From positions 2,046,001 to 2,110,000 of the forward strand of contig NZ_CP040792.1 of assembly GCF_021952865.1 (NCBI RefSeq): DNA of 64,000 nt, given 5' to 3'. The position numbers and the translations under genes are program-made. Origin of the DNA: Clavibacter californiensis (GTDB taxonomy: Bacteria; Actinomycetota; Actinomycetes; Actinomycetales; Microbacteriaceae). Of this stretch, positions 1 through 64,000 are shown in pieces (within the stretch, counting starts at the first letter, position 1; each line of letters begins with the position of its first letter). Under the pieces are notes generated by a model that did no database searches, was not told the DNA's origin, and was given only the letters and a program-made list of their open reading frames with translations.

Positions 1-707
1 GCGAACGCCTTGCTCATGGTGCGCGAGACGATGAGGCGCGGGTGCTCCGGCAGCAGCGAGATCGCCGTCGGCACGCCCTCGCGGCGGAACTCGGCGTACG
101 CCTCGTCGATCACCACGACGCCGGGCGCGACGGAGAGCACGTGCTCGATCTCGGGGATCGTGAGCGCGGTGCCCGTCGGGTTGTTCGGCGAGGTGAGGAA
201 CACGACGCTCGGCTGGTGCTCCTCGACGAGCGCCGTGACGTCCGCGAGGTCGAGCGTGAAGTCCTCGTGGCGACGGCCGGAGACCCAGCGCGTGAGCGTG
301 TTGCGCGCGTACTCCGGGTACATCGCGTAGTGCGGCGCGAAGGAGAGCGCGACGCGGTCGGTGCCGCCGAAGGCCTGGAGCACCTGCTGCAGCACCTCGT
401 TGGATCCGTTCGCCGCCCAGACGTTCTCGGGGCCGAGCTCCAGGCCGCTGTCCGCCGTGAGGTACTCGGCGAGCTCGGTGCGCAGCTCGAGGAACTCGCG
501 GTCGGGGTAGCGGTTGAGCCCGCGCGCGGCCTCGAGCACGGCCTCGCTCACCGCGACCGCGACCTCCTCGGGCAGCGGGTACGGGTTCTCGTTCACGTTG
601 AGGAGCACGGGCACGTCGAGCTGCGGGGCGCCGTAGGGCTCCTCGCCGCGGATCCCGTCGCGGAGGGGCAGGTCGGCGAGGGTGGTCTCGGACCAGTCGG
701 GGCTCAT
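1..707 (-). CDS. hisC: Histidinol-phosphate aminotransferase, partial (5' part)
   Basis: PLP-dependent class I/II aminotransferase that makes L-histidinol phosphate in histidine biosynthesis. The reading frame starts at an ATG at 707 behind a GAGGAG Shine-Dalgarno and runs off the left edge, so only about 235 N-terminal residues are present. The N-terminal segment LNVNENPYPLPEE is the substrate-recognition stretch typical of HisC. Further in are the cofactor-domain motifs NGSNEVLQQ, TSPNNPTG and VVIDEAYAEF, the last carrying the Asp that contacts the pyridine nitrogen. The visible end reaches SRTMSKAF, which contains the PLP-binding lysine. Aromatic amino-acid aminotransferases of the same fold are an alternative, but the HisC N-terminus argues for histidine. 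Other his genes would lie outside the window. Confidence 0.9.
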   Translation of the reverse strand, partial: MSPDWSETTLADLPLRDGIRGEEPYGAPQLDVPVLLNVNENPYPLPEEVAVAVSEAVLEAARGLNRYPDREFLELRTELAEYLTADSGLELGPENVWAANGSNEVLQQVLQAFGGTDRVALSFAPHYAMYPEYARNTLTRWVSGRRHEDFTLDLADVTALVEEHQPSVVFLTSPNNPTGTALTIPEIEHVLSVAPGVVVIDEAYAEFRREGVPTAISLLPEHPRLIVSRTMSKAF

Positions 708-780
708 GGGTCTCCTCGGGAGTCGTCGGGCTCCCCATCCTCCCATCGACCGGGCAGGCGGACGCCCGGCGCGGGGCGGC

Positions 781-786
781 TAGGGT
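781..786 (+). promoter_or_regulatory. -10 element (TAGGGT) of a probable leaderless promoter
   Basis: TAGGGT ends six bases before the ATG at 793, so transcription would start at or next to the start codon. No -35 was recognised. Confidence 0.5.
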
Positions 787-792
787 CGACGG

Positions 793-1722
793 ATGCGGTC
801 CCCCCTCGCCCGGCTCGCGCGCGTGCGGCTCCCGGGGGACGTGCACCGCACCGAGTCCGCGCCGCCGCGCTGGCTCCTGATCTCCCGCCGCTACGGGTCG
901 CGGGCGATCCCCGTCGAGCACGACCTCGAACGGCGCACCGTGCTCGGCTTCCGGGTCGCGATCAAGGTGTTCCGGTCGTCGGGCGCGAACACCGGTCGCA
1001 TCCTGTCGGCCGCCCCGTCGCGCGAGGGCTCGCCGGGGTCCGCCGAGGCGCGTCCGGCCTTCGTGCTCGTGCACGGGATCGGCGTCTCCTCGCGCTACTT
1101 CCACCCCGTGGCCGCGTTCCTCGCCGAGCACGGCACCGTGTACGCGATCGACCTGCCGGGCTACGGCGAGTCGCCCAGGGTCCGTCGGGACGTGACGCTC
1201 GACGACCACGCGGCCGTCGTGGCCGAGGTGATCCGGATGCACGGCCTCGTCGACCCCGTCGTCGTCGGCCACTCGATGGGCACCCAGATCGTGACCCGGC
1301 TCGCCGTCGACCAGCCCGAGGTCACCGACCGCGTCGTGCTCATCGCCCCCACGCTCCCGCCGCGGACGCGCGGCGTCGTGCGGGCGGCCGTCGCGCTCGC
1401 GGTCGACACCCTGCGCGAGCCGCTGCTGGCGAACGCCGTGGTGCTCGGCGACTACTTCCTGCGCTGCGGGGTCCCGTACTACCTCCGGCAGCTGCCGCAC
1501 CTCATCGACGACGCGATCGAGGAGCGGGCGCCGCGGATCCGCGCGCGGACGCTCGTCCTGGTGGGCGACAGGGACGCGGTGGTCGACCGGCCGTTCGCGC
1601 GCGACCTGGCCGAGCGGATCCCTCGCGGGACGCACCGCGTGGCCCGCGGCCCGCACGTCGTCATGTACACGGATCCGCTCGGGGTCGCGCGCGCGATCGT
1701 GGAGCATGCCCGGGCCCGCTGA
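793..1722 (+). CDS. Alpha/beta hydrolase
   Basis: A 309-residue serine hydrolase of the alpha/beta fold. Residues 94-97 (HGIG) form the oxyanion-hole loop, the nucleophile elbow GHSMG puts the catalytic Ser at about 161, and an acid (VGDRDAVVD) and a late His (near HVVMY) complete a plausible triad. The first 85 residues are a poorly conserved extension. There is no signal peptide, so it is probably cytoplasmic. The following gene overlaps or abuts it and encodes a second hydrolase of the same fold, so the two may be co-expressed. The substrate cannot be told from sequence; esters or acyl compounds are typical of the family. Confidence 0.85.
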   Translation: MRSPLARLARVRLPGDVHRTESAPPRWLLISRRYGSRAIPVEHDLERRTVLGFRVAIKVFRSSGANTGRILSAAPSREGSPGSAEARPAFVLVHGIGVSSRYFHPVAAFLAEHGTVYAIDLPGYGESPRVRRDVTLDDHAAVVAEVIRMHGLVDPVVVGHSMGTQIVTRLAVDQPEVTDRVVLIAPTLPPRTRGVVRAAVALAVDTLREPLLANAVVLGDYFLRCGVPYYLRQLPHLIDDAIEERAPRIRARTLVLVGDRDAVVDRPFARDLAERIPRGTHRVARGPHVVMYTDPLGVARAIVEHARAR

Positions 1723-1777
1723 GGCGGCGGATGCGCAGCCGACGCGCCGCGGGCCGGTCGCGCCCATCCCGTCCGGG

Positions 1778-1783
1778 CAGGAT
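1778..1783 (+). promoter_or_regulatory. -10 element (CAGGAT) of a probable leaderless promoter
   Basis: CAGGAT lies six bases before the GTG at 1790. The same hexamer and spacing recur at several genes in this window and favour GTG 1790 over ATG 1706 as the start. Confidence 0.4.
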
Positions 1784-1789
1784 GGACGG

Positions 1790-2524
1790 GTGACCGCCGC
1801 AGGACCCGACCCGCTCCCGCCGCTCCCGCTCCTCCGCAAGGCGCTCGACTGGGCCCTCGACTACGCCTATGTCCTCCGCTGGCAGATCGCGGCCACGCTC
1901 TCCCGCGACGACGCCCGCTCCTTCGAGGACGGGCGCGACGACCGGCCGACGATCCTCGTGCTGCCGGGCGTCTACGAGCGCTGGCAGTTCATGCTCCCGA
2001 TCATCCGGCGGCTTCACGCGCGCGGGCACGGCGTGCACGTGGTCGGCGCGCTCGGCGCGAACGTGGGCCGGATCGCCGAGATGTCGCGTCGCGCCCGCGT
2101 CTACCTCGAGGCCGAGGACCTGCGCGACGTCGTGATCGTCGCGCACAGCAAGGGCGGCCTCATCGGGAAGCACCTGATGGCGTTCGGCGACCCGGACCGC
2201 CGGATCCGCGCGATGGTCGCGATCAACGCGCCGTTCGGCGGATCCTCGTACGCGCGCCTGTTCCCCGTCCGCAGCATCCGCGACTTCTCGCCGCGGAACG
2301 CCGCGCTGGTGGAACTCGGACGTTCGCGTGAGGTCAACGCGCGGATCACGAGCCTCTTCGCGCGCTTCGACCCGCACATCCCGGGCGGCAGCTCGCTCGA
2401 CGGCGCGACGGACGAGCGCGTCCGGGCGTCGGGGCACTTCCGGATCATGGGCGACGAGGACGTGCTGCGCCGCGTCGAGGCCGCGATCGACCGCGCCGGC
2501 ACCCCGGCGCCGCCCGCCGCCTGA
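1790..2524 (+). CDS. Alpha/beta hydrolase (lipase-like, AHSKGG elbow)
   Basis: A 244-residue alpha/beta hydrolase. The strand VIVAHSKGG carries the nucleophilic Ser in a G-x-S-x-G-like elbow with Lys after the Ser, as in PGAP1/lipase-like enzymes; VLPGVYERWQFM is the oxyanion strand-loop. An ATG at 1706 would add 28 low-complexity residues overlapping the upstream gene. I prefer GTG 1790 because it has a CAGGAT box six bases upstream and because homology-like sequence begins after it. No signal peptide is evident. The substrate is unknown. It sits downstream of another alpha/beta hydrolase and upstream of an MFS exporter on the same strand. Confidence 0.8.
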   Translation: MTAAGPDPLPPLPLLRKALDWALDYAYVLRWQIAATLSRDDARSFEDGRDDRPTILVLPGVYERWQFMLPIIRRLHARGHGVHVVGALGANVGRIAEMSRRARVYLEAEDLRDVVIVAHSKGGLIGKHLMAFGDPDRRIRAMVAINAPFGGSSYARLFPVRSIRDFSPRNAALVELGRSREVNARITSLFARFDPHIPGGSSLDGATDERVRASGHFRIMGDEDVLRRVEAAIDRAGTPAPPAA

Positions 2525-2542
2525 CCCGACTCCGGCGCGGCG

Positions 2543-2548
2543 CATACT
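2543..2548 (+). promoter_or_regulatory. -10 element (CATACT) of a probable leaderless promoter
   Basis: CATACT ends six bases before ATG 2555, matching the spacing seen at many other genes here. Confidence 0.45.
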
Positions 2549-2554
2549 GGGCAC

Positions 2555-4000
2555 ATGCCCGACCCCGCCGCCCCCGCCCGCGCCGGCGGCTCCGCGGACG
2601 GACACCCTGGCGGCACCGCAGACGGCCGCGGCCGCACGGTGCTCGTCGTCGCGATCCTCGCCTCCTTCGTCGCGTTCCTCGACGGCACGGTCGTCAACGT
2701 CGCGCTGCCCGCCATCGGGGCGGACCTCGGCGGCGGCCTCGTCGTGCAGCAGTGGGTCGTGGACGCGTACCTCATCACCCTCGGCGCGCTGATCCTGCTG
2801 GCCGGCTCGCTCTCCGACGCCTTCGGGCGCGTGCGCGTGCTGCGCTGGGGGCTCGTCGGTTTCGGCGTGACGTCGCTCGTGTGCGCGATCGCGCCGACGG
2901 CCGTGATCCTCATCGCCGCGCGCGCCGCCCAGGGCGCGGCAGGGGCGCTGCTCGTGCCGAGCTCGCTGGCCCTTATCGCGCAGGCCTTCCGCGGTCCCGC
3001 GCAGGCGCGCGCCATCGGCTCGTGGACGGCGTGGACCGGCACGGCGATGCTCGTCGGCCCCGTGCTCGGCGGCGTGCTCGTGGACGCCCTCGACTGGCGG
3101 CTCGTGTTCGGGATCAACGTGCTGCCCATCGCGGTGACCCTCGTGCTCCTCGCGCGGCTCCCGCACGACGCGCCGGTGGCGGACGGCACGCGCGTCGACG
3201 TGCCGGGCGCGGTGCTCGGCGCCCTCGGGATCGGCGGCCCCGTCTTCGCGCTCATCGAGCAGTCGCGGCTCGGCCTCGGTCACCCGCTCGTGGTCGGCAG
3301 CCTCGTCGTCGGCGTCGCGTGCCTCGTGCTCTTCGTGGTGCGCGAGCGGCGCACCGCGCATCCGATGCTGCCGCTGTCGCTCTTCCGGGAGCGGGACCTC
3401 CTCGTCGGCAACATCGCGACGATCGGCATCTACGGCGCGCTGTCGCTCGGCGGCTTCGTGATCGCGGTCTTCCTGCAGCAGACCGGCGGGCTGTCCGCGA
3501 CCGCCGCGGGCTTCGCGCTCGTGCCGACCACCGTGATCATGCTGCTGCTGTCGACGCGGTTCGGGGCACTCGCCGGGCGCATCGGGCCGCGGCTCCTGAT
3601 GGGCGTCGGTCCGATCGTCGCGGGCGGCGGCTACCTGCTGATGCTGCGCGTCACGGAGCCCGTCGACTACTGGGGGCAGCTGCTCCCCGGCATCCTCGTC
3701 TTCGGCCTGGGCCTGTCGATGACGGTCGCGCCGCTGACCGCGACGATCCTCGAGGCCGTCCCGTCCGCGCAGGCGGGCATCGCGTCCGCCGTCAACAACG
3801 CCGTCTCGCGCGTCGCCGGGCTCGTCGCGATCGCCGCGATCGGGCTGGTCGCGGGGCCCGATCTCGACGTGGCCGCCTTCCACCGCGTGGTGCTCGTGAC
3901 GGCGGCGCTGCTCATCGCGGGCGGGCTGGTGTCCCTCGTCGGGATCCGCTCGCGCCGCGCCGTGGCCGCTGCCCCTGCCTCGGGCGACGCGACGGGCTAG
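2555..4000 (+). CDS. MFS transporter, DHA2 (EmrB/QacA-type) family
   Basis: A 481-residue polytopic membrane protein, predicted to have about 14 transmembrane helices, as usual for proton-coupled DHA2 drug exporters. The first helix holds the DHA2 signature LDGTVVNVALPAI; GSLSDAFGRVRVLRWG is the MFS motif A loop between helices 2 and 3; GPVLGG resembles the antiporter motif C. Such proteins expel cationic or amphipathic compounds, but the substrate here is not predictable. The stop codon overlaps that of the convergent oxidoreductase gene, so the two 3' ends share bases 3998-3999. Confidence 0.9.
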   Translation: MPDPAAPARAGGSADGHPGGTADGRGRTVLVVAILASFVAFLDGTVVNVALPAIGADLGGGLVVQQWVVDAYLITLGALILLAGSLSDAFGRVRVLRWGLVGFGVTSLVCAIAPTAVILIAARAAQGAAGALLVPSSLALIAQAFRGPAQARAIGSWTAWTGTAMLVGPVLGGVLVDALDWRLVFGINVLPIAVTLVLLARLPHDAPVADGTRVDVPGAVLGALGIGGPVFALIEQSRLGLGHPLVVGSLVVGVACLVLFVVRERRTAHPMLPLSLFRERDLLVGNIATIGIYGALSLGGFVIAVFLQQTGGLSATAAGFALVPTTVIMLLLSTRFGALAGRIGPRLLMGVGPIVAGGGYLLMLRVTEPVDYWGQLLPGILVFGLGLSMTVAPLTATILEAVPSAQAGIASAVNNAVSRVAGLVAIAAIGLVAGPDLDVAAFHRVVLVTAALLIAGGLVSLVGIRSRRAVAAAPASGDATG

Positions 4001-4974
4001 ACGGCCAGCAGCACCTTGCCGACGTGCTGCGACGACGCCACGTGGGCGTGCGCGGCGGCCGCCTCGGCGAGCGGGAAGACGCGGTCGACGACCGGCCGCA
4101 CGGATCCGTCGGCCACCGACGGCCACACGTCCGCGCGGATCGCGGCGACGATGCGCGCCTTGTCGTCGGTGTCGCGGGCCCGGAGCGTCGTACCCCAGAT
4201 CCGTCCGCGTCGCGCCATCAGCTGGCCGAGCGCGATGCTCGTGGGCGCGCCGCTCTGCGCGCCGATGACCATGATCCGGCCGTCGCGCGCGAGGGCACGG
4301 ATGTCGCGGTCGATGTAGTCGCCGCCGATCGCGTCGAGCACGACGTCGGCGCCGCGCCCATCGGTGGACTCGAGGAGCGCCGCCACGAAGTCCTCCTGGC
4401 GGTAGTCGATGAGGATGTCCGCGCCGAGCGCCCGGCACGCCTCGAGCTTCGCCGGGCTGCCCGCGGTCACCGCCACGCGCGCGCCGAGCCGGGCGGCCAG
4501 CTGGATCGCCATGGTGCCGATCCCGCTCGACCCGCCGTGCACGAGCAGCGTCTCGCCCGGAGCGAGGCACGCGTCGAGCACGACGTTCGACCACACGGTC
4601 GCGACGACCTCGGGCAGGCCGGCCGCCTCCACGAGGTCGATGCCATCGGGCACCGGGAGGACGTGGCGCTCGTCGACCGCGACGAGCTCCGCGTAGCCGC
4701 CGCCCGCGAGCAGCGCGCACACGCGGTCGCCGACGCTCCAGCGCGTCGCGCCCGCGCCGACGGCCTCGACCGTGCCGGACACCTCGAGCCCCAGGTGCGT
4801 CGGCGCGCCGGCGGGCGGCGGGTACGCGCCCTCGCGCTGGCTGAGGTCGGCGCGGTTCACGCCGGCGGCGGCCACGCGGATGAGGATCTCGCCTGGCCCG
4901 GCCACCGGATCCGGGAGCTCGGTGAGGGAGAGGACGTCGGGGGAGCCGGGGGACGGGAAGGTGATCGCGCGCAT
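3997..4974 (-). CDS. NADPH:quinone oxidoreductase-like, zinc-independent MDR family
   Basis: A 325-residue medium-chain dehydrogenase/reductase. The N-terminal GroES-like half contains AGVNRADLSQREG and a GLEVSGTV stretch. The Rossmann half begins at VHGGSSGIGTMAIQLA, which fits the A/G-rich NADPH-binding loop of quinone oxidoreductases (PIG3/QOR type). The cysteine/histidine ligands of zinc alcohol dehydrogenases are missing. It probably reduces quinones or enones in the cytosol. I chose ATG 4974 because TACCGT lies six bases upstream and the protein starts exactly where the family does; a longer upstream reading frame to 5145 has no family similarity. Confidence 0.88.
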   Translation of the reverse strand: MRAITFPSPGSPDVLSLTELPDPVAGPGEILIRVAAAGVNRADLSQREGAYPPPAGAPTHLGLEVSGTVEAVGAGATRWSVGDRVCALLAGGGYAELVAVDERHVLPVPDGIDLVEAAGLPEVVATVWSNVVLDACLAPGETLLVHGGSSGIGTMAIQLAARLGARVAVTAGSPAKLEACRALGADILIDYRQEDFVAALLESTDGRGADVVLDAIGGDYIDRDIRALARDGRIMVIGAQSGAPTSIALGQLMARRGRIWGTTLRARDTDDKARIVAAIRADVWPSVADGSVRPVVDRVFPLAEAAAAHAHVASSQHVGKVLLAV

Positions 4975-4980
4975 CCCGCC

Positions 4981-4986
4981 ACGGTA
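4981..4986 (-). promoter_or_regulatory. -10 element (TACCGT) of a probable leaderless promoter
   Basis: Read on the reverse strand, TACCGT lies six bases before ATG 4974. Confidence 0.5.
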
Positions 4987-5128
4987 CGCCCGCGGCGGCC
5001 CGCATCCGGCCGCCCCCAGAAGTACATGAACTCGCAACTGAATTCGGGAATAGGACTCCGATCCATGCGCTTGCATACCTTCGAGGCCGTCGGCCCGCAC
5101 CCATGACCCCTGTAGGAAAGGCACGCAC

Positions 5129-5695
5129 ATGAGCGACACCAGCACCGTCCCCGGCTACATCGCCGGCACCTGGACCATCGACAAGACGCACAGCTCGGTC
5201 GGCTTCAGCATCCGCCACATCATGATCAGCAAGGTCAAGGGCACGTTCAAGGACTTCGACGCCGAGATCTTCACGGGCGCCACCCCCGAGCAGAGCTCCG
5301 TCAAGGCCCACGCGACCATCGCCTCGATCGACACCAACGAGCCGAACCGCGACCAGCACCTCCGCACCAACGACTTCTTCGACGCCGAGAACAACCCCAC
5401 CATCGACTTCGTCTCGACCGCGGTGCGCGTCGAGAAGGACGGCGACGCGAAGGTGGACGGCGAGCTCACCGTCCGCGGCGTCACCAAGCCCGTCACGTTC
5501 GACGTCGAGTTCGGCGGCTTCGGCGGCGACCCCTACGGCAACACCAAGTTCGGCGCGACGGCCACCACGGTCATCAACCGCGAGGACTTCGGCCTCACCT
5601 ACAACGCGGCCCTCGAGACCGGCGGCGTGCTGCTCGGCGACAAGGTCACCATCACGCTCGACATCCAGGCGGTCCTCGCGACCCCCGCGGCCTAG
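5129..5695 (+). CDS. YceI family lipid/isoprenoid-binding protein
   Basis: A 188-residue YceI-like protein, a lipocalin-shaped beta barrel that in characterised members holds a polyisoprenoid. Family hallmarks are TWTIDKTHSSVGFSIRH near residue 11, the EPNRDQHLRTNDFFD stretch, and the LTVRGVTKPVTFDVEF strand pair, ending in ...GDKVTITLDIQA. There is no signal peptide, as in many actinobacterial versions, so it may be cytoplasmic. ATG 5129 follows AGGAAAGG with normal spacing. The 154-base upstream gap is notably AT-richer than the surroundings and probably carries the promoter. A strong hairpin follows the gene. Confidence 0.93.
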   Translation: MSDTSTVPGYIAGTWTIDKTHSSVGFSIRHIMISKVKGTFKDFDAEIFTGATPEQSSVKAHATIASIDTNEPNRDQHLRTNDFFDAENNPTIDFVSTAVRVEKDGDAKVDGELTVRGVTKPVTFDVEFGGFGGDPYGNTKFGATATTVINREDFGLTYNAALETGGVLLGDKVTITLDIQAVLATPAA

Positions 5696-5742
5696 CTCGC
5701 GCCGGTCGGCATCCGTCCGGCCGCCTCCGCGTCATGCGGATC

Positions 5743-5779
5743 CGACGCCCCCGTTCCCCTCGCCGGACCGGGGGCGTCG
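5743..5779. terminator. Rho-independent terminator hairpin (bidirectional)
   Basis: Perfect 11-bp inverted repeat: CGACGCCCCCG at 5743-5753 pairs with 5769-5779 across a 15-base loop. It lies between the convergent YceI and hydrolase genes. There is no clear T-run, as is common in high-GC genomes. Confidence 0.7.
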
Positions 5780-5798
5780 TCGTGCCCGGCGTCGCGTC

Positions 5799-6731
5799 TC
5801 AGGGGACGAGGCCGAGCGCCCGGAGCGTCTCGACCGGTCGCTCCACGTGCGCGAAGTGGCCGGCGTCGCGGATCACGCCGGAGCGCAGCGAGGGCACCGC
5901 GCGCGCCAGGAGGTCGAGGTCGTCCCGGGACACGAACACGTCGTCGTCACCGCGCACCGCGACCACCGGGCAGGCGATGCGCGACCACAGGCCGTCGGCG
6001 TCGTAGCCACGTGTGACCTCCGCCGCGAGCGAGAACGCGCGAGGGCGCGCCTCGGTGGCGATGGCGTCGACGATCGAGCGGCGCACGTGCCAGCCGTGCG
6101 CGAAGAGCGGCAGCGCGATCGCCCGCATGAGGCGGATGCGGCCGACGCCGCGGATGAGCGCGGTGCCGGGGCGTCCGAGCCGGCGCATGGTGCGCATCAC
6201 GCCGAGCATCATCGTGAAGCCGGGGATGAGCCGGAACTCCCGCACGGGATGCGCGACGGACGCGATGACGGAGTACGTCGTGGGCGAGACGAGCGCGACG
6301 GACACGGCGCGGGCGGGGTCGCGCGCGGCCAGGTGCAGCGCGATGAAGCCGCCCATCGAGTGGCCGACGAGCCGCCAGCGCGCGTAGCCGAGGCCGTCCA
6401 CCACGACGCGGACGGCGTCGGCGATGGCGTCGACCGTGGCCTCGGCGTCGGTCGCGTCGAGCTCCGAGCCGCCCCAGCCGGGCAGGTCGATGGCGACGAC
6501 GTCGGCGAACGGCGTGCCCGCGTCGCGCGCGGTGCGGATCAGCGGCGTCCAGGTGGTCCAGGATCCCGCGGCGCCGTGCAGCAGCACCGTCGCGGTGTCC
6601 GAGCCGCGGACCCGCACGTGGTGGTGCCGCACGACGCCGAGGCCGGTCGGCGTGGTGCCGCGCGCGAGGCCGGATCCGGCGGGATCCGCATCGAGCTCGA
6701 GCGGGCTGTAGCCGGGCAGGGGCCGGGTCAC
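5799..6731 (-). CDS. Alpha/beta hydrolase
   Basis: A 310-residue alpha/beta hydrolase. LLHGAAGSWTTW is the oxyanion-hole loop, IDLPGWGGSE follows strand 4, VGHSMGGFIALH carries the nucleophilic Ser, VRGDDDVFVS the acid and DAGHFAHVERP the catalytic His. The order fits the esterase/lactonase/haloperoxidase-like group; the substrate is unknown. The GTG start at 6731 overlaps the stop of the upstream FUSC gene (GTGA arrangement), so the two are probably translationally coupled. Confidence 0.88.
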   Translation of the reverse strand: MTRPLPGYSPLELDADPAGSGLARGTTPTGLGVVRHHHVRVRGSDTATVLLHGAAGSWTTWTPLIRTARDAGTPFADVVAIDLPGWGGSELDATDAEATVDAIADAVRVVVDGLGYARWRLVGHSMGGFIALHLAARDPARAVSVALVSPTTYSVIASVAHPVREFRLIPGFTMMLGVMRTMRRLGRPGTALIRGVGRIRLMRAIALPLFAHGWHVRRSIVDAIATEARPRAFSLAAEVTRGYDADGLWSRIACPVVAVRGDDDVFVSRDDLDLLARAVPSLRSGVIRDAGHFAHVERPVETLRALGLVP

Positions 6732-7774
6732 TCGGCGCCGCCGATGATCTCCGAGCGGATGCGGCGGATGTCCTCCAGCAGCGAGCCGATGAGGATCCAG
6801 TGCTCGTCGCTCGGCTGCAGCACCACGAGCGGTGCCGTGAGCGCCGGCTCCTCCCGCGGGTCGGCCCCGTCCGCGCGAGCGTCGCCCGGCAGCGCGTGCT
6901 CGGCGAGGAGCCGCACGTCGTGGGCGGCGCGCGTCAGCTCGGTCGCGATCCCACGCACCACGGGCTCCTCGGCGAGCGACGGGTCGTAGCGGTCGTGCAC
7001 GGCGCGCGTCATGCCGACCACGCGGTTGACGAGCACGGTGAGCGTCGCGAGCAGCTCGCGGTCGGCCTCGAGCAGCGCGCGGTGCCGCCGCCGGAGCGGG
7101 TTGAGGGTCAGGCTCTCGAGCCCCCTGTCGACCTCGGCGACGGCCTTCGTGTGCCGCGGCCGGAGCTCGCGCGCGCGGACGAGCATGCGGTCGAGCTCCT
7201 CGCGGTCGACCGGCTCGGACAGCGCGCCGGCGAGCCGGTCGAGGGCCGCGGCGCAGTCGCCCGCGAGGCCGACCACCGCGCGTCGGCTCGCCTCGTGCAG
7301 CACGGGCGGGGCGATCGCGATGTTGACGACCACGCCGATGGCCGCGCCGAGGATCGTCTCCACGATGCGGTCGACCGCGTACACGGGCGAGAGCTGGCCG
7401 ATGGCGAGCACGAGCATCGCGCTGATGGGGATCTGCGTACTCGACCCGGGCGTCAGCCGGAACACCCAGCCCACGAGCACCGCCACGACGACCGCGAGGA
7501 GCACCACCCCGCTCAACGTGCCGAGCGCGAGGCCGAGCCCGAGCGCGAGCAGCACGCCCGTGATCACGCCGAGGCTGCGCTCGACCGCCTTGCCGAAGGT
7601 CTGGTTGATGCTCGGCTGCACCACGAGCAGCGCCGCGATGGTCGCGAAGATGGGCAGCTGCGCCGGCAGCAGGGCGGTGCAGACGAACCAGGCGATGATC
7701 GCGGCGACGGACGTCTTGACCACCTGGACGAACGGGATCCGCGTGGTGGTGCGGACGGTCGTGGTGATGCGCAC
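6728..7774 (-). CDS. FUSC / aromatic acid exporter-like membrane protein
   Basis: A 348-residue protein with about six hydrophobic segments in its first 160 residues, followed by a long hydrophilic helical region, the arrangement of half-length FUSC (fusaric-acid-resistance/ArAE) proteins. The segment ALLVVQPSINQTFGKAVERS is typical of the FUSC membrane domain. Family members export aromatic carboxylic acids or related compounds; the substrate is unproven here. The start is a GTG at 7774. It lies 54 bases downstream of the dnaE2-type polymerase gene on the same strand and overlaps the following hydrolase, so these may form one transcript. Confidence 0.82.
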   Translation of the reverse strand: MRITTTVRTTTRIPFVQVVKTSVAAIIAWFVCTALLPAQLPIFATIAALLVVQPSINQTFGKAVERSLGVITGVLLALGLGLALGTLSGVVLLAVVVAVLVGWVFRLTPGSSTQIPISAMLVLAIGQLSPVYAVDRIVETILGAAIGVVVNIAIAPPVLHEASRRAVVGLAGDCAAALDRLAGALSEPVDREELDRMLVRARELRPRHTKAVAEVDRGLESLTLNPLRRRHRALLEADRELLATLTVLVNRVVGMTRAVHDRYDPSLAEEPVVRGIATELTRAAHDVRLLAEHALPGDARADGADPREEPALTAPLVVLQPSDEHWILIGSLLEDIRRIRSEIIGGAE

Positions 7775-7828
7775 GTGCGGCCTCGAGCTTCCGTCTGGGG
7801 TGCCCCCATCATCCCGCGGGCGGGGACC

Positions 7829-10800
7829 TCAGGCGACCTGGGCCGCGTCGTCCATCCCGCCGTCGCCCTCGCCGCCCTGCCGCCTGGCGTCCTGCCAGCG
7901 CGCCCACATCTCCTTGAGGTCCCACGCGTCCTCCGCCTGGATGGAGACGCCGCGCTCGCCCGTGCGCCGGGTGCGCCCCCGGATGACGAGCAGCCGCGTG
8001 CCGAAGAGCATGGGCCCGGCCTTCTGCTGCGCCTCGTCGAAGAAGGTGGAGTCGGAGCAGCCCGTGCCGTCGTCGAGGCTGATGAAGACCACGCGCTTGC
8101 CGCTGCGCATGGGGGGCGTCTGCGTGGCGATGCGGATCCCCGCGACCACCACCTCGGAGCCGCCGCGCACCTCGAGCAGCTGGCTCGCCGGGATCACCCC
8201 GAGCTCGTCGAGCATCGGCCGGTAGCTCTCCAGCACGTGCTCGGTGACCTCCATCTGCAGGATGTCGAGCTCGGCGGCGACCCGCGCGCGTCCGTCGGGG
8301 TCGGGCGAGCCGCGCGGGATGAGGTCGCGGTCGTCGACGAAGAGCGGCAGCTGGCCGGCCGGATCCGCGGGCCGGGCCGCCCGCGCCGTGAGCCGCCGCG
8401 CGTACGCCATGACGTCGCCGCGGGACGCGGCCCCGCGCGCCGCCCGGTCGTCCTCGTTCGTGGCGAGCGAGTCGAGCGCGCCGACCGCGGCGAGCCGCTC
8501 CAGCAGCGCGCGCGACGGCTGCGCCTTCGCGTAGAAGTCGCTGATGGAGTCGTAGGGCTGGCCCCGCTCGATGCGCTCGAGCTCCGCCTCGCTCATGCCG
8601 TGCACGTCCTGCAGCGACAGCCGGATCCCCAGCTCCCCGATGCGCGTGCGCCCTGTCGTCTCCCCGCCCTCGACGCGCTCCACGCGGTAGACGCCGGTCG
8701 ACCGGTTCACGTCGAGCGGCAGCACCGGCACGCCCATGCGACGGGCCTCCGTGAGGAGCAGGCGCTTGGGGTACATGCCGGGGTCGTGCGTGAGGATCCC
8801 CGCGAGGAACTCCGCCGGGTAGTGCGTCTTCAGCCACGCGCTCTGCCAGGTGGGCAGCGCGAACGCGGCGCCGTGCGCCTTGCAGAACCCGAACGACCCG
8901 AAGCCCTTGAGCGCCTTCCAGATGCGCTCGACGTCGGCGTCCGTGAAGGGACGCCGACCCGTGCGCCCGTCGACGTGCATGGCGGTGCGCTCCCGGAACG
9001 CCTGCTCGACCACCGTGTCCATCCGCTCCATGTTGCGGCGCAGCTCGTCCGCCTCCGCGAGGGAGACCTGCATGCAGTCGGCGAAGATCCGGATGACCTG
9101 CTCGTGGTAGATGACGACGCCGAACGTGGGCGCGAGGAACGGCGCGAACCGCGGGTGCAGGTAGTCGGGCCGGGTGATGCCGTGCTTGGTGTCGAGGAAC
9201 GGGGCGACCATGTTGCCCTTCATGGGGCCCGGCCGGAACAGGGAGATGTCGGCGATGAGGTCCTCGTAGACGTCCGGCTGCATCTTGCTGATGAGCTCGC
9301 GCTGCCCGGGCGACTCGATCTGGAACATGCCGAGCGTGTGCGTGGTGCGGATGGCGGCGAAGGTCTCCTCGTCGTCGTGGGGGATCTCGTCGAGCTCGAT
9401 GCGCCCGTCGCGGTGCACGTAGCGCGCGTCGACCGGGACGCCGCCCGCGACCGCCGAGCGCGCGCCGTGGATGCGGTGGATCTCGTCCAGCGCGTACGCC
9501 ATGGTGCTCTGCATCCGCACGCCGAGGATGTCGAGCTTCAGGAGCCCCATGTCGTCGATGTCGTCCTTGTCGAACTGGCTCATCGGCAGGCCCATCCCGC
9601 TCGGCTGCACGGGGCTCGTGCTGAGCAGGTCGGAGTCGCCGAGGATCACGCCGCACGGGTGCATGGAGATGTGCCGGGGGAGCCGGTCGAGCCGCTCCGT
9701 GAGGTCGACCAGCAGGTCGATGCTCGGGTCGTCGCGCACGAGGTCGGCGATGGGCTTGAGCTCGGGCTTCGTCTCGAGCACCGCCCGGAACTCGCGCGCG
9801 TTGAAGCGCCAGATGTTCTTGGCGATGAAGTCGATCTGCTGCTCGTCGAGGTCGAGCGCGAGCCCCGCGTCGCGCGCGGCCCCGCGGGCCCGGTAGGTGT
9901 TCTGCATCGACAGCAGGGTGACCCGGTTGCTCCCGTACTTCTCGAACACGCGGTGGTAGACCTCGTGCCGGCGTGCGGACTCCACGTCGATGTCGATGTC
10001 GGGCAGCGTCGAGCGCACCTTGCCGAGGAAGCGCTCGAACAGCAGGTCGTGCTCGAGCGGGTCGACGTTGGAGATGCGCAGGAGGTAGTTGACGAGGCTG
10101 CCCGCGCCGGATCCGCGGGCCTGGTTGCGGACGCCCATGTCGCGCATGAGCGCGCACACGTCGGCGACCGTGAGGAAGTAGGTGGCGAAGCCGAAGCCCG
10201 TGATGGTCTGCAGCTCCGTGCGCATCCGGGCGAGCACGCGCTGCCGCATCGCCTCGTCGACGTGCCCGAACCGCTCGGTGACGCCGGCCTCGGCCTTCCG
10301 CCAGAGCGCCTCGTCCGGGTCGCCCGTGACGCCGATGACGGACTTCTCCGGCAGCTTCGGCTTCCTCCAGGCGAGGTCGGCGTCCGGATCCAGGCGGCAG
10401 CGGTCGGCGAGCTCCTCGGTGGCGCGCAGCAGCGCCTCGCCCGCCCGGCGGTCGAGGGACGACGTGCCCGCGACCTCACGCGCGATCTCCTGCATCTCGG
10501 CCGGGGTCTTGAGCCACGCCTGGCCGTTGGGCTGCGGCCGGAACGACCCGAGCGGCCGGAGCGTGCCCGCGGAGTCGAGCACGTCGCCCGTGAGCGCGTC
10601 ATCGGGCTCGAGGTAGCGGACGGCGTTGGTGAGCACCGCGGGGACGCGGTGGGCCTCGGCGAGCTCGAGCATGCGGGCGGCGTGCCGGAGGCTGGCGGAC
10701 TCGCCGGGCTCGGTGAAGTGGCAGACCACCTCGACGACCAGCGCGCCGGGCAGCAGCCGGGCCCACTCGGCCAGGTGGCGGGACGCGAGCGCGTGGTCGC

Positions 10801-11251
10801 CCGCCGCGACGGCGCGCCCCACATCGGAGTCGGGTCCGAGCATGACCGTGCCGACCGGCCCGTCCTCGCCGAGGAGGAACGCGGGCGGTCGGGTGCGCGC
10901 GATGCCCGCCTGGGCGCTCCGCGCGGTGCTCCTCGCCGTGCCGCGCCCGTGGCTCGCGCTGATGAGCCGGCTGAGCGCCGCCCAGCCCTGGCCGCGCGTG
11001 CCGCCGTGCGCGAGCACCGTGATCCGGCCGGGGTGCTCGCCCGTGAGCCCGAGCTCCGCGCCGACGACGGGGGAGACCCCGGCGGCGAGGGAGCGGCGGA
11101 TGTGGCGGACGGCGCCGTAGAGCCCGTCGCGGTCGGTGATGGCCGCGGCAGACGCGCCCCGGGACGCGACCTCGTCGACCAGGGCCTCGGGTGCCGTGGT
11201 GCCGAAGTGCGCGGAGAAGGCGGACGCGACGTGCAGGTGGGTGAAGCTCAC
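7829..11251 (-). CDS. dnaE2: Error-prone DNA polymerase III alpha subunit, DnaE2 type
   Basis: A 1140-residue C-family polymerase. The N-terminal PHP domain (residues 1-~200) begins THLHVASAFSAHFG and has ITDRDGLYG. Relative to canonical HLHxHS and DHDG, one His is Ala and another Arg, so metal binding is probably weakened, as in translesion DnaE2 proteins. The palm carries two catalytic Asp in LPDIDIDVES and the third in LLKLDILGV. Near the C-terminus are the helix-hairpin-helix and an OB fold (VVAGIRIA...FISLDDGTG). DnaE2 acts in SOS mutagenesis, usually with ImuA' and ImuB, which are not in this window. Start GTG 11251 is chosen because homology begins there; a frame open to 13426 is an overlap artefact. 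A perfect SOS box lies 47 bases upstream. Confidence 0.88.
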   Translation of the reverse strand: MSFTHLHVASAFSAHFGTTAPEALVDEVASRGASAAAITDRDGLYGAVRHIRRSLAAGVSPVVGAELGLTGEHPGRITVLAHGGTRGQGWAALSRLISASHGRGTARSTARSAQAGIARTRPPAFLLGEDGPVGTVMLGPDSDVGRAVAAGDHALASRHLAEWARLLPGALVVEVVCHFTEPGESASLRHAARMLELAEAHRVPAVLTNAVRYLEPDDALTGDVLDSAGTLRPLGSFRPQPNGQAWLKTPAEMQEIAREVAGTSSLDRRAGEALLRATEELADRCRLDPDADLAWRKPKLPEKSVIGVTGDPDEALWRKAEAGVTERFGHVDEAMRQRVLARMRTELQTITGFGFATYFLTVADVCALMRDMGVRNQARGSGAGSLVNYLLRISNVDPLEHDLLFERFLGKVRSTLPDIDIDVESARRHEVYHRVFEKYGSNRVTLLSMQNTYRARGAARDAGLALDLDEQQIDFIAKNIWRFNAREFRAVLETKPELKPIADLVRDDPSIDLLVDLTERLDRLPRHISMHPCGVILGDSDLLSTSPVQPSGMGLPMSQFDKDDIDDMGLLKLDILGVRMQSTMAYALDEIHRIHGARSAVAGGVPVDARYVHRDGRIELDEIPHDDEETFAAIRTTHTLGMFQIESPGQRELISKMQPDVYEDLIADISLFRPGPMKGNMVAPFLDTKHGITRPDYLHPRFAPFLAPTFGVVIYHEQVIRIFADCMQVSLAEADELRRNMERMDTVVEQAFRERTAMHVDGRTGRRPFTDADVERIWKALKGFGSFGFCKAHGAAFALPTWQSAWLKTHYPAEFLAGILTHDPGMYPKRLLLTEARRMGVPVLPLDVNRSTGVYRVERVEGGETTGRTRIGELGIRLSLQDVHGMSEAELERIERGQPYDSISDFYAKAQPSRALLERLAAVGALDSLATNEDDRAARGAASRGDVMAYARRLTARAARPADPAGQLPLFVDDRDLIPRGSPDPDGRARVAAELDILQMEVTEHVLESYRPMLDELGVIPASQLLEVRGGSEVVVAGIRIATQTPPMRSGKRVVFISLDDGTGCSDSTFFDEAQQKAGPMLFGTRLLVIRGRTRRTGERGVSIQAEDAWDLKEMWARWQDARRQGGEGDGGMDDAAQVA

Positions 11252-11297
11252 GCGCGCCTCCCTCGATGTCCGCCCGCGTCCTCCCCGGGCGCGATGT

Positions 11298-11313
11298 TCG
11301 AACGGATGTTCGA
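11298..11313 (-). promoter_or_regulatory. SOS (LexA) box upstream of dnaE2
   Basis: TCGAACGGATGTTCGA: perfect 6-bp arms with a 4-base spacer, matching the actinobacterial LexA consensus. On the gene strand a TACACT -10 (11321-11326) lies just upstream of the box, so bound LexA would sit over the transcription start. An identical core occurs at 16172-16187. Confidence 0.88.
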
Positions 11314-11320
11314 CTCGCCC

Positions 11321-11326
11321 AGTGTA
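11321..11326 (-). promoter_or_regulatory. -10 element (TACACT) of the dnaE2 promoter
   Basis: TACACT on the reverse strand, seven bases upstream of the SOS box. The same CCTACACT string precedes the second SOS box, which supports its role. Confidence 0.55.
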
Positions 11327-11353
11327 GGTCGGCTGCCCGGCAGCCGCGACCCG

Positions 11354-11359
11354 TAGTCT
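11354..11359 (+). promoter_or_regulatory. -10 element (TAGTCT) of a probable leaderless promoter
   Basis: TAGTCT ends six bases before ATG 11366. It is divergent from the SOS-controlled dnaE2 promoter. Confidence 0.55.
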
Positions 11360-11365
11360 CGGAGG

Positions 11366-12733
11366 ATGACCAGCGAACCCTCCACCCTCGTCATCCTCGG
11401 CGCCAGCGGCGACCTCACGGAACGCCTCCTCCTGCCGGGTCTCGGCAGCCTCGTGGCGAGCGATCGGGGGCGGCGGATCCAGCTCATCGGCACCGGCCGG
11501 AGCGAGCGGAGCGCTGCGGAGTGGACGAAGACGGTCCGCACCGCGTTCGACTCGGTCGACGCGAAGGGTCGCCGCGCGGCGGGCATCGTCTCGTCGACGA
11601 AGTACATCCAGGCCGACCCCACCGACCTCGACGACCTCAAGCGCATCCTCGACGCGTGCGAGGGCGCGCCGGCCCTCTACTTCGCGCTGCCGCCGGCCAT
11701 CTCCATCGCGGTCTGCGAGAAGCTCGAGCAGCTCGACCTGCCGGAGGGCACCACGTTGGCGCTCGAGAAGCCGTTCGGGTCGAACAGCCGCACGGCCGCG
11801 CAGCTCAACCGCCAGCTGCTGAAGCTCGTGCCGGAGGACCGCATCCACCGCACCGACCACTTCCTCGGCCTCTCCACGGTGCTCAACCTCGTGTCGCTGC
11901 GCTTCGCCAACCGCTTCTTCGAGTCGGTGTGGAGCGCGAAGGACATCGAGAAGGTCGAGATCCTCTACGACGAGACGCTGGCGCTCGAGGGCCGCGCCGC
12001 CTACTACGACAAGTCGGGCGCTCTCGTGGACATGATCCAGAGCCACCTGCTGCAGGTGCTCGCGGTGTTCGCGATGGAGCCGCCCGCGAGCATCGACCCG
12101 GACGACCTCCGTTCGAACATCGCCTCGGTCCTCCGGGCCACCGAGGTCTGGGACAACGACCCCATCGCCCACAGCCGCCGGGCGCGCTACACCGGCGCCA
12201 CGGTGGACGGCACGCGCATCCCCGCGTACGCGAAGGAGGAGGGGGTGGACCCGGCCAACGAGACGGAGACGCTCGCCGAGGTCACCTTCGGCGTCGCGAA
12301 CGCGCGCTGGGCGGGCGTCCCGTTCCGGCTGCGCTCGGGCAAGGCCCTCAAGGAGGCGTCCAAGCGCATCGTCGTCACCTTCAAGCCCGTGGCGCACCTG
12401 CCGCGGGGGCTGCACGGCTCCGCGCGGCCGGACCGGCTCATCATCGACCTCAAGCCCGACGGCATCTCGCTGGAGGTCACGATGGACGGCACGGGCGAGC
12501 CCTTCACGCTCACGCAGTCCACGTTCCGCGCGGAGTTCGCGGAGCCCGAGCTCACGCCGTACGGCGAGGTGCTCGACGGGATCCTCGCGGGCGACCCGCG
12601 CCTCTCGGTCCGCGGCGACGTGGCCGAGCGCTGCTGGCGCATCGTCGCGCCGGTAATGCGCGCCTGGAAGGGCGACCGCGTGCCGATGGCCGAGTACCGC
12701 GCCGGATCCGCGGGGCCGACCGCCTGGCGCTGA
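11366..12733 (+). CDS. Glucose-6-phosphate dehydrogenase homologue (divergent)
   Basis: A 455-residue G6PDH-family protein, the first enzyme of the oxidative pentose phosphate pathway in classical members. The dinucleotide motif GASGDL is at residues 12-17, the substrate-side EKPFG at about 132, and the active-site stretch reads RTDHFLGLS. In characterised enzymes this is RIDHYLGKE; the Asp-His pair is kept, but the lysine that contacts substrate is Leu here. The catalytic-base His is present in VDMIQSHLLQ. At 455 residues it is shorter than the usual 490-510. It is probably an accessory paralogue, perhaps with altered substrate or cofactor use. It is transcribed divergently from dnaE2. Confidence 0.82.
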   Translation: MTSEPSTLVILGASGDLTERLLLPGLGSLVASDRGRRIQLIGTGRSERSAAEWTKTVRTAFDSVDAKGRRAAGIVSSTKYIQADPTDLDDLKRILDACEGAPALYFALPPAISIAVCEKLEQLDLPEGTTLALEKPFGSNSRTAAQLNRQLLKLVPEDRIHRTDHFLGLSTVLNLVSLRFANRFFESVWSAKDIEKVEILYDETLALEGRAAYYDKSGALVDMIQSHLLQVLAVFAMEPPASIDPDDLRSNIASVLRATEVWDNDPIAHSRRARYTGATVDGTRIPAYAKEEGVDPANETETLAEVTFGVANARWAGVPFRLRSGKALKEASKRIVVTFKPVAHLPRGLHGSARPDRLIIDLKPDGISLEVTMDGTGEPFTLTQSTFRAEFAEPELTPYGEVLDGILAGDPRLSVRGDVAERCWRIVAPVMRAWKGDRVPMAEYRAGSAGPTAWR

Positions 12734-12823
12734 CCGCGCGGTGCTCCCGCCCGCGCATGGCGGGCCCGCATGACGGCTCCCTGGGCGTCGTCGCCTCCCG
12801 GCGGCGGCGCCCTCGCCGCGTCC

Positions 12824-12829
12824 TAGCGT
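12824..12829 (+). promoter_or_regulatory. -10 element (TAGCGT) of a probable leaderless promoter
   Basis: TAGCGT ends six bases before ATG 12836. Confidence 0.5.
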
Positions 12830-12835
12830 GATGGC

Positions 12836-13585
12836 ATGCCCGTGACCCTCACCGAGATCCCCCTGCCCGCGGCCTCGCCGGATGCGTCGCCCGGGCTGCA
12901 CGGCGTGCTGGCGGTGCCCGACGGCGAGGGGCCGTGGCCCGCGGTCGTGGTGGTGCACGAGGCCTTCGGCGTCACCGACGTCATGCGTCGCCAGGCCGAG
13001 CGCCTCGCCGAGGCCGGCTTCCTGGCGCTCATGCCCGACCTCTTCTCCGCCGGCGGCGCGCGCCGCTGCCTGGTCGCGACCTTCCGCACGCTCGCGGCGG
13101 GGGAGGGCCGGGCGTTCGTCGACGTCGAGTCCGCCCGCCGCGCGCTCCTCGCCCGCGCCGACTGCACGGGCCGCGTCGGCGTCATCGGCTTCTGCATGGG
13201 CGGCGGGTTCGCCCTCGCGGCCGCCTCCCGCGGCTTCGACGCGTCGAGCGTGAACTACGGGATGCTCCCGGAGGACCTCGACGGGGTGCTGGACGGCGCG
13301 TGCCCGATCGTCGCGAGCTACGGCGGCCGCGACCGGCAGCTCGCGGGATCCGCCGACCGCCTCGAGGCCGCGCTCGTGGCGCACGGCATCGATCACGACG
13401 TGCGGGAGTACGCCGCCGCCGGGCACTCCTTCCTCAACGACGCGGAGACGGGTCCCCGGCCGCTCCGCCCGGTGCTACGCGCGGTGGGCATGGGCCCGGA
13501 CCCCGCCTCCGCGGCGGACGCCTGGCGCCGGATCGACGCGTTCCTCGACGCCCACCTGCGCCGCGAGGAGCGCACGGGGGCGTAG
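12836..13585 (+). CDS. Dienelactone hydrolase family protein
   Basis: A 249-residue dienelactone-hydrolase-type alpha/beta protein. VVVVHEAFGVTDVMRR holds the conserved Glu next to the active site; GVIGFCMGGGFAL is the nucleophile elbow with Cys in place of Ser, the hallmark of DLH; the catalytic Asp is in VASYGGRDRQL and the His in AAGHSFLND. DLH opens dienelactone in chloroaromatic breakdown, but most chromosomal homologues have unknown substrates. It is cytoplasmic, as there is no signal peptide. It stands alone between zwf-like and LCP genes with its own promoter. Confidence 0.88.
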   Translation: MPVTLTEIPLPAASPDASPGLHGVLAVPDGEGPWPAVVVVHEAFGVTDVMRRQAERLAEAGFLALMPDLFSAGGARRCLVATFRTLAAGEGRAFVDVESARRALLARADCTGRVGVIGFCMGGGFALAAASRGFDASSVNYGMLPEDLDGVLDGACPIVASYGGRDRQLAGSADRLEAALVAHGIDHDVREYAAAGHSFLNDAETGPRPLRPVLRAVGMGPDPASAADAWRRIDAFLDAHLRREERTGA

Positions 13586-13629
13586 CGCATCGGGCCCGCG
13601 CGCCGAGGGGACTCTCCACCGGCCTCGGC

Positions 13630-13635
13630 TAGCCT
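13630..13635 (+). promoter_or_regulatory. -10 element (TAGCCT) upstream of the LCP gene
   Basis: TAGCCT lies 58 bases before ATG 13694, which would give a leader of about 50 nt. This start has a conventional GAGAG ribosome-binding site. Confidence 0.4.
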
Positions 13636-13693
13636 GTGGAGGATCCGGGTCCCCGCGCCCGACCCTCCCCGCCCGGCGACGAGAGATCCACCC

Positions 13694-14953
13694 ATGCAGC
13701 ACGCACCCCAGAGGACCCGCGCCGACCGGGCCCGCGTCCGCGGCATCGCCCGCCACGGCCGCCTGCGCACCCCGAGCGCGGGACGCACCGTGATGAGGGG
13801 CATCGGCATGACAGTGGCGGTCGCCCTCGTGAGCACGCTCTCGGTCGTGGGCATCGCCGCCTGGGACCTCTCCCGCACCGTCGCCGACAACACGGTCGAC
13901 ATCTCGGGCGGCCAGACGCTCCCGCCCTCGCTCGGCGGCATCGACGGCGGCGCGAACATCCTCATCGTCGGCAGCGACAGCCGCGCCGGCCAGGGCGACG
14001 GCTACGGCGCGGCGAAGGACGTGGGCACGGCCACCCTCAACGACGTCACGATGCTGCTGCACATCAGCCAGGACAGCAGCCGCGCGACGGTCATCTCCTT
14101 CCCCCGCGACATGCTCGTGCCCATCCCGGAGTGCGAGGGCCCCGACGGCACGAAGTACGCCGCCAGCTCGCGCGCGCAGCTCAACGAGTCGCTCTCCCGC
14201 GGCGGGTTCGAGTGCACCGTGCGGATGGTCGAGGGCCTCACCGGGCTCGACATCCCGTACGGCGGCGTCGTGCAGTTCAACGGCGTGGTCGAGATGTCCA
14301 ACGCGGTCGGCGGCGTCGAGGTGTGCGTGGCCAACGGGATCTACGACAAGAAGACCGACCTGTCGCTGGATCCCGGGCTGCACACGCTCCAGGGCAAGGA
14401 CGCCGTGCAGTTCCTCCGCACGCGCTACGGCGTCGGCGACGGCAGCGACATCTCCCGCATCGGCAACCAGCAGGTGTTCCTGAGCGCGCTCGTGCGCACC
14501 ATCAAGAGCACGGACACGCTGACCAACCCGGCGAAGCTCTACGGCATCGCGCGGGCCGTGGTCGACAACATGCAGCTGTCCACGTCGCTCGCCGACCTCG
14601 ACACGCTCGTCTCGGTCGCGCTCACGTTCAAGGACATCCCGCTCGACGACGTCGTGTTCCTGCAGTACCCGGGCACGGTCCTCGCGAACGGGCGCGTCCA
14701 GCCGGATGAGGCGGCGGCCGCGCAGCTCGTGAGCCTGCTGGCCTCCGACGCGGACTTCTCGCTCGGTCAGCCGGCCGCGACCGACGAGGCCGGCAGCGTC
14801 CCGGCCGAGGGCGCGACCACGCCGCCCACGACCGCGCCGCCGACCGACGCCTCCGCACCGACCACGCCGCCCACCGCGACGGCCGAGGTGCTCGACCCGA
14901 GCATCACCGGCCAGACCGCGGCGCAGAGCACCTGCTCCAACGGCCAGGGCTGA
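13694..14953 (+). CDS. LytR-CpsA-Psr (LCP) family cell-wall glycopolymer ligase
   Basis: A 419-residue type II membrane protein. A basic cytoplasmic tail of about 38 residues precedes one transmembrane helix (VAVALVSTLSVVGIAAW). The LCP domain (about 85-270) has the family landmarks ILIVGSDSR, LNDVTMLLHIS, VISFPRDMLVPIP with the lipid-phosphate-binding Arg, and FLRTRYGVGDGSDISRIGNQ. LCP proteins transfer undecaprenyl-linked glycopolymers to peptidoglycan outside the membrane. The C-terminus (about 370-405) is a Pro/Thr/Ala-rich low-complexity tail. It converges on pnuC with a strong hairpin between. Confidence 0.92.
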   Translation: MQHAPQRTRADRARVRGIARHGRLRTPSAGRTVMRGIGMTVAVALVSTLSVVGIAAWDLSRTVADNTVDISGGQTLPPSLGGIDGGANILIVGSDSRAGQGDGYGAAKDVGTATLNDVTMLLHISQDSSRATVISFPRDMLVPIPECEGPDGTKYAASSRAQLNESLSRGGFECTVRMVEGLTGLDIPYGGVVQFNGVVEMSNAVGGVEVCVANGIYDKKTDLSLDPGLHTLQGKDAVQFLRTRYGVGDGSDISRIGNQQVFLSALVRTIKSTDTLTNPAKLYGIARAVVDNMQLSTSLADLDTLVSVALTFKDIPLDDVVFLQYPGTVLANGRVQPDEAAAAQLVSLLASDADFSLGQPAATDEAGSVPAEGATTPPTTAPPTDASAPTTPPTATAEVLDPSITGQTAAQSTCSNGQG

Positions 14954-14960
14954 CCCGCTC

Positions 14961-15005
14961 GATCGCCAGCCGCCAGCCCCCGGCTACGGCTGGCGCTCGG
15001 CGATC
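14961..15005. terminator. Bidirectional terminator hairpin, LCP / pnuC
   Basis: Nested inverted repeats: outer GATCGCC 14961-14967 pairs with 14999-15005 and inner CGCCAGCC 14971-14978 pairs with 14988-14995. It overlaps the last codons of pnuC and lies eight bases after the LCP stop. Confidence 0.7.
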
Positions 15006-15676
15006 CGCGGATCCGGGAAGGCCGTCTCGACCGCGGGCGCGTCGGTGCCGCGGGCGCGCATCCAGACGAAGAATCCCGTGAGCGTGAACGCGCCGTAGAA
15101 GACGTACATGAAGGCGGACGCGTAGTAGCCGGCGCTCACCAGCAGCGGCACGCCGACGAGGTCGACGGCGACCCAGACCAGCCAGAACTCGACCCAGCCC
15201 TTGGCCATGCCGTAGGTGGCGAGGAGGGAGCCGACGAAGATCCAGGCGTCGGCCCAGACGGGCTCGTAGGAGCCGAGCGCGCGGAAGGCGGGGGTGAGCA
15301 GCGCGGTGCCGCCGACGAGCGCGACCACGAGCAGGATCCGCTCGCGACCCGACGCCCACTGCGGCACGACGGGCGCGCCACCGTGCCTGGCCTGCTGCCA
15401 GCGGTACCAGCCGTAGACCGACACGGCGATGAACATGACCTGACGGCCGGCCTGGCCGAGCAGGTTGACGGGGTTCGGCGTGCCGAAGACCGCGCCGAGG
15501 AAGACGGTGAACAGGAGCACGTTGCCGACGATGCCGACGGGCCACGCCCAGACCTTCCGGCGCATGCCGCCGAGCGCGCTGGCGAGGCCGAAGAGGTTGC
15601 CGACGATCTCGCGCCAGAGGATGGTCTGGTCGCCGATGCGGAGCTGCGCGTCGAACAGCCACTCGAGTGCCGCCAT
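14984..15676 (-). CDS. pnuC: Nicotinamide mononucleotide/riboside transporter PnuC
   Basis: A 230-residue polytopic membrane protein, about seven helices, of the PnuC family, which takes up nicotinamide riboside by facilitated diffusion for NAD synthesis. Recognisable parts are the N-terminal EIVGNLFGLASALGGM segment, KVWAWPVGIVGN, and GWYRWQQ with the conserved aromatic/Arg residues, plus a YVFYGAF helix near the end. ATG 15676 follows a GGAGG box. No NiaR/NadR-like operator or NAD riboswitch was recognised upstream. Convergent with the LCP gene. Confidence 0.9.
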   Translation of the reverse strand: MAALEWLFDAQLRIGDQTILWREIVGNLFGLASALGGMRRKVWAWPVGIVGNVLLFTVFLGAVFGTPNPVNLLGQAGRQVMFIAVSVYGWYRWQQARHGGAPVVPQWASGRERILLVVALVGGTALLTPAFRALGSYEPVWADAWIFVGSLLATYGMAKGWVEFWLVWVAVDLVGVPLLVSAGYYASAFMYVFYGAFTLTGFFVWMRARGTDAPAVETAFPDPRIAERQP

Positions 15677-15804
15677 GCGGGGTCCCTCCGTGCGCCGCGG
15701 TCCGGGTGACCTGCGTGCGGGGCGCCGTGCGCGGCGCCGATGGGGTGAAGGCGCAGGCGCCCCCGGCTATTCCCCGCAGCCCGTGCGGACGGGGACGGGC
15801 GGCC

Positions 15805-16128
15805 TCACGCGAACAGGCGCACGTCGAGCTCCTCGTCCGACGCCGTGACGAGCGACCACCGGCCGCGCGCGTCGACGCTCAGGTCGAACGAGCCGTCGAC
15901 CCGGCGCGCGCCCGTGGTGAGCGGCACGGCCTCCACGCGCCACATCGACAGCTCCAGCAGGTGGGCGCTCGCACCGCGGGGCGCGCGGCCCGTGCGCTGC
16001 CACCAGTCGACCCGCGCGATCCACCGCTCGGGCGAGCTGACGACGCCGTAGACCACGTCCCGCCAGGTGAACCGCAGCGGCGATCCGTCGGCCGAGAGCT
16101 CGACCTCCACGTCCTCGTCGATCCGCAT
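15805..16128 (-). CDS. SOS-controlled small protein, probably DUF6504 family
   Basis: A 107-residue soluble protein without signal peptide or membrane segment. Features are a Glu/Asp-rich start, then [27 protein letters not shown] and a C-terminal ELSMWRVEA...[16 protein letters not shown], a mostly beta pattern rich in Trp. It resembles small actinobacterial proteins annotated DUF6504, which I recall near ImuB/DnaE2 genes; that association is from memory and unverified. The function is unknown. ATG 16128 follows GAGAGGAG. A perfect SOS box with the same core as that of dnaE2 lies 44 bases upstream, so DNA-damage induction is well supported. Confidence 0.75.
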
Positions 16129-16171
16129 GGTGCCGCTCCTCTCGCCCGTCGCGCCGGCCGCGCTCCCGCGT

Positions 16172-16187
16172 TCGAACGGATGTTCGA
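16172..16187 (-). promoter_or_regulatory. SOS (LexA) box upstream of the DUF6504-like gene
   Basis: TCGAACGGATGTTCGA, base-for-base the same 16-mer as at 11298-11313. CCTACACT precedes it on the gene strand, giving the same order of -10 followed by operator. Confidence 0.88.
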
Positions 16188-16382
16188 ACGTCTGATCCGA
16201 GTGTAGGAACGCCCGCCGACATCCACGAGGGGAGCGGGCGGATCCACCTCACCCTCGACCGGAGCCTGAGGGTCGGGTCCGGATCGCGCGCATCGGGCAT
16301 GGATCCACCGTCCGCCGCGTTGGCCCCGGTGTCCCGAGGGCGGCAGACGCCCCCTCGTCATCGACACCCGAGGAGGGTCCAC

Positions 16383-17252
16383 ATGACCGACACCACCACC
16401 CGTCCTGCCGAGGCATCCGGCACGTTCACCATCGGCGGCGACCTGCCCGTCGTCCGGCTCGGCTACGGCACCATGCAGCTGACCGGCGAGGGCGTCTGGG
16501 GCGCCCCCGAGGATCCCGCCGAGGCCGTCCGCGTCATCCGCCGCGCCGCCGAGCTCGGCGTCACGTTCTTCGACACCGCCGACTCCTACGGCCCGTTCGT
16601 GGCCGAGGAGCTCCTCAAGGAGGCGCTCCACCCGTACGCCGACGACGTCGTCATCGCGACCAAGGGCGGTCTCACCCGCCCCGGCCCCGGCGACTGGCGG
16701 CCCGTCGGCCGCCCCGAGTACCTGCGCCAGCAGGCCGAGCTGAGCCTGCGCCACCTCGGCCTCGAGCGCATCGACCTCTACCAGCTGCACCGCATCGACC
16801 CGGCCGTGCCGCTCGCCGACCAGATCGGCGTGCTCAAGGACCTGCAGTCCGAGGGCAAGATCCGCCACATCGGGCTCTCCGAGGTGCAGGTCGACGATGT
16901 GAAGGCCGCTCGGGAGATCGCCGAGATCGTCTCCGTGCAGAACCTCTTCAACCTCGCCAAGCGCGACGCCGAGCCGCTGCTCGACTACGCCGAGGCCGAG
17001 GGCCTCGCCTTCATCCCGTGGTTCCCGCTCGCGACCGGCGAGCTCGCGAAGGACGGCGGCCCGCTCGACGCCCTCGCGAAGCAGCACGACGCGCGCGCCT
17101 CGCAGCTCGCGCTCGCCTGGCTCCTGCGCCGCTCGCCCGTCATGCTGCCGATCCCCGGCACCAAGTCGGTCGGCCACGTCGAGGACAACATCGCCGCGGC
17201 GGGCATCGAGCTCACCGACGACGAGTTCCAGGCGCTCACCGACGCCGTCTGA
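16383..17252 (+). CDS. Aldo/keto reductase
   Basis: A 289-residue NADPH-dependent (beta/alpha)8-barrel oxidoreductase. The AKR tetrad is visible: Asp in [10 protein letters not shown], Tyr in the same stretch, Lys in VIATKGG and His in [22 protein letters not shown] near the end is the NADPH-phosphate-binding loop. It resembles bacterial oxidoreductases of the YajO/Tas type; the carbonyl substrate is unknown. ATG 16383 is chosen because it follows GAGGAGGG at good spacing; the longer in-frame start at 16299 lacks one. It is followed by a strong terminator. Confidence 0.9.
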
Positions 17253-17260
17253 TCCACCGC

Positions 17261-17306
17261 ACGACGACGAAGGGCCCCGCGACGGATCGCGGGGCCCTTC
17301 GTCGTG
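17261..17306. terminator. Bidirectional Rho-independent terminator
   Basis: A long hairpin: ACGACGAAGGGCCCCGCGA pairs with the mirror arm ending in CTTCGTCGT around a short CGGA-type loop, with a stem of about 18 bp. It lies between the convergent aldo/keto reductase and App1-like genes. Confidence 0.85.
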
Positions 17307-17322
17307 CCGGTCGGCGTCCGGG

Positions 17323-18432
17323 TCAGGTGCCGATCCGGGTGCCCGAGTCGTCGGCGAGGCCGAGGTCGTCGAGCTGCGCGAGCAGGCTCGCCCCGTCCGG
17401 CGCGTAGACCCACGGGATCGAGCTGTCGAGGGCGCGCTTCTCCGCCTTCGCCCGTCCGCCCGCGAGCACGGCCTCGCCCGCCGAGAGCTGCCGGATGAGG
17501 ACGACCTCGACGTTGTCGGGGTGCCGCTCGGCGAACTCGCCGTAGAGCAGCTCGTCGTGCTGGCCGTCGTCGCCCGCGAGGATCCACTTGACGTGCGGGA
17601 ACTCGGCCGCGAGGCGCTGCAGGTTGTTGCGCTTGTGCTCCATGCCGCTGCGGAACCACCGGTCGACGGTCGGGCCCCAGTCGGTGAGGAGGATCGGTCC
17701 CGGCGGGTAGAGGTTCCGCGAGAGGAACCGCGTGAGCGTCGGGGCGACGTTCCACGCCCCCGTGGAGAGGTAGAGGACGGGCGCGCCCTCGTGCTGCAGG
17801 CGGAGGCGCTCGTAGAGCACGGCCATGCCGGGGGTGGGCGTGCGCGCGTGCTCGTCGAGCACGAAGGTGTTCCAGGCGGCGAGGAACGGCCGGGGGAGCG
17901 CGGTGACCATGACGGTGTCGTCGATGTCGCTGAGGATCCCGGTGCGCACGTCGTCGCCCACGATGAAGACGGGCGCCTCGACGGTCTCGGACCCCTGCGC
18001 GCGGATGCGGATGGTGTGCCAGCCGCTCCGCAGGCTCGCCTCGACGACCTGGTCGACGACGCCGCCGCGGTCCGCCCGCACGTGGTGCTCGGTCCCGTCG
18101 ATCTCGACGACGACGTCGACGTCGGTGAGCGGGACGCTCGTGAAGCTCCGCCAGCCGCGGACGACCTTGTCGCCGGCCAGAGCCCGCTTGCTCTTCGGGT
18201 CGGTGAGGAGGACACGGCAGAGGACGCGGACCCAGCGCACGGATCCGTAGCCGGCGTACGGGATGACGGTGGGCTTCAGCCCGCGCTTGCGGGCACGGCC
18301 CTCGCGGATCTCGTGGATGCGGTCCTCGATGCGCGCCGCCCGGTGCAGCACCGGTGCGGCGGCCGGTGACTCGAGGAGCGTGCGGGTCGCGTGCTTCTTC
18401 TTCTTCGAGGAGGGGGCCACGGGCACAGTCAA
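17323..18432 (-). CDS. App1-like phosphatase (DUF2183)
   Basis: A 369-residue protein with the App1/DUF2183 C-terminal domain. The catalytic signature GILSDIDDTVM (DxDxT-like, HAD-type) lies at about residue 165, followed by VLYLSTGAWNVAPTL and LLTDWGPT. In yeast App1 this domain dephosphorylates phosphatidic acid; the bacterial substrate is not established. The N-terminal 40 residues contain a Lys run and a basic helix, then a beta-rich domain. The frame opens with TTG at 18432; in-frame GTGs at 18426 and 18420 are equally possible starts. No membrane helix is evident. Faces the terminator shared with the aldo/keto reductase. Confidence 0.82.
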   Translation of the reverse strand: MTVPVAPSSKKKKHATRTLLESPAAAPVLHRAARIEDRIHEIREGRARKRGLKPTVIPYAGYGSVRWVRVLCRVLLTDPKSKRALAGDKVVRGWRSFTSVPLTDVDVVVEIDGTEHHVRADRGGVVDQVVEASLRSGWHTIRIRAQGSETVEAPVFIVGDDVRTGILSDIDDTVMVTALPRPFLAAWNTFVLDEHARTPTPGMAVLYERLRLQHEGAPVLYLSTGAWNVAPTLTRFLSRNLYPPGPILLTDWGPTVDRWFRSGMEHKRNNLQRLAAEFPHVKWILAGDDGQHDELLYGEFAERHPDNVEVVLIRQLSAGEAVLAGGRAKAEKRALDSSIPWVYAPDGASLLAQLDDLGLADDSGTRIGT

Positions 18433-18457
18433 CCAGACGAGGGGACGCGGCCGGGCG

Positions 18458-19189
18458 TCACACGGGTCGGGCGAGCTCCGCCGTGTCGGGCGCGCCCTGG
18501 TCGATGCCGGGTCCGACCTCGTCCATCGCCAGCTGCTCGATCACGTCCTCCGCCTGCGCGGCGACGGCCCGGAGCAGGTCGGGGGAGCCCTCGGCAGTGG
18601 GGTCGAGCCACTCCTCGACCACGTCGGGGGAGAGCACGACGGGCATGCGCTCGGCGAGCGCCTCCACGGTGCCGGCCGCCGGCCGGGTGAGGACGGCGCA
18701 GGTCAGCACCCAGCGGGCCGGGTCGTCGGCGGCGCGCGCGGGATCCCGCCACCACCCGTACAGCGCCGCGAGCAGCACGATGCCGTCGCCCGCGCCGACC
18801 AGGTAGGGGGTGCGCAGGCCGTCGTCGGTCTCGTGGTGCTCGTAGTAGCCCGACACCGGGATCGCCGCGCGCCGGGACACGAGCGCCTGCAGGAGCTCCG
18901 GCCGTGAGCCGAGCTGCTCGGCGGGGACCTCGGCGAGCGGCGGGCCCTGGTCCGGTGCGGGCGACCCCGCAAGGACGAGGCCCCACCTGGCGGACTCGAG
19001 GCGCCGCACGGGCACCTGCTCCTCCGTGTCGCCCTCCGCGCGGCGCGGCAGCGTGTCGACCAGGACCGCCACGCGCTGGGCCGGCTCGATGCGCCAGGAC
19101 GGCGCGGGCACGGCCTCGCCCGCGTGATCCACGTCGAGGAGCCCGACCAGGTCGTCGGCGGTCGAGGACCTGGCGAGGATGCGCGTCAT
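18458..19189 (-). CDS. SRAP (YedK/HMCES) family protein lacking catalytic residues
   Basis: A 243-residue homologue of SOS-response-associated peptidases, which shield abasic sites in single-stranded DNA by crosslinking through Cys2. The fold landmarks are present: PSWRIEPAQ (canonical PSYNVAPTQ), SARWGLV, AAIPVSGYYEH with the conserved Glu, and ERMPVVLSPDVVEEWL. However, the start reads MTRILARSS where active members have MCGR, so Cys2 is missing. The His of HDRMP is Ala (LAERMP) and the Asn of the active site is Arg. It may be an inactive DNA-binding paralogue. ATG 19189 has a CAGGAT box seven bases upstream; ATG 19198 would also fit, and neither restores a Cys at position 2. Confidence 0.75.
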   Translation of the reverse strand: MTRILARSSTADDLVGLLDVDHAGEAVPAPSWRIEPAQRVAVLVDTLPRRAEGDTEEQVPVRRLESARWGLVLAGSPAPDQGPPLAEVPAEQLGSRPELLQALVSRRAAIPVSGYYEHHETDDGLRTPYLVGAGDGIVLLAALYGWWRDPARAADDPARWVLTCAVLTRPAAGTVEALAERMPVVLSPDVVEEWLDPTAEGSPDLLRAVAAQAEDVIEQLAMDEVGPGIDQGAPDTAELARPV

Positions 19190-19196
19190 GCCCTCC

Positions 19197-19202
19197 ATCC
19201 TG
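19197..19202 (-). promoter_or_regulatory. -10 element (CAGGAT) of a probable leaderless promoter
   Basis: CAGGAT on the reverse strand, seven bases before ATG 19189. Confidence 0.35.
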
Positions 19203-19353
19203 GCCGACGCGCCAGGCGCCGACCGACGCGCGCACGGCATCCGTGGGCTATCCACGGAAGCATCGATTTGTTACGAAGTGGCGACAGGGGACGACCCGGT
19301 GCGTCCGTTCCGCCGCGATCGTGGTTCGCTGGTGTGCCTGGCAAGTGTCGATT

Positions 19354-19366
19354 CGTAGTGCCTACG
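19354..19366. repeat. Small inverted repeat upstream of the osmoprotectant operon
   Basis: CGTAG-TGC-CTACG sits 16 bases before ATG 19382 and next to the ribosome-binding AGGA. It could be an operator or a small hairpin; the arms are short. The rest of the 192-base gap has AT-rich patches near 19260 but no promoter I can assign. Confidence 0.35.
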
Positions 19367-19381
19367 AGGAATGAGCCACCC

Positions 19382-20287
19382 ATGATCGAGTTCCACCACG
19401 TCCGCAAGCAGTACCCGGACGGCACGCTCGCGATCGAGGACTTCAGCCTCGTCGTCCCCTCGCAGACCACGACGGTCCTCGTCGGATCCTCGGGCTGCGG
19501 CAAGACGACCCTCATGCGCATGATCAACCGGATGGTCGAGCCCACCTCCGGCCGCATCGAGATCGACGGCACCGACATCGCCACCCAGGACGCCGTGAAG
19601 CTCCGCCGCAGCATCGGCTACGTGATGCAGAACTCCGGCCTCCTGCCGCACCGCAAGGTCGTCGACAACATCGCCACCGTGCCGCGCCTCACCGGCGTCG
19701 ACAAGCGCACCGCGCGCGAGGGCGCCCTGAAGCTCATGGACACCGTGGGCCTCGACCGCTCGATGGCCGACCGCTACCCGTCGCAGCTCTCCGGCGGCCA
19801 GCAGCAGCGCGTCGGCGTGGCCCGCGGGCTCGCGGTGGATCCGAACATCCTGCTCATGGACGAGCCGTTCGGCGCCGTCGACCCGCTCGTGCGCGACGAC
19901 CTCCAGCAGGAGCTGATCCGCCTGCGGACCGAGCTCGACAAGACCGTCGTCTTCGTGACGCACGACATCGACGAGGCGTTCCTGCTCGGCGACCAGGTCG
20001 TGATCCTCGAGAAGGGCGGCCGCATCGCGCAGCAGGGTACGCCGCAGGAGATCCTCTCGAACCCGGCGAACGACTTCGTCCGCGACTTCGTGGGCGCCGA
20101 CAAGGGCAAGCGCGCGCTGCACGTCGAGGACACCGCAACGGGACAGGTGCTCGTCGACCGCGACGGCCGGCTCGTGGGCGTGCTCGACGACGAGGGGCGC
20201 GCCGCCGCCCGATCCGCATCCGCTCCGACCGAGGCGGGGGCCGCGCACGCCCCCGGTGCTCCGGCGCAGGGTGCGGGACCCGCGTGA
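19382..20287 (+). CDS. Osmoprotectant ABC importer, ATP-binding protein (OpuCA/ProV-type)
   Basis: A 301-residue ABC ATPase of the glycine betaine/carnitine/choline importer class. Walker A is GSSGCGKTT, the Q-loop region YVMQNSGLLPHRKV, signature LSGGQQQRVGVA, Walker B ILLMDEPFGA, and VTHDIDEAF holds the switch His. PFGAVDPLVRDDLQQELIRL is typical of ProV/OpuCA. The C-terminal tail has only a weak single CBS-like stretch (QVLVDRDGRLVGVLDDE) instead of the paired CBS domains used as ionic-strength sensors, so gating may differ. It starts the four-gene operon and overlaps the next gene by four bases. Confidence 0.92.
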   Translation: MIEFHHVRKQYPDGTLAIEDFSLVVPSQTTTVLVGSSGCGKTTLMRMINRMVEPTSGRIEIDGTDIATQDAVKLRRSIGYVMQNSGLLPHRKVVDNIATVPRLTGVDKRTAREGALKLMDTVGLDRSMADRYPSQLSGGQQQRVGVARGLAVDPNILLMDEPFGAVDPLVRDDLQQELIRLRTELDKTVVFVTHDIDEAFLLGDQVVILEKGGRIAQQGTPQEILSNPANDFVRDFVGADKGKRALHVEDTATGQVLVDRDGRLVGVLDDEGRAAARSASAPTEAGAAHAPGAPAQGAGPA

Positions 20288-20982
20288 ACTGGGTCATCGC
20301 CAACTTCGGAACGGTGCTCGACCTGGCCGTCGCCCACGTCGCCCTCGCGGCGCCGCCCGTCGTGCTGGGGCTCGTCATCTCCCTGCCGCTCGGCTGGCTC
20401 GCCAACCGCTACCGCCGCACCCGCGGAGCCCTGCTCACCGTCGGCGGAGCCCTCTACACGATCCCGTCCATCGCGCTCCTGCTGGCGATGCCCGCCATCA
20501 TCGGCACGAACATCCTCGACCCGCGCAACGTCGTCGTGGCGCTCACCGTGTACGCGGTCGCGCTCATGATCCGCATCACCTCGGACGCGCTCGCGTCGGT
20601 CTCCGAGGACGTCAAGCAGTCCGCGACCGCGATGGGCTACGCCGGGTGGGCGCGCTTCTGGCGGGTGGAGCTGCCGCTCGCGGGTCCCGTCCTCCTCGCC
20701 GGGCTCCGAGTCGTCTCCGTCAGCACGGTCAGCATGGTCACCGTGGGCTCGCTATCGGGGATCCTCAGCCTCGGCACGATGATCCTGAGCGGATACCGGC
20801 GCCAGTTCTACACGGAGATCATCACCGGGATCGCGGGCATCGTGATCATCGCGCTCGTCTTCGACCTGGTCCTCCTGCTGGCCGGGAGGATCCTCATGCC
20901 GTGGTCGACCCAGCCATCCCTGCGTGCGCGCACGCGCTCTGCGCGCCGCGCCGCCCTGGTCACGGATGCGAGCGCCTCGTGA
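20284..20982 (+). CDS. Osmoprotectant ABC importer, permease (OpuCB-type)
   Basis: A 232-residue inner-membrane permease with five to six helices. The BPD-transporter EAA loop is visible as VKQSATAMGYAGWARFWRVELPLAGP. The helix starts PPVVLGLVISLPLGW and LYTIPSIALLLAMPAI are characteristic of OpuCB/OpuCD proteins. GTG 20284 overlaps the stop of the ATPase gene, and its own stop overlaps the start of the second permease, so the genes are tightly coupled. Confidence 0.92.
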   Translation: MNWVIANFGTVLDLAVAHVALAAPPVVLGLVISLPLGWLANRYRRTRGALLTVGGALYTIPSIALLLAMPAIIGTNILDPRNVVVALTVYAVALMIRITSDALASVSEDVKQSATAMGYAGWARFWRVELPLAGPVLLAGLRVVSVSTVSMVTVGSLSGILSLGTMILSGYRRQFYTEIITGIAGIVIIALVFDLVLLLAGRILMPWSTQPSLRARTRSARRAALVTDASAS

Positions 20983-21704
20983 ACCTCTTCGCGGAGGCCT
21001 TCGCCCTCCTTCTCGACGCCTCGCGCTGGGCGGGTCCCACCGGATACGGCACGCGCTTGCTCGAGCACCTGGGCTACACCGCCCTCGCCATGGGGGTGGC
21101 CGCCGTCATCGCCATCCCCGCCGGCCTGTACATCGGGCACACCGGTCGGGGCCGCAACGTCGCCGTCGCGTTCTCCGGCGGCCTCCGTGCGCTCCCCACC
21201 CTCGGCGTGCTGGTCCTGCTCGGGCTCCTGTTCGGCATCGGGCTGACCGGCCCGATCCTGACCTTCTCGCTCCTCGGGATCCCGCCCCTGCTGGCGGGCG
21301 TGTACTCCGGCGTCCAAGCGGTCGACCGGTCCGCGATCGACGCGGCACGCTCCGTGGGCATGAGGGAAACGCAGATCCTGGGTCGCGTCGAGATCCCGCT
21401 CGCGCTGCCGCTCATGATCAGCGGCTTCCGCGCGGCGATCCTGCAGGTCATCAGCACGGTCACGCTCGGTGCCTACCTCGGGCTCGGCGGGCTCGGTCGA
21501 GACATCTTCACGGGCTTGACCACGCGGAACTTCCCCCTGCTCCTGGCATCGGCGATCCTCGTGACCGCGCTCGCGCTCGTCGTCGACGCGGTCTTCGCGA
21601 TCGTGCAGCGCGCCGTCGTCCCCCGCGGCGTCGTCGCCGCCTCCGGACGCACCCCCGACTCACCGCGCGCCTCGTCGAGGCACGCGGTCAGCACCACCTC
21701 CTGA
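20979..21704 (+). CDS. Osmoprotectant ABC importer, permease (OpuCD-type)
   Basis: A 241-residue second permease, homologous to the preceding one. The EAA loop reads IDAARSVGMRETQILGRVEIPLALP. LRALPTLGVLVLLGLLFGIG and GAYLGLGGLGRDIFTGL are typical membrane segments. The GTG at 20979 overlaps the upstream stop (GTGA). Two different permeases imply a heterodimeric channel as in OpuC, rather than the single ProW type. The last 25 residues are a polar Ser/Arg tail. Confidence 0.92.
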   Translation: MNLFAEAFALLLDASRWAGPTGYGTRLLEHLGYTALAMGVAAVIAIPAGLYIGHTGRGRNVAVAFSGGLRALPTLGVLVLLGLLFGIGLTGPILTFSLLGIPPLLAGVYSGVQAVDRSAIDAARSVGMRETQILGRVEIPLALPLMISGFRAAILQVISTVTLGAYLGLGGLGRDIFTGLTTRNFPLLLASAILVTALALVVDAVFAIVQRAVVPRGVVAASGRTPDSPRASSRHAVSTTS

Positions 21705-21718
21705 AAGGAACACAGCAC

Positions 21719-22645
21719 ATGACCCACAGCATCATCCGCCGGCTCCTCGTCGGCACCGTCGCGCTGGGCACCGCGATGGCCCTCGCCGGCTGCTCGTCCG
21801 GCGATCCCCTCGACACCTCGGGCGGCTCGGCATCGGCCGCCCCCACCGACACCATCTCCGTCGGCTCGGCCGCGTTCGGCGAGAACGTCATCCTCGCCGA
21901 GGTCTACGCGCAGGCCCTCGAGGCCAACGACGTGAAGGTCACGCGCAACCTGCAGATCGGCGAGCGCGAGGTCTACCTCAAGGCGCTCGAGGAGGGGTCC
22001 ATCGACCTCATCCCCGAGTACACGGGCAACCTGCTCGCCGCTTACGACACCGAGTCGACCGCCACCTCCAGCGACGACGTGTTCGCCGCTCTCGGCGACG
22101 CTCTGCCGGACGGGTTCGAGGTGCTCGACGAGTCGCCCGCCGAGGACAAGGACTCGTACAACGTCACGAAGGAGTACTCGGAGACCAACGGCGTCACGAG
22201 CCTCTCCGACCTCAAGGGCAAGGCCGTCCGCGTCGGCGGCGGCGCGGTGCTGGGCGAGCGCGAGTACGGGATCCCCGGCCTCACGGGCACGTACGGCATC
22301 GACGCGAGCCTCGTCACCATCGAGGACCAGGGCGGCCCCAACACCGTCAAGGCGCTGCTCGACGGCCAGGTCGACATGGCGAACATCTACTCGACCACGC
22401 CGTCGATCCTCGACAACGGCTTCGTGACGCTGGAGGACCCCGAGAACCTCATCAAGGCGCAGAACGTCGTGCCGCTCGTGAACACCGCGAAGATGAACCC
22501 CGACGTCACCGCGATCCTCGACAAGGTGTCGGCCGCGCTGACCACCGAGGACCTCACCGAGATGAACCGCCGCAACCAGGGCGACGAGAAGGCCGAGCCG
22601 GCCGCGATCGCCGCCGACTGGCTGAAGGAGAAGGCCCTCTTCTAG
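21719..22645 (+). CDS. Osmoprotectant ABC importer, substrate-binding lipoprotein (OpuCC/ProX-type)
   Basis: A 308-residue lipoprotein. The signal peptide ends in lipobox LAGC with the lipidated Cys at about residue 24, followed by a Ser/Gly/Ala linker. The mature part matches the OpuAC/QAT domain: ISVGSAAFGENVILAEVYAQAL, IDLIPEYTGNLLAAY, VRVGGGAVLGEREYGIPGL and LLDGQVDMANIYSTTP. These proteins capture glycine betaine, choline or related quaternary amines outside the membrane. ATG 21719 follows GAAAGGAA. Last gene of the operon; a hairpin follows. Confidence 0.93.
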   Translation: MTHSIIRRLLVGTVALGTAMALAGCSSGDPLDTSGGSASAAPTDTISVGSAAFGENVILAEVYAQALEANDVKVTRNLQIGEREVYLKALEEGSIDLIPEYTGNLLAAYDTESTATSSDDVFAALGDALPDGFEVLDESPAEDKDSYNVTKEYSETNGVTSLSDLKGKAVRVGGGAVLGEREYGIPGLTGTYGIDASLVTIEDQGGPNTVKALLDGQVDMANIYSTTPSILDNGFVTLEDPENLIKAQNVVPLVNTAKMNPDVTAILDKVSAALTTEDLTEMNRRNQGDEKAEPAAIAADWLKEKALF

Positions 22646-22678
22646 GAGGCGCCGACCGGGCGGCGACGCCCGGCACCC

Positions 22679-22712
22679 GGGAGGGGTCGACGCGCGAGCG
22701 CCGGCCCCTCCC
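22679..22712 (+). terminator. Probable terminator after the osmoprotectant operon
   Basis: GGGAGGGG (22679-22686) pairs with CCCCTCCC (22705-22712), an 8-bp stem with an 18-base loop that can pair further. Confidence 0.55.
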
Positions 22713-22793
22713 GCCGTCCGTGGGTGCCCGCCCGGGCACGACGGAGCATGATGGATCCACCGCAAGTACTTCCCCGATGGCAGGAGCCCGCGC

Positions 22794-23243
22794 ATGGCCA
22801 AGAAGAAGTCCCCGACCGGCGAGGTCAGCGTCCTCGGCGCGGTGACCACGGTCGCCCGCGAGGTCCGCAAGCACAGGGCGGTCGCCGAGTCGGCGCCGCA
22901 CGGCGAGGGCGCGAACATCCCGCCCGCGCCCAAGCGCAGCCCCGAGGAGCTGAAGCGCGACATCCAGGCAGGACGCGACGAGCTCGCGCGCACCGTGCGG
23001 GAGCTCGAGACCGCGCTCGACGTGCCGGCCCGCGCCTCCGAGCTGAAGGCCGACGCCTCGGCCCGCGCCCGCGCCATCCGCGACGACGTCACGACGCGCG
23101 TCCGCACGACCGGCCGGGACGTCGCGCGCCGCACGCGCGCGTTCACGAAGAAGGACCCGGCCGTCGCCGCGTCGATCGGCGCGGGTGCCGTCGCCGTCGT
23201 GCTCGCGGTGGGCGCGGCCGTCGTCTCCGGCGGCCGACGCTGA
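22794..23243 (+). CDS. DUF3618 family membrane-associated protein
   Basis: A 149-residue protein. After a basic N-terminus, SPEELKRDIQAGRDELARTVRELETALDVPARA is the DUF3618 motif, an amphipathic helix shared by many actinobacterial and proteobacterial proteins. A long charged helix follows and then a C-terminal hydrophobic segment (AVAASIGAGAVAVVLAVGAAVV), predicted to insert in the membrane. The function of DUF3618 is unknown; an envelope or stress role is often suggested. ATG 22794 follows CAGGAG. Its TGA overlaps the probable CTG start of the type III PKS gene, so it may be the first gene of that operon. Confidence 0.85.
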   Translation: MAKKKSPTGEVSVLGAVTTVAREVRKHRAVAESAPHGEGANIPPAPKRSPEELKRDIQAGRDELARTVRELETALDVPARASELKADASARARAIRDDVTTRVRTTGRDVARRTRAFTKKDPAVAASIGAGAVAVVLAVGAAVVSGGRR

Positions 23244-24460
23244 TCGCCTCCATACGCTCGATCGCCACGGCCGTGCCGCCGACCGTCCTCGCCCAGGACG
23301 GCGTGCGCGACCTCTTCGGCAGCCAGCCCGAGCTCGGGCGGCTCGGGACGAGGCTCGTGTCCGCGGCCTTCGACGCGTCGGGGATCCGCACGCGGCACAC
23401 GGTGATCCGCGAGCTCGGCACCGCGCCGGGCATGGCGGGCGCCGACGCGGATCTCGAGGCCGGGGACGGCGATCCGGTGTTCTACGACCGGGCGAGCGGG
23501 CGGATCCTCACCCCCGGCACCGGCGCGCGGAACGACACGTACATCCGGGAGGCCCCCGCCCTGCTGCTCGAGGCGGCGCGGCAGGCGGTCGAGGGGGCAG
23601 AAGGCATCGGGACCTCCGACGTGACGCACGTCGTCACCGTCTCCTGCACGGGCTTCTACGCGCCCGGACCCGACTACCAGGTAGTGCGCGGCCTCGGCCT
23701 CGGCGCGTCCACCCAGAGGTTCCACCTCGGCTTCATGGGCTGCTACGGCGCGTTCCCGGCGCTGCGCATGGCCGCGCAGTTCTGCGCCGCCGACCCTGGC
23801 GCCGTCGTCCTCGTCGTGTGCGTCGAGCTCTGCTCGCTGCACCTGCACTCGTCGGACGACGCGGACACCATCGTGGCGTCGTCCGTCTTCGGGGACGGCG
23901 CGGCGGCCGCCGTGGTCACCGCGCGACCGGCTCCGGCCGGATCCACCGTGCTCGACCTCGACGCGTTCGAGACCGTCCTCACGCCCGTGGGCGAGGACGA
24001 CATGGCGTGGACCATCGGCGACCAGGGCTTCGACATGGTCCTGTCGAGCTACGTGCCGAGGATCATCGACGAGCACATCGAGGGCGCGCTCGCGCCGCTG
24101 TGGGCGCAGCTCCCGGCGCTCGAGGGCGTCGCCCCCGCGGAGATCGAGGACTGGGCCATCCACCCGGGCGGCCGCAGCATCCTCGACCGCGTCGAGGGCC
24201 GGCTGGGGCTCGCGCCCGCACAGCTCGAGGCCTCGCGCTCGACGCTCGCGGAGGTGGGGAACATGTCGAGTGCGACGGTGCTGTTCGTGCTCCGGCGGAT
24301 CCTGCACCGGACGCCTCCCGCGGATGTGCCGGGTCGACCCGACCTCGCTGAGGCCGCACCCGTCGTCTCGTCCGGGCCCGGCTCAGGGCGCGTGTGCGCG
24401 ATGGCGTTCGGCCCGGGCCTCACCGTCGAGACGGCGCTCATGACGCGCCGGACCGTCTGA
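23240..24460 (+). CDS. Type III polyketide synthase (chalcone/stilbene synthase family)
   Basis: A homodimeric ketosynthase that condenses a starter acyl-CoA with malonyl-CoA. The Cys-His-Asn triad is intact: VVTVSCTGFYAPGPD (nucleophile), WAIHPGGRSILD and GNMSSATVLF. The N-terminal strand IRSIATAVPPTVLAQD matches the family and begins within a few residues of the upstream stop. There is no ATG, GTG or TTG in frame there: the only fitting start is CTG at 23240, overlapping the DUF3618 TGA; the next GTG (23273) would delete the conserved strand. From CTG the protein has 406 residues. With the following methyltransferase and flavin monooxygenase it resembles the Streptomyces srsABC phenolic-lipid locus. 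Confidence 0.88.
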   Translation: MIASIRSIATAVPPTVLAQDGVRDLFGSQPELGRLGTRLVSAAFDASGIRTRHTVIRELGTAPGMAGADADLEAGDGDPVFYDRASGRILTPGTGARNDTYIREAPALLLEAARQAVEGAEGIGTSDVTHVVTVSCTGFYAPGPDYQVVRGLGLGASTQRFHLGFMGCYGAFPALRMAAQFCAADPGAVVLVVCVELCSLHLHSSDDADTIVASSVFGDGAAAAVVTARPAPAGSTVLDLDAFETVLTPVGEDDMAWTIGDQGFDMVLSSYVPRIIDEHIEGALAPLWAQLPALEGVAPAEIEDWAIHPGGRSILDRVEGRLGLAPAQLEASRSTLAEVGNMSSATVLFVLRRILHRTPPADVPGRPDLAEAAPVVSSGPGSGRVCAMAFGPGLTVETALMTRRTV

Positions 24461-25182
24461 TGGACCTCTCCCGGCGCGACGCCGGTCTCACGGAGCTCAT
24501 GGACGACCCGGACTGCGATCCCGTCGCCCTCGACCGCACCTACGCGCGGTTCGCGATGGTGAACCGTGTCGTCGCCGGATGGCGCGGCGTCTACCGGTCC
24601 CGGATCCGCCCGCTGCTGTCCGCCCAGCGGGAGACGACGCTCCTCGACATCGGGTCGGGCGGCGGCGACGTGCCGCTCGCCCTCGCGCGGTGGGCTCGGC
24701 GCGACGGGCTGCGGCTCACCGTCACGGGGATCGACCCGGATCCGCGCGCCGCCGCCTTCGCGTCCGCACGACCCCGCGACCCCGACGTGGCGTTCCTCGC
24801 GTCGTCGAGCGGGGACCTCGTCGCCGCGGGCCGCCGCTTCGACCTCGTGACGAGCAACCACGTGCTCCACCACCTCGACGACGCCGCGTTCGACGCGCTC
24901 CTGGCGGACTCCGCGGCGCTCGCCCCGCGCGCGATCCACGGCGACATCGCGCGCGGTCGCCTGGCCTACGCCCTCTACGGGCCGGCCTCCCGGCTCGTCG
25001 CGCGCGGCTCGTTCGTGCACGTGGACGGGCTCCGGTCGATCCGTCGCAGCTGGACGCCCGTGGAGCTCGCCCTCCGCGTGCCCGCCGGCTGGCGTGTAGA
25101 GGGCGCCGTGCCGTTCCGCGTGCTCGTCGTCCGCGACCCGTCCACGGGCCGCGCTGACCCCGTCGGGCGCCCGGGCCGATGA
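24460..25182 (+). CDS. SAM-dependent class I methyltransferase (PKS tailoring)
   Basis: A 240-residue Rossmann-fold methyltransferase. Motif I is LLDIGSGGGDVPLAL (SAM glycine loop) at about residue 61, the acidic motif II lies in VTGIDPDPRA, and FDLVTSNHVLHHLDD is motif IV. ATG 24460 overlaps the PKS stop (TGATG), and its stop overlaps the monooxygenase start, so the three form one coupled operon. By analogy with SrsB it may methylate an alkylresorcinol-type product at carbon or oxygen; this is inference. Confidence 0.87.
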   Translation: MDLSRRDAGLTELMDDPDCDPVALDRTYARFAMVNRVVAGWRGVYRSRIRPLLSAQRETTLLDIGSGGGDVPLALARWARRDGLRLTVTGIDPDPRAAAFASARPRDPDVAFLASSSGDLVAAGRRFDLVTSNHVLHHLDDAAFDALLADSAALAPRAIHGDIARGRLAYALYGPASRLVARGSFVHVDGLRSIRRSWTPVELALRVPAGWRVEGAVPFRVLVVRDPSTGRADPVGRPGR

Positions 25183-26369
25183 CCCGCGTCGACGCGCTGG
25201 TCGTGGGCGGTGGGCCCGTCGGGATCCACCTCGCGGCGCTCCTCGCGCAGGCTGGTCTCGACGTGCGGGTGTGGGAGGCACGGCCGGCGCCCGCCCTGCT
25301 GTCGCGCGCGATCGGGATCCACGCGCCGTCGCTCGACGCGTTCGACCGACTGGGCGTCGCGGACGAGATGGTCGCCGAGGCGGTCCTCGTCCGGACGGGC
25401 ATCGCGATGGGGCCCCGCGGCGAGCTCGGGCGCGTCTCGTTCGCCGGGGTCTCGGCCACGCACCCGTACGTCGCGGCGCTGCCGCAGTGGCGCACGGAGG
25501 AGATCCTCGCGAGGCGCCTGACCGGCCTCGCCCCCGACGCCCTCCGCCGCGGCGTGACGCTCACCGGGCTCGACGCGGATCCCGCCGGTGCGCCGGGCGG
25601 GGTCGTCCGCGCGAGCGGGCGGGACGCCGACGGCGCGCGCGTCGAGGTCGCCGCGTCCCTCGTCGTCGGCGCGGACGGCACGCGCGGCCGGGTCCGCGGG
25701 CTCCTCGGGATCGGCGTCGACGAGCGCCCCCTGCCTGACCGGTTCCTGATGGGCGACGCTCCCGACCGCACCGACGGAGGCGACGACGCCGTCGTCACCC
25801 TGCATCCGGACGGCGTCGTCGAGTCCTTCCCGCTGCCCGGTGGCCTGCGGCGCTTCGTCGTGGGGCTCCGCGCGGGGGAGGACGACGGGGATCGGGCGTC
25901 GCTCCTCGCCCGCGCGGTGCGCGAGCGCACCGGGCACGTCGTGTCGGCCGCGGAGCTGGATCCGGTCAGCGGCTTCGGCGTGCGCCGTCGCCTCGCGAAG
26001 CGCATGGTCGCCGGGCGAGGCGTGCTGATCGGCGACGCGGCCCACGAGATCAGCCCCATCGGCGGGCAGGGGATGAACCTCGGCTGGCTCGACGCGGACG
26101 CCCTCGCGCCGATCCTCGTCGACGCCGTCCGCGCGCGCCGCGGCGCGCCGGATCCCGTGCGCCTCGCCCGCTGGGAGCGTGACCGGAAGGCCAGCGCGCG
26201 ACGCGCGGCGGTGCAGTCGGAGATCAACACGGCGCTCGGGCGTCCCGTCCGGGGGCTCACCCGCCTCGTGCGCGACGCGGGGCTCCGCACGGTGCTCGCC
26301 TCGCCCGCCGCTGCCGGGCTCGCCTCCGTCTACGCCATGGGCCGGGACGCGGGCGCGCGGGTCAGGTGA
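25179..26369 (+). CDS. FAD-dependent monooxygenase (PKS tailoring)
   Basis: A 396-residue class A flavoprotein hydroxylase. The dinucleotide-binding motif GGGPVGIHLAALLAQAG is at the N-terminus, a DG motif (VVGADGTRGRVRG) in the middle, and the second FAD motif GVLIGDAAHEISPIGGQGMN binds the ribityl/phosphate. This is the para-hydroxybenzoate hydroxylase arrangement. In the SrsC-like context it would hydroxylate the phenolic ring and may lead to a quinone. ATG 25179 overlaps the methyltransferase stop. Its own stop lies within the last bases of the convergent UbiA gene. Confidence 0.88.
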   Translation: MTRVDALVVGGGPVGIHLAALLAQAGLDVRVWEARPAPALLSRAIGIHAPSLDAFDRLGVADEMVAEAVLVRTGIAMGPRGELGRVSFAGVSATHPYVAALPQWRTEEILARRLTGLAPDALRRGVTLTGLDADPAGAPGGVVRASGRDADGARVEVAASLVVGADGTRGRVRGLLGIGVDERPLPDRFLMGDAPDRTDGGDDAVVTLHPDGVVESFPLPGGLRRFVVGLRAGEDDGDRASLLARAVRERTGHVVSAAELDPVSGFGVRRRLAKRMVAGRGVLIGDAAHEISPIGGQGMNLGWLDADALAPILVDAVRARRGAPDPVRLARWERDRKASARRAAVQSEINTALGRPVRGLTRLVRDAGLRTVLASPAAAGLASVYAMGRDAGARVR

Positions 26370-27207
26370 GGCGGGTCGCGTTCAGCGCGATCTGCGCCAC
26401 GAGCAGCAACGACGCCGCCATGATCAGCTGGAACAGCAGCCGCCCCGGCGGCCGCGTGACGACGCGCACGGCACCCCACGCGGCGATGCCCAGCGTGACG
26501 ACGAGCCCGGCGGCCGCGACCGGCGTGATCGCGCGCGCCGGATCCGCGAGCACGGGGCCCACGGCCACGACGACCGCCCCGAGCGCGAGCGCCCCGAACG
26601 CGACGAGGCCCGACGGCACGCGCCCGAGCCGGTGCGGCAGGCCCCGCACGCCCGTCCGAGCGTCGTCCTCGAGGTCGGGCAGCACGTTGGTGAAGTGGAT
26701 GGAGACGCCGAGCACCGCGCCGGTCGCCATCGCCCACGCGGCCGCGGGCACCGGATCGACGCCGCCCAAGGCGACCACCGTCGGCAGGATCCCGAAGGCC
26801 ACGACGAAGGGGAGGACGCTCACGGCGGTCCGCTTCAGCCCGGCGTTGTACGCCCAGCCCGCGCCCACGAGCACGCCGTGCGCGAGGAGGAACGCCGGTC
26901 CGAGCGCGGCCGACGCCACGCCGCACGCCGCCACCGTCACGAGGGCCGCCGCCCGGACCAGCCCGACCGTCACCTCGCCGCGCGCGACGGGCTTGTCGGC
27001 GCGGGCGACGCTGCGGTCGCGCTCGGCGTCGATCCAGTCGTTGGAGAGGCCGATGGACAGCTGCCCGAGGAGCACGGCCAGCGCCACCGCGACCACGCGC
27101 CCGGGCCCGTAGCCGAGCGCGATCGCGAGCACCGCGGCGAGCACCGTGACGGTCGCCGTCGGCCCCGGGTGCGAGGAGAGCGCGAGGAGCCGGAGCCGGC
27201 CGATCAC
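26362..27207 (-). CDS. UbiA-family prenyltransferase
   Basis: A 281-residue polytopic membrane protein with about eight to nine helices. The two Asp-rich motifs that bind Mg-prenyl diphosphate are GLSNDWIDAERD (NDxxDxxxD form, about residue 54) and VLPDLEDDARTG. UbiA proteins attach polyprenyl chains to aromatic acceptors. Its 3' end overlaps that of the FAD monooxygenase, which suggests, without proving, that its acceptor is the PKS product. Alternatives are menaquinone (MenA-like) or other lipid prenylation. GTG 27207 overlaps the stop of the upstream GNAT gene (GTGA). Confidence 0.87.
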   Translation of the reverse strand: MIGRLRLLALSSHPGPTATVTVLAAVLAIALGYGPGRVVAVALAVLLGQLSIGLSNDWIDAERDRSVARADKPVARGEVTVGLVRAAALVTVAACGVASAALGPAFLLAHGVLVGAGWAYNAGLKRTAVSVLPFVVAFGILPTVVALGGVDPVPAAAWAMATGAVLGVSIHFTNVLPDLEDDARTGVRGLPHRLGRVPSGLVAFGALALGAVVVAVGPVLADPARAITPVAAAGLVVTLGIAAWGAVRVVTRPPGRLLFQLIMAASLLLVAQIALNATRLT

Positions 27208-27674
27208 GCGAGCGTCAGCGCGTAGCAGCGGGAGCCCTCGGAGTCGGCGTAGGCGCCGAAGCGGGGGATCTCGGTCCAGCCCTCGCGGACGTAGAACCGC
27301 ATGGCGTCGGGCTGCTCCGGGCCGGTCTCCAGCACCAGGTCGACCACGCCGAGCTCGCGGGCGGTCTCCTCGAGGGCGCGGAGGACGGCCGTCGCGACGC
27401 CCGTGCCGCGGACGGCGGGCACCACGTACATGCGCTTCAGCTCCGCCCACGGCGTCCCGTCGCCGCGGTCGGCGAGCGGCCGGATCCCGCCGCAGCCGAC
27501 GGGCGTCCCGTCCGCGTCGCGCGCGACGAGGAACGCGGCCATGTCGGCGGCCGTCGGCTTGGCGCCGGGCTCCGTGTCGCCGCCGTAGCGGAGGTCGAGC
27601 TCGGCGCGCTGGGCGGCGCGGAGGGAGATCGCGTCGTCGTCGTCCCACGCGACCCGCGAGATGGTGAGGTCCAT
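27204..27674 (-). CDS. GNAT family N-acetyltransferase
   Basis: A 156-residue acetyltransferase. The acetyl-CoA pyrophosphate loop reads RMYVVPAVRGTGVATAVLRAL (Q/RxxGxG/A). LVLETGPEQPDAMRFYVREGW is the C-terminal half of the GNAT fold. The substrate is unknown. ATG 27674 has CAGGAT six bases upstream. It is co-directional with and coupled to the UbiA gene, and divergent from a second GNAT gene 51 bases away. Confidence 0.87.
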   Translation of the reverse strand: MDLTISRVAWDDDDAISLRAAQRAELDLRYGGDTEPGAKPTAADMAAFLVARDADGTPVGCGGIRPLADRGDGTPWAELKRMYVVPAVRGTGVATAVLRALEETARELGVVDLVLETGPEQPDAMRFYVREGWTEIPRFGAYADSEGSRCYALTLA

Positions 27675-27680
27675 GCGTCG

Positions 27681-27686
27681 ATCCTG
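27681..27686 (-). promoter_or_regulatory. -10 element (CAGGAT) of a probable leaderless promoter
   Basis: Reverse-strand CAGGAT, six bases before ATG 27674. Confidence 0.45.
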
Positions 27687-27713
27687 CCGCACGGCTCCCG
27701 CCGACCGCTCCGT

Positions 27714-27719
27714 TAGCCT
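27714..27719 (+). promoter_or_regulatory. -10 element (TAGCCT) of a probable leaderless promoter
   Basis: TAGCCT ends six bases before ATG 27726. Confidence 0.5.
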
Positions 27720-27725
27720 GCTGGC

Positions 27726-28235
27726 ATGAGGATCCGCCCCGCCGAGCTGCGTGACATCGACGACCTGCTGGAGATCCGCAACCACGCGATCCTCACCGGC
27801 ACCGCCCTCTGGACGGAGGAGCCGGTCGACCGCGCCGAGCGCGAGGCGTGGTTCCGGGAGACGACGGAGGCGGGCGACCCGATCCTCGTCGCCGAGGTCG
27901 ACGGGGCCTTCGCGGGCTACGGCACCTACGGGCCCTGGCGGCGGATGTCCGGCTACCGCTTCTCGGTGGAGGACTCGGTCTACGTGCGCGACGCCTTCCA
28001 GGGGCAGGGCGTCGGCCGCGCGCTCATCGAGGCGGTCGTCGAGCACGCACGAGCGGCCGGGAAGCGCGCGGTGTTCGCGGACATCGAGGCCGGCAACACC
28101 GGCTCGATCCGGCTGCACGAGCGGCTCGGCTTCCGTCAGGTGGGGCTGCTGCCCGGGATCGGCTGGAAGTTCGGCCGCCCGCTCGACCTCGCGATCCTGC
28201 ACCTGCCGCTGGTCGACGACGCGGCATCCGCCTAG
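27726..28235 (+). CDS. GNAT N-acetyltransferase, phosphinothricin-acetyltransferase-like
   Basis: A 169-residue acetyltransferase closest in layout to the Pat/Bar/YncA group: IRPAELRDIDDLLEIRNHAILTGTA at the start, the CoA loop VYVRDAFQGQGVGRALIEAVVEHA, and ADIEAGNTGSIRLHERLGFRQVGLLPGIGWKFGRPLDLA at the end, which is highly characteristic. Family members acetylate phosphinothricin, methionine sulfoximine or other small amines; the natural substrate here is unproven. A strong terminator follows. Confidence 0.88.
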   Translation: MRIRPAELRDIDDLLEIRNHAILTGTALWTEEPVDRAEREAWFRETTEAGDPILVAEVDGAFAGYGTYGPWRRMSGYRFSVEDSVYVRDAFQGQGVGRALIEAVVEHARAAGKRAVFADIEAGNTGSIRLHERLGFRQVGLLPGIGWKFGRPLDLAILHLPLVDDAASA

Positions 28236-28277
28236 CAGAGGGCGATGCCCGCGCGAGGATCCGCCCGCCGGACGGTC

Positions 28278-28325
28278 GAGAGGCCCGGCACGGGGCGCGG
28301 GAACGCCACGGGTGCCGGGCCTCTC
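28278..28325 (+). terminator. Rho-independent terminator after the GNAT gene
   Basis: Perfect 14-bp stem: GAGAGGCCCGGCAC (28278-28291) pairs with 28312-28325 across a 20-base loop. Confidence 0.8.
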
Positions 28326-28343
28326 CGGTGATCGCGGTCCTTC

Positions 28344-28442
28344 GGGGGGTGGGCGATCGCCGTGGTCCGGGAGCCGTCCGATCCGGGGGGGGGGTGGACG
28401 GACGTGCTCGTCGGGTTGCGAGCGCCAGGCCCAAGGGGGGGG
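28344..28442. repeat. Cluster of three homopolymeric G tracts
   Basis: Within 100 intergenic bases there are runs of G6 (28344-28349), G10 (28385-28394) and G8 (28435-28442), each embedded in further G-rich sequence. The gap (28236-28531) otherwise holds only the upstream terminator. The runs could form quadruplexes, vary in length by slippage, or contain sequencing errors. Confidence 0.8.
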
Positions 28443-28531
28443 TAAGGGCCGTGCGCTCGTGGACGACTCTACCGGGTCCCCCTTTATGCGGACACACGGG
28501 GATGGCCCCAGAAAGAGGGGCGCACCCGATG

Positions 28532-28975
28532 TCAGTCCTGGGACTCGTCGAGCTCGCGGCCGCCGCCCGCGACGACCGCGTCGCGGAGCGCGTGGAACTG
28601 GTCGACCGTGAGGCCGTTGCGGAGGAGGTACGGCTCCACGCCGCCGCGGCCGGCCAGGGAGTGCAGGGCCTGGATCACCGGCGCGGGATCCCCGTCGACG
28701 GCGTGCTGCGCCGCGTCGCGGACGTCGAGCCCGCCGGCGACGAGCGCGAGGGCGACGACGAGCGCGTCCTCGGCGGACGCGGTGCGGGCGTCGTAGCGCG
28801 CCGCGGGCGCGCCGGCCCCCAGGAGGTCCGCCGCCTCGGCGACCCGCTCCGTGAGGTGGGTGCCGTCGGCCACGAGGAGGGCGACGTACGTGGATGCGGG
28901 AGCACCGGCGGCGGCGGTCGCCGCGGATCCGATGGTGCGGTCGGATGCCGGCGAGGCGGGAGCGGGTGAGGTCAT
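28532..28975 (-). CDS. Hypothetical protein, unrecognised
   Basis: A 147-residue protein I do not recognise. Residues 1-30 are Ala/Pro/Ser-rich and probably disordered. From about 30 on comes STYVALLVADGTHLTERVAEAADLLG, then an Ala-rich helical section ending in GLTVDQFHALRDAVVAGGG. No signal peptide, membrane helix or cysteine is seen; it looks small, acidic, helical and cytoplasmic. The codon bias matches its neighbours, so it is likely a real gene. It is divergent from cydA across a 378-base gap, with the G-tract cluster just past its 3' end. Confidence 0.6.
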   Translation of the reverse strand: MTSPAPASPASDRTIGSAATAAAGAPASTYVALLVADGTHLTERVAEAADLLGAGAPAARYDARTASAEDALVVALALVAGGLDVRDAAQHAVDGDPAPVIQALHSLAGRGGVEPYLLRNGLTVDQFHALRDAVVAGGGRELDESQD

Positions 28976-29206
28976 GGCGGCGGCCCTTCGGTCGACGTGC
29001 GCGGTGCGGGTGGGTGCGGTGCCGGATCCGAGGGCCGACGGCGTGCGCGGAGCCGATGCCGACCCGCGCATGGGCGCACCGGGTCGACGCCGATCCGGAT
29101 GCGTGGTCCGACCCTCGCCCGGCCGGGTGAACGACGGGTGTCGCGCGCGCCGCCGGCCGGCCAACGCGACGCGGCCGGGATCCGCGCGCAGGGCTCGCGC
29201 CGATCG

Positions 29207-29221
29207 TCTACAAGTCGTAGA
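29207..29221. promoter_or_regulatory. Inverted repeat overlapping the probable cyd promoter
   Basis: TCTAC-AAGTC-GTAGA, perfect 5-bp arms, overlaps a TAGAAT -10 (29218-29223). The 378-base gap between 28975 and 29354 shows this dyad, the -10 and a short leader ORF; no riboswitch fold was recognised. The repeat is a candidate operator for respiratory control of cydABDC. Confidence 0.45.
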
Positions 29222-29223
29222 AT
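29218..29223 (+). promoter_or_regulatory. -10 element (TAGAAT) of the cydABDC promoter
   Basis: Best -10 in the cydA upstream region, with the right-hand arm of the TCTAC/GTAGA dyad overlapping it. No convincing -35. Confidence 0.45.
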
Positions 29224-29288
29224 CGAGGGGTCGCGATGGAGCCTCAGCCCGCACGATCCGCCATCCACAGGAAGCGCATCCGGTCGCC

Positions 29289-29357
29289 ATGACACCGCAC
29301 CCCGTTCCCGCAGACCATCCCGCACCCGGCCGTCGCCAGAGCGGTCGCCCCGAGTGA
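29289..29357 (+). CDS. Possible 22-residue leader ORF overlapping the cydA start
   Basis: ATG 29289 opens a Pro/His/Arg-rich 22-codon frame whose TGA (29355-29357) overlaps the cydA GTG (29354), the same GTGA overlap used by coupled genes elsewhere here. An AGGAAG lies 14 bases upstream, somewhat far. It could couple cydA translation to a leader peptide, or be chance. Confidence 0.3.
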   Translation: MTPHPVPADHPAPGRRQSGRPE

Positions 29358-30766
29358 ACGACCTCCTCGACCCGCTCCTCCTCTCCCGCTGGCAGTTCGG
29401 CCTCACGACCGTCTACCACTTCCTCTTCGTCCCGCTCACGATCGGGATGGCGTTCGTCTGCGCGCTGTACCAGACCGCGTGGGTGCGCACCGGGAAGCAG
29501 CACTACCTGCGGCTCACCCGGTTCTTCGGGAGGATCTTCCTCATCAACTTCGCCATGGGCACGGTCACGGGCATCGTGCAGGAGTTCCAGTTCGGCATGA
29601 ACTGGTCCGAGTACTCCCGCTTCGTGGGCGACGTGTTCGGCGCACCGCTCGCGCTCGAGGGCCTGCTGGCGTTCTTCCTCGAGGCGTCGTTCATCGGCGT
29701 CTGGATCTTCGGCTGGGACAAGCTCCCGAAGAGGCTGCACCTCGCGTCGATCTGGGTGGTCTCGGTCGCGTCGATCCTGTCGGCGTACTTCATCCTCGCG
29801 GCCAACGCCTTCATGCAGAACCCGGTGGGGTACCGCATCGACGAGGCCCGCGGACGAGCCGAGCTCACCGACATCTGGGCGCTCCTCACCAACAAGGTCG
29901 CCCTCGCGGCGTTCCCCCACACGATCTTCGCGGCCTTCATGTGCGTGGCCGCCGTCATCATCTCGGTCGCCGCCTGGCACCTGTCGCGCAACCAGCACCT
30001 CGAGACGATGATGCCGGCGCTCAGGTTCGGCATGTGGTTCATGGTCGTCTCGGGCGCGCTCACGATCCTCTCCGGCGACCAGCTCGGACTGGCGATGGTG
30101 CAGACGCAGCCCATGAAGATGGCCGCAGCCGAGGCGCACTACGACACCTCGTCGGGCGCCGCCGCGTCGTTCTCGCTCTTCACGTGGGGCACGCCGGACG
30201 GGTCGAGCGAGCTGTTCTCCATCCGGATCCCGTACCTGCTCTCGTTCCTCTCGACGCACACGCTCGACGGCACGGTCCAGGGCATCAACGACCTGCAGGC
30301 GCAGTACGTCGCGAGCTACGGCCCGGGCGACTACACGCCCACCATCTGGGTCACCTACTGGGCGTTCCGCTGGATGATGGGCTTCGGCATGGCGGCCATC
30401 GGCGTCGCGGTCGCGGGCCTCTGGTCCACGCGCCGGGGGCGCCGCATCACGAAGCCGTGGATGTGGAAGGTCGCCATCTGGGCCGCCCCGCTGCCGCTGC
30501 TCGCGATGACGGTCGGCTGGATCTTCACGGAGATGGGCCGCCAGCCCTGGATCGTCTTCAGCCTGCTGCAGACCTCGTCCGCGGTCTCGCCGAACGTCAC
30601 CGGGATGCAGGTGCTGCTCTCGCTCATCGCGTTCACGGTCGTCTACGGGTCGCTCGCCGTGGTCGAGTTCCGCCTGATCCTGAAGGCGGCGCAGAAGGGT
30701 CCGGAGGCCGAGCAGGAGCCGGATCCCGTCACGGGCGAGGTCGTCCGGGAAGCGAGCGTGTACTGA
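29354..30766 (+). CDS. cydA: Cytochrome bd ubiquinol oxidase subunit I
   Basis: A 470-residue membrane subunit of the high-affinity terminal oxidase that reduces O2 with quinol. LLLSRWQFGLTTVYHFLFVPLTIG carries the first haem b595/d-side His; AFPHTIFAAFM holds the b558 His and FTEMGRQPW the axial Met. The quinol-binding Q-loop (SGDQLGLAMVQTQPMKMAAAEAHY) is the short actinobacterial type. GTG 29354 is the only start preserving the N-terminal helix. The cydB ATG overlaps its stop. With cydB and cydDC it forms a complete operon, expected to be induced at low oxygen. Confidence 0.95.
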   Translation: MNDLLDPLLLSRWQFGLTTVYHFLFVPLTIGMAFVCALYQTAWVRTGKQHYLRLTRFFGRIFLINFAMGTVTGIVQEFQFGMNWSEYSRFVGDVFGAPLALEGLLAFFLEASFIGVWIFGWDKLPKRLHLASIWVVSVASILSAYFILAANAFMQNPVGYRIDEARGRAELTDIWALLTNKVALAAFPHTIFAAFMCVAAVIISVAAWHLSRNQHLETMMPALRFGMWFMVVSGALTILSGDQLGLAMVQTQPMKMAAAEAHYDTSSGAAASFSLFTWGTPDGSSELFSIRIPYLLSFLSTHTLDGTVQGINDLQAQYVASYGPGDYTPTIWVTYWAFRWMMGFGMAAIGVAVAGLWSTRRGRRITKPWMWKVAIWAAPLPLLAMTVGWIFTEMGRQPWIVFSLLQTSSAVSPNVTGMQVLLSLIAFTVVYGSLAVVEFRLILKAAQKGPEAEQEPDPVTGEVVREASVY

Positions 30767-31770
30767 TGGACCTGCCCACCATCTGGTTCGGTGTCATCGC
30801 CTTCCTCTTCGTCGGCTACTTCGTGCTCGACGGCTTCGACTTCGGCGTGGGGATGAGCTTGCCGTTCCTCGCGAAGGACGACACCGACCGCCGCGTGCTC
30901 ATCAACACCATCGGCCCGGTCTGGGACCTCAACGAGACGTGGCTCATCGTCGCGGGGGCCGCGCTCTTCGCGGCGTTCCCCGAGTGGTACGCGACCATGT
31001 CCAGCGGGTTCTACCTGCTGCTCGTCGCGATCCTCATCACGCTGATCCTCCGCGGCGTCTCGTTCGAGTTCCGGCACCAGGGGGCGTCGGACCGGTGGCG
31101 CGGGTGGTTCGACGCGATGATCGTGGTCGGATCCGTGGTGCCGTCGTTCCTCTGGGGCGTCGTGTTCGCGAACGTGGTGCGCGGCGTGCCGATGGACGCG
31201 AACCACGACTACACGGGGTCCACGCTCGACCTGCTGACCCCGTACGCGCTCCTCGGCGGGCTCACGACGCTCTCGCTGTTCCTCGTGAACGGCCTGCAGT
31301 TCGCCGCGCTCAAGACCGACGGGCCGATCCGGGCGCGTGCCCGGCTGCTCTCGATGCGCGTCGGCGCGGTGACCATCGCGATCGCGGCGACCTTCCTCAC
31401 TTGGACGACGCTCGCGCACGGGTCGGCGCTGTCGGGGCTCGTGTCCGCGCTCGCGGCCGCGGCCCTCGTCGGGTCCTACCTCGCGAACGTGCGGGGTCGG
31501 GAGCGCTGGGCGTTCGGGCTGCTCGCGGCGACCATCGCGCTCGCGGTCGCGAGCCTCTTCACGGCGCTGCACCCGTACGTGATGCCGGCGTCGAACGATC
31601 CCGCGTACGGCCTGACGCTGGAGAACGCGTCCTCGTCGCCGTACACGCTCACGATCATGACGTGGGCCGCGGGCTTCGCGCTGCCGCTGATCCTCGCCTA
31701 CCAGGCGTGGACGTACTGGGTGTTCCGGAAGAGAATCACGCGCGCCGTGATCGTCCAGGCCGCGCACTAG
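30766..31770 (+). CDS. cydB: Cytochrome bd ubiquinol oxidase subunit II
   Basis: A 334-residue membrane protein. Family landmarks are YFVLDGFDFGVGMSLPFL near the start, the GPVWDLNETWLIVAGAALFAAFPEWYA stretch, and a final helix LPLILAYQAWTYWVFRKRI. CydB pairs with CydA and may help stabilise haem d. ATG 30766 overlaps the cydA TGA. The cydD gene begins seven bases after its stop. Confidence 0.95.
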   Translation: MDLPTIWFGVIAFLFVGYFVLDGFDFGVGMSLPFLAKDDTDRRVLINTIGPVWDLNETWLIVAGAALFAAFPEWYATMSSGFYLLLVAILITLILRGVSFEFRHQGASDRWRGWFDAMIVVGSVVPSFLWGVVFANVVRGVPMDANHDYTGSTLDLLTPYALLGGLTTLSLFLVNGLQFAALKTDGPIRARARLLSMRVGAVTIAIAATFLTWTTLAHGSALSGLVSALAAAALVGSYLANVRGRERWAFGLLAATIALAVASLFTALHPYVMPASNDPAYGLTLENASSSPYTLTIMTWAAGFALPLILAYQAWTYWVFRKRITRAVIVQAAH

Positions 31771-31777
31771 GCGCGCC

Positions 31778-33568
31778 GTGAAGCCCCTGGATCCGCGGCT
31801 GCTGCGGCACTCGGCGTCGGCGCGCGCCATGCTCGCCGTGGGCGCCGTCGTCGGCGTGGTGCAGACCGCGGCGCTCGTCGCCTTCTGCTGGTCGCTCACG
31901 CAGCTCGTCGTGCGGGCGATCGGCGGCACAGCCGCGTCGGAGCTCGGGCCGGTGCTCGCGCTCGTCGTCGGATCCGCCGTCGTGCGCGGAGCCTCGGCGT
32001 GGCTCCTCGACGTGGTGGGCGCGCGCGGCGCCGCTCGTGTCACCGCGGAGCTCCGTCGCCGGGCGCTCCGCGCGATCGCCGACCTCGGGCCCGCGTGGAC
32101 CGCGGGCCGCAGCCGCGGGCGCCTGGCGACCGTCGTCGGCCCGGGACTCGACGCGCTCGACCCCTACTTCGCCCGCTACGTGCCGCAGCTGATCCTCACG
32201 GCGCTCGCGACGCCGATCGTCGTGGCGGTGCTCTTCCTGGCCGACCCGCTCACGGGCGTGACCGTCCTCGCGACGCTGCCCGTGATCCCGGTCTTCATGG
32301 TGCTCGTCGGCTGGGCGACGCAGGAGGTGCAGCGGCGGCAGTGGTCGCGCCTCACCGAGCTGGCGTCGGGCTTCCTGGACGTGGTCGACGGGCTGTCCAC
32401 GCTCCTGGTCTTCGGGCGCGCCCGGCGGCAGACCGCCCGGATCCGCCGGGTCACGGACGAGTACCGCGTCGAGACCATGCGCGTGCTCCGGATCTCGTTC
32501 CTGTCCGGCTTCGTGCTGGAGCTCGCGGCGTCGCTGTCGGTCGCGCTCGTGGCGGTGTCGGTGGGGGTGCGCCTCATCGGCGGGCAGCTCGACCTCGAGG
32601 TGGGGCTCTTCGTGCTGCTGCTCGCGCCGGAGGCGTTCCTGCCCATCCGGCAGGTGGGCGTGCAGTTCCACGCCGCGGCCGAGGGGGTCGCGGCCGCGGA
32701 CGACGTGCTCGGGATCCTCGAGGAGGAGCGGGCCGGGCGGGCGGCGCGGGCCGTCCCGCGCGCCGGGGCGGCCGCAGGCGCTGCAGCTCACGCTGCGGCT
32801 GGCGCCGCGGCTGCCCGGGGTCCCGCGGGCGACGCGCTCGTGATCCGCGACCTGGTCGTCACGCGCGGCGACCGGCCCGTTGTGGCCGGGCTCTCCGCGA
32901 CCTTCCCCCGGGGACGCGTCACGGCGGTGACCGGGCCGAGCGGCGTCGGCAAGTCGTCACTCCTCCAGGCGATCCTGGGGCAGCTGCCCGCGGCGGGCGC
33001 CGTCGGCTGGGTCGGCGAGAACGCCGCCTCCGCGCCGCGCGCGCCGCTGGTGACCGAGATCGCCTGGGCGGGGCAGCGGCCCGGACTCGTGGCGGGCACG
33101 GTGCGGGCGAACGTGGCGCTCGGCGTCGCGGATGCGGACGACGCGCTCGTCCGACGCGCGCTCGCGCTCGCGGCGGCCGACGGCATCGACCCCGACCTGG
33201 AGCTCGGCGTCGGCGGGCAGGGGCTGTCCGGCGGGCAGGCGCAGCGGGTCGCCGTCGCGCGGGCCGTGCACCGCGCGCTCGCCCTCGACTGCCCGCTCGT
33301 CCTCCTCGACGAGCCGAGCTCCGCGCTCGACGCCGCTGCCGAGGCGCGCCTCGCCGACGGGATCCGCGCGCTCGCCGACCAGGGCCGTGCCGTGGTGGTC
33401 GTCACGCACCGCGGCGCGCTCGTGCGGGCGGCGGACGCCGAGCTGCGGCTGGGCGGGGGATCCGCCGCGGACGGGACACCGCCCGCCATCGGCCGGCGCG
33501 TACCCGCCGCCGAGATGCCCGCCCGCATCGCCCCGGAGCCCGCATGGCGCGCGCAGGTCGCGCCGTGA
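31778..33568 (+). CDS. cydD: Thiol-reductant ABC exporter subunit CydD
   Basis: A 596-residue half-ABC exporter needed for cytochrome bd assembly; CydDC exports cysteine/glutathione (and has been linked to haem) to keep the periplasm reduced. The first ~300 residues form six helices; the ATPase domain has GPSGVGKSSLL (Walker A), LSGGQAQRVAVARAV (signature) and LVLLDEPSSALD (Walker B). Between them an Ala/Gly-rich low-complexity linker (about residues 325-355) is unusual. Start GTG 31778. The cydC GTG overlaps its stop. Confidence 0.93.
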   Translation: MKPLDPRLLRHSASARAMLAVGAVVGVVQTAALVAFCWSLTQLVVRAIGGTAASELGPVLALVVGSAVVRGASAWLLDVVGARGAARVTAELRRRALRAIADLGPAWTAGRSRGRLATVVGPGLDALDPYFARYVPQLILTALATPIVVAVLFLADPLTGVTVLATLPVIPVFMVLVGWATQEVQRRQWSRLTELASGFLDVVDGLSTLLVFGRARRQTARIRRVTDEYRVETMRVLRISFLSGFVLELAASLSVALVAVSVGVRLIGGQLDLEVGLFVLLLAPEAFLPIRQVGVQFHAAAEGVAAADDVLGILEEERAGRAARAVPRAGAAAGAAAHAAAGAAAARGPAGDALVIRDLVVTRGDRPVVAGLSATFPRGRVTAVTGPSGVGKSSLLQAILGQLPAAGAVGWVGENAASAPRAPLVTEIAWAGQRPGLVAGTVRANVALGVADADDALVRRALALAAADGIDPDLELGVGGQGLSGGQAQRVAVARAVHRALALDCPLVLLDEPSSALDAAAEARLADGIRALADQGRAVVVVTHRGALVRAADAELRLGGGSAADGTPPAIGRRVPAAEMPARIAPEPAWRAQVAP

Positions 33569-35235
33569 ACCGCGACGACGTCCTCCGGCTCGCGCAGCCG
33601 CCCGCGCGCCGCGCCCTGCCCGGCCTCCTCGCGGGCCTCGCGAGCGCCGTCGGCTCGGTCGCGCTCCTCGCGACCTCGGCCTGGCTCATCACGCGCGCGT
33701 CCGAGCAGCCGCCCATCCTCTTCCTCGGCATGGCGATCGTCGGGGTGCGGGCGTTCGCGCTCGGGCGGGCCGCGTTCCGCTACCTGGAGCGCATCACGAG
33801 CCACGACGCGGCCTTCCGGGCCCTGGCGACGCTCCGCGTGGGGGTCTTCGAGCGGCTCCTCCCGTTCGCGCCCGCCGGCCTCCGCGACACGCGCCGCGGC
33901 GACCTCCTCACGCGGCTCGTCGGCGACGTCGACCGGCTCCAGGACCTCCCGCTGCGCGTCGTGCAGCCGCTCGCGGTGTCGGTGCTCGTCCAGGTGGCGA
34001 GCGTCGCGGTCGTGTGGGCCGTGCTGCCCGCGGCGGGGATCGCGCTGCTCGTCGTGCTGGCGGTCTCGCTCGCCGTCGGGATCGGCGCGACGACCGCGCT
34101 CGCGGCACGCGCCGAGACGCGCATCGCGCCGCTGCGCGCCCGGCTGCAGGACCTCGTGCTCGACCTGGTCGGCGGCCTCGACGTGCTGACCGCGTTCGGG
34201 GTGGTGGGCGACCGACTCGCCGCGATCGACCGGGCCGCGTCCGACCTCCGGCGCCAGGAGCTGCGCAGCGCCGCCGCGGCGGGCGTCACCGCGGGCGTCG
34301 TGCTCGCCGGCACGGGCGCGGTCGCCGGCTGGACCGTGCTGCAGGGAGTGCCGGGCGTCGCGTCCGGGACGCTGGATCCCGCCTGGCTCGCGCTGGCCGC
34401 GCTGGTGCCGCTCGCGCTGGTCGAGCAGGCGACGGCCGTGCCGCTCGCGGTGCAGGCGTGGCGGCGCGTGCGCACGAGCGCGGAGCGCGTGGCGGGCGTC
34501 GTGCCGGGGACGGTGCCCGACGAGATCCCGCGGGAGCCCGACGACGCCGACGCGGAGCCCGCGCACGCCGACGCGCCGACCACGGGCACGACCCTCGAGG
34601 TCCGCGACCTGGTCACGCGCTGGCCGGGAGCGCATCACGACGCCCTCGCCCCGGTGTCGCTCGTGGTGCGGCCGGGGGAGACGGTCGTCGTGCGCGGCCC
34701 GAGCGGATCCGGGAAGTCGTCGCTCGCGGCCGCCCTCGCCCGGTTCCTCGAGTCGCGCGGCGCCTACGAGCTGGACGGCCGGGACGCGCGGTCGATGGCT
34801 CCGTCCGCCGTGCGCCGGATCGTCGGCCTCTGCGAGCAGGCGCCGCACCTCTTCGACGCGAGCATCCGGCAGAACCTGCTCTTCGCGCGCGATGGCGCGA
34901 CGGACGACGAGCTCGTCGGCGTCCTCGCGCGCGTGGGCCTCGCCGGGTGGACGGCCGAGCGGGGCGGGCTCGACGCGCGCGTCGGCGACCGCGGCGGCCT
35001 CGTCTCGGGCGGCCAGGCGCAGCGCATCGCCCTGGCGCGGGCGCTCCTCGCCGAGTTCCCGGTGCTCGTGCTCGACGAGCCGACGGCGGACGTCGATGCC
35101 GAGCGCGCCCAGGCCGTGCTGCGCGACGTGCTTACGGCGGCGCGCGCCAGCGGACGCGGGGTGCTGCTGCTCACGCACACGGAGGTGCCGGGCGACCTCG
35201 TGGACCGGACCATCGAGCTGCTGCCCGTGTCCTGA
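33565..35235 (+). CDS. cydC: Thiol-reductant ABC exporter subunit CydC
   Basis: A 556-residue half-transporter partner of CydD. SVALLATSAWLITRASEQPPILFL is the characteristic CydC first helix. Ahead of the ATPase lies an acidic linker (DEIPREPDDADAEPAHAD). The ATPase has GPSGSGKSSLAAAL, LVSGGQAQRIALARAL and VLVLDEPTADVD. GTG 33565 overlaps the cydD stop. Gene order cydA-B-D-C is complete, and the 3' end faces pabC at 16 bases. Confidence 0.93.
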   Translation: MNRDDVLRLAQPPARRALPGLLAGLASAVGSVALLATSAWLITRASEQPPILFLGMAIVGVRAFALGRAAFRYLERITSHDAAFRALATLRVGVFERLLPFAPAGLRDTRRGDLLTRLVGDVDRLQDLPLRVVQPLAVSVLVQVASVAVVWAVLPAAGIALLVVLAVSLAVGIGATTALAARAETRIAPLRARLQDLVLDLVGGLDVLTAFGVVGDRLAAIDRAASDLRRQELRSAAAAGVTAGVVLAGTGAVAGWTVLQGVPGVASGTLDPAWLALAALVPLALVEQATAVPLAVQAWRRVRTSAERVAGVVPGTVPDEIPREPDDADAEPAHADAPTTGTTLEVRDLVTRWPGAHHDALAPVSLVVRPGETVVVRGPSGSGKSSLAAALARFLESRGAYELDGRDARSMAPSAVRRIVGLCEQAPHLFDASIRQNLLFARDGATDDELVGVLARVGLAGWTAERGGLDARVGDRGGLVSGGQAQRIALARALLAEFPVLVLDEPTADVDAERAQAVLRDVLTAARASGRGVLLLTHTEVPGDLVDRTIELLPVS

Positions 35236-35251
35236 CCCGGGGCCGCGTGGG

Positions 35252-36070
35252 TCAGCCCGAGGGCAGCTCCCGCCGCAGCGCATCCAGCCGCGTGCGCCAC
35301 GCGCGCACCCGACCGGGCTCGGCCGCGGTGGCCGGGCCGTCGATCCAGCCGCGCACCAGGCGGATCCCGTGCAGCGCGCTGACGGCCCACACCTCGCGCC
35401 CGTCGAGATCGGCCGGCCGCGCCCGCTCGTGCAGCACGTCGACGCCGAGTGCCGTGGCCAGCGCGACGATGCTGCGCTCGGTGACGCTCGGGATCCGCGG
35501 CACTGCGCCCTCGACGACCGCGAGCGCGTCGCCGTGCCACCACAGGATCGCGCTGTACGCGCCCTCCACGATCGTGCCGTCGGCCGCGAGGATCACCGCC
35601 TCGCCCGCTCCGTATCGGGAGGCGCGGCTGCGCAGGGCGCCGAGCGCGTGCAGATCGGGTCCCTTGACGCGGGGCATCGTGCGCGGATCCGGGCCGTCGT
35701 GGTCGCGCAGGACCACCGAGGCCGTGCGCTCCGGGGCCGGGCGCACGAGGAGCCGGGCCACGTCGCCGTCGGGGCCGCGGAGCGCCTCCACGCGTGGGAA
35801 CCACGCGCCGTCGCGGGGCAGCGCGGCGACCGCGGCGTCGAGGAAGGCCGCGGGATCCGCCACGGCCGCGGACTGCAGGCGCAGCGACGCGAGGAACCGC
35901 TGCCGGTGGACGTCGAGCGCCAGCACCCGGCCCTCCTCGACGAGGAACGAGTCGGCCGCGAGCACCCGGTGAGCGGCGGGTCGGGCCTCCTCGGCTCCTC
36001 CACCGGCGGGATCCGCGGCCGTCGTCGCCCATCCGGCCGCGCTCCACCGGAGGATCGTCTCGGAACTCAT
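35252..36070 (-). CDS. pabC: Aminodeoxychorismate lyase-like, class IV aminotransferase
   Basis: A 272-residue PLP enzyme of fold type IV. The PLP lysine is in TMPRVKGPDLHALG (residue about 150), and EAVILAADGTIVEGAYSAILWW carries the cofactor-binding Glu and the phosphate loop. In the folate pathway PabC converts 4-amino-4-deoxychorismate to p-aminobenzoate. Branched-chain and D-amino-acid transaminases share the fold, but divergence from pabB 53 bases away supports PabC. ATG 36070 has TAGCCT seven bases upstream. Confidence 0.85.
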   Translation of the reverse strand: MSSETILRWSAAGWATTAADPAGGGAEEARPAAHRVLAADSFLVEEGRVLALDVHRQRFLASLRLQSAAVADPAAFLDAAVAALPRDGAWFPRVEALRGPDGDVARLLVRPAPERTASVVLRDHDGPDPRTMPRVKGPDLHALGALRSRASRYGAGEAVILAADGTIVEGAYSAILWWHGDALAVVEGAVPRIPSVTERSIVALATALGVDVLHERARPADLDGREVWAVSALHGIRLVRGWIDGPATAAEPGRVRAWRTRLDALRRELPSG

Positions 36071-36077
36071 ACCCTTG

Positions 36078-36083
36078 AGGCTA
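36078..36083 (-). promoter_or_regulatory. -10 element (TAGCCT) of a probable leaderless promoter
   Basis: Reverse-strand TAGCCT, seven bases before the pabC ATG at 36070. Confidence 0.5.
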
Positions 36084-36123
36084 GGCGGCCGCCGGGTGCG
36101 CTCACGACACCGGGAGGCCGAGC

Positions 36124-37605
36124 ATGCACGAGGGCGACGCGCGCGCCGCCGCGGAGGTCGTCGGCCGCCGGCTGGGCCGCTGGCACGACCCCCAGGACGT
36201 GTTCCTGGCGCTCTTCGCCGCGGAGTCCGCCGGCGACGTCGCGTGGCTCGACGACTCGGCGGGGGAGGGATGGACCTACCTCGCGGCGTCGACCGACACC
36301 GTGACGGCGTGGCCGCGGGGCGTGTTCGCGGGGCTGGCGGAGCTGCTGCCGGCGTCAGCGCCCGACGTGTCGCCCGCCGGGTCCGCCGCGCCCGATGCCG
36401 ACCCGCTGCCGGACGGCCTCGCCTTCCGGCTGGGGCTCGTCGGCTGGATCCCGCACGACACCTGGACGGAGACCGTCCCGCTCCACCATGCGCCGCCGAG
36501 CGCGCCAGCGCACGCCACGGGCCGCGTCCCGGCCGCCGCGCTCCGCGTCGACCGCCTCCTCGCCTTCGACCACGCCACGGGCGAGGTGTGGGCCGTCGCA
36601 CGAGCGGGGGATCCCTGGCCGCTCGCCGTCGAAGAGGAGCTGGAGCGCGCGGACCAGGCCGGCGCCCGTCCCGTCGCGCGCGCCCCGGAGGACGACGCTG
36701 ACGCGCCACCCGTCTGGCGGCACGACGACGCGGCCTACCTCGACCTCATCCGCGCCTGTCAGGAGTCCATCCGCCGCGGCGACGCGTACCAGCTCTGCCT
36801 CACGAACAGCGCGGCCGTGCCCGGGCACGTCGACCCCGTCCGCGTGCACCTGGCGCTGCGTGCGCTCAGCCCCACCCACCATGGCGCGTTCCTGCGCGCG
36901 GGCGGCACGGTGCTCGTCAGCGCGTCGCCCGAGCGGTTCGTCGAGGTCGACGCGCGCGGCACCCTGCGCACGCTGCCCATCAAGGGCACCCGGCCCCGCC
37001 ACGCGGATCCCGCCTCGGATGCACGGGCGCGCGCCGAGCTCCTCGCGAGCGAGAAGGAACGCGCCGAGAACGTCATGATCGTCGACCTCATGCGCAACGA
37101 CCTCAGCCGCGTGTGCGTCCTGGGGTCCGTGCGCGTGACGAGCCTGTTCGCCGTCGAGGCCTACGCCCAGGTCCACCAGCTCGTGAGCCGCGTCGAGGGG
37201 GAGCTCGCCCCGGGCGTCTCGGCCGTCGACGCGGTGCGGGCCCTGTTCCCCGCGGGATCCATGACGGGCGCCCCCAAGTCCGCGGCCGTCGGCATCCTCC
37301 AGGCGCTCGAGGGCGGCCCACGCGGCGTCTACGCGGGCGCGTTCGGCTGGTTCGGCGACGACGGGCGCGTCGACCTCGCCATGGTCATCCGCTCGGTCGT
37401 CGTCACGGGCGGCCGCGCGACGGTGGGTGCCGGCGGCGGGATCACGGCGCTGTCCGTCCCCGAGGAGGAGCTCGAGGAGGTGCGCGTGAAGGCCGCGCCG
37501 CTCCTCGCGGCCGTCCGGGCCGGACGCGTGCCGCCACCCGGCGACGAGGACGATGCCGACGCCGCACCGCGTCCCGCCCTCCCCAAGGCGCCGGAGGCGG
37601 CCTGA
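36124..37605 (+). CDS. pabB: Aminodeoxychorismate synthase component I
   Basis: A 493-residue chorismate-utilising enzyme. PIKGTRPR contains the Lys that marks PabB; anthranilate synthases have Ala there. Other chorismate-fold motifs are RRGDAYQLCLTNS, ENVMIVDLMRNDLSRV with the Mg-binding Glu and Asp, and AGSMTGAPKSAAV. It makes 4-amino-4-deoxychorismate using ammonia from PabA, which is not fused here and must be encoded elsewhere. It forms a divergent pair with pabC, so p-aminobenzoate synthesis for folate is well supported. A hairpin follows the stop. Confidence 0.9.
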   Translation: MHEGDARAAAEVVGRRLGRWHDPQDVFLALFAAESAGDVAWLDDSAGEGWTYLAASTDTVTAWPRGVFAGLAELLPASAPDVSPAGSAAPDADPLPDGLAFRLGLVGWIPHDTWTETVPLHHAPPSAPAHATGRVPAAALRVDRLLAFDHATGEVWAVARAGDPWPLAVEEELERADQAGARPVARAPEDDADAPPVWRHDDAAYLDLIRACQESIRRGDAYQLCLTNSAAVPGHVDPVRVHLALRALSPTHHGAFLRAGGTVLVSASPERFVEVDARGTLRTLPIKGTRPRHADPASDARARAELLASEKERAENVMIVDLMRNDLSRVCVLGSVRVTSLFAVEAYAQVHQLVSRVEGELAPGVSAVDAVRALFPAGSMTGAPKSAAVGILQALEGGPRGVYAGAFGWFGDDGRVDLAMVIRSVVVTGGRATVGAGGGITALSVPEEELEEVRVKAAPLLAAVRAGRVPPPGDEDDADAAPRPALPKAPEAA

Positions 37606-37610
37606 TCCGC

Positions 37611-37636
37611 GCCCCTCCCACCGGTTCGGGAGGGGC
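37611..37636 (+). terminator. Terminator after pabB
   Basis: GCCCCTCCC (37611-37619) pairs with GGGAGGGGC (37628-37636), a 9-bp stem with an 8-base loop, five bases after the stop. Confidence 0.75.
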
Positions 37637-37649
37637 CCTGCGCGTTCAC

Positions 37650-37655
37650 TAGTCT
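37650..37655 (+). promoter_or_regulatory. -10 element (TAGTCT) of the leuS promoter
   Basis: TAGTCT 48 bases before the TTG start would give a leader of about 42 nt. That is too short for a T-box riboswitch, and none was seen. Confidence 0.45.
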
Positions 37656-37703
37656 TGTCGAGGCCTTCACGGCCGCGACCCCCGCATCGAATCGAGAGCG
37701 CCC

Positions 37704-40262
37704 TTGGCACACGAGACCCCCGACATCCCCGGCGAGACCTACGACTTCCGCGCCATCGAGGCCGAGTGGTCGGAGGTGTGGGAGCGCGAGCAGCCGTTCC
37801 GCACGCCGGACGCGAGCGACACCCGCCCCCGCAAGTACATCCTCGACATGTTCCCGTACCCCTCGGGCGACCTGCACATGGGTCACGCGGAGGCGTTCGC
37901 GCTCGGCGACGCGGTCGCGCGCTACTGGCGCCAGCAGGGCTTCAACGTGCTGCACCCCATCGGCTGGGACTCCTTCGGCCTGCCCGCGGAGAACGCGGCC
38001 ATCAAGCGCGGGGTCGACCCGCGCGAGTGGACCTACGCGAACATCGAGACGCAGAAGCAGTCGATGAAGCGCTACGGCCTGTCCTTCGACTGGGAGCGCG
38101 AGCTGCACACGAGCGATCCCGAGTACTACAAGTGGAACCAGTGGCTGTTCCTCAAGATGCACGAGAAGGGCCTCGCCTACCGCAAGGACAGCTGGGTCAA
38201 CTGGGACCCGGTGGACCAGACCGTCCTCGCCAACGAGCAGGTCCTGCCGGACGGCACGTCCGACCGCTCGGGCGCCGTGGTCGTCAAGAAGAAGCTCACG
38301 CAGTGGTACCTGCGCATCACCGACTACGCCGACCGACTCGTCGACGACCTCAACCAGCTCGAGGGCACGTGGCCGGCGAAGGTCATCAGCATGCAGCGCA
38401 ACTGGATCGGACGGTCCATCGGCGCGGAGGTCGACTTCGTCGTCGAGGGCCGCGACGAGCCCGTCACGGTCTTCACCACGCGTCCGGACACGCTGCACGG
38501 CGCCACCTTCATGGTCGTCGCACCCGACAGCGACCTGGCGGCGGAGCTCGTCGAGGGGGCGTCGGACGAGGTCCGCGAGCGGTTCCGCGGCTACCTGGAG
38601 CGCACGCAGCGCCTCAACGAGATCGAGCGCTCCACGACCGACCGCCCGAAGACGGGCATCCCGCTCGGCCGCACGGCGATCAACCCCGTCAACGGCGAGC
38701 GGATCCCCGTCTGGGCCGCCGACTACGTGCTCGCCGACTACGGCACGGGCGCCGTCATGGCCGTCCCCGCGCACGACCAGCGCGACCTCGACTTCGCGCG
38801 CGCCTTCGACCTGCCGGTGCGCGTCGTCGTCGACACCACGCAGCCCGTCACGGGCGCCATCCGCATCATCCCCGAGGACGGTGAGCTGCCCGACCTCGAG
38901 GAGGTGCTGCCCGGTCGCACGGGCGTGGCGCTGCCCGGCGAGGGCCGCCTCATCAACTCCGGATCCCTCAACGGGCTGAGCAAGCAGCCGGCCATCAAGC
39001 GCGTCATCGAGCAGCTCGAGGCGGAGGGCCGCGGCCGCGCGGCGAAGAACTACCGCCTGCGCGACTGGCTCATCTCGCGCCAGCGCTTCTGGGGCACGCC
39101 CATCCCGATCGTCTACGACGCCGAGGGGAACGAGATCCGCGTCCCCGAGGACCAGCTGCCCGTCCGGCTGCCCGACACCGAGGGGCTCGACCTCACGCCG
39201 AAGGGCAAGTCGCCGCTGGCGGCCGCCACGGAGTGGACGAACGTGCCGAGCCCCGTCGACGGCAGCCCGGCCACGCGCGACCCCGACACCATGGACACCT
39301 TCATGGACAGCTCCTGGTACTGGTTGCGCTTCCTGTCGCCGAACGACGCCACGAAGGCGTTCGACCCGGCCGACGCCGACCGCTGGGCGCCCATCGACCA
39401 GTACGTGGGCGGCGTGGAGCACGCGATCCTGCACCTGCTGTACTCCCGCTTCATCACGAAGGTCCTGTTCGACCTCGGCTACGTCACCTTCACCGAGCCG
39501 TTCAGCGCGCTGCTCAACCAGGGCATGGTGCTCTCCGGCGGCAGCAAGATGTCGAAAAGCAAGGGCGGCGTCGACCTGGGCTCCGAGATGGACCGCCACG
39601 GCGTCGACGCCATCCGCCTCACCATGGCGTTCGCCGGCCCGCCCGAGGACGACATCGACTGGGAGGACGTCTCCCCGTCCGGCTCCGCGAAGTTCCTGGC
39701 GCGCGCCTGGCGCCTGACGGGCGACATCACGAGCGCCCCGGAGATCGAGTGGAAGACGGGCGACGAGGCGCTCCGCCGCGTCACGCACCGCTTCCTCGCC
39801 GAGGCGCCCGGCATGCTCGAGGCGTTCAAGTTCAACGTCGTCATCGCCCGCACGATGGAGCTCGTCAACGCCATCCGCAAGACCATCGACCAGGGTCCCG
39901 GCGGCGGCGACGCGGCCGTGCGCGAGGCGACGGAGGTCGTCGCCATCGCGCTCAGCCTGTTCGCGCCGTACACGGCGGAGGACATGTGGAGGCGCCTCGG
40001 CCGCGAGGGGTCCGTGGCGTTCGCCGGCTGGCGCAAGGCCGAGCGCAACCTGCTCGTGCAGAGCACGGTCACGGCCGTGGTGCAGGTCGACGGCAAGGTG
40101 CGCGACAAGCTCGAGGTCGACGCGAAGATCGGGGCGGACGAGCTCGAGGCCCTCGCGCGCGAGACCGCGGGCGTCAAGCGGTCCACCGCGGGTCGCACGA
40201 TCGACAAGGTCATCGTCCGCGCGCCCAAGATCGTGAGCATCACCACCACTCCCGCTCCCTGA
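37704..40262 (+). CDS. leuS: Leucyl-tRNA synthetase
   Basis: An 852-residue class I aminoacyl-tRNA synthetase that charges tRNA-Leu. The HIGH-type motif is [13 protein letters not shown] (about residue 50) and the KMSKS motif is [13 protein letters not shown] (about residue 615). Between them lies the CP1 editing domain with [18 protein letters not shown], which binds and clears mischarged amino acids. It is of normal length. The start codon is TTG at 37704, behind GAGAG; no ATG or GTG fits. A hairpin terminator follows the stop. Confidence 0.96.
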
Positions 40263-40293
40263 GGGACGGCCCGCGACCCGACGTCGCGGTGAG

Positions 40294-40325
40294 GCGAGGG
40301 CGGTCCGGCGACGGGCCGCCCTCGC
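40294..40325 (+). terminator. Terminator after leuS
   Basis: GCGAGGGCGG (40294-40303) pairs with CCGCCCTCGC (40316-40325), a 10-bp stem with a 12-base loop. Confidence 0.75.
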
Positions 40326-40398
40326 TCCATCCCAGGGCGGATCCGCGACGGCGATCCCCAGACCCGGAGCCGCGGGCCGGACGCCCCCGGGCACCGCC

Positions 40399-40404
40399 TA
40401 CCGT
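40399..40404 (+). promoter_or_regulatory. -10 element (TACCGT) of a probable leaderless promoter
   Basis: TACCGT ends six bases before the comEA ATG at 40411. Confidence 0.5.
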
Positions 40405-40410
40405 GCCCGC

Positions 40411-41319
40411 ATGCGCCCCCTCCGCCGACCCCGTCCCGGACCCGATGCCGCCGAGCACCGGGAACCCGCGGGGTCGACGGACGACGGGTGGGAACCCGAC
40501 GCTGAGTGGCCCTCGGGGGCCGTGCCCCCATCACGAGCGGACGGTGACGCCGACCCGGCAGACGACGCCGTCCTTGGCCGCGCCGCTCCCGACACGGTCC
40601 ATCCGCTGCCTGGTCAGCGGTCGCGCATCCGGCTCCGCGTCGGCATCGGGGCCGCGGTCGTGCTGGTCGGTGCGGCGCTCGTGGTGACGATCCTCGTCAC
40701 CGCCGTCCAGTCGGCCGGCGTCGCCTCCCCGGCGGTTGCCCCGGCGGCGCGCCCGAGCCCGTCGACGCACACGAGCGCAGGCGCCGGCGCATCGGACGGA
40801 TCCGGGGACGAGGACGCGACCGGGAAGCCGGGCGACGCGAGCGACGCGGACGGCGGGTCCGCCGACGGCGCGCGGACGCCCATCTACGTGCACGTGGTCG
40901 GCGCGGTCGTCTCCCCGGGCCTGTACCCCCTGTCCCCGGGCAGCCGCGTCGTCGACGCCCTCGCCGCCGCGCACGGCTTCGCCGACGGGGCGGACACCGC
41001 GGGCGTCAACCTCGCGCGCGTCCTCTCCGACGGCGAGCAGCTCGTCGTCCCGCGCCAGGGGGAGGCCCCCGCCGTGCCCGCGACGTCGGGCGCCCCCGGA
41101 GCCGCAGGCGGGTCCGCGAGCCCGTCGGCACCGGTGGACCTCAACACGGCGACGGCGGAGCAGCTGGAGACCCTCCCGCGCGTCGGACCCTCCCTGGCCG
41201 CGCGGATCATCGCCTGGCGCACCGCGCACGGCCGCTTCGCGCGCGTCGCCGACCTCGGGCGGGTCCCGGGCATCGGCGATCGCACGCTCGCGTCGCTCAC
41301 CCCGCTGGTGCGGGTGTGA
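40411..41319 (+). CDS. comEA: ComEA family DNA-binding protein
   Basis: A 302-residue membrane-anchored protein. An acidic cytoplasmic tail of about 70 residues precedes one transmembrane helix (VGIGAAVVLVGAALVVTILV). An external Ser/Gly/Asp-rich linker follows, then a SLBB-type domain (TPIYVHVVGAVVSPGLYPL) and a C-terminal helix-hairpin-helix pair (DLNTATAEQLETLPRVGPSLAARII...VPGIGDRTLASL) that binds double-stranded DNA. In naturally competent bacteria ComEA captures DNA outside the membrane for ComEC. Its stop overlaps the comEC start. Confidence 0.92.
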   Translation: MRPLRRPRPGPDAAEHREPAGSTDDGWEPDAEWPSGAVPPSRADGDADPADDAVLGRAAPDTVHPLPGQRSRIRLRVGIGAAVVLVGAALVVTILVTAVQSAGVASPAVAPAARPSPSTHTSAGAGASDGSGDEDATGKPGDASDADGGSADGARTPIYVHVVGAVVSPGLYPLSPGSRVVDALAAAHGFADGADTAGVNLARVLSDGEQLVVPRQGEAPAVPATSGAPGAAGGSASPSAPVDLNTATAEQLETLPRVGPSLAARIIAWRTAHGRFARVADLGRVPGIGDRTLASLTPLVRV

Positions 41320-43073
41320 TGCCGAGGTCGGGTGCCGGCCGCGGCTCGCGCGGGCCGGCGCGAGGGCGGTGGGGCGCTGCCGCGGGGCACGTCGACCTCC
41401 GACTCGCGATGCCCGCGGCCGCCGGCTGGACGACCACGGCGGCAGCCATCGGCATCCGGGGTGCGGACGCGCCGTCGGCCGTCGCCGCCGCGACGGTGGC
41501 CGTGGTGTGCGCCGGGATCGCCGTCGGGTCGGCCGTGCGCGCGAGGGCGTGTGCGACCCCGACGGGATCCCCGGACGCCGGGCCGCGCATCCCACGACGC
41601 CGACGGGCGCGCCGAGCGGACGCGTCTGCGGCCCGGTTCCGCCGCGCCGCCGCCGCGCTCGCGGTCGCCGCAGGGGTCACGGCGATGCTCCTCGGCGCCG
41701 CCGCCGCCCGCGAGCCGTCGCGGCACCCGGAGGTCCTCGAGGCCGCCGCGCACGCGGACGGCATGGTGTTCGCGGACGCCGTCGTCGACGAGCCTCCCGC
41801 CCCGATCGCCTCGCACTCCGGGAGCGGACCGGGCCGCGCCGATCGAGTGCGGATCGTCGCGCACCTCACCGCCCTCCACGTCGGCCGCGACGCGATCGGG
41901 CGGACGGTCGACGCCGCGCTGCGGCTGCCGGCCCCGGTGCCCGTCGTCGTCTTCGCCACGGGCGCCGACGAGCGGCACGGCGGATCCGCGCACGCTCGCC
42001 CGGGGGTGGGCACGCTCCTGCGGGTGAGCGCCGCCGTCCGCGCCACGGATCCGGGCGATCGCGCCGCCTACCTCCTCGTCGCCCGCGGGGCACCCGAGAT
42101 CGCGGGCGGGCCCGCCGGCCCGCTCGGGTTCGCCGACGCCCTCCGTGCGGGCCTCGCCGACGCCTCCGCCGACCTCCGCGGACCGGGGGCCGAGCTGCTG
42201 CCCGGCCTCGCGATCGGGGACGTGTCGGCGGTGACGCCCGCCCTCGCGCAGACCATGAAGGACAGCTCGCTCACGCACCTCACGGCCGTCTCCGGTGCGA
42301 ACTGCGCGGTCATCGTGGGACTCGTGCTCGCGCTGGCGGCCGCCGCCGGGCTCCGGCGACCGGCGCGCGCGGTCGCGGCGCTGGCCGCCCTCGGCGCGTT
42401 CGTGATCCTGGTGACGCCGCAGCCCAGCGTGCTGCGCGCCGCCGTGATGGCCGCCGTGCTCATCGTCTCCACCGCATCCGGGCGGCCCTCCCGCGGCCTG
42501 CCCGCCCTCGCGGTGGCCGTGGTCGTCCTGCTCACGAACGATCCCTGGCTGGCACGCGACCTCGGCTTCGCCCTCAGCGTGCTGGCGACGGCCGGGCTGC
42601 TCGTCCTGGCGCCCCCGCTCGCGGACCGCCTGTCACGCCGCATGCCGCGTCGCCTGGCCGAGGCGCTCGCGATCCCCGTCGCCGCGCAGGTGGCGTGCCA
42701 GCCGGTGCTCCTCGTGCTGCAACCCGGCCTGCCGGTGCACGGGGTGCTCGCGAACGTGCTCGCCGAGCCCGCCGCCGCGCCCGCCACCATCGGCGGCCTC
42801 GTCGCGTGCGTCGTCCTCCCTGTCTGGCCGGCGGCGGGCGGTCTCGTGCTGCGGCTGGCCTGGCTACCGGCGTCGTGGATCGCCGCGGTCGCCTCCGTCA
42901 TGTCCCGTCTCCCCGCGGGCCGCGTGCCCTGGGCGGCCGGGCCCGCGGGCGTCATCGCGCTCACGGTCGCGATCGCCCTGGTGATAGCGGTGGTGGCGCT
43001 CGGTCATCCGGCCTCCGCGCGGTCTGCCGCCGCCGCAGTCCCGACGCCCGGGGATGTCCCTCCCGACGGCTAA
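41319..43073 (+). CDS. comEC: ComEC/Rec2 family DNA-uptake channel, without the metallo-beta-lactamase domain
   Basis: A 584-residue polytopic membrane protein. After two N-terminal helices and an OB-like external region, the competence domain starts at SLTHLTAVSGANCAVIVGL, the most conserved ComEC stretch, and continues through about eight more helices (LVTPQPSVLRAAVMA...). Full-length ComEC (about 750 residues) ends with a metallo-beta-lactamase-like nuclease domain; this protein stops after the membrane domain, and the next frame is unrelated holA sequence. ATG 41319 overlaps the comEA stop; a GTG three bases earlier is possible. Predicted to pass one DNA strand into the cytosol, if functional. 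Confidence 0.88.
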   Translation: MPRSGAGRGSRGPARGRWGAAAGHVDLRLAMPAAAGWTTTAAAIGIRGADAPSAVAAATVAVVCAGIAVGSAVRARACATPTGSPDAGPRIPRRRRARRADASAARFRRAAAALAVAAGVTAMLLGAAAAREPSRHPEVLEAAAHADGMVFADAVVDEPPAPIASHSGSGPGRADRVRIVAHLTALHVGRDAIGRTVDAALRLPAPVPVVVFATGADERHGGSAHARPGVGTLLRVSAAVRATDPGDRAAYLLVARGAPEIAGGPAGPLGFADALRAGLADASADLRGPGAELLPGLAIGDVSAVTPALAQTMKDSSLTHLTAVSGANCAVIVGLVLALAAAAGLRRPARAVAALAALGAFVILVTPQPSVLRAAVMAAVLIVSTASGRPSRGLPALAVAVVVLLTNDPWLARDLGFALSVLATAGLLVLAPPLADRLSRRMPRRLAEALAIPVAAQVACQPVLLVLQPGLPVHGVLANVLAEPAAAPATIGGLVACVVLPVWPAAGGLVLRLAWLPASWIAAVASVMSRLPAGRVPWAAGPAGVIALTVAIALVIAVVALGHPASARSAAAAVPTPGDVPPDG

Positions 43074-43155
43074 CCTGGATCCGCCCGACCGCCGGACCGC
43101 CCGACCACCCGGCGCCGGGATCCACGCCCGCACCCGCACCCCCGGAAGGACCCGC

Positions 43156-44184
43156 ATGGCCACCAGGACGTCCCGCAGCACGGCGGCGAAGCCCTCCGCG
43201 GCCATCCCGCAGCTCTCCTGGGACGCGGTGCGGCCGGCGCCCATCGTCCTGGTGTCCGGCACCGAGGCCCTCCTCGCCGACCGGGCGATGCGACGCCTCC
43301 GCGACATCCTCACGGCGGAGGACCCCCGCATCGAGGTCTCCGACATCGAGGCCGACTCCTACGCGCCCGGCGAGCTCATCACGCTCGCGAGCCCGTCCCT
43401 GTTCGCGGAGCCGCGGCTCATCCGCATCGTCAACGTGGAGAAGTGCTCGGACCAGTTCCTGCTCGACGCGGTGGCGTACCTCGACCAGCCCGCCGACGAC
43501 ACCTATGTGGTGCTCCGGCACGCCGGGGGAGTGCGCGGCAAGAAGCTGCTCGACGCCGTGCGCGCGGGCACCGGCGGCGGCATCGAGGTCGTCTGCGCGG
43601 AGCTCAAGAAGGACAGCGAGAAGCACGACTTCGCCGTCGCCGAGTTCCGGGCCGCGAAGCGCTCGATCACGCCGGGTGCGGTACGACAGCTCGTGGCCGC
43701 GTTCCAGGACGACGTGAGCGAGCTCGCGTCGGCGTGCCAGCAGCTCATCTCGGACACCGCGCACGAGATCACCGAGGTCACGGTCGACCAGTACTACGGC
43801 GGCCGGGTCGAGATCAACGCGTTCGCGGTCGCGGACTCGGCGATCGCCGGCCGCGGCGGCGAGGCGCTCGTCCTGCTCCGCCACGCTCTCACCTCGGGCG
43901 CGGACCCCGTGCCGCTCATCGCCGCGTTCGCGATGAAGATCCGCACGATGGCGAAGGTGTCGGGCGTCTCGGGCGCGTCGGGCCAGCTGGCGTCGAAGCT
44001 CGGCATGGCGCCGTGGCAGGTCGACCGCGCCCGCCGCGACCTGCAGCTCTGGGACGACGCGGGTCTCGGCCGGGCCATCGAGGCCCTCGCCGAGGCGGAC
44101 GCGCAGGTGAAGGGCGGCGGACGCGATCCCGTGTACTCGCTGGAGCGCATGGTGCGCACCGTCGCCTCGCACGGCCGGGACTGA
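43156..44184 (+). CDS. holA: DNA polymerase III subunit delta
   Basis: A 342-residue clamp-loader subunit that opens the beta clamp. PIVLVSGTEALLADRAMRRLRDIL is the N-terminal start of the delta fold; the middle contains SLFAEPRLIRIVNVEKC and a degenerate ATPase-like region, and the C-terminus has DPVPLIAAFAMKIRTMAKV and MAPWQVDRARRDLQLW, both typical of HolA. ATG 43156 is chosen because GGAAGGA precedes it; the longer frame starting at 43054 overlaps comEC. Shares a bidirectional terminator with rpsT. Confidence 0.92.
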   Translation: MATRTSRSTAAKPSAAIPQLSWDAVRPAPIVLVSGTEALLADRAMRRLRDILTAEDPRIEVSDIEADSYAPGELITLASPSLFAEPRLIRIVNVEKCSDQFLLDAVAYLDQPADDTYVVLRHAGGVRGKKLLDAVRAGTGGGIEVVCAELKKDSEKHDFAVAEFRAAKRSITPGAVRQLVAAFQDDVSELASACQQLISDTAHEITEVTVDQYYGGRVEINAFAVADSAIAGRGGEALVLLRHALTSGADPVPLIAAFAMKIRTMAKVSGVSGASGQLASKLGMAPWQVDRARRDLQLWDDAGLGRAIEALAEADAQVKGGGRDPVYSLERMVRTVASHGRD

Positions 44185-44255
44185 CGCGCGGCCGCGACTC
44201 ACGCGCGGCCGGGCTGCCGGCAGCTCACCCGTCGGCTCCGCCTCCGGACATGACG

Positions 44256-44284
44256 ACGGGCCCCGCGCGATGCGCGGAGCCCGT
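44256..44284. terminator. Bidirectional terminator, holA / rpsT
   Basis: ACGGGCcCCGCG pairs with CGCGGaGCCCGT with one mismatch opposite; compact loop. It lies between the convergent 3' ends. Confidence 0.75.
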
Positions 44285-44302
44285 AGATCACACCAGGGGA
44301 GG

Positions 44303-44566
44303 TCAGCCGATCTTGGCGACCTGCTTGGCGATCGCGCCCTTGCGGTTCGCGGCCTGGTTCTTGTGGATGACGCCCTTGCTGGCGGCCTTGTCGAGCTTCT
44401 TGCCGGCGAGGCTGACGGCCTTGACGGCCGCGTCCTTGTCACCCGCGGAGATGGCGGTCTTGACGGAGCGGATGGCCGTCTTCAGCTCGCTCTTGACGGC
44501 CTTGTTGCGCTCCTGGGCCTTCTTGTTGGTGCCGATGCGCTTGATCTGCGACTTGATGTTTGCCAC
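44303..44566 (-). CDS. rpsT: 30S ribosomal protein S20
   Basis: An 87-residue very basic helical protein: [20 protein letters not shown] at the start and [19 protein letters not shown] at the end match S20 closely. It binds the 5' domain of 16S rRNA. The start is GTG 44566, with GGAAG nine bases upstream. It lies in the opposite direction to holA, as usual in actinobacteria. Confidence 0.97.
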
Positions 44567-44641
44567 GTGTTATGTCTTCCGTTCGAGTTGTCGTCGTATG
44601 AGTTGCCGCTCAGCGAGAGAGGGCGCCTGCGGCGATACCGC

Positions 44642-44659
44642 GTGATCGGGGAGGATCAC
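44642..44659. repeat. Perfect inverted repeat upstream of rpsT
   Basis: GTGATC-GGGGAG-GATCAC, 6-bp arms, 76 bases before the rpsT start. It could be an operator or part of the promoter region. Confidence 0.4.
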
Positions 44660-44701
44660 ACGCAAGCCAACAGGCGACGATACCAGGTCGCGGCCCGGAA
44701 A

Positions 44702-45220
44702 TCAGGCCGCGGGGCCACGCGCGTCGCGGGCGAGCCGGGCGACGTCATCGCCCGGGCGCACGAACCGGGTCTCGGGCGCGTCGTCGACCGCGTGCCGGAT
44801 CCGCCCGAGGAAGTCGGCGGGCATCTCCGGCAGCCCGTCGACCGGCCACCAGGCGACCTCGAGCGACTCGTCGTCGTTGACGCGCGCCTCGCCCGAGACG
44901 TAGCGGCACCGGAACGTGAGGTCGAGGTAGCTGGCGCGATCGCCGTTCGGGTAGGTGATCTCGTCCGTGGTCCCGACGGCGACCAGCCGCTCGACCTCGA
45001 CGATCACGCCGGTCTCCTCCTCCGCCTCGCGCCAGGCGCCGACGGCGGGCTCCTCCCCGGGCTCGAGGATCCCCGAGACGGGCGCCCACGCGCCGGTGTC
45101 GCCGCGGCGCACGAGGAGGACCCGGGGGCCGTCCAGGATCACGGCGGTGACGCCCGAGAGCCACAGGGGAGCGGTGCCGACCCGCTCGCGGAGGGAGACG
45201 ATGAAGTCGGGGATGCCCAT
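44702..45220 (-). CDS. NUDIX hydrolase
   Basis: A 172-residue NUDIX-fold protein. The box G-x5-E-x7-REUXEEXGU reads GILEPGEEPAVGAW followed by REAEEETGV, with all metal-ligand Glu residues present. It hydrolyses a nucleoside diphosphate linked to another group; the substrate cannot be assigned. ATG 45220 has TACGCT six bases upstream. It belongs to the accessory block between rpsT and lepA. Confidence 0.9.
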   Translation of the reverse strand: MGIPDFIVSLRERVGTAPLWLSGVTAVILDGPRVLLVRRGDTGAWAPVSGILEPGEEPAVGAWREAEEETGVIVEVERLVAVGTTDEITYPNGDRASYLDLTFRCRYVSGEARVNDDESLEVAWWPVDGLPEMPADFLGRIRHAVDDAPETRFVRPGDDVARLARDARGPAA

Positions 45221-45226
45221 CCCGCG

Positions 45227-45232
45227 AGCGTA
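45227..45232 (-). promoter_or_regulatory. -10 element (TACGCT) of a probable leaderless promoter
   Basis: Reverse-strand TACGCT, six bases before ATG 45220. Confidence 0.5.
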
Positions 45233-45257
45233 CCGACACCCCGCGGCGCCATGATCC

Positions 45258-45337
45258 GCCCGCGGAGGCGCCGACGGGCCCGCGGAGGCGCCACGACCTG
45301 CCCGCGGAGGCGTCGACGGGCCCGCGGACACGCCGCC
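45258..45337. repeat. Short tandem repeat, four imperfect ~20-base units
   Basis: The unit GCCCGCGGAGGCGCCGACGG recurs four times (starting near 45258, 45278, 45300 and 45320) with decreasing fidelity, in the gap between divergent NUDIX and amidohydrolase genes. Confidence 0.7.
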
Positions 45338-45363
45338 CCGCCGGCGGAGACCGGACCGCGTCC

Positions 45364-45369
45364 TAGGCT
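45364..45369 (+). promoter_or_regulatory. -10 element (TAGGCT) of a probable leaderless promoter
   Basis: TAGGCT ends six bases before ATG 45376. Confidence 0.55.
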
Positions 45370-45375
45370 CGTTCC

Positions 45376-46635
45376 ATGCCCATCTCCGACAGCACCGCTC
45401 CCGTCCGCGCGTCCGCATCCTCCGTCACCGCCATCGTCGGCGGCCACGTCGTCCCCGTCGACGGCGCCCCGATCCCGGGCGGCACCGTCCTCCTCCGCGA
45501 CGGCCTCGTCGCCGCGGTCGGCCAGGCCGGCGACGTCGTGGTGCCCGAGGGCGCGATCGTCATCGACGCGAGCGGCCGCTGGGTCCTGCCGGGCTTCGTC
45601 GAGGCGCACGGCCACGTCGGCATCCACGAGGAGGCCAACGGCCCCGCGGGCAACGACACGAACGAGATGACCGACCCCGACATGAGCTCGGTGCGCGCGA
45701 TCGACGCGATCGACATCGACGACGAGGGCTTCCGCGACGCGCTCAAGGGCGGCGTCACGACCATCGTCGTGAAGCCCGGCTCGGGCAACCCGATCGGCGG
45801 CCAGTCCGTCGCCATCAAGTCGTGGGGCGGCCGCACGATCGACGAGCAGCTCGTCAGCGACTCCGTGAGCGTCAAGAGCGCCCTCGGCGAGAACCCGAAG
45901 CGCGTCTATGGCGCGAAGGACCGCACGCCGTCGACGCGTCTGGGCGTGGCCATGGTGATCCGCCGGGCCTTCCGCGACGCCGAGGACTACCGCGCCGCCC
46001 GCGACCACGCCGCGAAGGAGGGCAAGCCGTTCTCCCGCGACCTCGGCAAGGAGACGCTCGTGCGCGTGCTCGACGGCGAGCTCGCCTGGGACCAGCACAC
46101 CCACCGCCACGACGACATCGCCACCGCGATCCGCCTCGCCGACGAGTTCGGCTACCGCCTCGTCGTCAACCACGGCACCGAGGGCGACAAGATCGCGGAC
46201 GTGCTCGCCGAGCGCGGCATCCCCGTGATCTTCGGCCCCATGATCACCTCGCGCTCCAAGGTCGAGCTCCGGGACCGCGCCGTCGCGAACCTGGCCGCGC
46301 TGCACCGCGCCGGCGTCCTCGTCGCGATCACGACCGACGCGCCCGTCGTGCCGATCGACTTCCTGGTGCACCAGGCCTCCTTCGCCGTGAAGGACGGACT
46401 GCCCGCCGACATCGCGATCCGCGCCATCACGGCGAACCCCGCCGCGATCCTCCGCCTCGACCACCGCGTCGGCGCGCTCACGCCGGGCCTCGACGCCGAC
46501 GTCGTGATCTGGTCGGGCGACCCGCTCGACGTCCAGTCCCGCGCCGAGCACGTCATCATCGGCGGCAGCACGGTCTACACCTGGGCCGACGGCCAGGGCA
46601 CGACGGTCGAGCGCCGCGCGCGCTTCGGCGCATGA
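45376..46635 (+). CDS. Amidohydrolase, imidazolonepropionase-like
   Basis: A 419-residue metal-dependent amidohydrolase with a small beta sandwich from both termini around a TIM barrel. GFVEAHGHVGI is the metal-binding HxH; LVVNHGTEGDKIAD carries a third His; and AITTDAPVVP has the catalytic Asp. ALTPGLDADVVIWSGDPLDV is the typical returning strand. It resembles proteins annotated as imidazolonepropionase-like hydrolases, but no hut genes are near. It is the first gene of a pair: the next ATG overlaps its stop. Confidence 0.87.
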   Translation: MPISDSTAPVRASASSVTAIVGGHVVPVDGAPIPGGTVLLRDGLVAAVGQAGDVVVPEGAIVIDASGRWVLPGFVEAHGHVGIHEEANGPAGNDTNEMTDPDMSSVRAIDAIDIDDEGFRDALKGGVTTIVVKPGSGNPIGGQSVAIKSWGGRTIDEQLVSDSVSVKSALGENPKRVYGAKDRTPSTRLGVAMVIRRAFRDAEDYRAARDHAAKEGKPFSRDLGKETLVRVLDGELAWDQHTHRHDDIATAIRLADEFGYRLVVNHGTEGDKIADVLAERGIPVIFGPMITSRSKVELRDRAVANLAALHRAGVLVAITTDAPVVPIDFLVHQASFAVKDGLPADIAIRAITANPAAILRLDHRVGALTPGLDADVVIWSGDPLDVQSRAEHVIIGGSTVYTWADGQGTTVERRARFGA

Positions 46636-47609
46636 GCGACGCACCGGGGTCGACCACCCCCCGCACCGCGGTCGTCGCGGGCGCGTCCGGCTTCATCGGG
46701 CAGGTGCTCGTGCGCGAGCTGGCCGACGAGGGCTACCTGGTCCGCACCATCGGCCGCTCCGGCGCCGACGCGCGCTGGGGCGACGCCGAGGGGATCCGCC
46801 GGCTCCTCGACGGCGCCGACCTCCTGGTGAACCTCGCGGGCAAGAGCGTGAACTGCCGCTACGGCGTGGCGAACCGCCGGGAGATCCTGCGCTCGCGCGT
46901 GGAGACGACGGCCGAGCTCGCCCGCGCCGTCGCCGACAGCGCGCGGCCCGTGCCCGTGTGGATCAACGCCTCCACCGCCACCGTGTACCGGCACGCGACC
47001 GACCACCCGCAGACGGAGTCGACCGGCGAGCTAGGCGACGACTTCTCGCCGTCCGTCGGCCGCGCCTGGGAGCGCGCGTTCTTCGCGCCCGACCTGCCGT
47101 CCACGCGACGCGTCGCGCTGCGGATCGCGATCGTGCTCGGCCGAGACGGCGCCCTCCAGCCGCTCCTCGGCCTCGCGCGCTTCGGCCTCGGCGGCCCGCA
47201 GCTCGACGGGCGCTTCCCCGGTCGGCCGTCCAGGATCCGGGCCGGTGCCCACCACGTGTACCAGCCGACCCACGGCCGCCAGGTCTTCAGCTGGCTGCAC
47301 ATCGACGACCTGGTCGGCATCATCCGCTTCGTCCGCGACACCCCGACGCTCGAGGGTCCGGTCAACGCGTCGAGCCCCGCGCCCGTCACGAACCGCCGGC
47401 TGATGAAGGTCCTCCGTCGCGCCGTCGGCATGCCCGTCGGCCTCGCGGCGAACCGGTGGATGCTCGAGGTCGGCATGTGGCTGTTCCGCACGGAGCCGGA
47501 GCTCGTCCTCAAGAGCCGTTGGGTCGTGCCGGAGTCGCTCGAGGCCGCGGGCTACCGCTTCCGGTGGCCCGAGCTCGAGGCGGCCGTCGCCGACATCGTG
47601 CGTCGCTGA
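46632..47609 (+). CDS. TIGR01777-type NAD(P)-dependent epimerase (YfcH-like)
   Basis: A 325-residue extended short-chain dehydrogenase. VVAGASGFIGQVLVREL is the dinucleotide loop, LLVNLAGKSVNCRYGVANRREILRSRV is the hallmark of the YfcH/TIGR01777 group, and FSWLHIDDLVGIIRF and the C-terminal DUF1731-like segment (LKSRWVVPESLEAAGYRFR) complete it. The substrate is unknown; members may act on nucleotide sugars. ATG 46632 overlaps the amidohydrolase stop. Confidence 0.9.
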   Translation: MSDAPGSTTPRTAVVAGASGFIGQVLVRELADEGYLVRTIGRSGADARWGDAEGIRRLLDGADLLVNLAGKSVNCRYGVANRREILRSRVETTAELARAVADSARPVPVWINASTATVYRHATDHPQTESTGELGDDFSPSVGRAWERAFFAPDLPSTRRVALRIAIVLGRDGALQPLLGLARFGLGGPQLDGRFPGRPSRIRAGAHHVYQPTHGRQVFSWLHIDDLVGIIRFVRDTPTLEGPVNASSPAPVTNRRLMKVLRRAVGMPVGLAANRWMLEVGMWLFRTEPELVLKSRWVVPESLEAAGYRFRWPELEAAVADIVRR

Positions 47610-47655
47610 CCCGCACCGCAGCCGCCGACATCCCGTCACGACACGCCCGGACGTC

Positions 47656-48267
47656 ATGGAACGCGAAAGCGGGTACCCATCCCGGGCGATACCGGATGTG
47701 AGCACCGACAGCGACATCATCGAGCGGTCCGCGACGACCCCTCGGGCGTTCGCCGAGATCTACGACCGCCACGCGCCGACGGTGCACCGGTACGCGGCGC
47801 GCGCGATCGGCGTCACGACGGCGGGCGACGTGATGTCGTCCACGTTCCTGGTCGCGTTCGAGCGGCGCCACTCGTACGACATCGGACGCCCGGATGCGCT
47901 GCCCTGGTTGCTCGGCATCGCCACGAACCTTCTGCACCGTCACCGACGGAGCGAAGCCAGGGCACGCCGGGGAATGGCCGCATTCCACGAGGCAGTGGTG
48001 CCGTTGGACGCCGAGGACGCCGCGTCCGACCGGATCGACGCGGTCCGCCGCATCGACGCCGTGCGAGCGGAGCTCGCGCGGATGCCGGAACGCGAGCGCG
48101 ACGTGCTCCTCCTCCACGCGTGGGGCGGACTCGACCACGCCGGGATCGCCCGCGCGCTGGACATCCCCGAGGGCACGGTCGGCAGCAGGCTGCACCGGGC
48201 GAGGCGCCGGCTGCGCCCGCTCGTCGAGGACGCGCGGGGCGCGAGGATCGGAGCGGACGATGCGTGA
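47656..48267 (+). CDS. ECF-type RNA polymerase sigma factor
   Basis: A 203-residue sigma-70 family factor with regions 2 and 4 only. Region 2: FAEIYDRHAPTVHRYAARAIG, then DVMSSTFLVAFERR and LPWLLGIATNLLHRHRR. Region 4: LARMPERERDVLLLHAWGGLDHAGIARALDIPEGTVGSRLHRARRRL, a clear helix-turn-helix. It should direct RNA polymerase to a stress or envelope regulon. ATG 47656 has no ribosome-binding site; the in-frame GTG at 47698 is an alternative. The downstream membrane protein overlaps its 3' end and is probably its regulator. Confidence 0.88.
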   Translation: MERESGYPSRAIPDVSTDSDIIERSATTPRAFAEIYDRHAPTVHRYAARAIGVTTAGDVMSSTFLVAFERRHSYDIGRPDALPWLLGIATNLLHRHRRSEARARRGMAAFHEAVVPLDAEDAASDRIDAVRRIDAVRAELARMPERERDVLLLHAWGGLDHAGIARALDIPEGTVGSRLHRARRRLRPLVEDARGARIGADDA

Positions 48268-49054
48268 TCCCGTGTTCGACGCGGTCGAGCGAGCAGGAGG
48301 CGATCCGCCGCCCGCGACGGAGGGCGCCCTCGACCGCGGTCGCGCGCTGCTCATCGCGCGCGCCGACGAGGAGGAGGCGACCGGGAACCCGATTCCGCCG
48401 GCACGCTGGACCCGACGTCGCGCGCTCGGCATGGGGCTGGCTGCCTCCGCCGCCGCGGTCGCCGTCGCGGGTGCCGCCCTGGTGGGCAGGCGGAGCCGCG
48501 GCCGCGCTCCGACCGCGGCGCCGCCCGACGGCGACGCGCCCTTCGACGTCGAGATCGCCCGCGACGCCTTCGACCATGGCGAGATCGACTACGACGCGTT
48601 CGCCGACACGACGGCGATGGCCGCCGCGAGCGACGCGGTCGTCGTCGGCACGGTCTTCCGGGTGCGCGATGCGCGCGTGCCGCCGCCCGGTGACACCGCG
48701 GGGGTGCGCTGGGACACCGTCCTCGTCGAGCTCCGGGTGGATCGGGTGGCGTCCGGGACTGCGCGCTGGCAGGTCGACGGCAGGATCCTCCTCGAGATCC
48801 AGCGCCCCGGCGCCACGCTCGAGGAGCAGCGCTCCGCCCTGCCGGCGGATACGCGCATCGTGGCCTACATCGACGCCGCGCAGGACTTCCTCGACGTGCC
48901 CGGCGACGCCGTCGCGTTCTACCGCCCCGTGGGGATCCAGGCTGTCACGGTCCAGGGCGCCGACGGTGGTCGGCTCGTCCGGCCGCTCCTGGGGCAGACG
49001 GCGGACGCGGACCTCGACGCCGCGCTCCCCGGGGGCACGGCCATCGGGTACTGA
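48260..49054 (+). CDS. Single-pass membrane protein, putative sigma-factor regulator
   Basis: A 264-residue protein. A cytoplasmic head of about 48 residues precedes RWTRRRALGMGLAASAAAVAVAGAALVG, one transmembrane helix headed by a twin-arginine-like run. The remaining ~190 residues would be outside: an acidic stretch, then beta-rich sequence (AASDAVVVGTVFRVRD...VLVELRVDRVASG). No zinc anti-sigma HxxxCxxC motif is present. ATG 48260 overlaps the sigma gene by eight bases, the arrangement of an anti-sigma partner, but the sequence does not resemble a known class. Confidence 0.7.
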   Translation: MRDPVFDAVERAGGDPPPATEGALDRGRALLIARADEEEATGNPIPPARWTRRRALGMGLAASAAAVAVAGAALVGRRSRGRAPTAAPPDGDAPFDVEIARDAFDHGEIDYDAFADTTAMAAASDAVVVGTVFRVRDARVPPPGDTAGVRWDTVLVELRVDRVASGTARWQVDGRILLEIQRPGATLEEQRSALPADTRIVAYIDAAQDFLDVPGDAVAFYRPVGIQAVTVQGADGGRLVRPLLGQTADADLDAALPGGTAIGY

Positions 49055-49151
49055 TCTCGCGCGGGTGTCGTAGCGGGCGCAGGCGCTGCCTGCCCGCCCG
49101 GTCATGGGATGATCGTGGTTCCGCTCCACCCGCTCGACCCGTAAGGAACGC

Positions 49152-50999
49152 GTGAGCCCCCTAGCTTCGAAGGCCCTCCGGCCCGCCGCGACCGACCCCG
49201 CGTCCATCCGCAACTTCTGCATCATCGCCCACATCGACCACGGCAAGTCCACGCTGGCCGACCGCATGCTGCAGATGACGGGCGTCGTCGACTCGCGCTC
49301 CATGCGCGCCCAGTACCTCGACCGCATGGACATCGAGCGCGAGCGCGGCATCACGATCAAGAGCCAGGCCGTCCGCATGCCGTGGGAGCTCGACGGGCGG
49401 ACGTACGCCCTGAACATGATCGACACCCCGGGCCACGTCGACTTCTCGTACGAGGTCTCCCGCTCGCTCGCCGCGTGCGAGGGCGCCATCCTCCTGGTCG
49501 ACGCCGCGCAGGGCATCGAGGCGCAGACCCTCGCGAACCTCTACCTGGCGCTCGAGAACGACCTCACGATCATCCCGGTGCTCAACAAGATCGACCTGCC
49601 GGCGGCGGATCCCGACAAGTACGCGGCCGAGCTCGCCTCGCTCATCGGCGGCGACCCGTCCGACGTGCTGCGCGTCTCCGGCAAGACGGGCGCCGGCGTC
49701 GAGGACCTGTTGGACCGCGTCTCCCGCACCATCCCCGCGCCCGTCGGCGACCCGGACGCCGCCGCCCGCGCCATGATCTTCGACTCCGTCTACGACGCCT
49801 ACCGCGGCGTGGTCACCTACGTCCGCATGATCGACGGCAAGCTCAGCCCGCGCGAGAAGATCTCGATGATGTCGACGCGCGCCACGCACGAGATCCTGGA
49901 GATCGGCGTCAGCTCGCCGGAGCCCACGCCCTCGGACGGGCTCGGCGTCGGCGAGGTCGGGTACCTCATCACGGGCGTGAAGGACGTGCGCCAGTCCAAG
50001 GTCGGCGACACCGTCACCACCGCGGCGCGCCCGGCCACCGAGGCCCTCCCCGGCTACACCGAGCCGCTGCCGATGGTGTTCTCGGGCCTGTACCCCATCG
50101 ACGGGTCCGACTACCCCGACCTCCGCGACGCCCTCGACAAGCTCAAGCTGTCGGACGCCGCGCTCGTCTACGAGCCCGAGACGTCCGTCGCCCTCGGGTT
50201 CGGCTTCCGCTGCGGCTTCCTCGGCCTCCTGCACCTCGAGATCATCACCGAGCGCCTCTCCCGCGAGTTCGGGCTCGACCTCATCACGACCGCGCCCAGC
50301 GTGATCTACGAGGTCACCAGCGAGGACAAGAAGACCGTCACCGTCACCAACCCGAGCGAGTTCCCGGGCGGCAAGATCGTCAGCGTCTCCGAGCCCGTGG
50401 TGAAGGCCGCGATCCTCGCGCCCAAGGACTACGTCGGCACGATCATGGAGCTCTGCCAGTCGCGGCGCGGGGTCCTGCTCGGCATGGAGTACCTCGGCGA
50501 GGACCGGGTGGAGATCCGCTACACGATGCCGCTCGGCGAGATCGTGTTCGACTTCTTCGACAACCTCAAGAGCAAGACGGCCGGCTACGCGTCGCTCGAC
50601 TACGAGCCCGCGGGCTCGCAGGACTCCGACCTCGTGAAGGTCGACATCCTCCTGCAGGGCGAGCAGGTCGACGCGTTCAGCGCCATCGTCCACCGCGACA
50701 AGGCCTACGCATACGGCGTGCTGATGACGGGCCGCCTCCGCGAGCTCATCCCGCGCCAGCAGTTCGAGGTGCCGATCCAGGCGGCCATCGGCGCGCGGAT
50801 CATCGCCCGCGAGTCCATCCGCGCCATGCGGAAGGACGTGCTCGCGAAGTGCTACGGCGGCGACATCACCCGCAAGCGCAAGCTGCTCGAGAAGCAGAAG
50901 GAGGGCAAGAAGCGCATGAAGATGGTCGGCCGCGTCGAGGTCCCCCAGGAGGCGTTCATCGCCGCGCTCTCGGGCGACACTGAGAAGAAGGCCAAGTAG
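49152..50999 (+). CDS. lepA: Elongation factor 4 (LepA), translational GTPase
   Basis: A 615-residue GTPase that acts on stalled or mispositioned ribosomes. G1 is [19 protein letters not shown], switch [13 protein letters not shown], and G4 LNKIDLPAA. The C-terminal LepA-specific domain includes [23 protein letters not shown]. The start is GTG 49152, behind TAAGGAA. Followed by a very strong terminator. In the usual order hemW comes next; here six genes intervene. Confidence 0.97.
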
Positions 51000-51016
51000 C
51001 CCCCCCCGCATGGACG

Positions 51017-51050
51017 AAGCGCCCCCTGCCTCGTGAGGCAGGGGGCGCTT
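51017..51050. terminator. Strong bidirectional terminator after lepA
   Basis: A perfect 15-bp stem: AAGCGCCCCCTGCCT (51017-51031) pairs with 51036-51050 across a CGTG loop, ending in TT. It also faces the 3' end of the secreted-protein cluster. Confidence 0.93.
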
Positions 51051-51070
51051 CCGCGTCCAGTGGCGGATGA

Positions 51071-51895
51071 TCAGCAGCGGGCGGGAGCCGGCCGGCCAGC
51101 GGTGACCCACTGCGAGTAGGTCATCTTCATGCCGTCCGGCGCCGCGTATCCGCGGTAGGTGATGTCGGACGATCCGGCGGCCTGGCAGTAGCGGTCGCCG
51201 GGGAACGACGCCACGACCTGCGGCGTCGGGAACGCGAAGGCGGCCCACTCGTCGTACGTCAGCACGTCGCCGCTCGCGTTGTCCGGGATCTCCCACACGA
51301 TCGCCGGGCTCCACGCCAGCTTCCGCATGTACATGTCGGCGAAGGGGTAGTTGTCCGCGACGGTCTCCGTCAGCTCGGGGGAACCGAGCCGGACGTACTC
51401 GGCGTAGGTCAGCTTGTGCGTGGTCGACAACGGCCCGCCGTCGCGCAGGAGCAGATCCGTGTCCACGAACACCTCCGGGGAGGAGCCGAATCGGAACGCG
51501 TAGCCGGACTCCGGCAGGGAGTTCGTGACGGGTCGCGGAGAGCCGACCCGCTGCCACTCGGCGAAGGTGAGGCGCGTCGCCTCGGGACGGTCGTCGTCTC
51601 CGAACCGGAGGTCCGCGAGCACGTCCGCGGACCAGGAGTACCCGTGGTACGACACCCCGGCGGGACGCGGCGCCGGGAATCCGTCCCCCTGCCACTGCGC
51701 GTAGGTGGCCGTGGTGATGAAGGTCTGGTTCTGGTCCGTGAGCGCCTCGACGCGCACGAGATCGGCGCGGAACGGCAGCGAGTAGTACGTGACGGTGCTC
51801 GTGTCGTCGACGGCGCCGCTGGCGGGAGCAGCTGCGGCGGCACCCCCGACGAGCAGTGTGCCGACGAGGGCGAGGGCAGCGAGTGGTCGGTGCAT
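51071..51895 (-). CDS. Secreted repeat protein, paralogue D
   Basis: A 274-residue protein I do not recognise. Residues 1-28 are a signal peptide (ALALVGTLLVGGAAAAAPASGA). The mature part has five copies of a core [LM]-T-[YF]-x-[EQ]-[WY]-x3-[GA]-x-P: at about 64-76, 109-122, 162-175, 212-225 and 258-271, spaced 45-53 residues, with aromatic-rich beta-like linkers (VSYHGYSWSADVLADL; RKLAWSPAIVW). Only two Cys, at 237 and the last residue 274, probably form a disulfide closing the final repeat. There is no anchor or catalytic motif. It is the last and most divergent of four tandem paralogues, 59 bases after the previous one. ATG 51895 follows GAAGGAG. Confidence 0.75.
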   Translation of the reverse strand: MHRPLAALALVGTLLVGGAAAAAPASGAVDDTSTVTYYSLPFRADLVRVEALTDQNQTFITTATYAQWQGDGFPAPRPAGVSYHGYSWSADVLADLRFGDDDRPEATRLTFAEWQRVGSPRPVTNSLPESGYAFRFGSSPEVFVDTDLLLRDGGPLSTTHKLTYAEYVRLGSPELTETVADNYPFADMYMRKLAWSPAIVWEIPDNASGDVLTYDEWAAFAFPTPQVVASFPGDRYCQAAGSSDITYRGYAAPDGMKMTYSQWVTAGRPAPARC

Positions 51896-51954
51896 GGTGC
51901 GGGCTCCTTCGGGAGGCGTCGGATGGGAGGGACGGAGAAGAGCAGGCGCCGCGG

Positions 51955-52740
51955 TCAGCAACGTGCAGGAGGAGGGGACCCGGCGTCACGCCACTGGCCG
52001 AAGCTCAGCTGCGCGCCGCGAGGAGCGGCATCCCCGAAGTAGTGGATGTCCGCGGAGCCCGGCGCCTGGCAGAAGCGGTCTCCCGGGAACGACGCCACGA
52101 CCTGCGGTGCCGGACGGGCGTAGTAGTCCCACACGGCGAAGTCCATGACGCCGACCTCGCCCGTGAAGTCCTTCGGTCCGACGATGGCGGGGTACCACGC
52201 GAGCTTCCGGAACTCGGTCTCCAGGACGCGGTCCACGGGCGGAGAGCCGATGCTCGCGTACTCCCGGTAGGTGAGCTTGTGGAAGCCCGGCTCGTCGGTG
52301 AACGAGGCGCCCTCGATGACGAAGAGCTCGTCGGATCCGTCGTATCGGATGACCTCGTGCTGGTAGGCGAGCTGGTCGCTGCGTGGTGCCGGCTGGCCCG
52401 CGTGCGTCCACCGGTCGAAGTCGAGCATGCGCGTGGAGGTGAAGGGGCCGAACGTCTCGTCCGCCCAGATCGTGGGCTCCCACGTGTAGCCGATGTAGGC
52501 GACCTTCGCGGGGACGGGCGTCGGGAACCCGTCGGCCCGCCACTCGTCGAACGTGGCGCCGTAGGAGTCGAGCGAGGTGTCGCCCGGCCGGACGGCCATG
52601 AGCCGGTCGTCGAACGGGTTCGAGTAGTACACGACGGTGCCGGTGGTCGCCGCGGTGGCTGAGGCCGACGGGAGGGCCACGATCGTGCCGCCGAGCAGCA
52701 GTGCCGCTGCGGTGACGAGGGCGGGGAGTGAACGGTTCAT
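51955..52740 (-). CDS. Secreted repeat protein, paralogue C
   Basis: A 261-residue paralogue. The signal peptide is ALVTAAALLLGGTIVALPSASATA (cleavage near 30). Repeat cores lie at 62-75, 106-119, 156-167, 199-212 and 245-258; the linkers keep AYIGYTWEPTIWAD, EFRKLAWYPAIVGP and QVVASFPGDRFCQA. Cysteines are at 224 and 261 only. The repeats of one protein are less alike than the same-numbered repeats of different paralogues, so the five-repeat unit was duplicated as a whole. ATG 52740; 36 bases separate it from the preceding paralogue. The function is unknown; possible surface or wall binding is inference. Confidence 0.75.
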   Translation of the reverse strand: MNRSLPALVTAAALLLGGTIVALPSASATAATTGTVVYYSNPFDDRLMAVRPGDTSLDSYGATFDEWRADGFPTPVPAKVAYIGYTWEPTIWADETFGPFTSTRMLDFDRWTHAGQPAPRSDQLAYQHEVIRYDGSDELFVIEGASFTDEPGFHKLTYREYASIGSPPVDRVLETEFRKLAWYPAIVGPKDFTGEVGVMDFAVWDYYARPAPQVVASFPGDRFCQAPGSADIHYFGDAAPRGAQLSFGQWRDAGSPPPARC

Positions 52741-52776
52741 GGTCTGGCTCTCTAGGGGTTCGCGGTGGGAAGGGGA

Positions 52777-53550
52777 TCAGCAGCGGGTGGGGGCCGGTGA
52801 GCCGGCCTCGAGCCACTGGCCGTACGAGAGCTTCACGCCCTGCGGGGCGGCGATGCCGACGTAGCGGATGTCGGCGGAACCCGCGGCCTTGCAGAAGCGG
52901 TCGCCGTCGAACGACTTCACGATCTGCGGGGTCGGCTTGCCCCAGTACTCCCACGTCCAGAAGTCGATCGCCACGACCTCGTAGGAGGGCACGGTCGGTC
53001 CCACGATCGCCGGGAGCCAGGAGAGCTTGCGGAAGCCGCCCTCACGCACGTCCGAGGACGGGTAGCCCAGTGCCGCGTACTCGGCGAAGGTCAGCTTGTG
53101 GTTGACCGGGACGTCGTCCCCGAAGCTGAAGACGAAGACGAAGAGCTCGTCCGAGTACGAGTACTTGAAGACGCCGGCGTTGACGGGCAGCACGTTCTTC
53201 GTCGGCTTCGGCGAGCCCGCGGCGCTCCACTGCGAGTACGTCAGGCCGAGCGTCGATGCAGCCCCCGGCTCCGTCTGGATGTCGGCGTAGACGTCGTCCG
53301 TCCAGGTGAAGCCGCGGTAGGAGATGGTCGCCGCGACGGGCTGCGGGAAGCCGTCGGCCTTCCAGTCGGCGAAGTACGCCGGCGTGGCGTACTTCTCGCC
53401 CCCGGTCGCATCGGTGACGTAGAGGTCGCCGTTGAACGGGACCGAGTAATAGGTGCTGTGCTTGGGCGCGGCCTGTGCGGGGGCGGCGACGAGCGCTCCA
53501 CCCAGGGCGAGGGCGCCTGCGAGGACGAGGGCGGGGATCGAGCGGTTCAC
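52777..53550 (-). CDS. Secreted repeat protein, paralogue B
   Basis: A 257-residue paralogue. The signal peptide ends near AQA at 27. Repeat cores lie at about 58-71, 103-116, 152-164, 195-208 and 240-253; Cys at 220 and 257. It lacks the Trp in repeat 3 (AEYAALGYP) and has an aromatic FVFVFSF insertion at about 137. GTG 53550 follows GGAAGG, as in paralogue A; an in-frame ATG nine codons earlier is possible. Its 3' part is almost identical in DNA to that of paralogue A. Confidence 0.75.
   Translation of the reverse strand: MNRSIPALVLAGALALGGALVAAPAQAAPKHSTYYSVPFNGDLYVTDATGGEKYATPAYFADWKADGFPQPVAATISYRGFTWTDDVYADIQTEPGAASTLGLTYSQWSAAGSPKPTKNVLPVNAGVFKYSYSDELFVFVFSFGDDVPVNHKLTFAEYAALGYPSSDVREGGFRKLSWLPAIVGPTVPSYEVVAIDFWTWEYWGKPTPQIVKSFDGDRFCKAAGSADIRYVGIAAPQGVKLSYGQWLEAGSPAPTRC
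52847..52932 (-). repeat. Near-identical 86-base segment, copy in paralogue B
   Basis: It matches 53704-53789 with three differences by eye, whereas the 5' halves of the two genes are much more divergent. It encodes the fourth linker and the first conserved Cys. Confidence 0.8.
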
Positions 53551-53633
53551 GGTGGCCTTCCGAGGCGATGGGGTCATGGGGTGGGAGGTGGAGAAGAGGA
53601 GGGCGGGCAGCCGGTCGGCTGCCCGCCCGGGGA

Positions 53634-54407
53634 TCAGCAGCGTGCGGGAGCGGGGAAGCCGGCCTCGCGCCACTGCGCGTAGCTGAGCTTCGCGCCCTTC
53701 GGCGCGGCGATGCCGACGTAGCGGATGTCGGCGGAGCCCGCGGCCTTGCAGAACCTGTCGCCGTCGAACGACTTCACGATCTGCGGGGTGGGACGGGCGA
53801 AGTAGTCCCACTCGTCGAGCGTCAGCGCGGCGACCTCGCCGGTCTGCGGGGTCGGGCCGACGATCGCGGGGAACCACGCCAGCTTGCTGAAGACCGAGTC
53901 GGACACCTGGTCGACCGCGGGGGAGCCGAGGTGCGCCCACTCGCGGTAGGTCAGCTTGTGGAGTCCGGGATCCTCCTCGAGGTACGTCCCCTCCACGAGG
54001 TACAGCTCGTCGGAGTAGGCGTACTTGATGACCGCCGCCTCCGCCGTCAGGGTGTCGTCGGAGGGCTTGGGGGAGCCGACGCTCGCGTACTGGTCGTACG
54101 TCAGGCGGAGCGTCGTGGCCGCGCCCTCGAGGACGACGTCCGCGTAGACGGCCGGCGACCACGTGTACTTGTGGTAATCGACCTCGGCGGCGACCGGACG
54201 CGGGAAGCCCGCGGCAGCCCACTCGTCGTAGGTCACGTACTCGACCTCGAAGCCGTCGGCGCCCTCGACGTCACGGAACAGCGTCTGGTCGAACGGGACG
54301 GAGTACACGGTGCCGTCGCCGGGGGTCGCCTGCGCCGGTGTGGCGACGAGGGCGCTGCCGAGCACGAGGGCTCCGGCGATGACGAGGGCGGGAGTGGAGC
54401 GGTTCAC
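53634..54407 (-). CDS. Secreted repeat protein, paralogue A (first of the cluster)
   Basis: A 257-residue paralogue, first in transcription order. The signal peptide is ALVIAGALVLGSALVATPAQA (cleavage near 27). Repeat cores lie at 58-71 (VTYDEWAAAGFPRP), 102-115, 152-164, 195-208 and 240-253 (LSYAQWREAGFPAP); Cys at 220 and 257. No anchor, enzyme motif or metal site is visible. GTG 54407 follows GGAAGG. The mature protein is weakly acidic and rich in Trp and Tyr. The cluster lies between lepA and hemW, which are adjacent in many actinobacteria, so it looks acquired or lineage-specific. Confidence 0.75.
   Translation of the reverse strand: MNRSTPALVIAGALVLGSALVATPAQATPGDGTVYSVPFDQTLFRDVEGADGFEVEYVTYDEWAAAGFPRPVAAEVDYHKYTWSPAVYADVVLEGAATTLRLTYDQYASVGSPKPSDDTLTAEAAVIKYAYSDELYLVEGTYLEEDPGLHKLTYREWAHLGSPAVDQVSDSVFSKLAWFPAIVGPTPQTGEVAALTLDEWDYFARPTPQIVKSFDGDRFCKAAGSADIRYVGIAAPKGAKLSYAQWREAGFPAPARC
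53704..53789 (-). repeat. Near-identical 86-base segment, copy in paralogue A
   Basis: Partner of 52847-52932. The local identity suggests recent gene conversion or recombination between paralogues. Confidence 0.8.
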
Positions 54408-54543
54408 GATGGCCTTCCGATGGTCGACGCGGTGGTCGAGAGGTGCGGGGAGTGGATGCGGAGGTACGACGGATCGCGACGTGGACGGCGCCCGGACCGC
54501 GATGCGGACCGGGACGAGTGCACCCGAGATGACGTTCCCCTGA

Positions 54544-54558
54544 GCCGGTCGGACCGGC
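54544..54558. repeat. Inverted repeat in the secreted-cluster upstream region
   Basis: GCCGGT-CGG-ACCGGC, perfect 6-bp arms, 137 bases before the first secreted gene; a possible operator. The 392-base gap 54408-54799 also contains a second dyad at 54669 and the DUF1990 promoter. Confidence 0.4.
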
Positions 54559-54668
54559 CTTGGCTGAAACGTATCGGCCGGAGGAGACGCTCAGGAGAGC
54601 CCCGGGTCACGGACGGATAACGCTTCTGACCAGCACTACAGCGCCGGGATGAGGGCGACCCGTCGCGC

Positions 54669-54686
54669 GTCATCCGGACGGATGAC
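54669..54686. promoter_or_regulatory. 18-bp perfect dyad, candidate operator
   Basis: GTCATCCG-GA-CGGATGAC has 8-bp arms around a 2-base centre. It lies between the divergent secreted-protein cluster and the DUF1990 gene. The symmetry and size fit a dimeric regulator; which one is unknown. Confidence 0.55.
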
Positions 54687-54786
54687 AGGGGCGCCGAACG
54701 GACCCCAGAGCGGGGGTGACGCGGCTTCGAGGCGCAGCGGGCGCCCTCGTCTCGGGCCCGCGCCGGAGCCTCGCAGCCCCACGCCG

Positions 54787-54792
54787 TAGTCT
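54787..54792 (+). promoter_or_regulatory. -10 element (TAGTCT) of a probable leaderless promoter
   Basis: TAGTCT lies seven bases before ATG 54800. Confidence 0.55.
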
Positions 54793-54799
54793 GATCCGC

Positions 54800-55453
54800 A
54801 TGCGCCGCAGCACCTACACCGCGACCGCCGTCACCTACGGCTCCGTCGGCGGCACCCAGGCCGTCGACCTCATGACCTACCCGCCGGAGGGGTACCGTCC
54901 CGCGGAGGCCAGCGCCCGGCTCGGCAGCGGCGACGAGCGCTTCGAGCAGGCCGTCGCCCTCCTCATGACGTGGGGCGTGCAGCGCGGCAGCGGGATCGAG
55001 GTCACCCGCATCGAGCAGGAGGTCCCCGACGACCCCGGCTACCAGGGGCTGGAGTTCGACGAGGACGGGGTGCCCCAGGTGCCCGTCGACCGACCGCGGG
55101 AGACGCTGTACGGCGACGACGGCACCGCGTGGATCACGTCGGGCACCTCGGCGGTGCTCCGGATGCCGTTCGGCCCGTTCCATCCCGAGGCGCCGGTCCG
55201 CGTCGTGTACACCGTGCAGGAGACCGACCGCGTCGGCTTCGCCTACGGCACGGTGCACGGTCACCCGCTGAGCGGCGAGGAGGCGTTCCTCGTCTCCCGG
55301 GAGCCCGACGGCAGCGTCTGGCTCACCCTCCGCGTCTTCTCGCGACCCGCGTCCTGGCCGATGCGCCTGGCGAGCCCGGTCCTGCGCATCGTGCAGGGCG
55401 TGTTCATGCGCCGGTACCTGCGGTCGCTGCACCCGTCGGTCGCGTCCGCCTGA
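54800..55453 (+). CDS. DUF1990 family protein
   Basis: A 217-residue protein. TYPPEGYRPAEASARLGSGDERFEQAVALLMTWGVQRGSGI is the DUF1990 N-terminal half, and VVYTVQETDRVGFAYGTVHGHPLSGEEAFLVSRE its C-terminal half. The function is unknown in bacteria; the fold is probably a lipocalin- or START-like beta barrel. There is no signal peptide. ATG 54800 is preferred over 54716 because of the -10 spacing and because the domain starts soon after it. Confidence 0.85.
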   Translation: MRRSTYTATAVTYGSVGGTQAVDLMTYPPEGYRPAEASARLGSGDERFEQAVALLMTWGVQRGSGIEVTRIEQEVPDDPGYQGLEFDEDGVPQVPVDRPRETLYGDDGTAWITSGTSAVLRMPFGPFHPEAPVRVVYTVQETDRVGFAYGTVHGHPLSGEEAFLVSREPDGSVWLTLRVFSRPASWPMRLASPVLRIVQGVFMRRYLRSLHPSVASA

Positions 55454-55475
55454 TCCGCTGAGCGGCCGAGCCGCG

Positions 55476-56177
55476 TCAGCGCGCGGCGAGCCCGTCCAGG
55501 TACGCCATGACCTCGTCGTGGCCTGCCGCGAGATCGGGGACCACGACGGCCGCATGCGCATCCGGCGACCGCAGCTGCTCGACGTCGTACGCGCCGGTGG
55601 CGACGGCCACGAACGGGAAGCCGGCCGACTCGGCCGCGACGCCGTCGGCGGGCGTGTCGCCGATGATCACGACGGTCGCCCCGGCCAGCGCCTCCGCGGC
55701 GCGGCGCGTGAGGTCGCTGCGGATCCTGGCCTCGTGCCCGAAGAACGACGCGTCCCAGTCGAAGAGGTCGACGTCGAGCCCCGCACCGTCGAGCTTGTAG
55801 CGCGCGCGGAGCGGCGAGTTGCCGGTGAGCAGCGCGTTCACCCAGCCGCGACCGGCGACGTCCGCAACGAGCCGCGGCACGCCGACCGGCACCTCGCGCC
55901 GACCCGCGCCGTAGTGCTCGACGCGCGACATCCCCTCGAGCTGCTCCCGGACGGCCGCGTGCAGCGACTCCGGCAGGCCGTAGAGGTCGAGGGTCTCCCA
56001 GATGATCTGGCCGTCCGTCTTGCCGTGCGCGTGCACGGTGCGGTCCTGGAGCTGGTCGCCCGCGGCGAGCTCGATCGCACGGTGGTACATGCTGCCGGCG
56101 CGCGGGCCGTTGAGGAGGAGCGTGCCGTCGACGTCCCAGAGGACGTGCAGGGGCCGGGGGGATGGGGCGTCGGTCAT
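55476..56177 (-). CDS. HAD-superfamily hydrolase (phosphoglycolate-phosphatase-like)
   Basis: A 233-residue HAD phosphatase. VLWDVDGTLLLNG has the nucleophilic Asp and the DxDGT motif; NALLTGNSP motif II; and VVIIGDTPADGVAA motif IV with Asp pairs for Mg. The helical cap (about 18-90) is of the C1 type seen in Gph/PGMB enzymes. The substrate is unassigned. ATG 56177 has CAGGAT six bases upstream. Convergent with the DUF1990 gene. Confidence 0.87.
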   Translation of the reverse strand: MTDAPSPRPLHVLWDVDGTLLLNGPRAGSMYHRAIELAAGDQLQDRTVHAHGKTDGQIIWETLDLYGLPESLHAAVREQLEGMSRVEHYGAGRREVPVGVPRLVADVAGRGWVNALLTGNSPLRARYKLDGAGLDVDLFDWDASFFGHEARIRSDLTRRAAEALAGATVVIIGDTPADGVAAESAGFPFVAVATGAYDVEQLRSPDAHAAVVVPDLAAGHDEVMAYLDGLAAR

Positions 56178-56183
56178 GCCCCC

Positions 56184-56189
56184 ATCCTG
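56184..56189 (-). promoter_or_regulatory. -10 element (CAGGAT) of a probable leaderless promoter
   Basis: Reverse-strand CAGGAT, six bases before ATG 56177. Confidence 0.45.
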
Positions 56190-56244
56190 CCGGAGGACGA
56201 GGCGCACCCCGACGGCCGCGGACCCGGGCGCCTCCCGACCGGGG

Positions 56245-56250
56245 GATGAT
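56245..56250 (+). promoter_or_regulatory. -10 element (GATGAT) of a probable leaderless promoter
   Basis: GATGAT ends six bases before the hemW ATG at 56257. Confidence 0.35.
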
Positions 56251-56256
56251 GGACGG

Positions 56257-57480
56257 ATGCCGTCCGCCCTGCCCCTCGCCGATCCCGCCCCCGCCGACGG
56301 CCTGCTCCCCGCCTCCGCGTCGGTCGACGCGGAGACCCGCGCGTTCGGCGTCTACCTGCACGTCCCGTTCTGCCGCGTCCGCTGCGGCTACTGCGACTTC
56401 AACACCTACACGGCGCCCGAGCTCCGCGGCGTGAGGCAGTCCGACTACGCGTCGCAGGCCGTGCAGGAGGTGCGCTTCGCCGGATCCGCCCTCCACGACT
56501 CCGGCGTCCCCGTCCGGCCCGCGTCCACCGTCTTCCTCGGCGGCGGCACGCCGACGCTCCTCCCCGTGGAGGACCTCGTCCGGATGCTCGACGCCGTGCG
56601 CGAGACCTTCGGGCTCGCCGAGGGCGCGGAGGTCACGACGGAGGCGAACCCCGACAGCGTCGACGACGCGTACCTCGCGGCCCTCGCCGCGGGTGGGTTC
56701 ACGCGCGTGTCCTTCGGCATGCAGTCCGCCGTGCCGCGCGTGCTCGCCACGCTCGAGCGCACGCACGACCCTGCGCGCATAGCGCCCGTCGTCCGCGGCG
56801 CCCGGGCCGCCGGCCTCGAGGTCAGCCTCGACCTCATCTACGGGACGCCGGGGGAGACCATCGACGACTGGCGCGCCTCGCTCGAGCAGGCCATCGGCGA
56901 GGCGCCCGACCACCTCTCCGCCTACGCGCTCATCGTCGAGCCGGGGACGAAGCTCGCGCGGCAGATCCGCCGCGGCGAGGTGCCCGAGCCCGACGAGGAC
57001 CTCCAGGCCGACATGTACGAGCTCGCCGACCGCATGCTGGGCGAGGCCGGTTACGAGTGGTACGAGGTGAGCAACTGGGCGCGCGACGGCCGGCGCAGCC
57101 GCCACAACCTCGCCTACTGGCAGGGCCACGACTGGTGGGGCGTGGGGCCGGGCGCGCATAGCCACGTGGGCGGCGTCCGCTGGTGGAACGTCAAGCACCC
57201 GGCCGCGTACGCCGACCGGGTGCTCGCGGGCGCGTCGCCCGGCGCGGGTCGCGAATCGCTAGATGACGCGACGCGCGAGGTGGAGCGCGTGCTCCTCGGC
57301 GCCCGCATCCGCGACGGCCTGGACATCCCGACGCTCACGGCCGAGGGCCGCCGCCAGGTGGCGGGGCTCATCGCCGACGGCCTGGTGGATCCGCGCGCCG
57401 CCCTCTCCGGCACCCTCGTGCTCACGCTGCAGGGGCGCCTGCTGGCCGACGCCGTCGTGCGGCGGCTGCTCGAGGACTAG
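56257..57480 (+). CDS. hemW: Radical SAM protein HemW
   Basis: A 407-residue radical SAM enzyme. The 4Fe-4S cluster motif is HVPFCRVRCGYCDFNTY (CxxxCxxC plus the Phe/Asn that distinguish HemW). GGGTPTLLP and SFGMQSAVPRVLATLERTHD follow, and a HemN C-terminal domain closes the protein. HemW is now regarded as a haem chaperone rather than a coproporphyrinogen oxidase. ATG 56257 is favoured by its -10 spacing. In the usual order it is followed by hrcA; here a VOC and a DUF4870 gene intervene on the other strand. Confidence 0.92.
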   Translation: MPSALPLADPAPADGLLPASASVDAETRAFGVYLHVPFCRVRCGYCDFNTYTAPELRGVRQSDYASQAVQEVRFAGSALHDSGVPVRPASTVFLGGGTPTLLPVEDLVRMLDAVRETFGLAEGAEVTTEANPDSVDDAYLAALAAGGFTRVSFGMQSAVPRVLATLERTHDPARIAPVVRGARAAGLEVSLDLIYGTPGETIDDWRASLEQAIGEAPDHLSAYALIVEPGTKLARQIRRGEVPEPDEDLQADMYELADRMLGEAGYEWYEVSNWARDGRRSRHNLAYWQGHDWWGVGPGAHSHVGGVRWWNVKHPAAYADRVLAGASPGAGRESLDDATREVERVLLGARIRDGLDIPTLTAEGRRQVAGLIADGLVDPRAALSGTLVLTLQGRLLADAVVRRLLED

Positions 57481-57499
57481 GCGGCGGCCCGGCCGGTCG

Positions 57500-57913
57500 T
57501 CAGAGGACGACCGCGCCCACCACGTCGCCGGCCTCGCGCTCGGCGTCGCTGCGCTCCACGCAGAACTCGTTGCCCTCGGGATCCGCGAGCACGACCCAGC
57601 CGCTGCCGTCCGCGTTCCGCCGGTCGGCCACGAGCGCGGCTCCCAGCGCCAGAACGCGGTCGACCTCCTCGTCGCGCGTGCGGTCGTCGGGCGCGAGGTC
57701 GAGGTGCACGCGGTTCTTGCCGGCTTTCGGCGCGTCCGCGCGCTGCAGGATGATGCCCAGGCCGGAGACCGGGTCGCCCAGCCACGCGGCGTCCTGACCT
57801 GGGAGGTTCGGTTCGTCCGGATCCTCCGCGAAGCCCGTCACGCCGGCCCAGAAGAGGGAGAGCGCGTGCGGGTCGAGGCAGTCGATCGCGACGTGCCGGA
57901 TCCTCGCGCTCAC
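57500..57913 (-). CDS. VOC family (glyoxalase-like) protein
   Basis: A 137-residue vicinal-oxygen-chelate protein: IRHVAIDCLDPHALSLFWAGVTGF forms the first beta-alpha-beta-beta-beta unit and VVLADPEGNEFCVER the typical end of the second with the metal-ligand Glu. It is of the actinobacterial glyoxalase-like type; function unknown. The start is GTG 57913. Convergent with hemW and 10 bases from the DUF4870 gene. Confidence 0.86.
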   Translation of the reverse strand: MSARIRHVAIDCLDPHALSLFWAGVTGFAEDPDEPNLPGQDAAWLGDPVSGLGIILQRADAPKAGKNRVHLDLAPDDRTRDEEVDRVLALGAALVADRRNADGSGWVVLADPEGNEFCVERSDAEREAGDVVGAVVL

Positions 57914-57923
57914 GGGCGTCCGC

Positions 57924-58319
57924 CTACTTGATCCACCGGATGTTGAGCGGGTAGCGGTAGGGCCGGCCAGCCTGCACGCGTGTGCCGCCGATGATCGCGA
58001 AGACGATGTTGACCACGACCACCGCGAAGATCCCGAGGCCGAGGAGCAGGCCGATGATCAGCCCGAGGATCGGGATGACCCCGAAGACCACCTGCAGCAC
58101 GTTGAGGATGACGAGCGCGCCCGCGACGTTGATGGTCCAGTTGGTCGCCTCCTTGCCCTCCTGGTCGGTGAACCGGCCGCGCTCGCGGAACACGAGCCAG
58201 ACGATGAACGACGGCACGATGAGGATCGCGAGGAAGTGCGTGAGGGACGCCCAGAGGCGGTCCTCGCTCGGGGTGAGCGGAGCGGGCGCGCCGTACGGGT
58301 GCGGATCGGGTGCGGACAT
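57924..58319 (-). CDS. DUF4870 family membrane protein
   Basis: A 131-residue protein. After SEDRLWASLTHFLAILIVPSFIVWLVFRERGRF, the DUF4870 signature, GKEATNWTINVAGALVILNVL and a glycine-rich helix (LGLIIGLLLGLGIFAVVVVNIVFAIIGG) give about three to four membrane spans. The N-terminus is Pro-rich. Function unknown; small DUF4870 proteins are widespread. ATG 58319 follows a weak GAGAGG. Confidence 0.87.
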   Translation of the reverse strand: MSAPDPHPYGAPAPLTPSEDRLWASLTHFLAILIVPSFIVWLVFRERGRFTDQEGKEATNWTINVAGALVILNVLQVVFGVIPILGLIIGLLLGLGIFAVVVVNIVFAIIGGTRVQAGRPYRYPLNIRWIK

Positions 58320-58461
58320 CGCGGGGAGCCTCTCGGTGCCACGCGACGGCCGGGGACCGGCGGACGCGAGCGGATGGTGGGTGGGCCGGGCGACGCCTGG
58401 CCCTTCCACGCTACCGCCGACGACGCGCGACCGGCAACGCCGACCACCGCCGCAGCCGCGG

Positions 58462-58467
58462 TACGAT
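58462..58467 (+). promoter_or_regulatory. -10 element (TACGAT) of the hrcA promoter
   Basis: TACGAT directly abuts and partly shares a T with the CIRCE-like operator. No -35 assigned. Confidence 0.5.
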
Positions 58468-58493
58468 TGGCAGTCAGAACCGACGAGTGCCAG
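58467..58493 (+). promoter_or_regulatory. CIRCE-like operator of hrcA-dnaJ
   Basis: TTGGCAGTC-N9-GAGTGCCAG. Against the CIRCE consensus TTAGCACTC-N9-GAGTGCTAA the N9 spacing is exact and each arm keeps seven of nine bases. It lies between the -10 and the hrcA start and overlaps the ribosome-binding site, so HrcA probably represses its own operon. Confidence 0.8.
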
Positions 58494-58505
58494 GAGGGAG
58501 CCGCC

Positions 58506-59528
58506 ATGGTCTCGGAACGCGGGCTCGACGTCCTCCGGGTGATCGTGCAGGACTACGTGTCCTCTCGGGAGCCCGTGGGCTCCAAGTCCATCGTGGAGCG
58601 CCACGCATTCGGCGTCTCGGCCGCCACCATCCGCAACGACATGGCCCTCCTCGAGGAGGAGGAGCTGATCGCCGCGCCGCACACGTCGTCCGGTCGCGTG
58701 CCGACCGACAAGGGGTACCGCGTCTTCGTCGACCAGCTGGCCGACGTGCGTCCGCTCACGCCCGCACAACGCCAGGCCATCCACGTGTTCCTCGGCGAGT
58801 CGGTCGACCTCGACGACGTCCTCGCGCGCACCGTGCGCCTCCTCGCGCAGCTCACCAACCAGGTCGCGCTCGTGCAGTACCCGTCGCTCGCCACGAGCCA
58901 CGTGAAGCACGTCGAGCTCGTGGCGCTGTCCACCACGCGCGTGCTCACCGTGCTCATCACCGACACGGGCCGCGTCGAGCAGCGCGTCGTCGAGCTCGCG
59001 GGCGACCCGGACGACGCCTTCCTCGCGGTCATGCGCACGCGGATCAACCAGGCCGTCGGCGGTCTCGGCCTCGCCGAGGCGGCCACCCGGCTCGAGACGC
59101 TGTCCGACGAGGTAGGACCGGCCCAGCGCGCCGCGGCCTCCGTGCTCGCGGGCACGCTCGTCGAGCAGGTGCTCGCCAACCGGCAGGAGCGGCTGCTGCT
59201 CGCCGGATCCGCCAACCTCGCCCGCACCGAGCGCGACTTCCCCGGCAGCATCTCGCCCGTCCTCGAGGCCATCGAGGAGCAGGTGGTGCTCCTGCGCCTG
59301 CTCGGCGAGATGGAGGCCGACCAGCACGGAGTCTCGGTGAGCATCGGCCGGGAGAACGCCCCGTTCGGGCTCGGCGAGACGAGCGTGCTCACCAGCGGCT
59401 ACAGCTCGTCCGGCGGGGTGCTCGCGCGCCTCGGCGTGCTGGGGCCGACCCGCATGGACTACTCCACCAACATGGCGTCGGTGCGCGCGGTCGCGCGCTA
59501 CCTCTCGCGCCTGCTCGAGGAGCGGTGA
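58506..59528 (+). CDS. hrcA: Heat-inducible transcription repressor HrcA
   Basis: A 340-residue repressor of heat-shock genes. The N-terminal winged helix (RGLDVLRVIVQDYVSSREPVGSKSIVERH...SAATIRNDMALLEEEELI) is the HrcA DNA-binding domain. HTSSGRVPTDKGYRVFVDQL follows, and the C-terminal domain includes ERDFPGSISPVLEAIEEQVVLLRLL and YSSSGGVLARLGVLGPTRMDY. ATG 58506 follows AGGAGGG. A CIRCE-like box upstream supports autoregulation. The dnaJ gene is 60 bases downstream. Confidence 0.95.
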   Translation: MVSERGLDVLRVIVQDYVSSREPVGSKSIVERHAFGVSAATIRNDMALLEEEELIAAPHTSSGRVPTDKGYRVFVDQLADVRPLTPAQRQAIHVFLGESVDLDDVLARTVRLLAQLTNQVALVQYPSLATSHVKHVELVALSTTRVLTVLITDTGRVEQRVVELAGDPDDAFLAVMRTRINQAVGGLGLAEAATRLETLSDEVGPAQRAAASVLAGTLVEQVLANRQERLLLAGSANLARTERDFPGSISPVLEAIEEQVVLLRLLGEMEADQHGVSVSIGRENAPFGLGETSVLTSGYSSSGGVLARLGVLGPTRMDYSTNMASVRAVARYLSRLLEER

Positions 59529-59588
59529 CCGCCGCCTGCCGGCGCACCGCCCCCAGTTCCCACGACCATCACCACCGAAGGGCCCGAC

Positions 59589-60704
59589 GTGGCTGACCAC
59601 TACGAAGTACTCGGCGTGAGCCGCGAGGCGACGCCAGAGGAGATCAAGAAGGCGTACCGCAAGCAGGCGCGCCAGCTCCACCCGGACGTCAACGACGCCC
59701 CCGACGCGGCCGAGCGGTTCAAGCTCGTCACGCACGCGTACGACGTGCTGTCGGACCCGCAGCAGCGCCAGCAGTACGACCTCGGCCCGCAGGCCGGGTT
59801 CGGCGGCCAGGGAGGCCAGGGCTTCGGCGGGTTCGGCGACATCTTCGAGACGTTCTTCGGCGGCCAGCAGGGCGGCGGCGGACGCGGCCCGCGCTCCCGC
59901 CAGGAGCGCGGCCAGGACGCGCTGCTGCGCGTGGAGGTCGAGCTCGAGGAGGTCATCTTCGGCGTGCACCGCGACCTCGAGGTCGACACGGCCGTCGTCT
60001 GCGACACGTGCCACGGATCCTGCGCCCAGCCCGGCACGAGCGCCGTCACCTGCGACATCTGCCGCGGATCCGGGAGCATCCAGCGCCAGGTGCGCTCGCT
60101 CCTCGGCAACGTGATGACCTCGAGCCCCTGCGGCACCTGCCGCGGCTACGGCACCGTCATCCCGCACCCGTGCCCCACCTGCCAGGGCCAGGGCCGCGTC
60201 CGCGCGCGCCGCACCGTGCCGGTGGACATCCCGGCCGGCGTCGACACGGGCCTCCGCCTCCAGATGCCGGGCTCCGGCGAGGTCGGACCCGCTGGCGGCC
60301 CCAACGGCGACCTCTACCTCGAGATCAAGGTCAAGCACCACGAGGTCTTCAGCCGCAACGGCGACGACCTGCTCGCCACGGTCGAGGTGAGCATGGTCGA
60401 CGCGATCCTCGGCAGCGACGCCCACATCGAGGCGCTCGACGGCGACGTCGACCTGGAGCTGCGGCCCGGGATCCAGAGCGCCGAGATCATCACGGTGCGC
60501 GGACGCGGCGTAACGAAGCTCCGCGGCTCCGGTCGGGGTGACCTCAAGATCGGGATCCAGGTGGTCACGCCGCAGAAGCTCGACCACAAGGAGCGCGACC
60601 TCATCCAGCAGTTCGCGCGCCGCAACAAGGCGCCCGCGCCGCACCTCGCCCACTTCCAGCAGGGCCTGTTCCAGAAGCTCCGCGACCGCTTCCTCAACGT
60701 CTGA
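59589..60704 (+). CDS. dnaJ: Chaperone DnaJ (hrcA-linked, DnaJ2 type)
   Basis: A 371-residue type I J-protein that stimulates DnaK. The J domain has [15 protein letters not shown] with the HPD triad (about residue 32). A Gly/Phe-rich linker (about 75-105) leads to four zinc-binding CxxCxGxG motifs: [24 protein letters not shown] and CPTCQGQG; the first ends in Cys instead of Gly. The C-terminal substrate-binding domain is complete. Start GTG 59589. Confidence 0.95.
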
Positions 60705-60706
60705 CC

Positions 60707-61465
60707 GTGGCGCACTTCTACCTGGCAGACGACATCGGCGCGTCCGACCTCGCGGTCGGACGCCTGCTCGTGCTCGCCGGGCAGGAGGCCAGGCACGCCG
60801 TGACGGTGAGCCGCGTGCGCGCCGGCGAGGGGATCCTCGTCGGGGACGGGCGCGGCACCATCGCCTCCGGCACGGTCACGTCGGCCGAGCCGCAGCGCCT
60901 GGAGCTCCGCGTCGACTCCGTCGGGGCGCACCCCGAGCCGACTCCGCGCGTGGTCCTCGTGCAGGCCCTCGCGAAGGGGGACCGCGACGAGCTCGCCGTG
61001 CAGGCGGCCACCGAGCTGGGCGTCGACGCGGTCATCCCGTGGCAGGCGCAGCGCTCCGTCTCCCGGTGGGAGGGCCAGAAGGTCGCGAAGGGGCGGGATC
61101 GCTGGCGCGCGATCGTGCGCGAGGCCGTGAAGCAGTCCATCCGGCCCCGCGTGCCCGAGGTCGAGGCGCTCGCGACGACGAAGGACCTCGTGCGCATGGC
61201 CGCGACCGCGCGCGTGCTCGTGCTCGACCCGACGGCCGACACGCGGCTGTCGCGGCTCGACCTGGCGACGGCCGACGGCGACGCGGGTCCCGCGACCGAC
61301 GTGCTGCTCGTGGTCGGACCCGAGGGCGGCATCGCCCCCGCGGAGGTCGAGGCGCTCCGCCAGGCGGGGGCCATCCCGGTCGCGCTCGGCTCGGGGATCC
61401 TCCGCACGTCGACCGCGGGGCCCGCCGCTCTCGCGCTCGTCAACGCCGCGCTCGGGCGCTGGTGA
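60707..61465 (+). CDS. rsmE: 16S rRNA (uracil-1498-N3)-methyltransferase
   Basis: A 252-residue SPOUT methyltransferase. The N-terminal PUA-like part holds VLAGQEARHAVTVSRVRAGE; the SPOUT knot includes VLLVVGPEGGIAPAEVEAL and VALGSGILRTSTAGPAAL, both characteristic of RsmE. It modifies U1498 of 16S rRNA in assembled 30S subunits. Start GTG 60707, two bases after the dnaJ stop. Confidence 0.94.
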   Translation: MAHFYLADDIGASDLAVGRLLVLAGQEARHAVTVSRVRAGEGILVGDGRGTIASGTVTSAEPQRLELRVDSVGAHPEPTPRVVLVQALAKGDRDELAVQAATELGVDAVIPWQAQRSVSRWEGQKVAKGRDRWRAIVREAVKQSIRPRVPEVEALATTKDLVRMAATARVLVLDPTADTRLSRLDLATADGDAGPATDVLLVVGPEGGIAPAEVEALRQAGAIPVALGSGILRTSTAGPAALALVNAALGRW

Positions 61466-61481
61466 CGTCGCGGGTCCCGCG

Positions 61482-61487
61482 TAGGCT
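61482..61487 (+). promoter_or_regulatory. -10 element (TAGGCT) of a probable leaderless promoter
   Basis: TAGGCT ends six bases before ATG 61494, a possible internal promoter for HIT-phoH-ybeY. Confidence 0.5.
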
Positions 61488-61493
61488 GGGCGC

Positions 61494-61850
61494 ATGACCA
61501 GCAGCGCAGAGCCCACCGTCTTCGAGCGCATCGTCGCGCGCGAGATCCCGGCCGGGATCGTCGCGGAGACCGACCGCGTCATCGCCTTCGAGGACATCGC
61601 GCCCAAGGCCCCCGTGCACGTCCTCGTGGTGCCCAAGACGGCCGCGTACCGCGACGTCGTCGAGCTCGCCGCGGGCGACCCGGCGCTCCTCGCGGAGGTC
61701 GTCGAGGTCGCGTCGCGCATCGCCGCCGAGCGCACGGGCGGCCAGTTCCGCCTCCTCTTCAACACGGGGGCGGACGCCGGCCAGACCGTCTTCCACGTGC
61801 ACGCGCACGTGCTCGCCGGCTTCGACCAGGGGGACCATGTCGGGCTCTGA
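61494..61850 (+). CDS. HIT family protein (HinT-like)
   Basis: A 118-residue histidine-triad protein. FERIVAREIPAGIVAETDRVIAFEDIAPKAPVHVLVVPK is the N-terminal half; the triad is VFHVHAHVLAGF. Such proteins hydrolyse adenosine phosphoramidates. The phoH ATG overlaps its end by 14 bases. Confidence 0.92.
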   Translation: MTSSAEPTVFERIVAREIPAGIVAETDRVIAFEDIAPKAPVHVLVVPKTAAYRDVVELAAGDPALLAEVVEVASRIAAERTGGQFRLLFNTGADAGQTVFHVHAHVLAGFDQGDHVGL

Positions 61851-62886
61851 CCCGCGGGGCGGCGCATCCACGGCGGATGACCGCGTCGAGCAGACGGCGA
61901 CGATGGACGGCGTGCTCATGGTGCGCCTCCTGGGGCCGCAGGACCGGCTGCTCCGGCAGATCGAGCGCGAGCACCCGGACGTCGACGTCCGGGTCCGCGG
62001 CAACGAGATCACGCTCGTCGGCACCCGGGCGGACGTGGCAGCGGCCCGTCGGCTCATCGACGAGGTCGTGGCGATGGTGGAGGACGGACAGCACGTGGAA
62101 CCCCAGGAGATCGAGACGAGCGCACGCCGGCTCGGCGAGGACGACGCGCGGACCCTGTCCGACGTGCTGAGCGAGGCCATCGTGCAGTCGCGCGGCCGCA
62201 CGGTCCGGCCGAAGACCGAGGGCCAGAAGCGATACGTGCAGGCGATCGACGAGAGCACGATCGTGTTCGGCATCGGCCCCGCGGGCACCGGCAAGACGTA
62301 CCTCGCCATGGCGAAGGCCGTCCAGGCGCTGCAGCGCAAGGAGGTCGAGCGGATCATCCTCACGCGTCCGGCCGTCGAGGCGGGGGAGCGGCTCGGCTAC
62401 CTGCCCGGCTCGCTCACCGACAAGATCGACCCGTACCTGCGCCCGCTGTTCGACGCGCTCAACGAGATGATGGATCCGGAGCTCGTCCCGAAGCTCATGG
62501 CCTCGAACACCATCGAGGTCGCTCCGCTCGCCTACATGCGCGGCCGCACGCTCAACAACGCGTTCGTCGTGCTCGACGAGGCGCAGAACACCACGCCGGA
62601 GCAGATGAAGATGTTCCTCACGCGCCTCGGCTTCGGCTCGAAGATGGTGGTCACGGGCGACATCACGCAGGTCGACCTGCCCACCGGGTCGAGCGGCCTC
62701 CAGCTCGTCACGCGGGTGCTCGAGGGGATGGACGACATCCACTTCTCCCGCCTCACGAGCGACGACGTCGTGCGGCACACCCTGGTCGGCCGCATCGTGG
62801 ACGCGTACACGCGCTACGACGCGGAGCGCCAGGCCGCCGACCACATCCGCGCCGAGCGCCGATCGACCCCCGGGAGCACCCGATGA
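61837..62886 (+). CDS. PhoH-like ATPase
   Basis: A 349-residue P-loop ATPase. Residues 1-95 include a small KH-like region ([20 protein letters not shown]). [15 protein letters not shown] is Walker [23 protein letters not shown] Walker B, and [12 protein letters not shown] sensor 1. PhoH proteins are RNA-linked ATPases often next to ybeY, as here. ATG 61837 overlaps the HIT gene; the ybeY start overlaps its stop. Confidence 0.94.
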
Positions 62887-63344
62887 GCATCGAGATCAAC
62901 AACGAGTCGGCCATCGAGGTCGACGAGCCGCTCATCCAGCGGCTCGCCACGTACGCGCTCGACACCCTGCACGTGCACCCCGACGCGGAGCTGGCCATCG
63001 TGATGGTGGACGAGGGCGCGATGGAGCAGCTGCACGTGCAGTGGATGGACGAGCCGGGGCCCACCGACGTCCTGAGCTTCCCGATGGACGAGCTGCGCCC
63101 CGGGACCGAGGATCGGCCGACGCCCGCGGGCCTCCTCGGCGACATCGTGGTGTGCCCTCAGGTGGCGGCCGAGCAGGCGGTGACGGCGGGGCACTCCGCG
63201 ATGGAGGAGATCCTGCTGCTCACGGCGCACGGCATCCTGCACCTGCTGGGCTTCGACCACGCCGAGCCCGACGAGGAGCGCGAGATGTTCGGGCTCCAGC
63301 GCGACATCCTCATCGGGTTCGCCATGAGCGAGCGCGGGCGCTGA
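62883..63344 (+). CDS. ybeY: Endoribonuclease YbeY
   Basis: A 153-residue zinc-dependent RNase for rRNA maturation and quality control. The metal motif is [16 protein letters not shown] (HxxxHxxxxxH). DVLSFPMDE is also conserved. ATG 62883 overlaps the phoH stop. It lies eight bases before the CorC-type gene. Confidence 0.96.
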
Positions 63345-63352
63345 CCGCCTCG

Positions 63353-64000
63353 ATGCTCGCCCTCCTCCTCCCCGCCTTCCTCCTCGTCGTCCTCGGCGGC
63401 CTCTTCGCCGCCGCCGAGTCCGCCATCTCGTCGCTGTCCCGCGCGGACATCCAGGAGCTCGCGGCCACCGCGCGCGCCCGCCGCGCGCTGCTCGCCATCT
63501 CCACCGACACCGGCGCGTACATCAACGCGCTCGGCTTCGTGCGGATCATCGCCGAGACCGGCGCCGCGGTGCTCGTCACGCTCGCGCTGGCCTCCACGAT
63601 CGACGAGTGGTGGATCACGCTGCTGGTCGCCGCCGCGATCATGACGGCCGTCTCCTTCGTGCTCGTCGGCGCGAGCCCGCGCTCGGTCGGCCGCGTCCAC
63701 GCCCGCCCGCTGCTCGCGTGGACCGCGCTGCTGGTGCGCGTGATCCGCGTGGCCATCGGGCCCGTCGCCGACGCGCTCGTGGCCCTCGGCAACCGGGTCA
63801 CGCCTGGCCGCCCGAAGACCGTCGCGACGTTCACGAGCGAGGAGCAGCTGCTCAGCATGGTCGACGAGGCCACCGAGCTCGAGGTGCTCGAGGAGGACGA
63901 CAGGGAGCTCATCCACTCCATCTTCGAGTTCAACGACACGGTCGTGCGCGAGGTGATGATCCCGCGCACCGACATGGTGGTCGTGGAGCAGACCGCGCAC
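63353..64000 (+). CDS. CNNM/CorC family transporter (hemolysin-C-like), partial
   Basis: The 5' 216 codons of a membrane protein cut by the right edge. About four helices make up the CNNM (DUF21) domain (LLPAFLLVVLGGLFAAAESAISSLS, LVTLALASTIDEWWI). The acidic cytoplasmic helix TSEEQLLSMVDEATELEVLEEDDRELIHSIFEF follows, then the first CBS domain (TVVREVMIPRTDMVVVE). Family members move Mg2+ or Co2+. ATG 63353. In the usual order era would follow. Confidence 0.9.
   Translation, partial: MLALLLPAFLLVVLGGLFAAAESAISSLSRADIQELAATARARRALLAISTDTGAYINALGFVRIIAETGAAVLVTLALASTIDEWWITLLVAAAIMTAVSFVLVGASPRSVGRVHARPLLAWTALLVRVIRVAIGPVADALVALGNRVTPGRPKTVATFTSEEQLLSMVDEATELEVLEEDDRELIHSIFEFNDTVVREVMIPRTDMVVVEQTAH

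What the first reader, a model, noticed from the sequence alone, without database searches (positions are those of the whole stretch)
51071..54407. Tandem family of four secreted, cysteine-closed pentarepeat proteins
Four adjacent reverse-strand genes encode signal-peptide proteins of 257-274 residues. Each has five spaced copies of a [LM]-T-[YF]-x-[EQ]-[WY]-x3-[GA]-x-P-x-P core, aromatic-rich linkers conserved by position, and exactly two cysteines, about 36 residues apart, the second always the final residue. There is no catalytic motif, lipobox, LPXTG or membrane anchor. I know no named domain with this pattern. Tandem expansion of small secreted proteins in a probably plant-associated actinobacterium suggests surface interaction, host contact, wall binding or competition, all inference.
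Basis: partly seen in the sequence, partly recalled or inferred. Interest (0 to 1): 0.78.

Follow-up and report, generated by a model that had tools for sequence, protein, structure and literature searches.

The report
Secreted five-repeat wall-binding protein array
A plant-associated bacterium carries a row of four related secreted proteins, each built from the same five-part module with two cysteines at its end, and relatives of that module are attached to cell-wall enzymes elsewhere, so the row is probably a changeable set of proteins that coat the bacterial wall.

Summary
Four adjacent reverse-strand genes (51071-54407) encode secreted proteins of 257, 257, 261 and 274 residues, each a five-repeat module with two cysteines 37 positions apart, the second being the last residue. 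No Pfam, NCBIfam or PDB family was found. In other actinobacteria the module is fused to M23, VanY, Rpf-type transglycosylase, SpoIID, CAP, Excalibur, deacetylase and GH71 domains, so non-catalytic binding of cell-wall or other glycan is likeliest. Of 62 full-length modules 42 have both cysteines, 20 neither, none one alone. In Clavibacter the array lies beside a DUF1990 gene in 13 of 18 genomes; four of the five without it have an LPXTG surface protein, seen at that site in three. Repeat 5 is homogenised between neighbouring genes while repeats 1-4 diverge. I judge it an unnamed module of a known functional kind, with an unusual mosaic array.

The parts
53634..54407 (-). Array gene 1: secreted five-repeat protein, 257 aa, Cys220/Cys257
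   Evidence: 63-71% DNA identity to CASJ009 over most of its length
53601..53628 (.). Perfect 13-bp inverted repeat between genes 1 and 2 (possible hairpin)
   Evidence: no T run, one search lists no terminator
52777..53550 (-). Array gene 2: secreted five-repeat protein, 257 aa, Cys220/Cys257; 3' part nearly identical to gene 1
51955..52740 (-). Array gene 3: secreted five-repeat protein, 261 aa, Cys224/Cys261
   Evidence: 99-100% DNA identity to CASJ009 over most of it
51071..51895 (-). Array gene 4: secreted five-repeat protein, 274 aa, Cys237/Cys274
51016..51051 (.). Perfect 17-bp inverted repeat between gene 4 and lepA (possible hairpin between the two converging units)
   Evidence: one search lists no terminator
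49152..50999 (+). lepA (elongation factor 4), flank of the locus
   Evidence: ORF; query; name recalled from the sequence, no family search made
54716..55453 (+). DUF1990 protein, flank of the locus
   Evidence: PF09348 E 5.8e-44; found in 18 of 18 Clavibacter genomes

Best explanation
Each gene makes a secreted, non-catalytic, five-repeat module that binds a glycan of the bacterial envelope, most likely peptidoglycan or a wall polysaccharide, through its conserved aromatic residues. In a number of relatives the module is joined to a wall enzyme and would target it to its substrate; in the array it is released alone and stays on the producer's own wall. A disulfide between the cysteine in repeat 5 and the C-terminal cysteine closes the last repeat. 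The array works as a set of exchangeable surface proteins: repeat 5 is kept alike by gene conversion, repeats 1-4 differ between neighbours, and genes are swapped between strains. Shown: secretion signals by sequence, five repeats, fusion partners, cysteine co-occurrence, locus variability, homogenised repeat 5. Inferred: binding, ligand, disulfide, fold, location on the wall, any benefit of diversity.
For: Fusions of the module: M23 (L024 80.8 bits; L092 96.3 bits), VanY (L096 134.5 bits; L102 26.7 bits, cut-off 25), Transglycosylas (L100 81.1 bits), SpoIID (L066 84.1 bits), polysaccharide deacetylase (L090 103.7 bits), CAP (L012; L095), GH71 (L029), Excalibur above cut-off (L028). Of the nine catalytic partners scanned, six act on peptidoglycan by family (seven with the deacetylase). 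In G394 the SpoIID protein with three such repeats lies convergent to an Amidase_2 protein with LGFP repeats. Cysteines: 42 both, 20 neither, 0 single of 62 full-length modules; all 42 proteins end in Cys. Near-invariant W, G, P positions in 42 homologues. Repeat 5 identity 0.63 against 0.40-0.44 for repeats 1-4 in 21 array proteins. DNA identity of different gene types within v between genomes: repeat 5 0.736 v 0.685, repeats 1-4 0.571 v 0.565; 0 of 2000 label shuffles reach the repeat-5 difference. dN/dS 0.11-0.50 in 25 orthologous pairs, so the genes are under constraint.
Against: No binding data and no structure. Mature proteins are acidic, pI 4.45-5.02 with cleavage sites set by eye, which does not suit simple charge attraction to anionic wall polymers. 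Some partners are not wall enzymes: a reprolysin-like protease (L097, just above cut-off), the Rv1352/Rv1906c domain on the window genome's own fifth paralogue (L030), a cyclotransferase-like tail seen by eye in L147. GH71 could mean binding of foreign alpha-glucan. The clasp is not universal: of the 20 modules without the pair, five are standalone proteins and one (L012) ends its protein; and L013, a four-repeat relative left out of the 62, has both cysteines but ends in Cys-Ser. Comparison with wall-binding LGFP repeats is weak. The label shuffles ignore shared descent.
Confidence: 0.55

Rival explanations
1. Adhesins or lectins for a foreign surface: the modules bind plant or fungal glycans and the array is a set of host-contact proteins.
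For: GH71 fusion (GH71 as alpha-1,3-glucanase is recalled); the same genomic site holds an LPXTG surface protein in three other Clavibacter genomes; gene swapping.
Against: Six of nine catalytic fusion partners scanned act on bacterial peptidoglycan; the proteins carry no recognisable anchor by eye, so an adhesin would still need a wall-binding step; the family occurs outside Clavibacter.
Confidence: 0.2
2. Shielding or scavenging proteins that bind wall fragments and hide them from plant receptors or hydrolases, in the manner of fungal LysM effectors.
For: Standalone secreted modules whose relatives sit on wall enzymes; diversification with a conserved end repeat. Plants respond to peptidoglycan and fungal LysM proteins block chitin sensing (starts of abstracts of PMC4103680 and PMC8003243 in the listing; papers not read).
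Against: No direct evidence. Standalone modules also stand in a row in G899, of another family of the order, with no plant link known here; dN/dS shows no overall positive selection.
Confidence: 0.12
3. Secreted toxins or bacteriocin-like competitors.
For: Tandem, variable, secreted genes.
Against: No gene lies between the four (gaps of 36-83 bp from the coordinates), so no immunity partner inside the array; no toxin family hit in Pfam or NCBIfam; module is an accessory of wall enzymes elsewhere. PADLOC was not searched.
Confidence: 0.05

Closest known systems
LGFP repeats (PF08310), for example the five-copy C-terminal domain of Corynebacterium glutamicum MytA
   Same: Tandem aromatic-containing repeats of about 45-54 residues with a W...G segment and a Gly-x-Pro turn; accessory to envelope enzymes; MytA repeats interact with peptidoglycan-arabinogalactan and the LGFP domains of GH70 enzymes have a predicted disulfide (passages of PMC11299179).
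   Different: No LGFP hit in 42 homologues nor in the window's genome; hhalign probability 8%; here five repeats form one fixed module with a single C-terminal Cys pair.
DUF5648 (PF18885), the (beta3alpha)3 domain
   Same: About 45-residue aromatic-rich repeats, accessory to extracellular enzymes (passages of PMC11299179).
   Different: No Pfam hit; seven DUF5648 units score no better than their shuffles with the merged repeat profile.
LysM, SH3b, choline-binding and Cpl-7 repeats (recalled, general wall-binding modules)
   Same: Non-catalytic repeated modules joined to wall hydrolases.
   Different: None of them appears among the Pfam matches of the window proteins or the 42 homologues.

Membership tests
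LGFP repeat (PF08310) | Match to the Pfam model at its cut-off | tested here: not met
   No LGFP hit in 4 window proteins or 42 homologues; 0 matches in the window's genome while the control rang in C. glutamicum
LGFP repeat (PF08310) | Leu-Gly-Phe-Pro motif | tested here: inconclusive
   [GA]-x-P is present in 20 of 20 window repeats; LG[SY]P occurs in repeat 3 of genes 1, 2 and 4, but the full motif is not conserved
LGFP repeat (PF08310) | Profile similarity beyond chance | tested here: inconclusive
   Local hhalign: single repeat 13.7, above all 60 column shuffles, probability 8%; two repeats, 5 of 60 shuffles reach the score; whole module, 3 of 60. In global mode 0 of 60 in all three, with only short or end pieces aligned. 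12 of 25 LGFP units scored with the merged profile: 2 to 56 of 200 shuffles reach them
LGFP repeat (PF08310) | Stalk-like fold and wall binding | not testable with these tools
DUF5648 (PF18885) | Sequence match | tested here: not met
   No Pfam hit; 0 in the window's genome. Seven units: 50 to 191 of 200 shuffles reach them with the merged profile; over five single-repeat profiles the best of 35 combinations are 4, 6 and 8 of 200
Cell-wall-binding accessory module (functional kind) | Recurrent fusion to several unrelated wall enzymes | tested here: met
   M23, VanY, Transglycosylas, SpoIID, polysaccharide deacetylase
Cell-wall-binding accessory module (functional kind) | Measured binding to wall | not testable with these tools
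   Needs protein

The most novel reading that the evidence does not exclude
A bacterial counterpart of LysM effectors: a tandem array of free, wall-binding modules that coats the producer's wall and soaks up its fragments. Repeat 5 with its cysteine clasp is the constant anchor, kept alike by gene conversion, and repeats 1-4 are a reshuffled outer face, at a chromosomal site where Clavibacter species exchange one kind of surface protein for another.
Probability: 0.15. Interest if true: 0.8.

Novelty: new variant of a known kind. Interest (0 to 1): 0.55.

Why it matters
A recurrent accessory module of wall-remodelling enzymes in actinobacteria has no entry that the Pfam and NCBIfam copies held here recognise, so such enzymes are only half annotated. 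The Clavibacter array links that module to a variable surface-protein site in a genus of crop pathogens, and it is a clean case of gene conversion acting on one repeat of a multi-repeat protein.

Tried and rejected
LGFP membership: not met by Pfam, inconclusive by profile. DUF5648: rejected. Mobile origin: the Actinophytocola module has no match in plasmids or phages at 1e-5; the window proteins themselves were not searched there. Solved structures: no match by profile at E up to 10. Secretome papers: PMC5217389 (passages and its section 3.2 with Table 1) lists unnamed secreted proteins of C. michiganensis by CMM tag, but I could not map the array to those tags; PMC7839047 (passages) gave nothing. 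Other papers: PMC11299179 (passages), PMC2447325 (one passage of the abstract). Listings showed no title naming this module; only part of each hit list is shown and only papers under the stated licences are held, so absence from print is not claimed. A first regex count of cysteines left 12 of 58 frames unscored and was replaced by the alignment count, which takes 62 full-length modules from 72 distinct matching frames; partial ones were dropped. Promoter and terminator scan: none found. My recollection of MytA repeats as a ring was wrong; the paper says stalk. G303 and the named record CASJ009 have identical array proteins and are one genome for my purposes; the four G303 genes were dropped (36 of 40 genes kept). 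Confidence in the best explanation was lowered from 0.60 to 0.55 on rechecking, because six of nine, not nearly all, catalytic partners act on peptidoglycan and because six modules end a protein without the Cys pair.
Full report
WHAT IS THERE. Four reverse-strand genes lie head to tail between lepA (49152-50999, +) and a DUF1990 gene (54716-55453, +; PF09348), with gaps of 83, 36 and 59 bp. They encode 257, 257, 261 and 274 residues; genes 2, 3 and 4 are 57, 51 and 43% identical to gene 1. By eye each begins with a Sec-type signal peptide. With cleavage sites set by eye, mature pI is 4.45-5.02 and W+Y+F content 13.9-16.5%; there are exactly two cysteines, 37 positions apart, the second being the last residue. 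A perfect 17-bp inverted repeat separates gene 4 from lepA and a perfect 13-bp one separates genes 1 and 2; the promoter and terminator scan found nothing.

FIVE REPEATS. From 72 distinct frames that match the family profile I aligned 62 full-length modules, kept 44 below 80% identity and cut them into five repeats of 42.5-48.5 residues on average. In 18 of 20 cross pairs a repeat profile scores 34-44 of 44 members of another repeat above the 99th percentile of shuffles; repeat 5 on repeat 4 gives 29 and repeat 3 on repeat 4 gives 18. The consensus is roughly YxKYxWSPxIYxV - loop - hkLTYxEWxxaGxPxP.

NO NAMED FAMILY. The four proteins have no significant hit in Pfam or NCBIfam; in PHROGs gene 4 has two weak matches of unknown function (E 0.0079 and 0.045) over its N-terminal part. 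Scanning 42 homologues, the families matched by most members were DUF7422 in Pfam (3 of 42, best E 1.6) and LpxF in NCBIfam (4 of 42, best E 0.041); the best single match was DUF7857 in 1 of 42 at E 0.0024, and one fusion protein, L096, matched DUF7857 below its cut-off at E 0.019. The profiles found no PDB sequence at E up to 10.

RELATIVES AND WHAT THEY ARE JOINED TO. Genomes with a match, the window's own included: 10 of 299 of the family, 13 of 18 of the genus, 6 of 297 of the order, 2 of 396 of the phylum; 2 of 24 in the family of G899. In some searches only part of the first-look candidates was scored, so these are lower bounds. Named records are Clavibacter michiganensis CASJ009, Actinophytocola oryzae and Antribacter soli. 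Outside the arrays the module is often one part of a larger secreted protein. Partners above Pfam cut-offs: CAP (L012, L095), M23 (L024, L092), Excalibur (L028), GH71 (L029), SpoIID (L066), polysaccharide deacetylase (L090), VanY (L096, L102), Transglycosylas (L100), Reprolysin_5 (L097, 27.8 against 27). NCBIfam NF053833 (Rv1352/Rv1906c) is on L032 and on the window genome's fifth paralogue, L030. Excalibur matches below cut-off are on L020 and L034; L093 had no hit. L031, L037, L052 and L147 were judged by eye only. One accessory module shared by several unrelated wall enzymes is the usual mark of a targeting module (established knowledge); this is the main ground for the wall-binding reading.

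CYSTEINE CLASP. Of 62 full-length modules 42 have both cysteines, 20 neither and none only one; all 42 proteins end in Cys. In the 44 non-redundant ones the figures are 27, 17 and 0. By my reading the 20 without the pair are 15 fused modules and five standalone ones (L089 twice, L091, L098, L104). A disulfide that closes repeat 5 explains the co-occurrence; it is inferred. Against a simple rule that the clasp is used wherever no domain follows: those five, the CAP protein L012 whose module ends the protein, and L013, a four-repeat relative outside the 62, with both cysteines but a final Ser.

A VARIABLE SITE. In all 13 Clavibacter genomes with the array it lies next to the DUF1990 gene (positions; one search finds an array gene in the DUF1990 locus of all 13), with one to five genes. 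Of the five without it, G302 has, between lepA and DUF1990, a secreted protein with an LPVTG-type end; G109 and G305 have relatives of it beside DUF1990 ending in LPMTG. Its only Pfam match, CarboxypepD_reg, is below cut-off; two similar segments were seen by eye. G300 has one on another contig, with DUF1990 near a contig edge. G259 has DUF1990 almost directly beside lepA. Strong matches to that LPXTG protein occur in 4 of 18 genomes, all among the five without the array; two weak matches (E 1.2e-4 in G307 and 5.9e-4 in G299, which have arrays) lie elsewhere. Shared descent was not controlled for.

RECOMBINATION. Compared with CASJ009 in steps of 150 columns, the window is 95-100% identical through genes 3 and 4, 79-85% over most of gene 2, 63-71% over most of gene 1 (83% at its 3' end), and 77-95% over DUF1990 and beyond. 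The step from about 84 to 95-100% falls in the 3' part of gene 2, at repeat 5. Within the window, genes 1 and 2 are 96% identical in the last 25-codon step compared, 77% in the first and 57-66% in the eight between; over all of repeat 5 they are 88% identical. The tree of 40 array proteins shows several old types shared in different sets by different genomes. Among 584 pairs of different types, repeat 5 is more alike within than between genomes (0.736 v 0.685; 0 of 2000 label shuffles, which ignore shared descent), while repeats 1-4 are not (0.571 v 0.565). Repeat 5 is the most conserved repeat in 21 array proteins (0.63 v 0.40-0.44) but not in 12 fused ones (0.48; others 0.35-0.52). dN/dS of 25 orthologous pairs is 0.11-0.50: constrained, with no overall positive selection.

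COMPARISON WITH KNOWN FAMILIES. The nearest known kind is the LGFP repeat. From passages of PMC11299179: about 54 residues, helix plus three- or four-stranded sheet, five copies in MytA, interaction with peptidoglycan-arabinogalactan. Sequence membership was not met by Pfam and inconclusive by profile. It may work like LGFP without being LGFP. DUF5648 was tested and rejected.

VERDICT. A real, constrained, unnamed five-repeat module; most likely a wall- or glycan-binding accessory that Clavibacter has expanded as standalone proteins. G899, in another family, has four standalone modules beside a VanY fusion. Function, ligand and fold remain to be shown.

Noticed in passing
L118:169-1296 (-), L117:1-1380 (-), L123:2333-3694 (+): At the same site beside DUF1990, three Clavibacter genomes without the array hold an LPXTG-type surface protein; strong matches (4 of 18 genomes) are confined to genomes without the array.
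   Followed up: partly
L030:1258-2388 (-) (window genome, C1 about 3101131): Fifth paralogue with a Pro/Thr-rich linker, the five-repeat module and an Rv1352/Rv1906c domain (NF053833).
   Followed up: partly
L087 and L066 (genome G394): An amidase with LGFP repeats lies convergent to a SpoIID protein carrying three copies of the present repeat, as if two repeat kinds serve one enzyme pair.
   Followed up: partly
L089, L098, L103, L105 (genome G899): Four standalone modules in a row in another family of the order, one of them with the Cys pair, beside a VanY fusion (L096).
   Followed up: partly
L047 (genome G299): One array gene copy appears split over two reading frames; described only.
   Followed up: no
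L029:1339-3456 (+): Module with a partial repeat set joined through an Ala-Pro linker to a GH71 domain.
   Followed up: no
L123 (genome G305): The DUF1990 match contains one in-frame TAG; described only.
   Followed up: no
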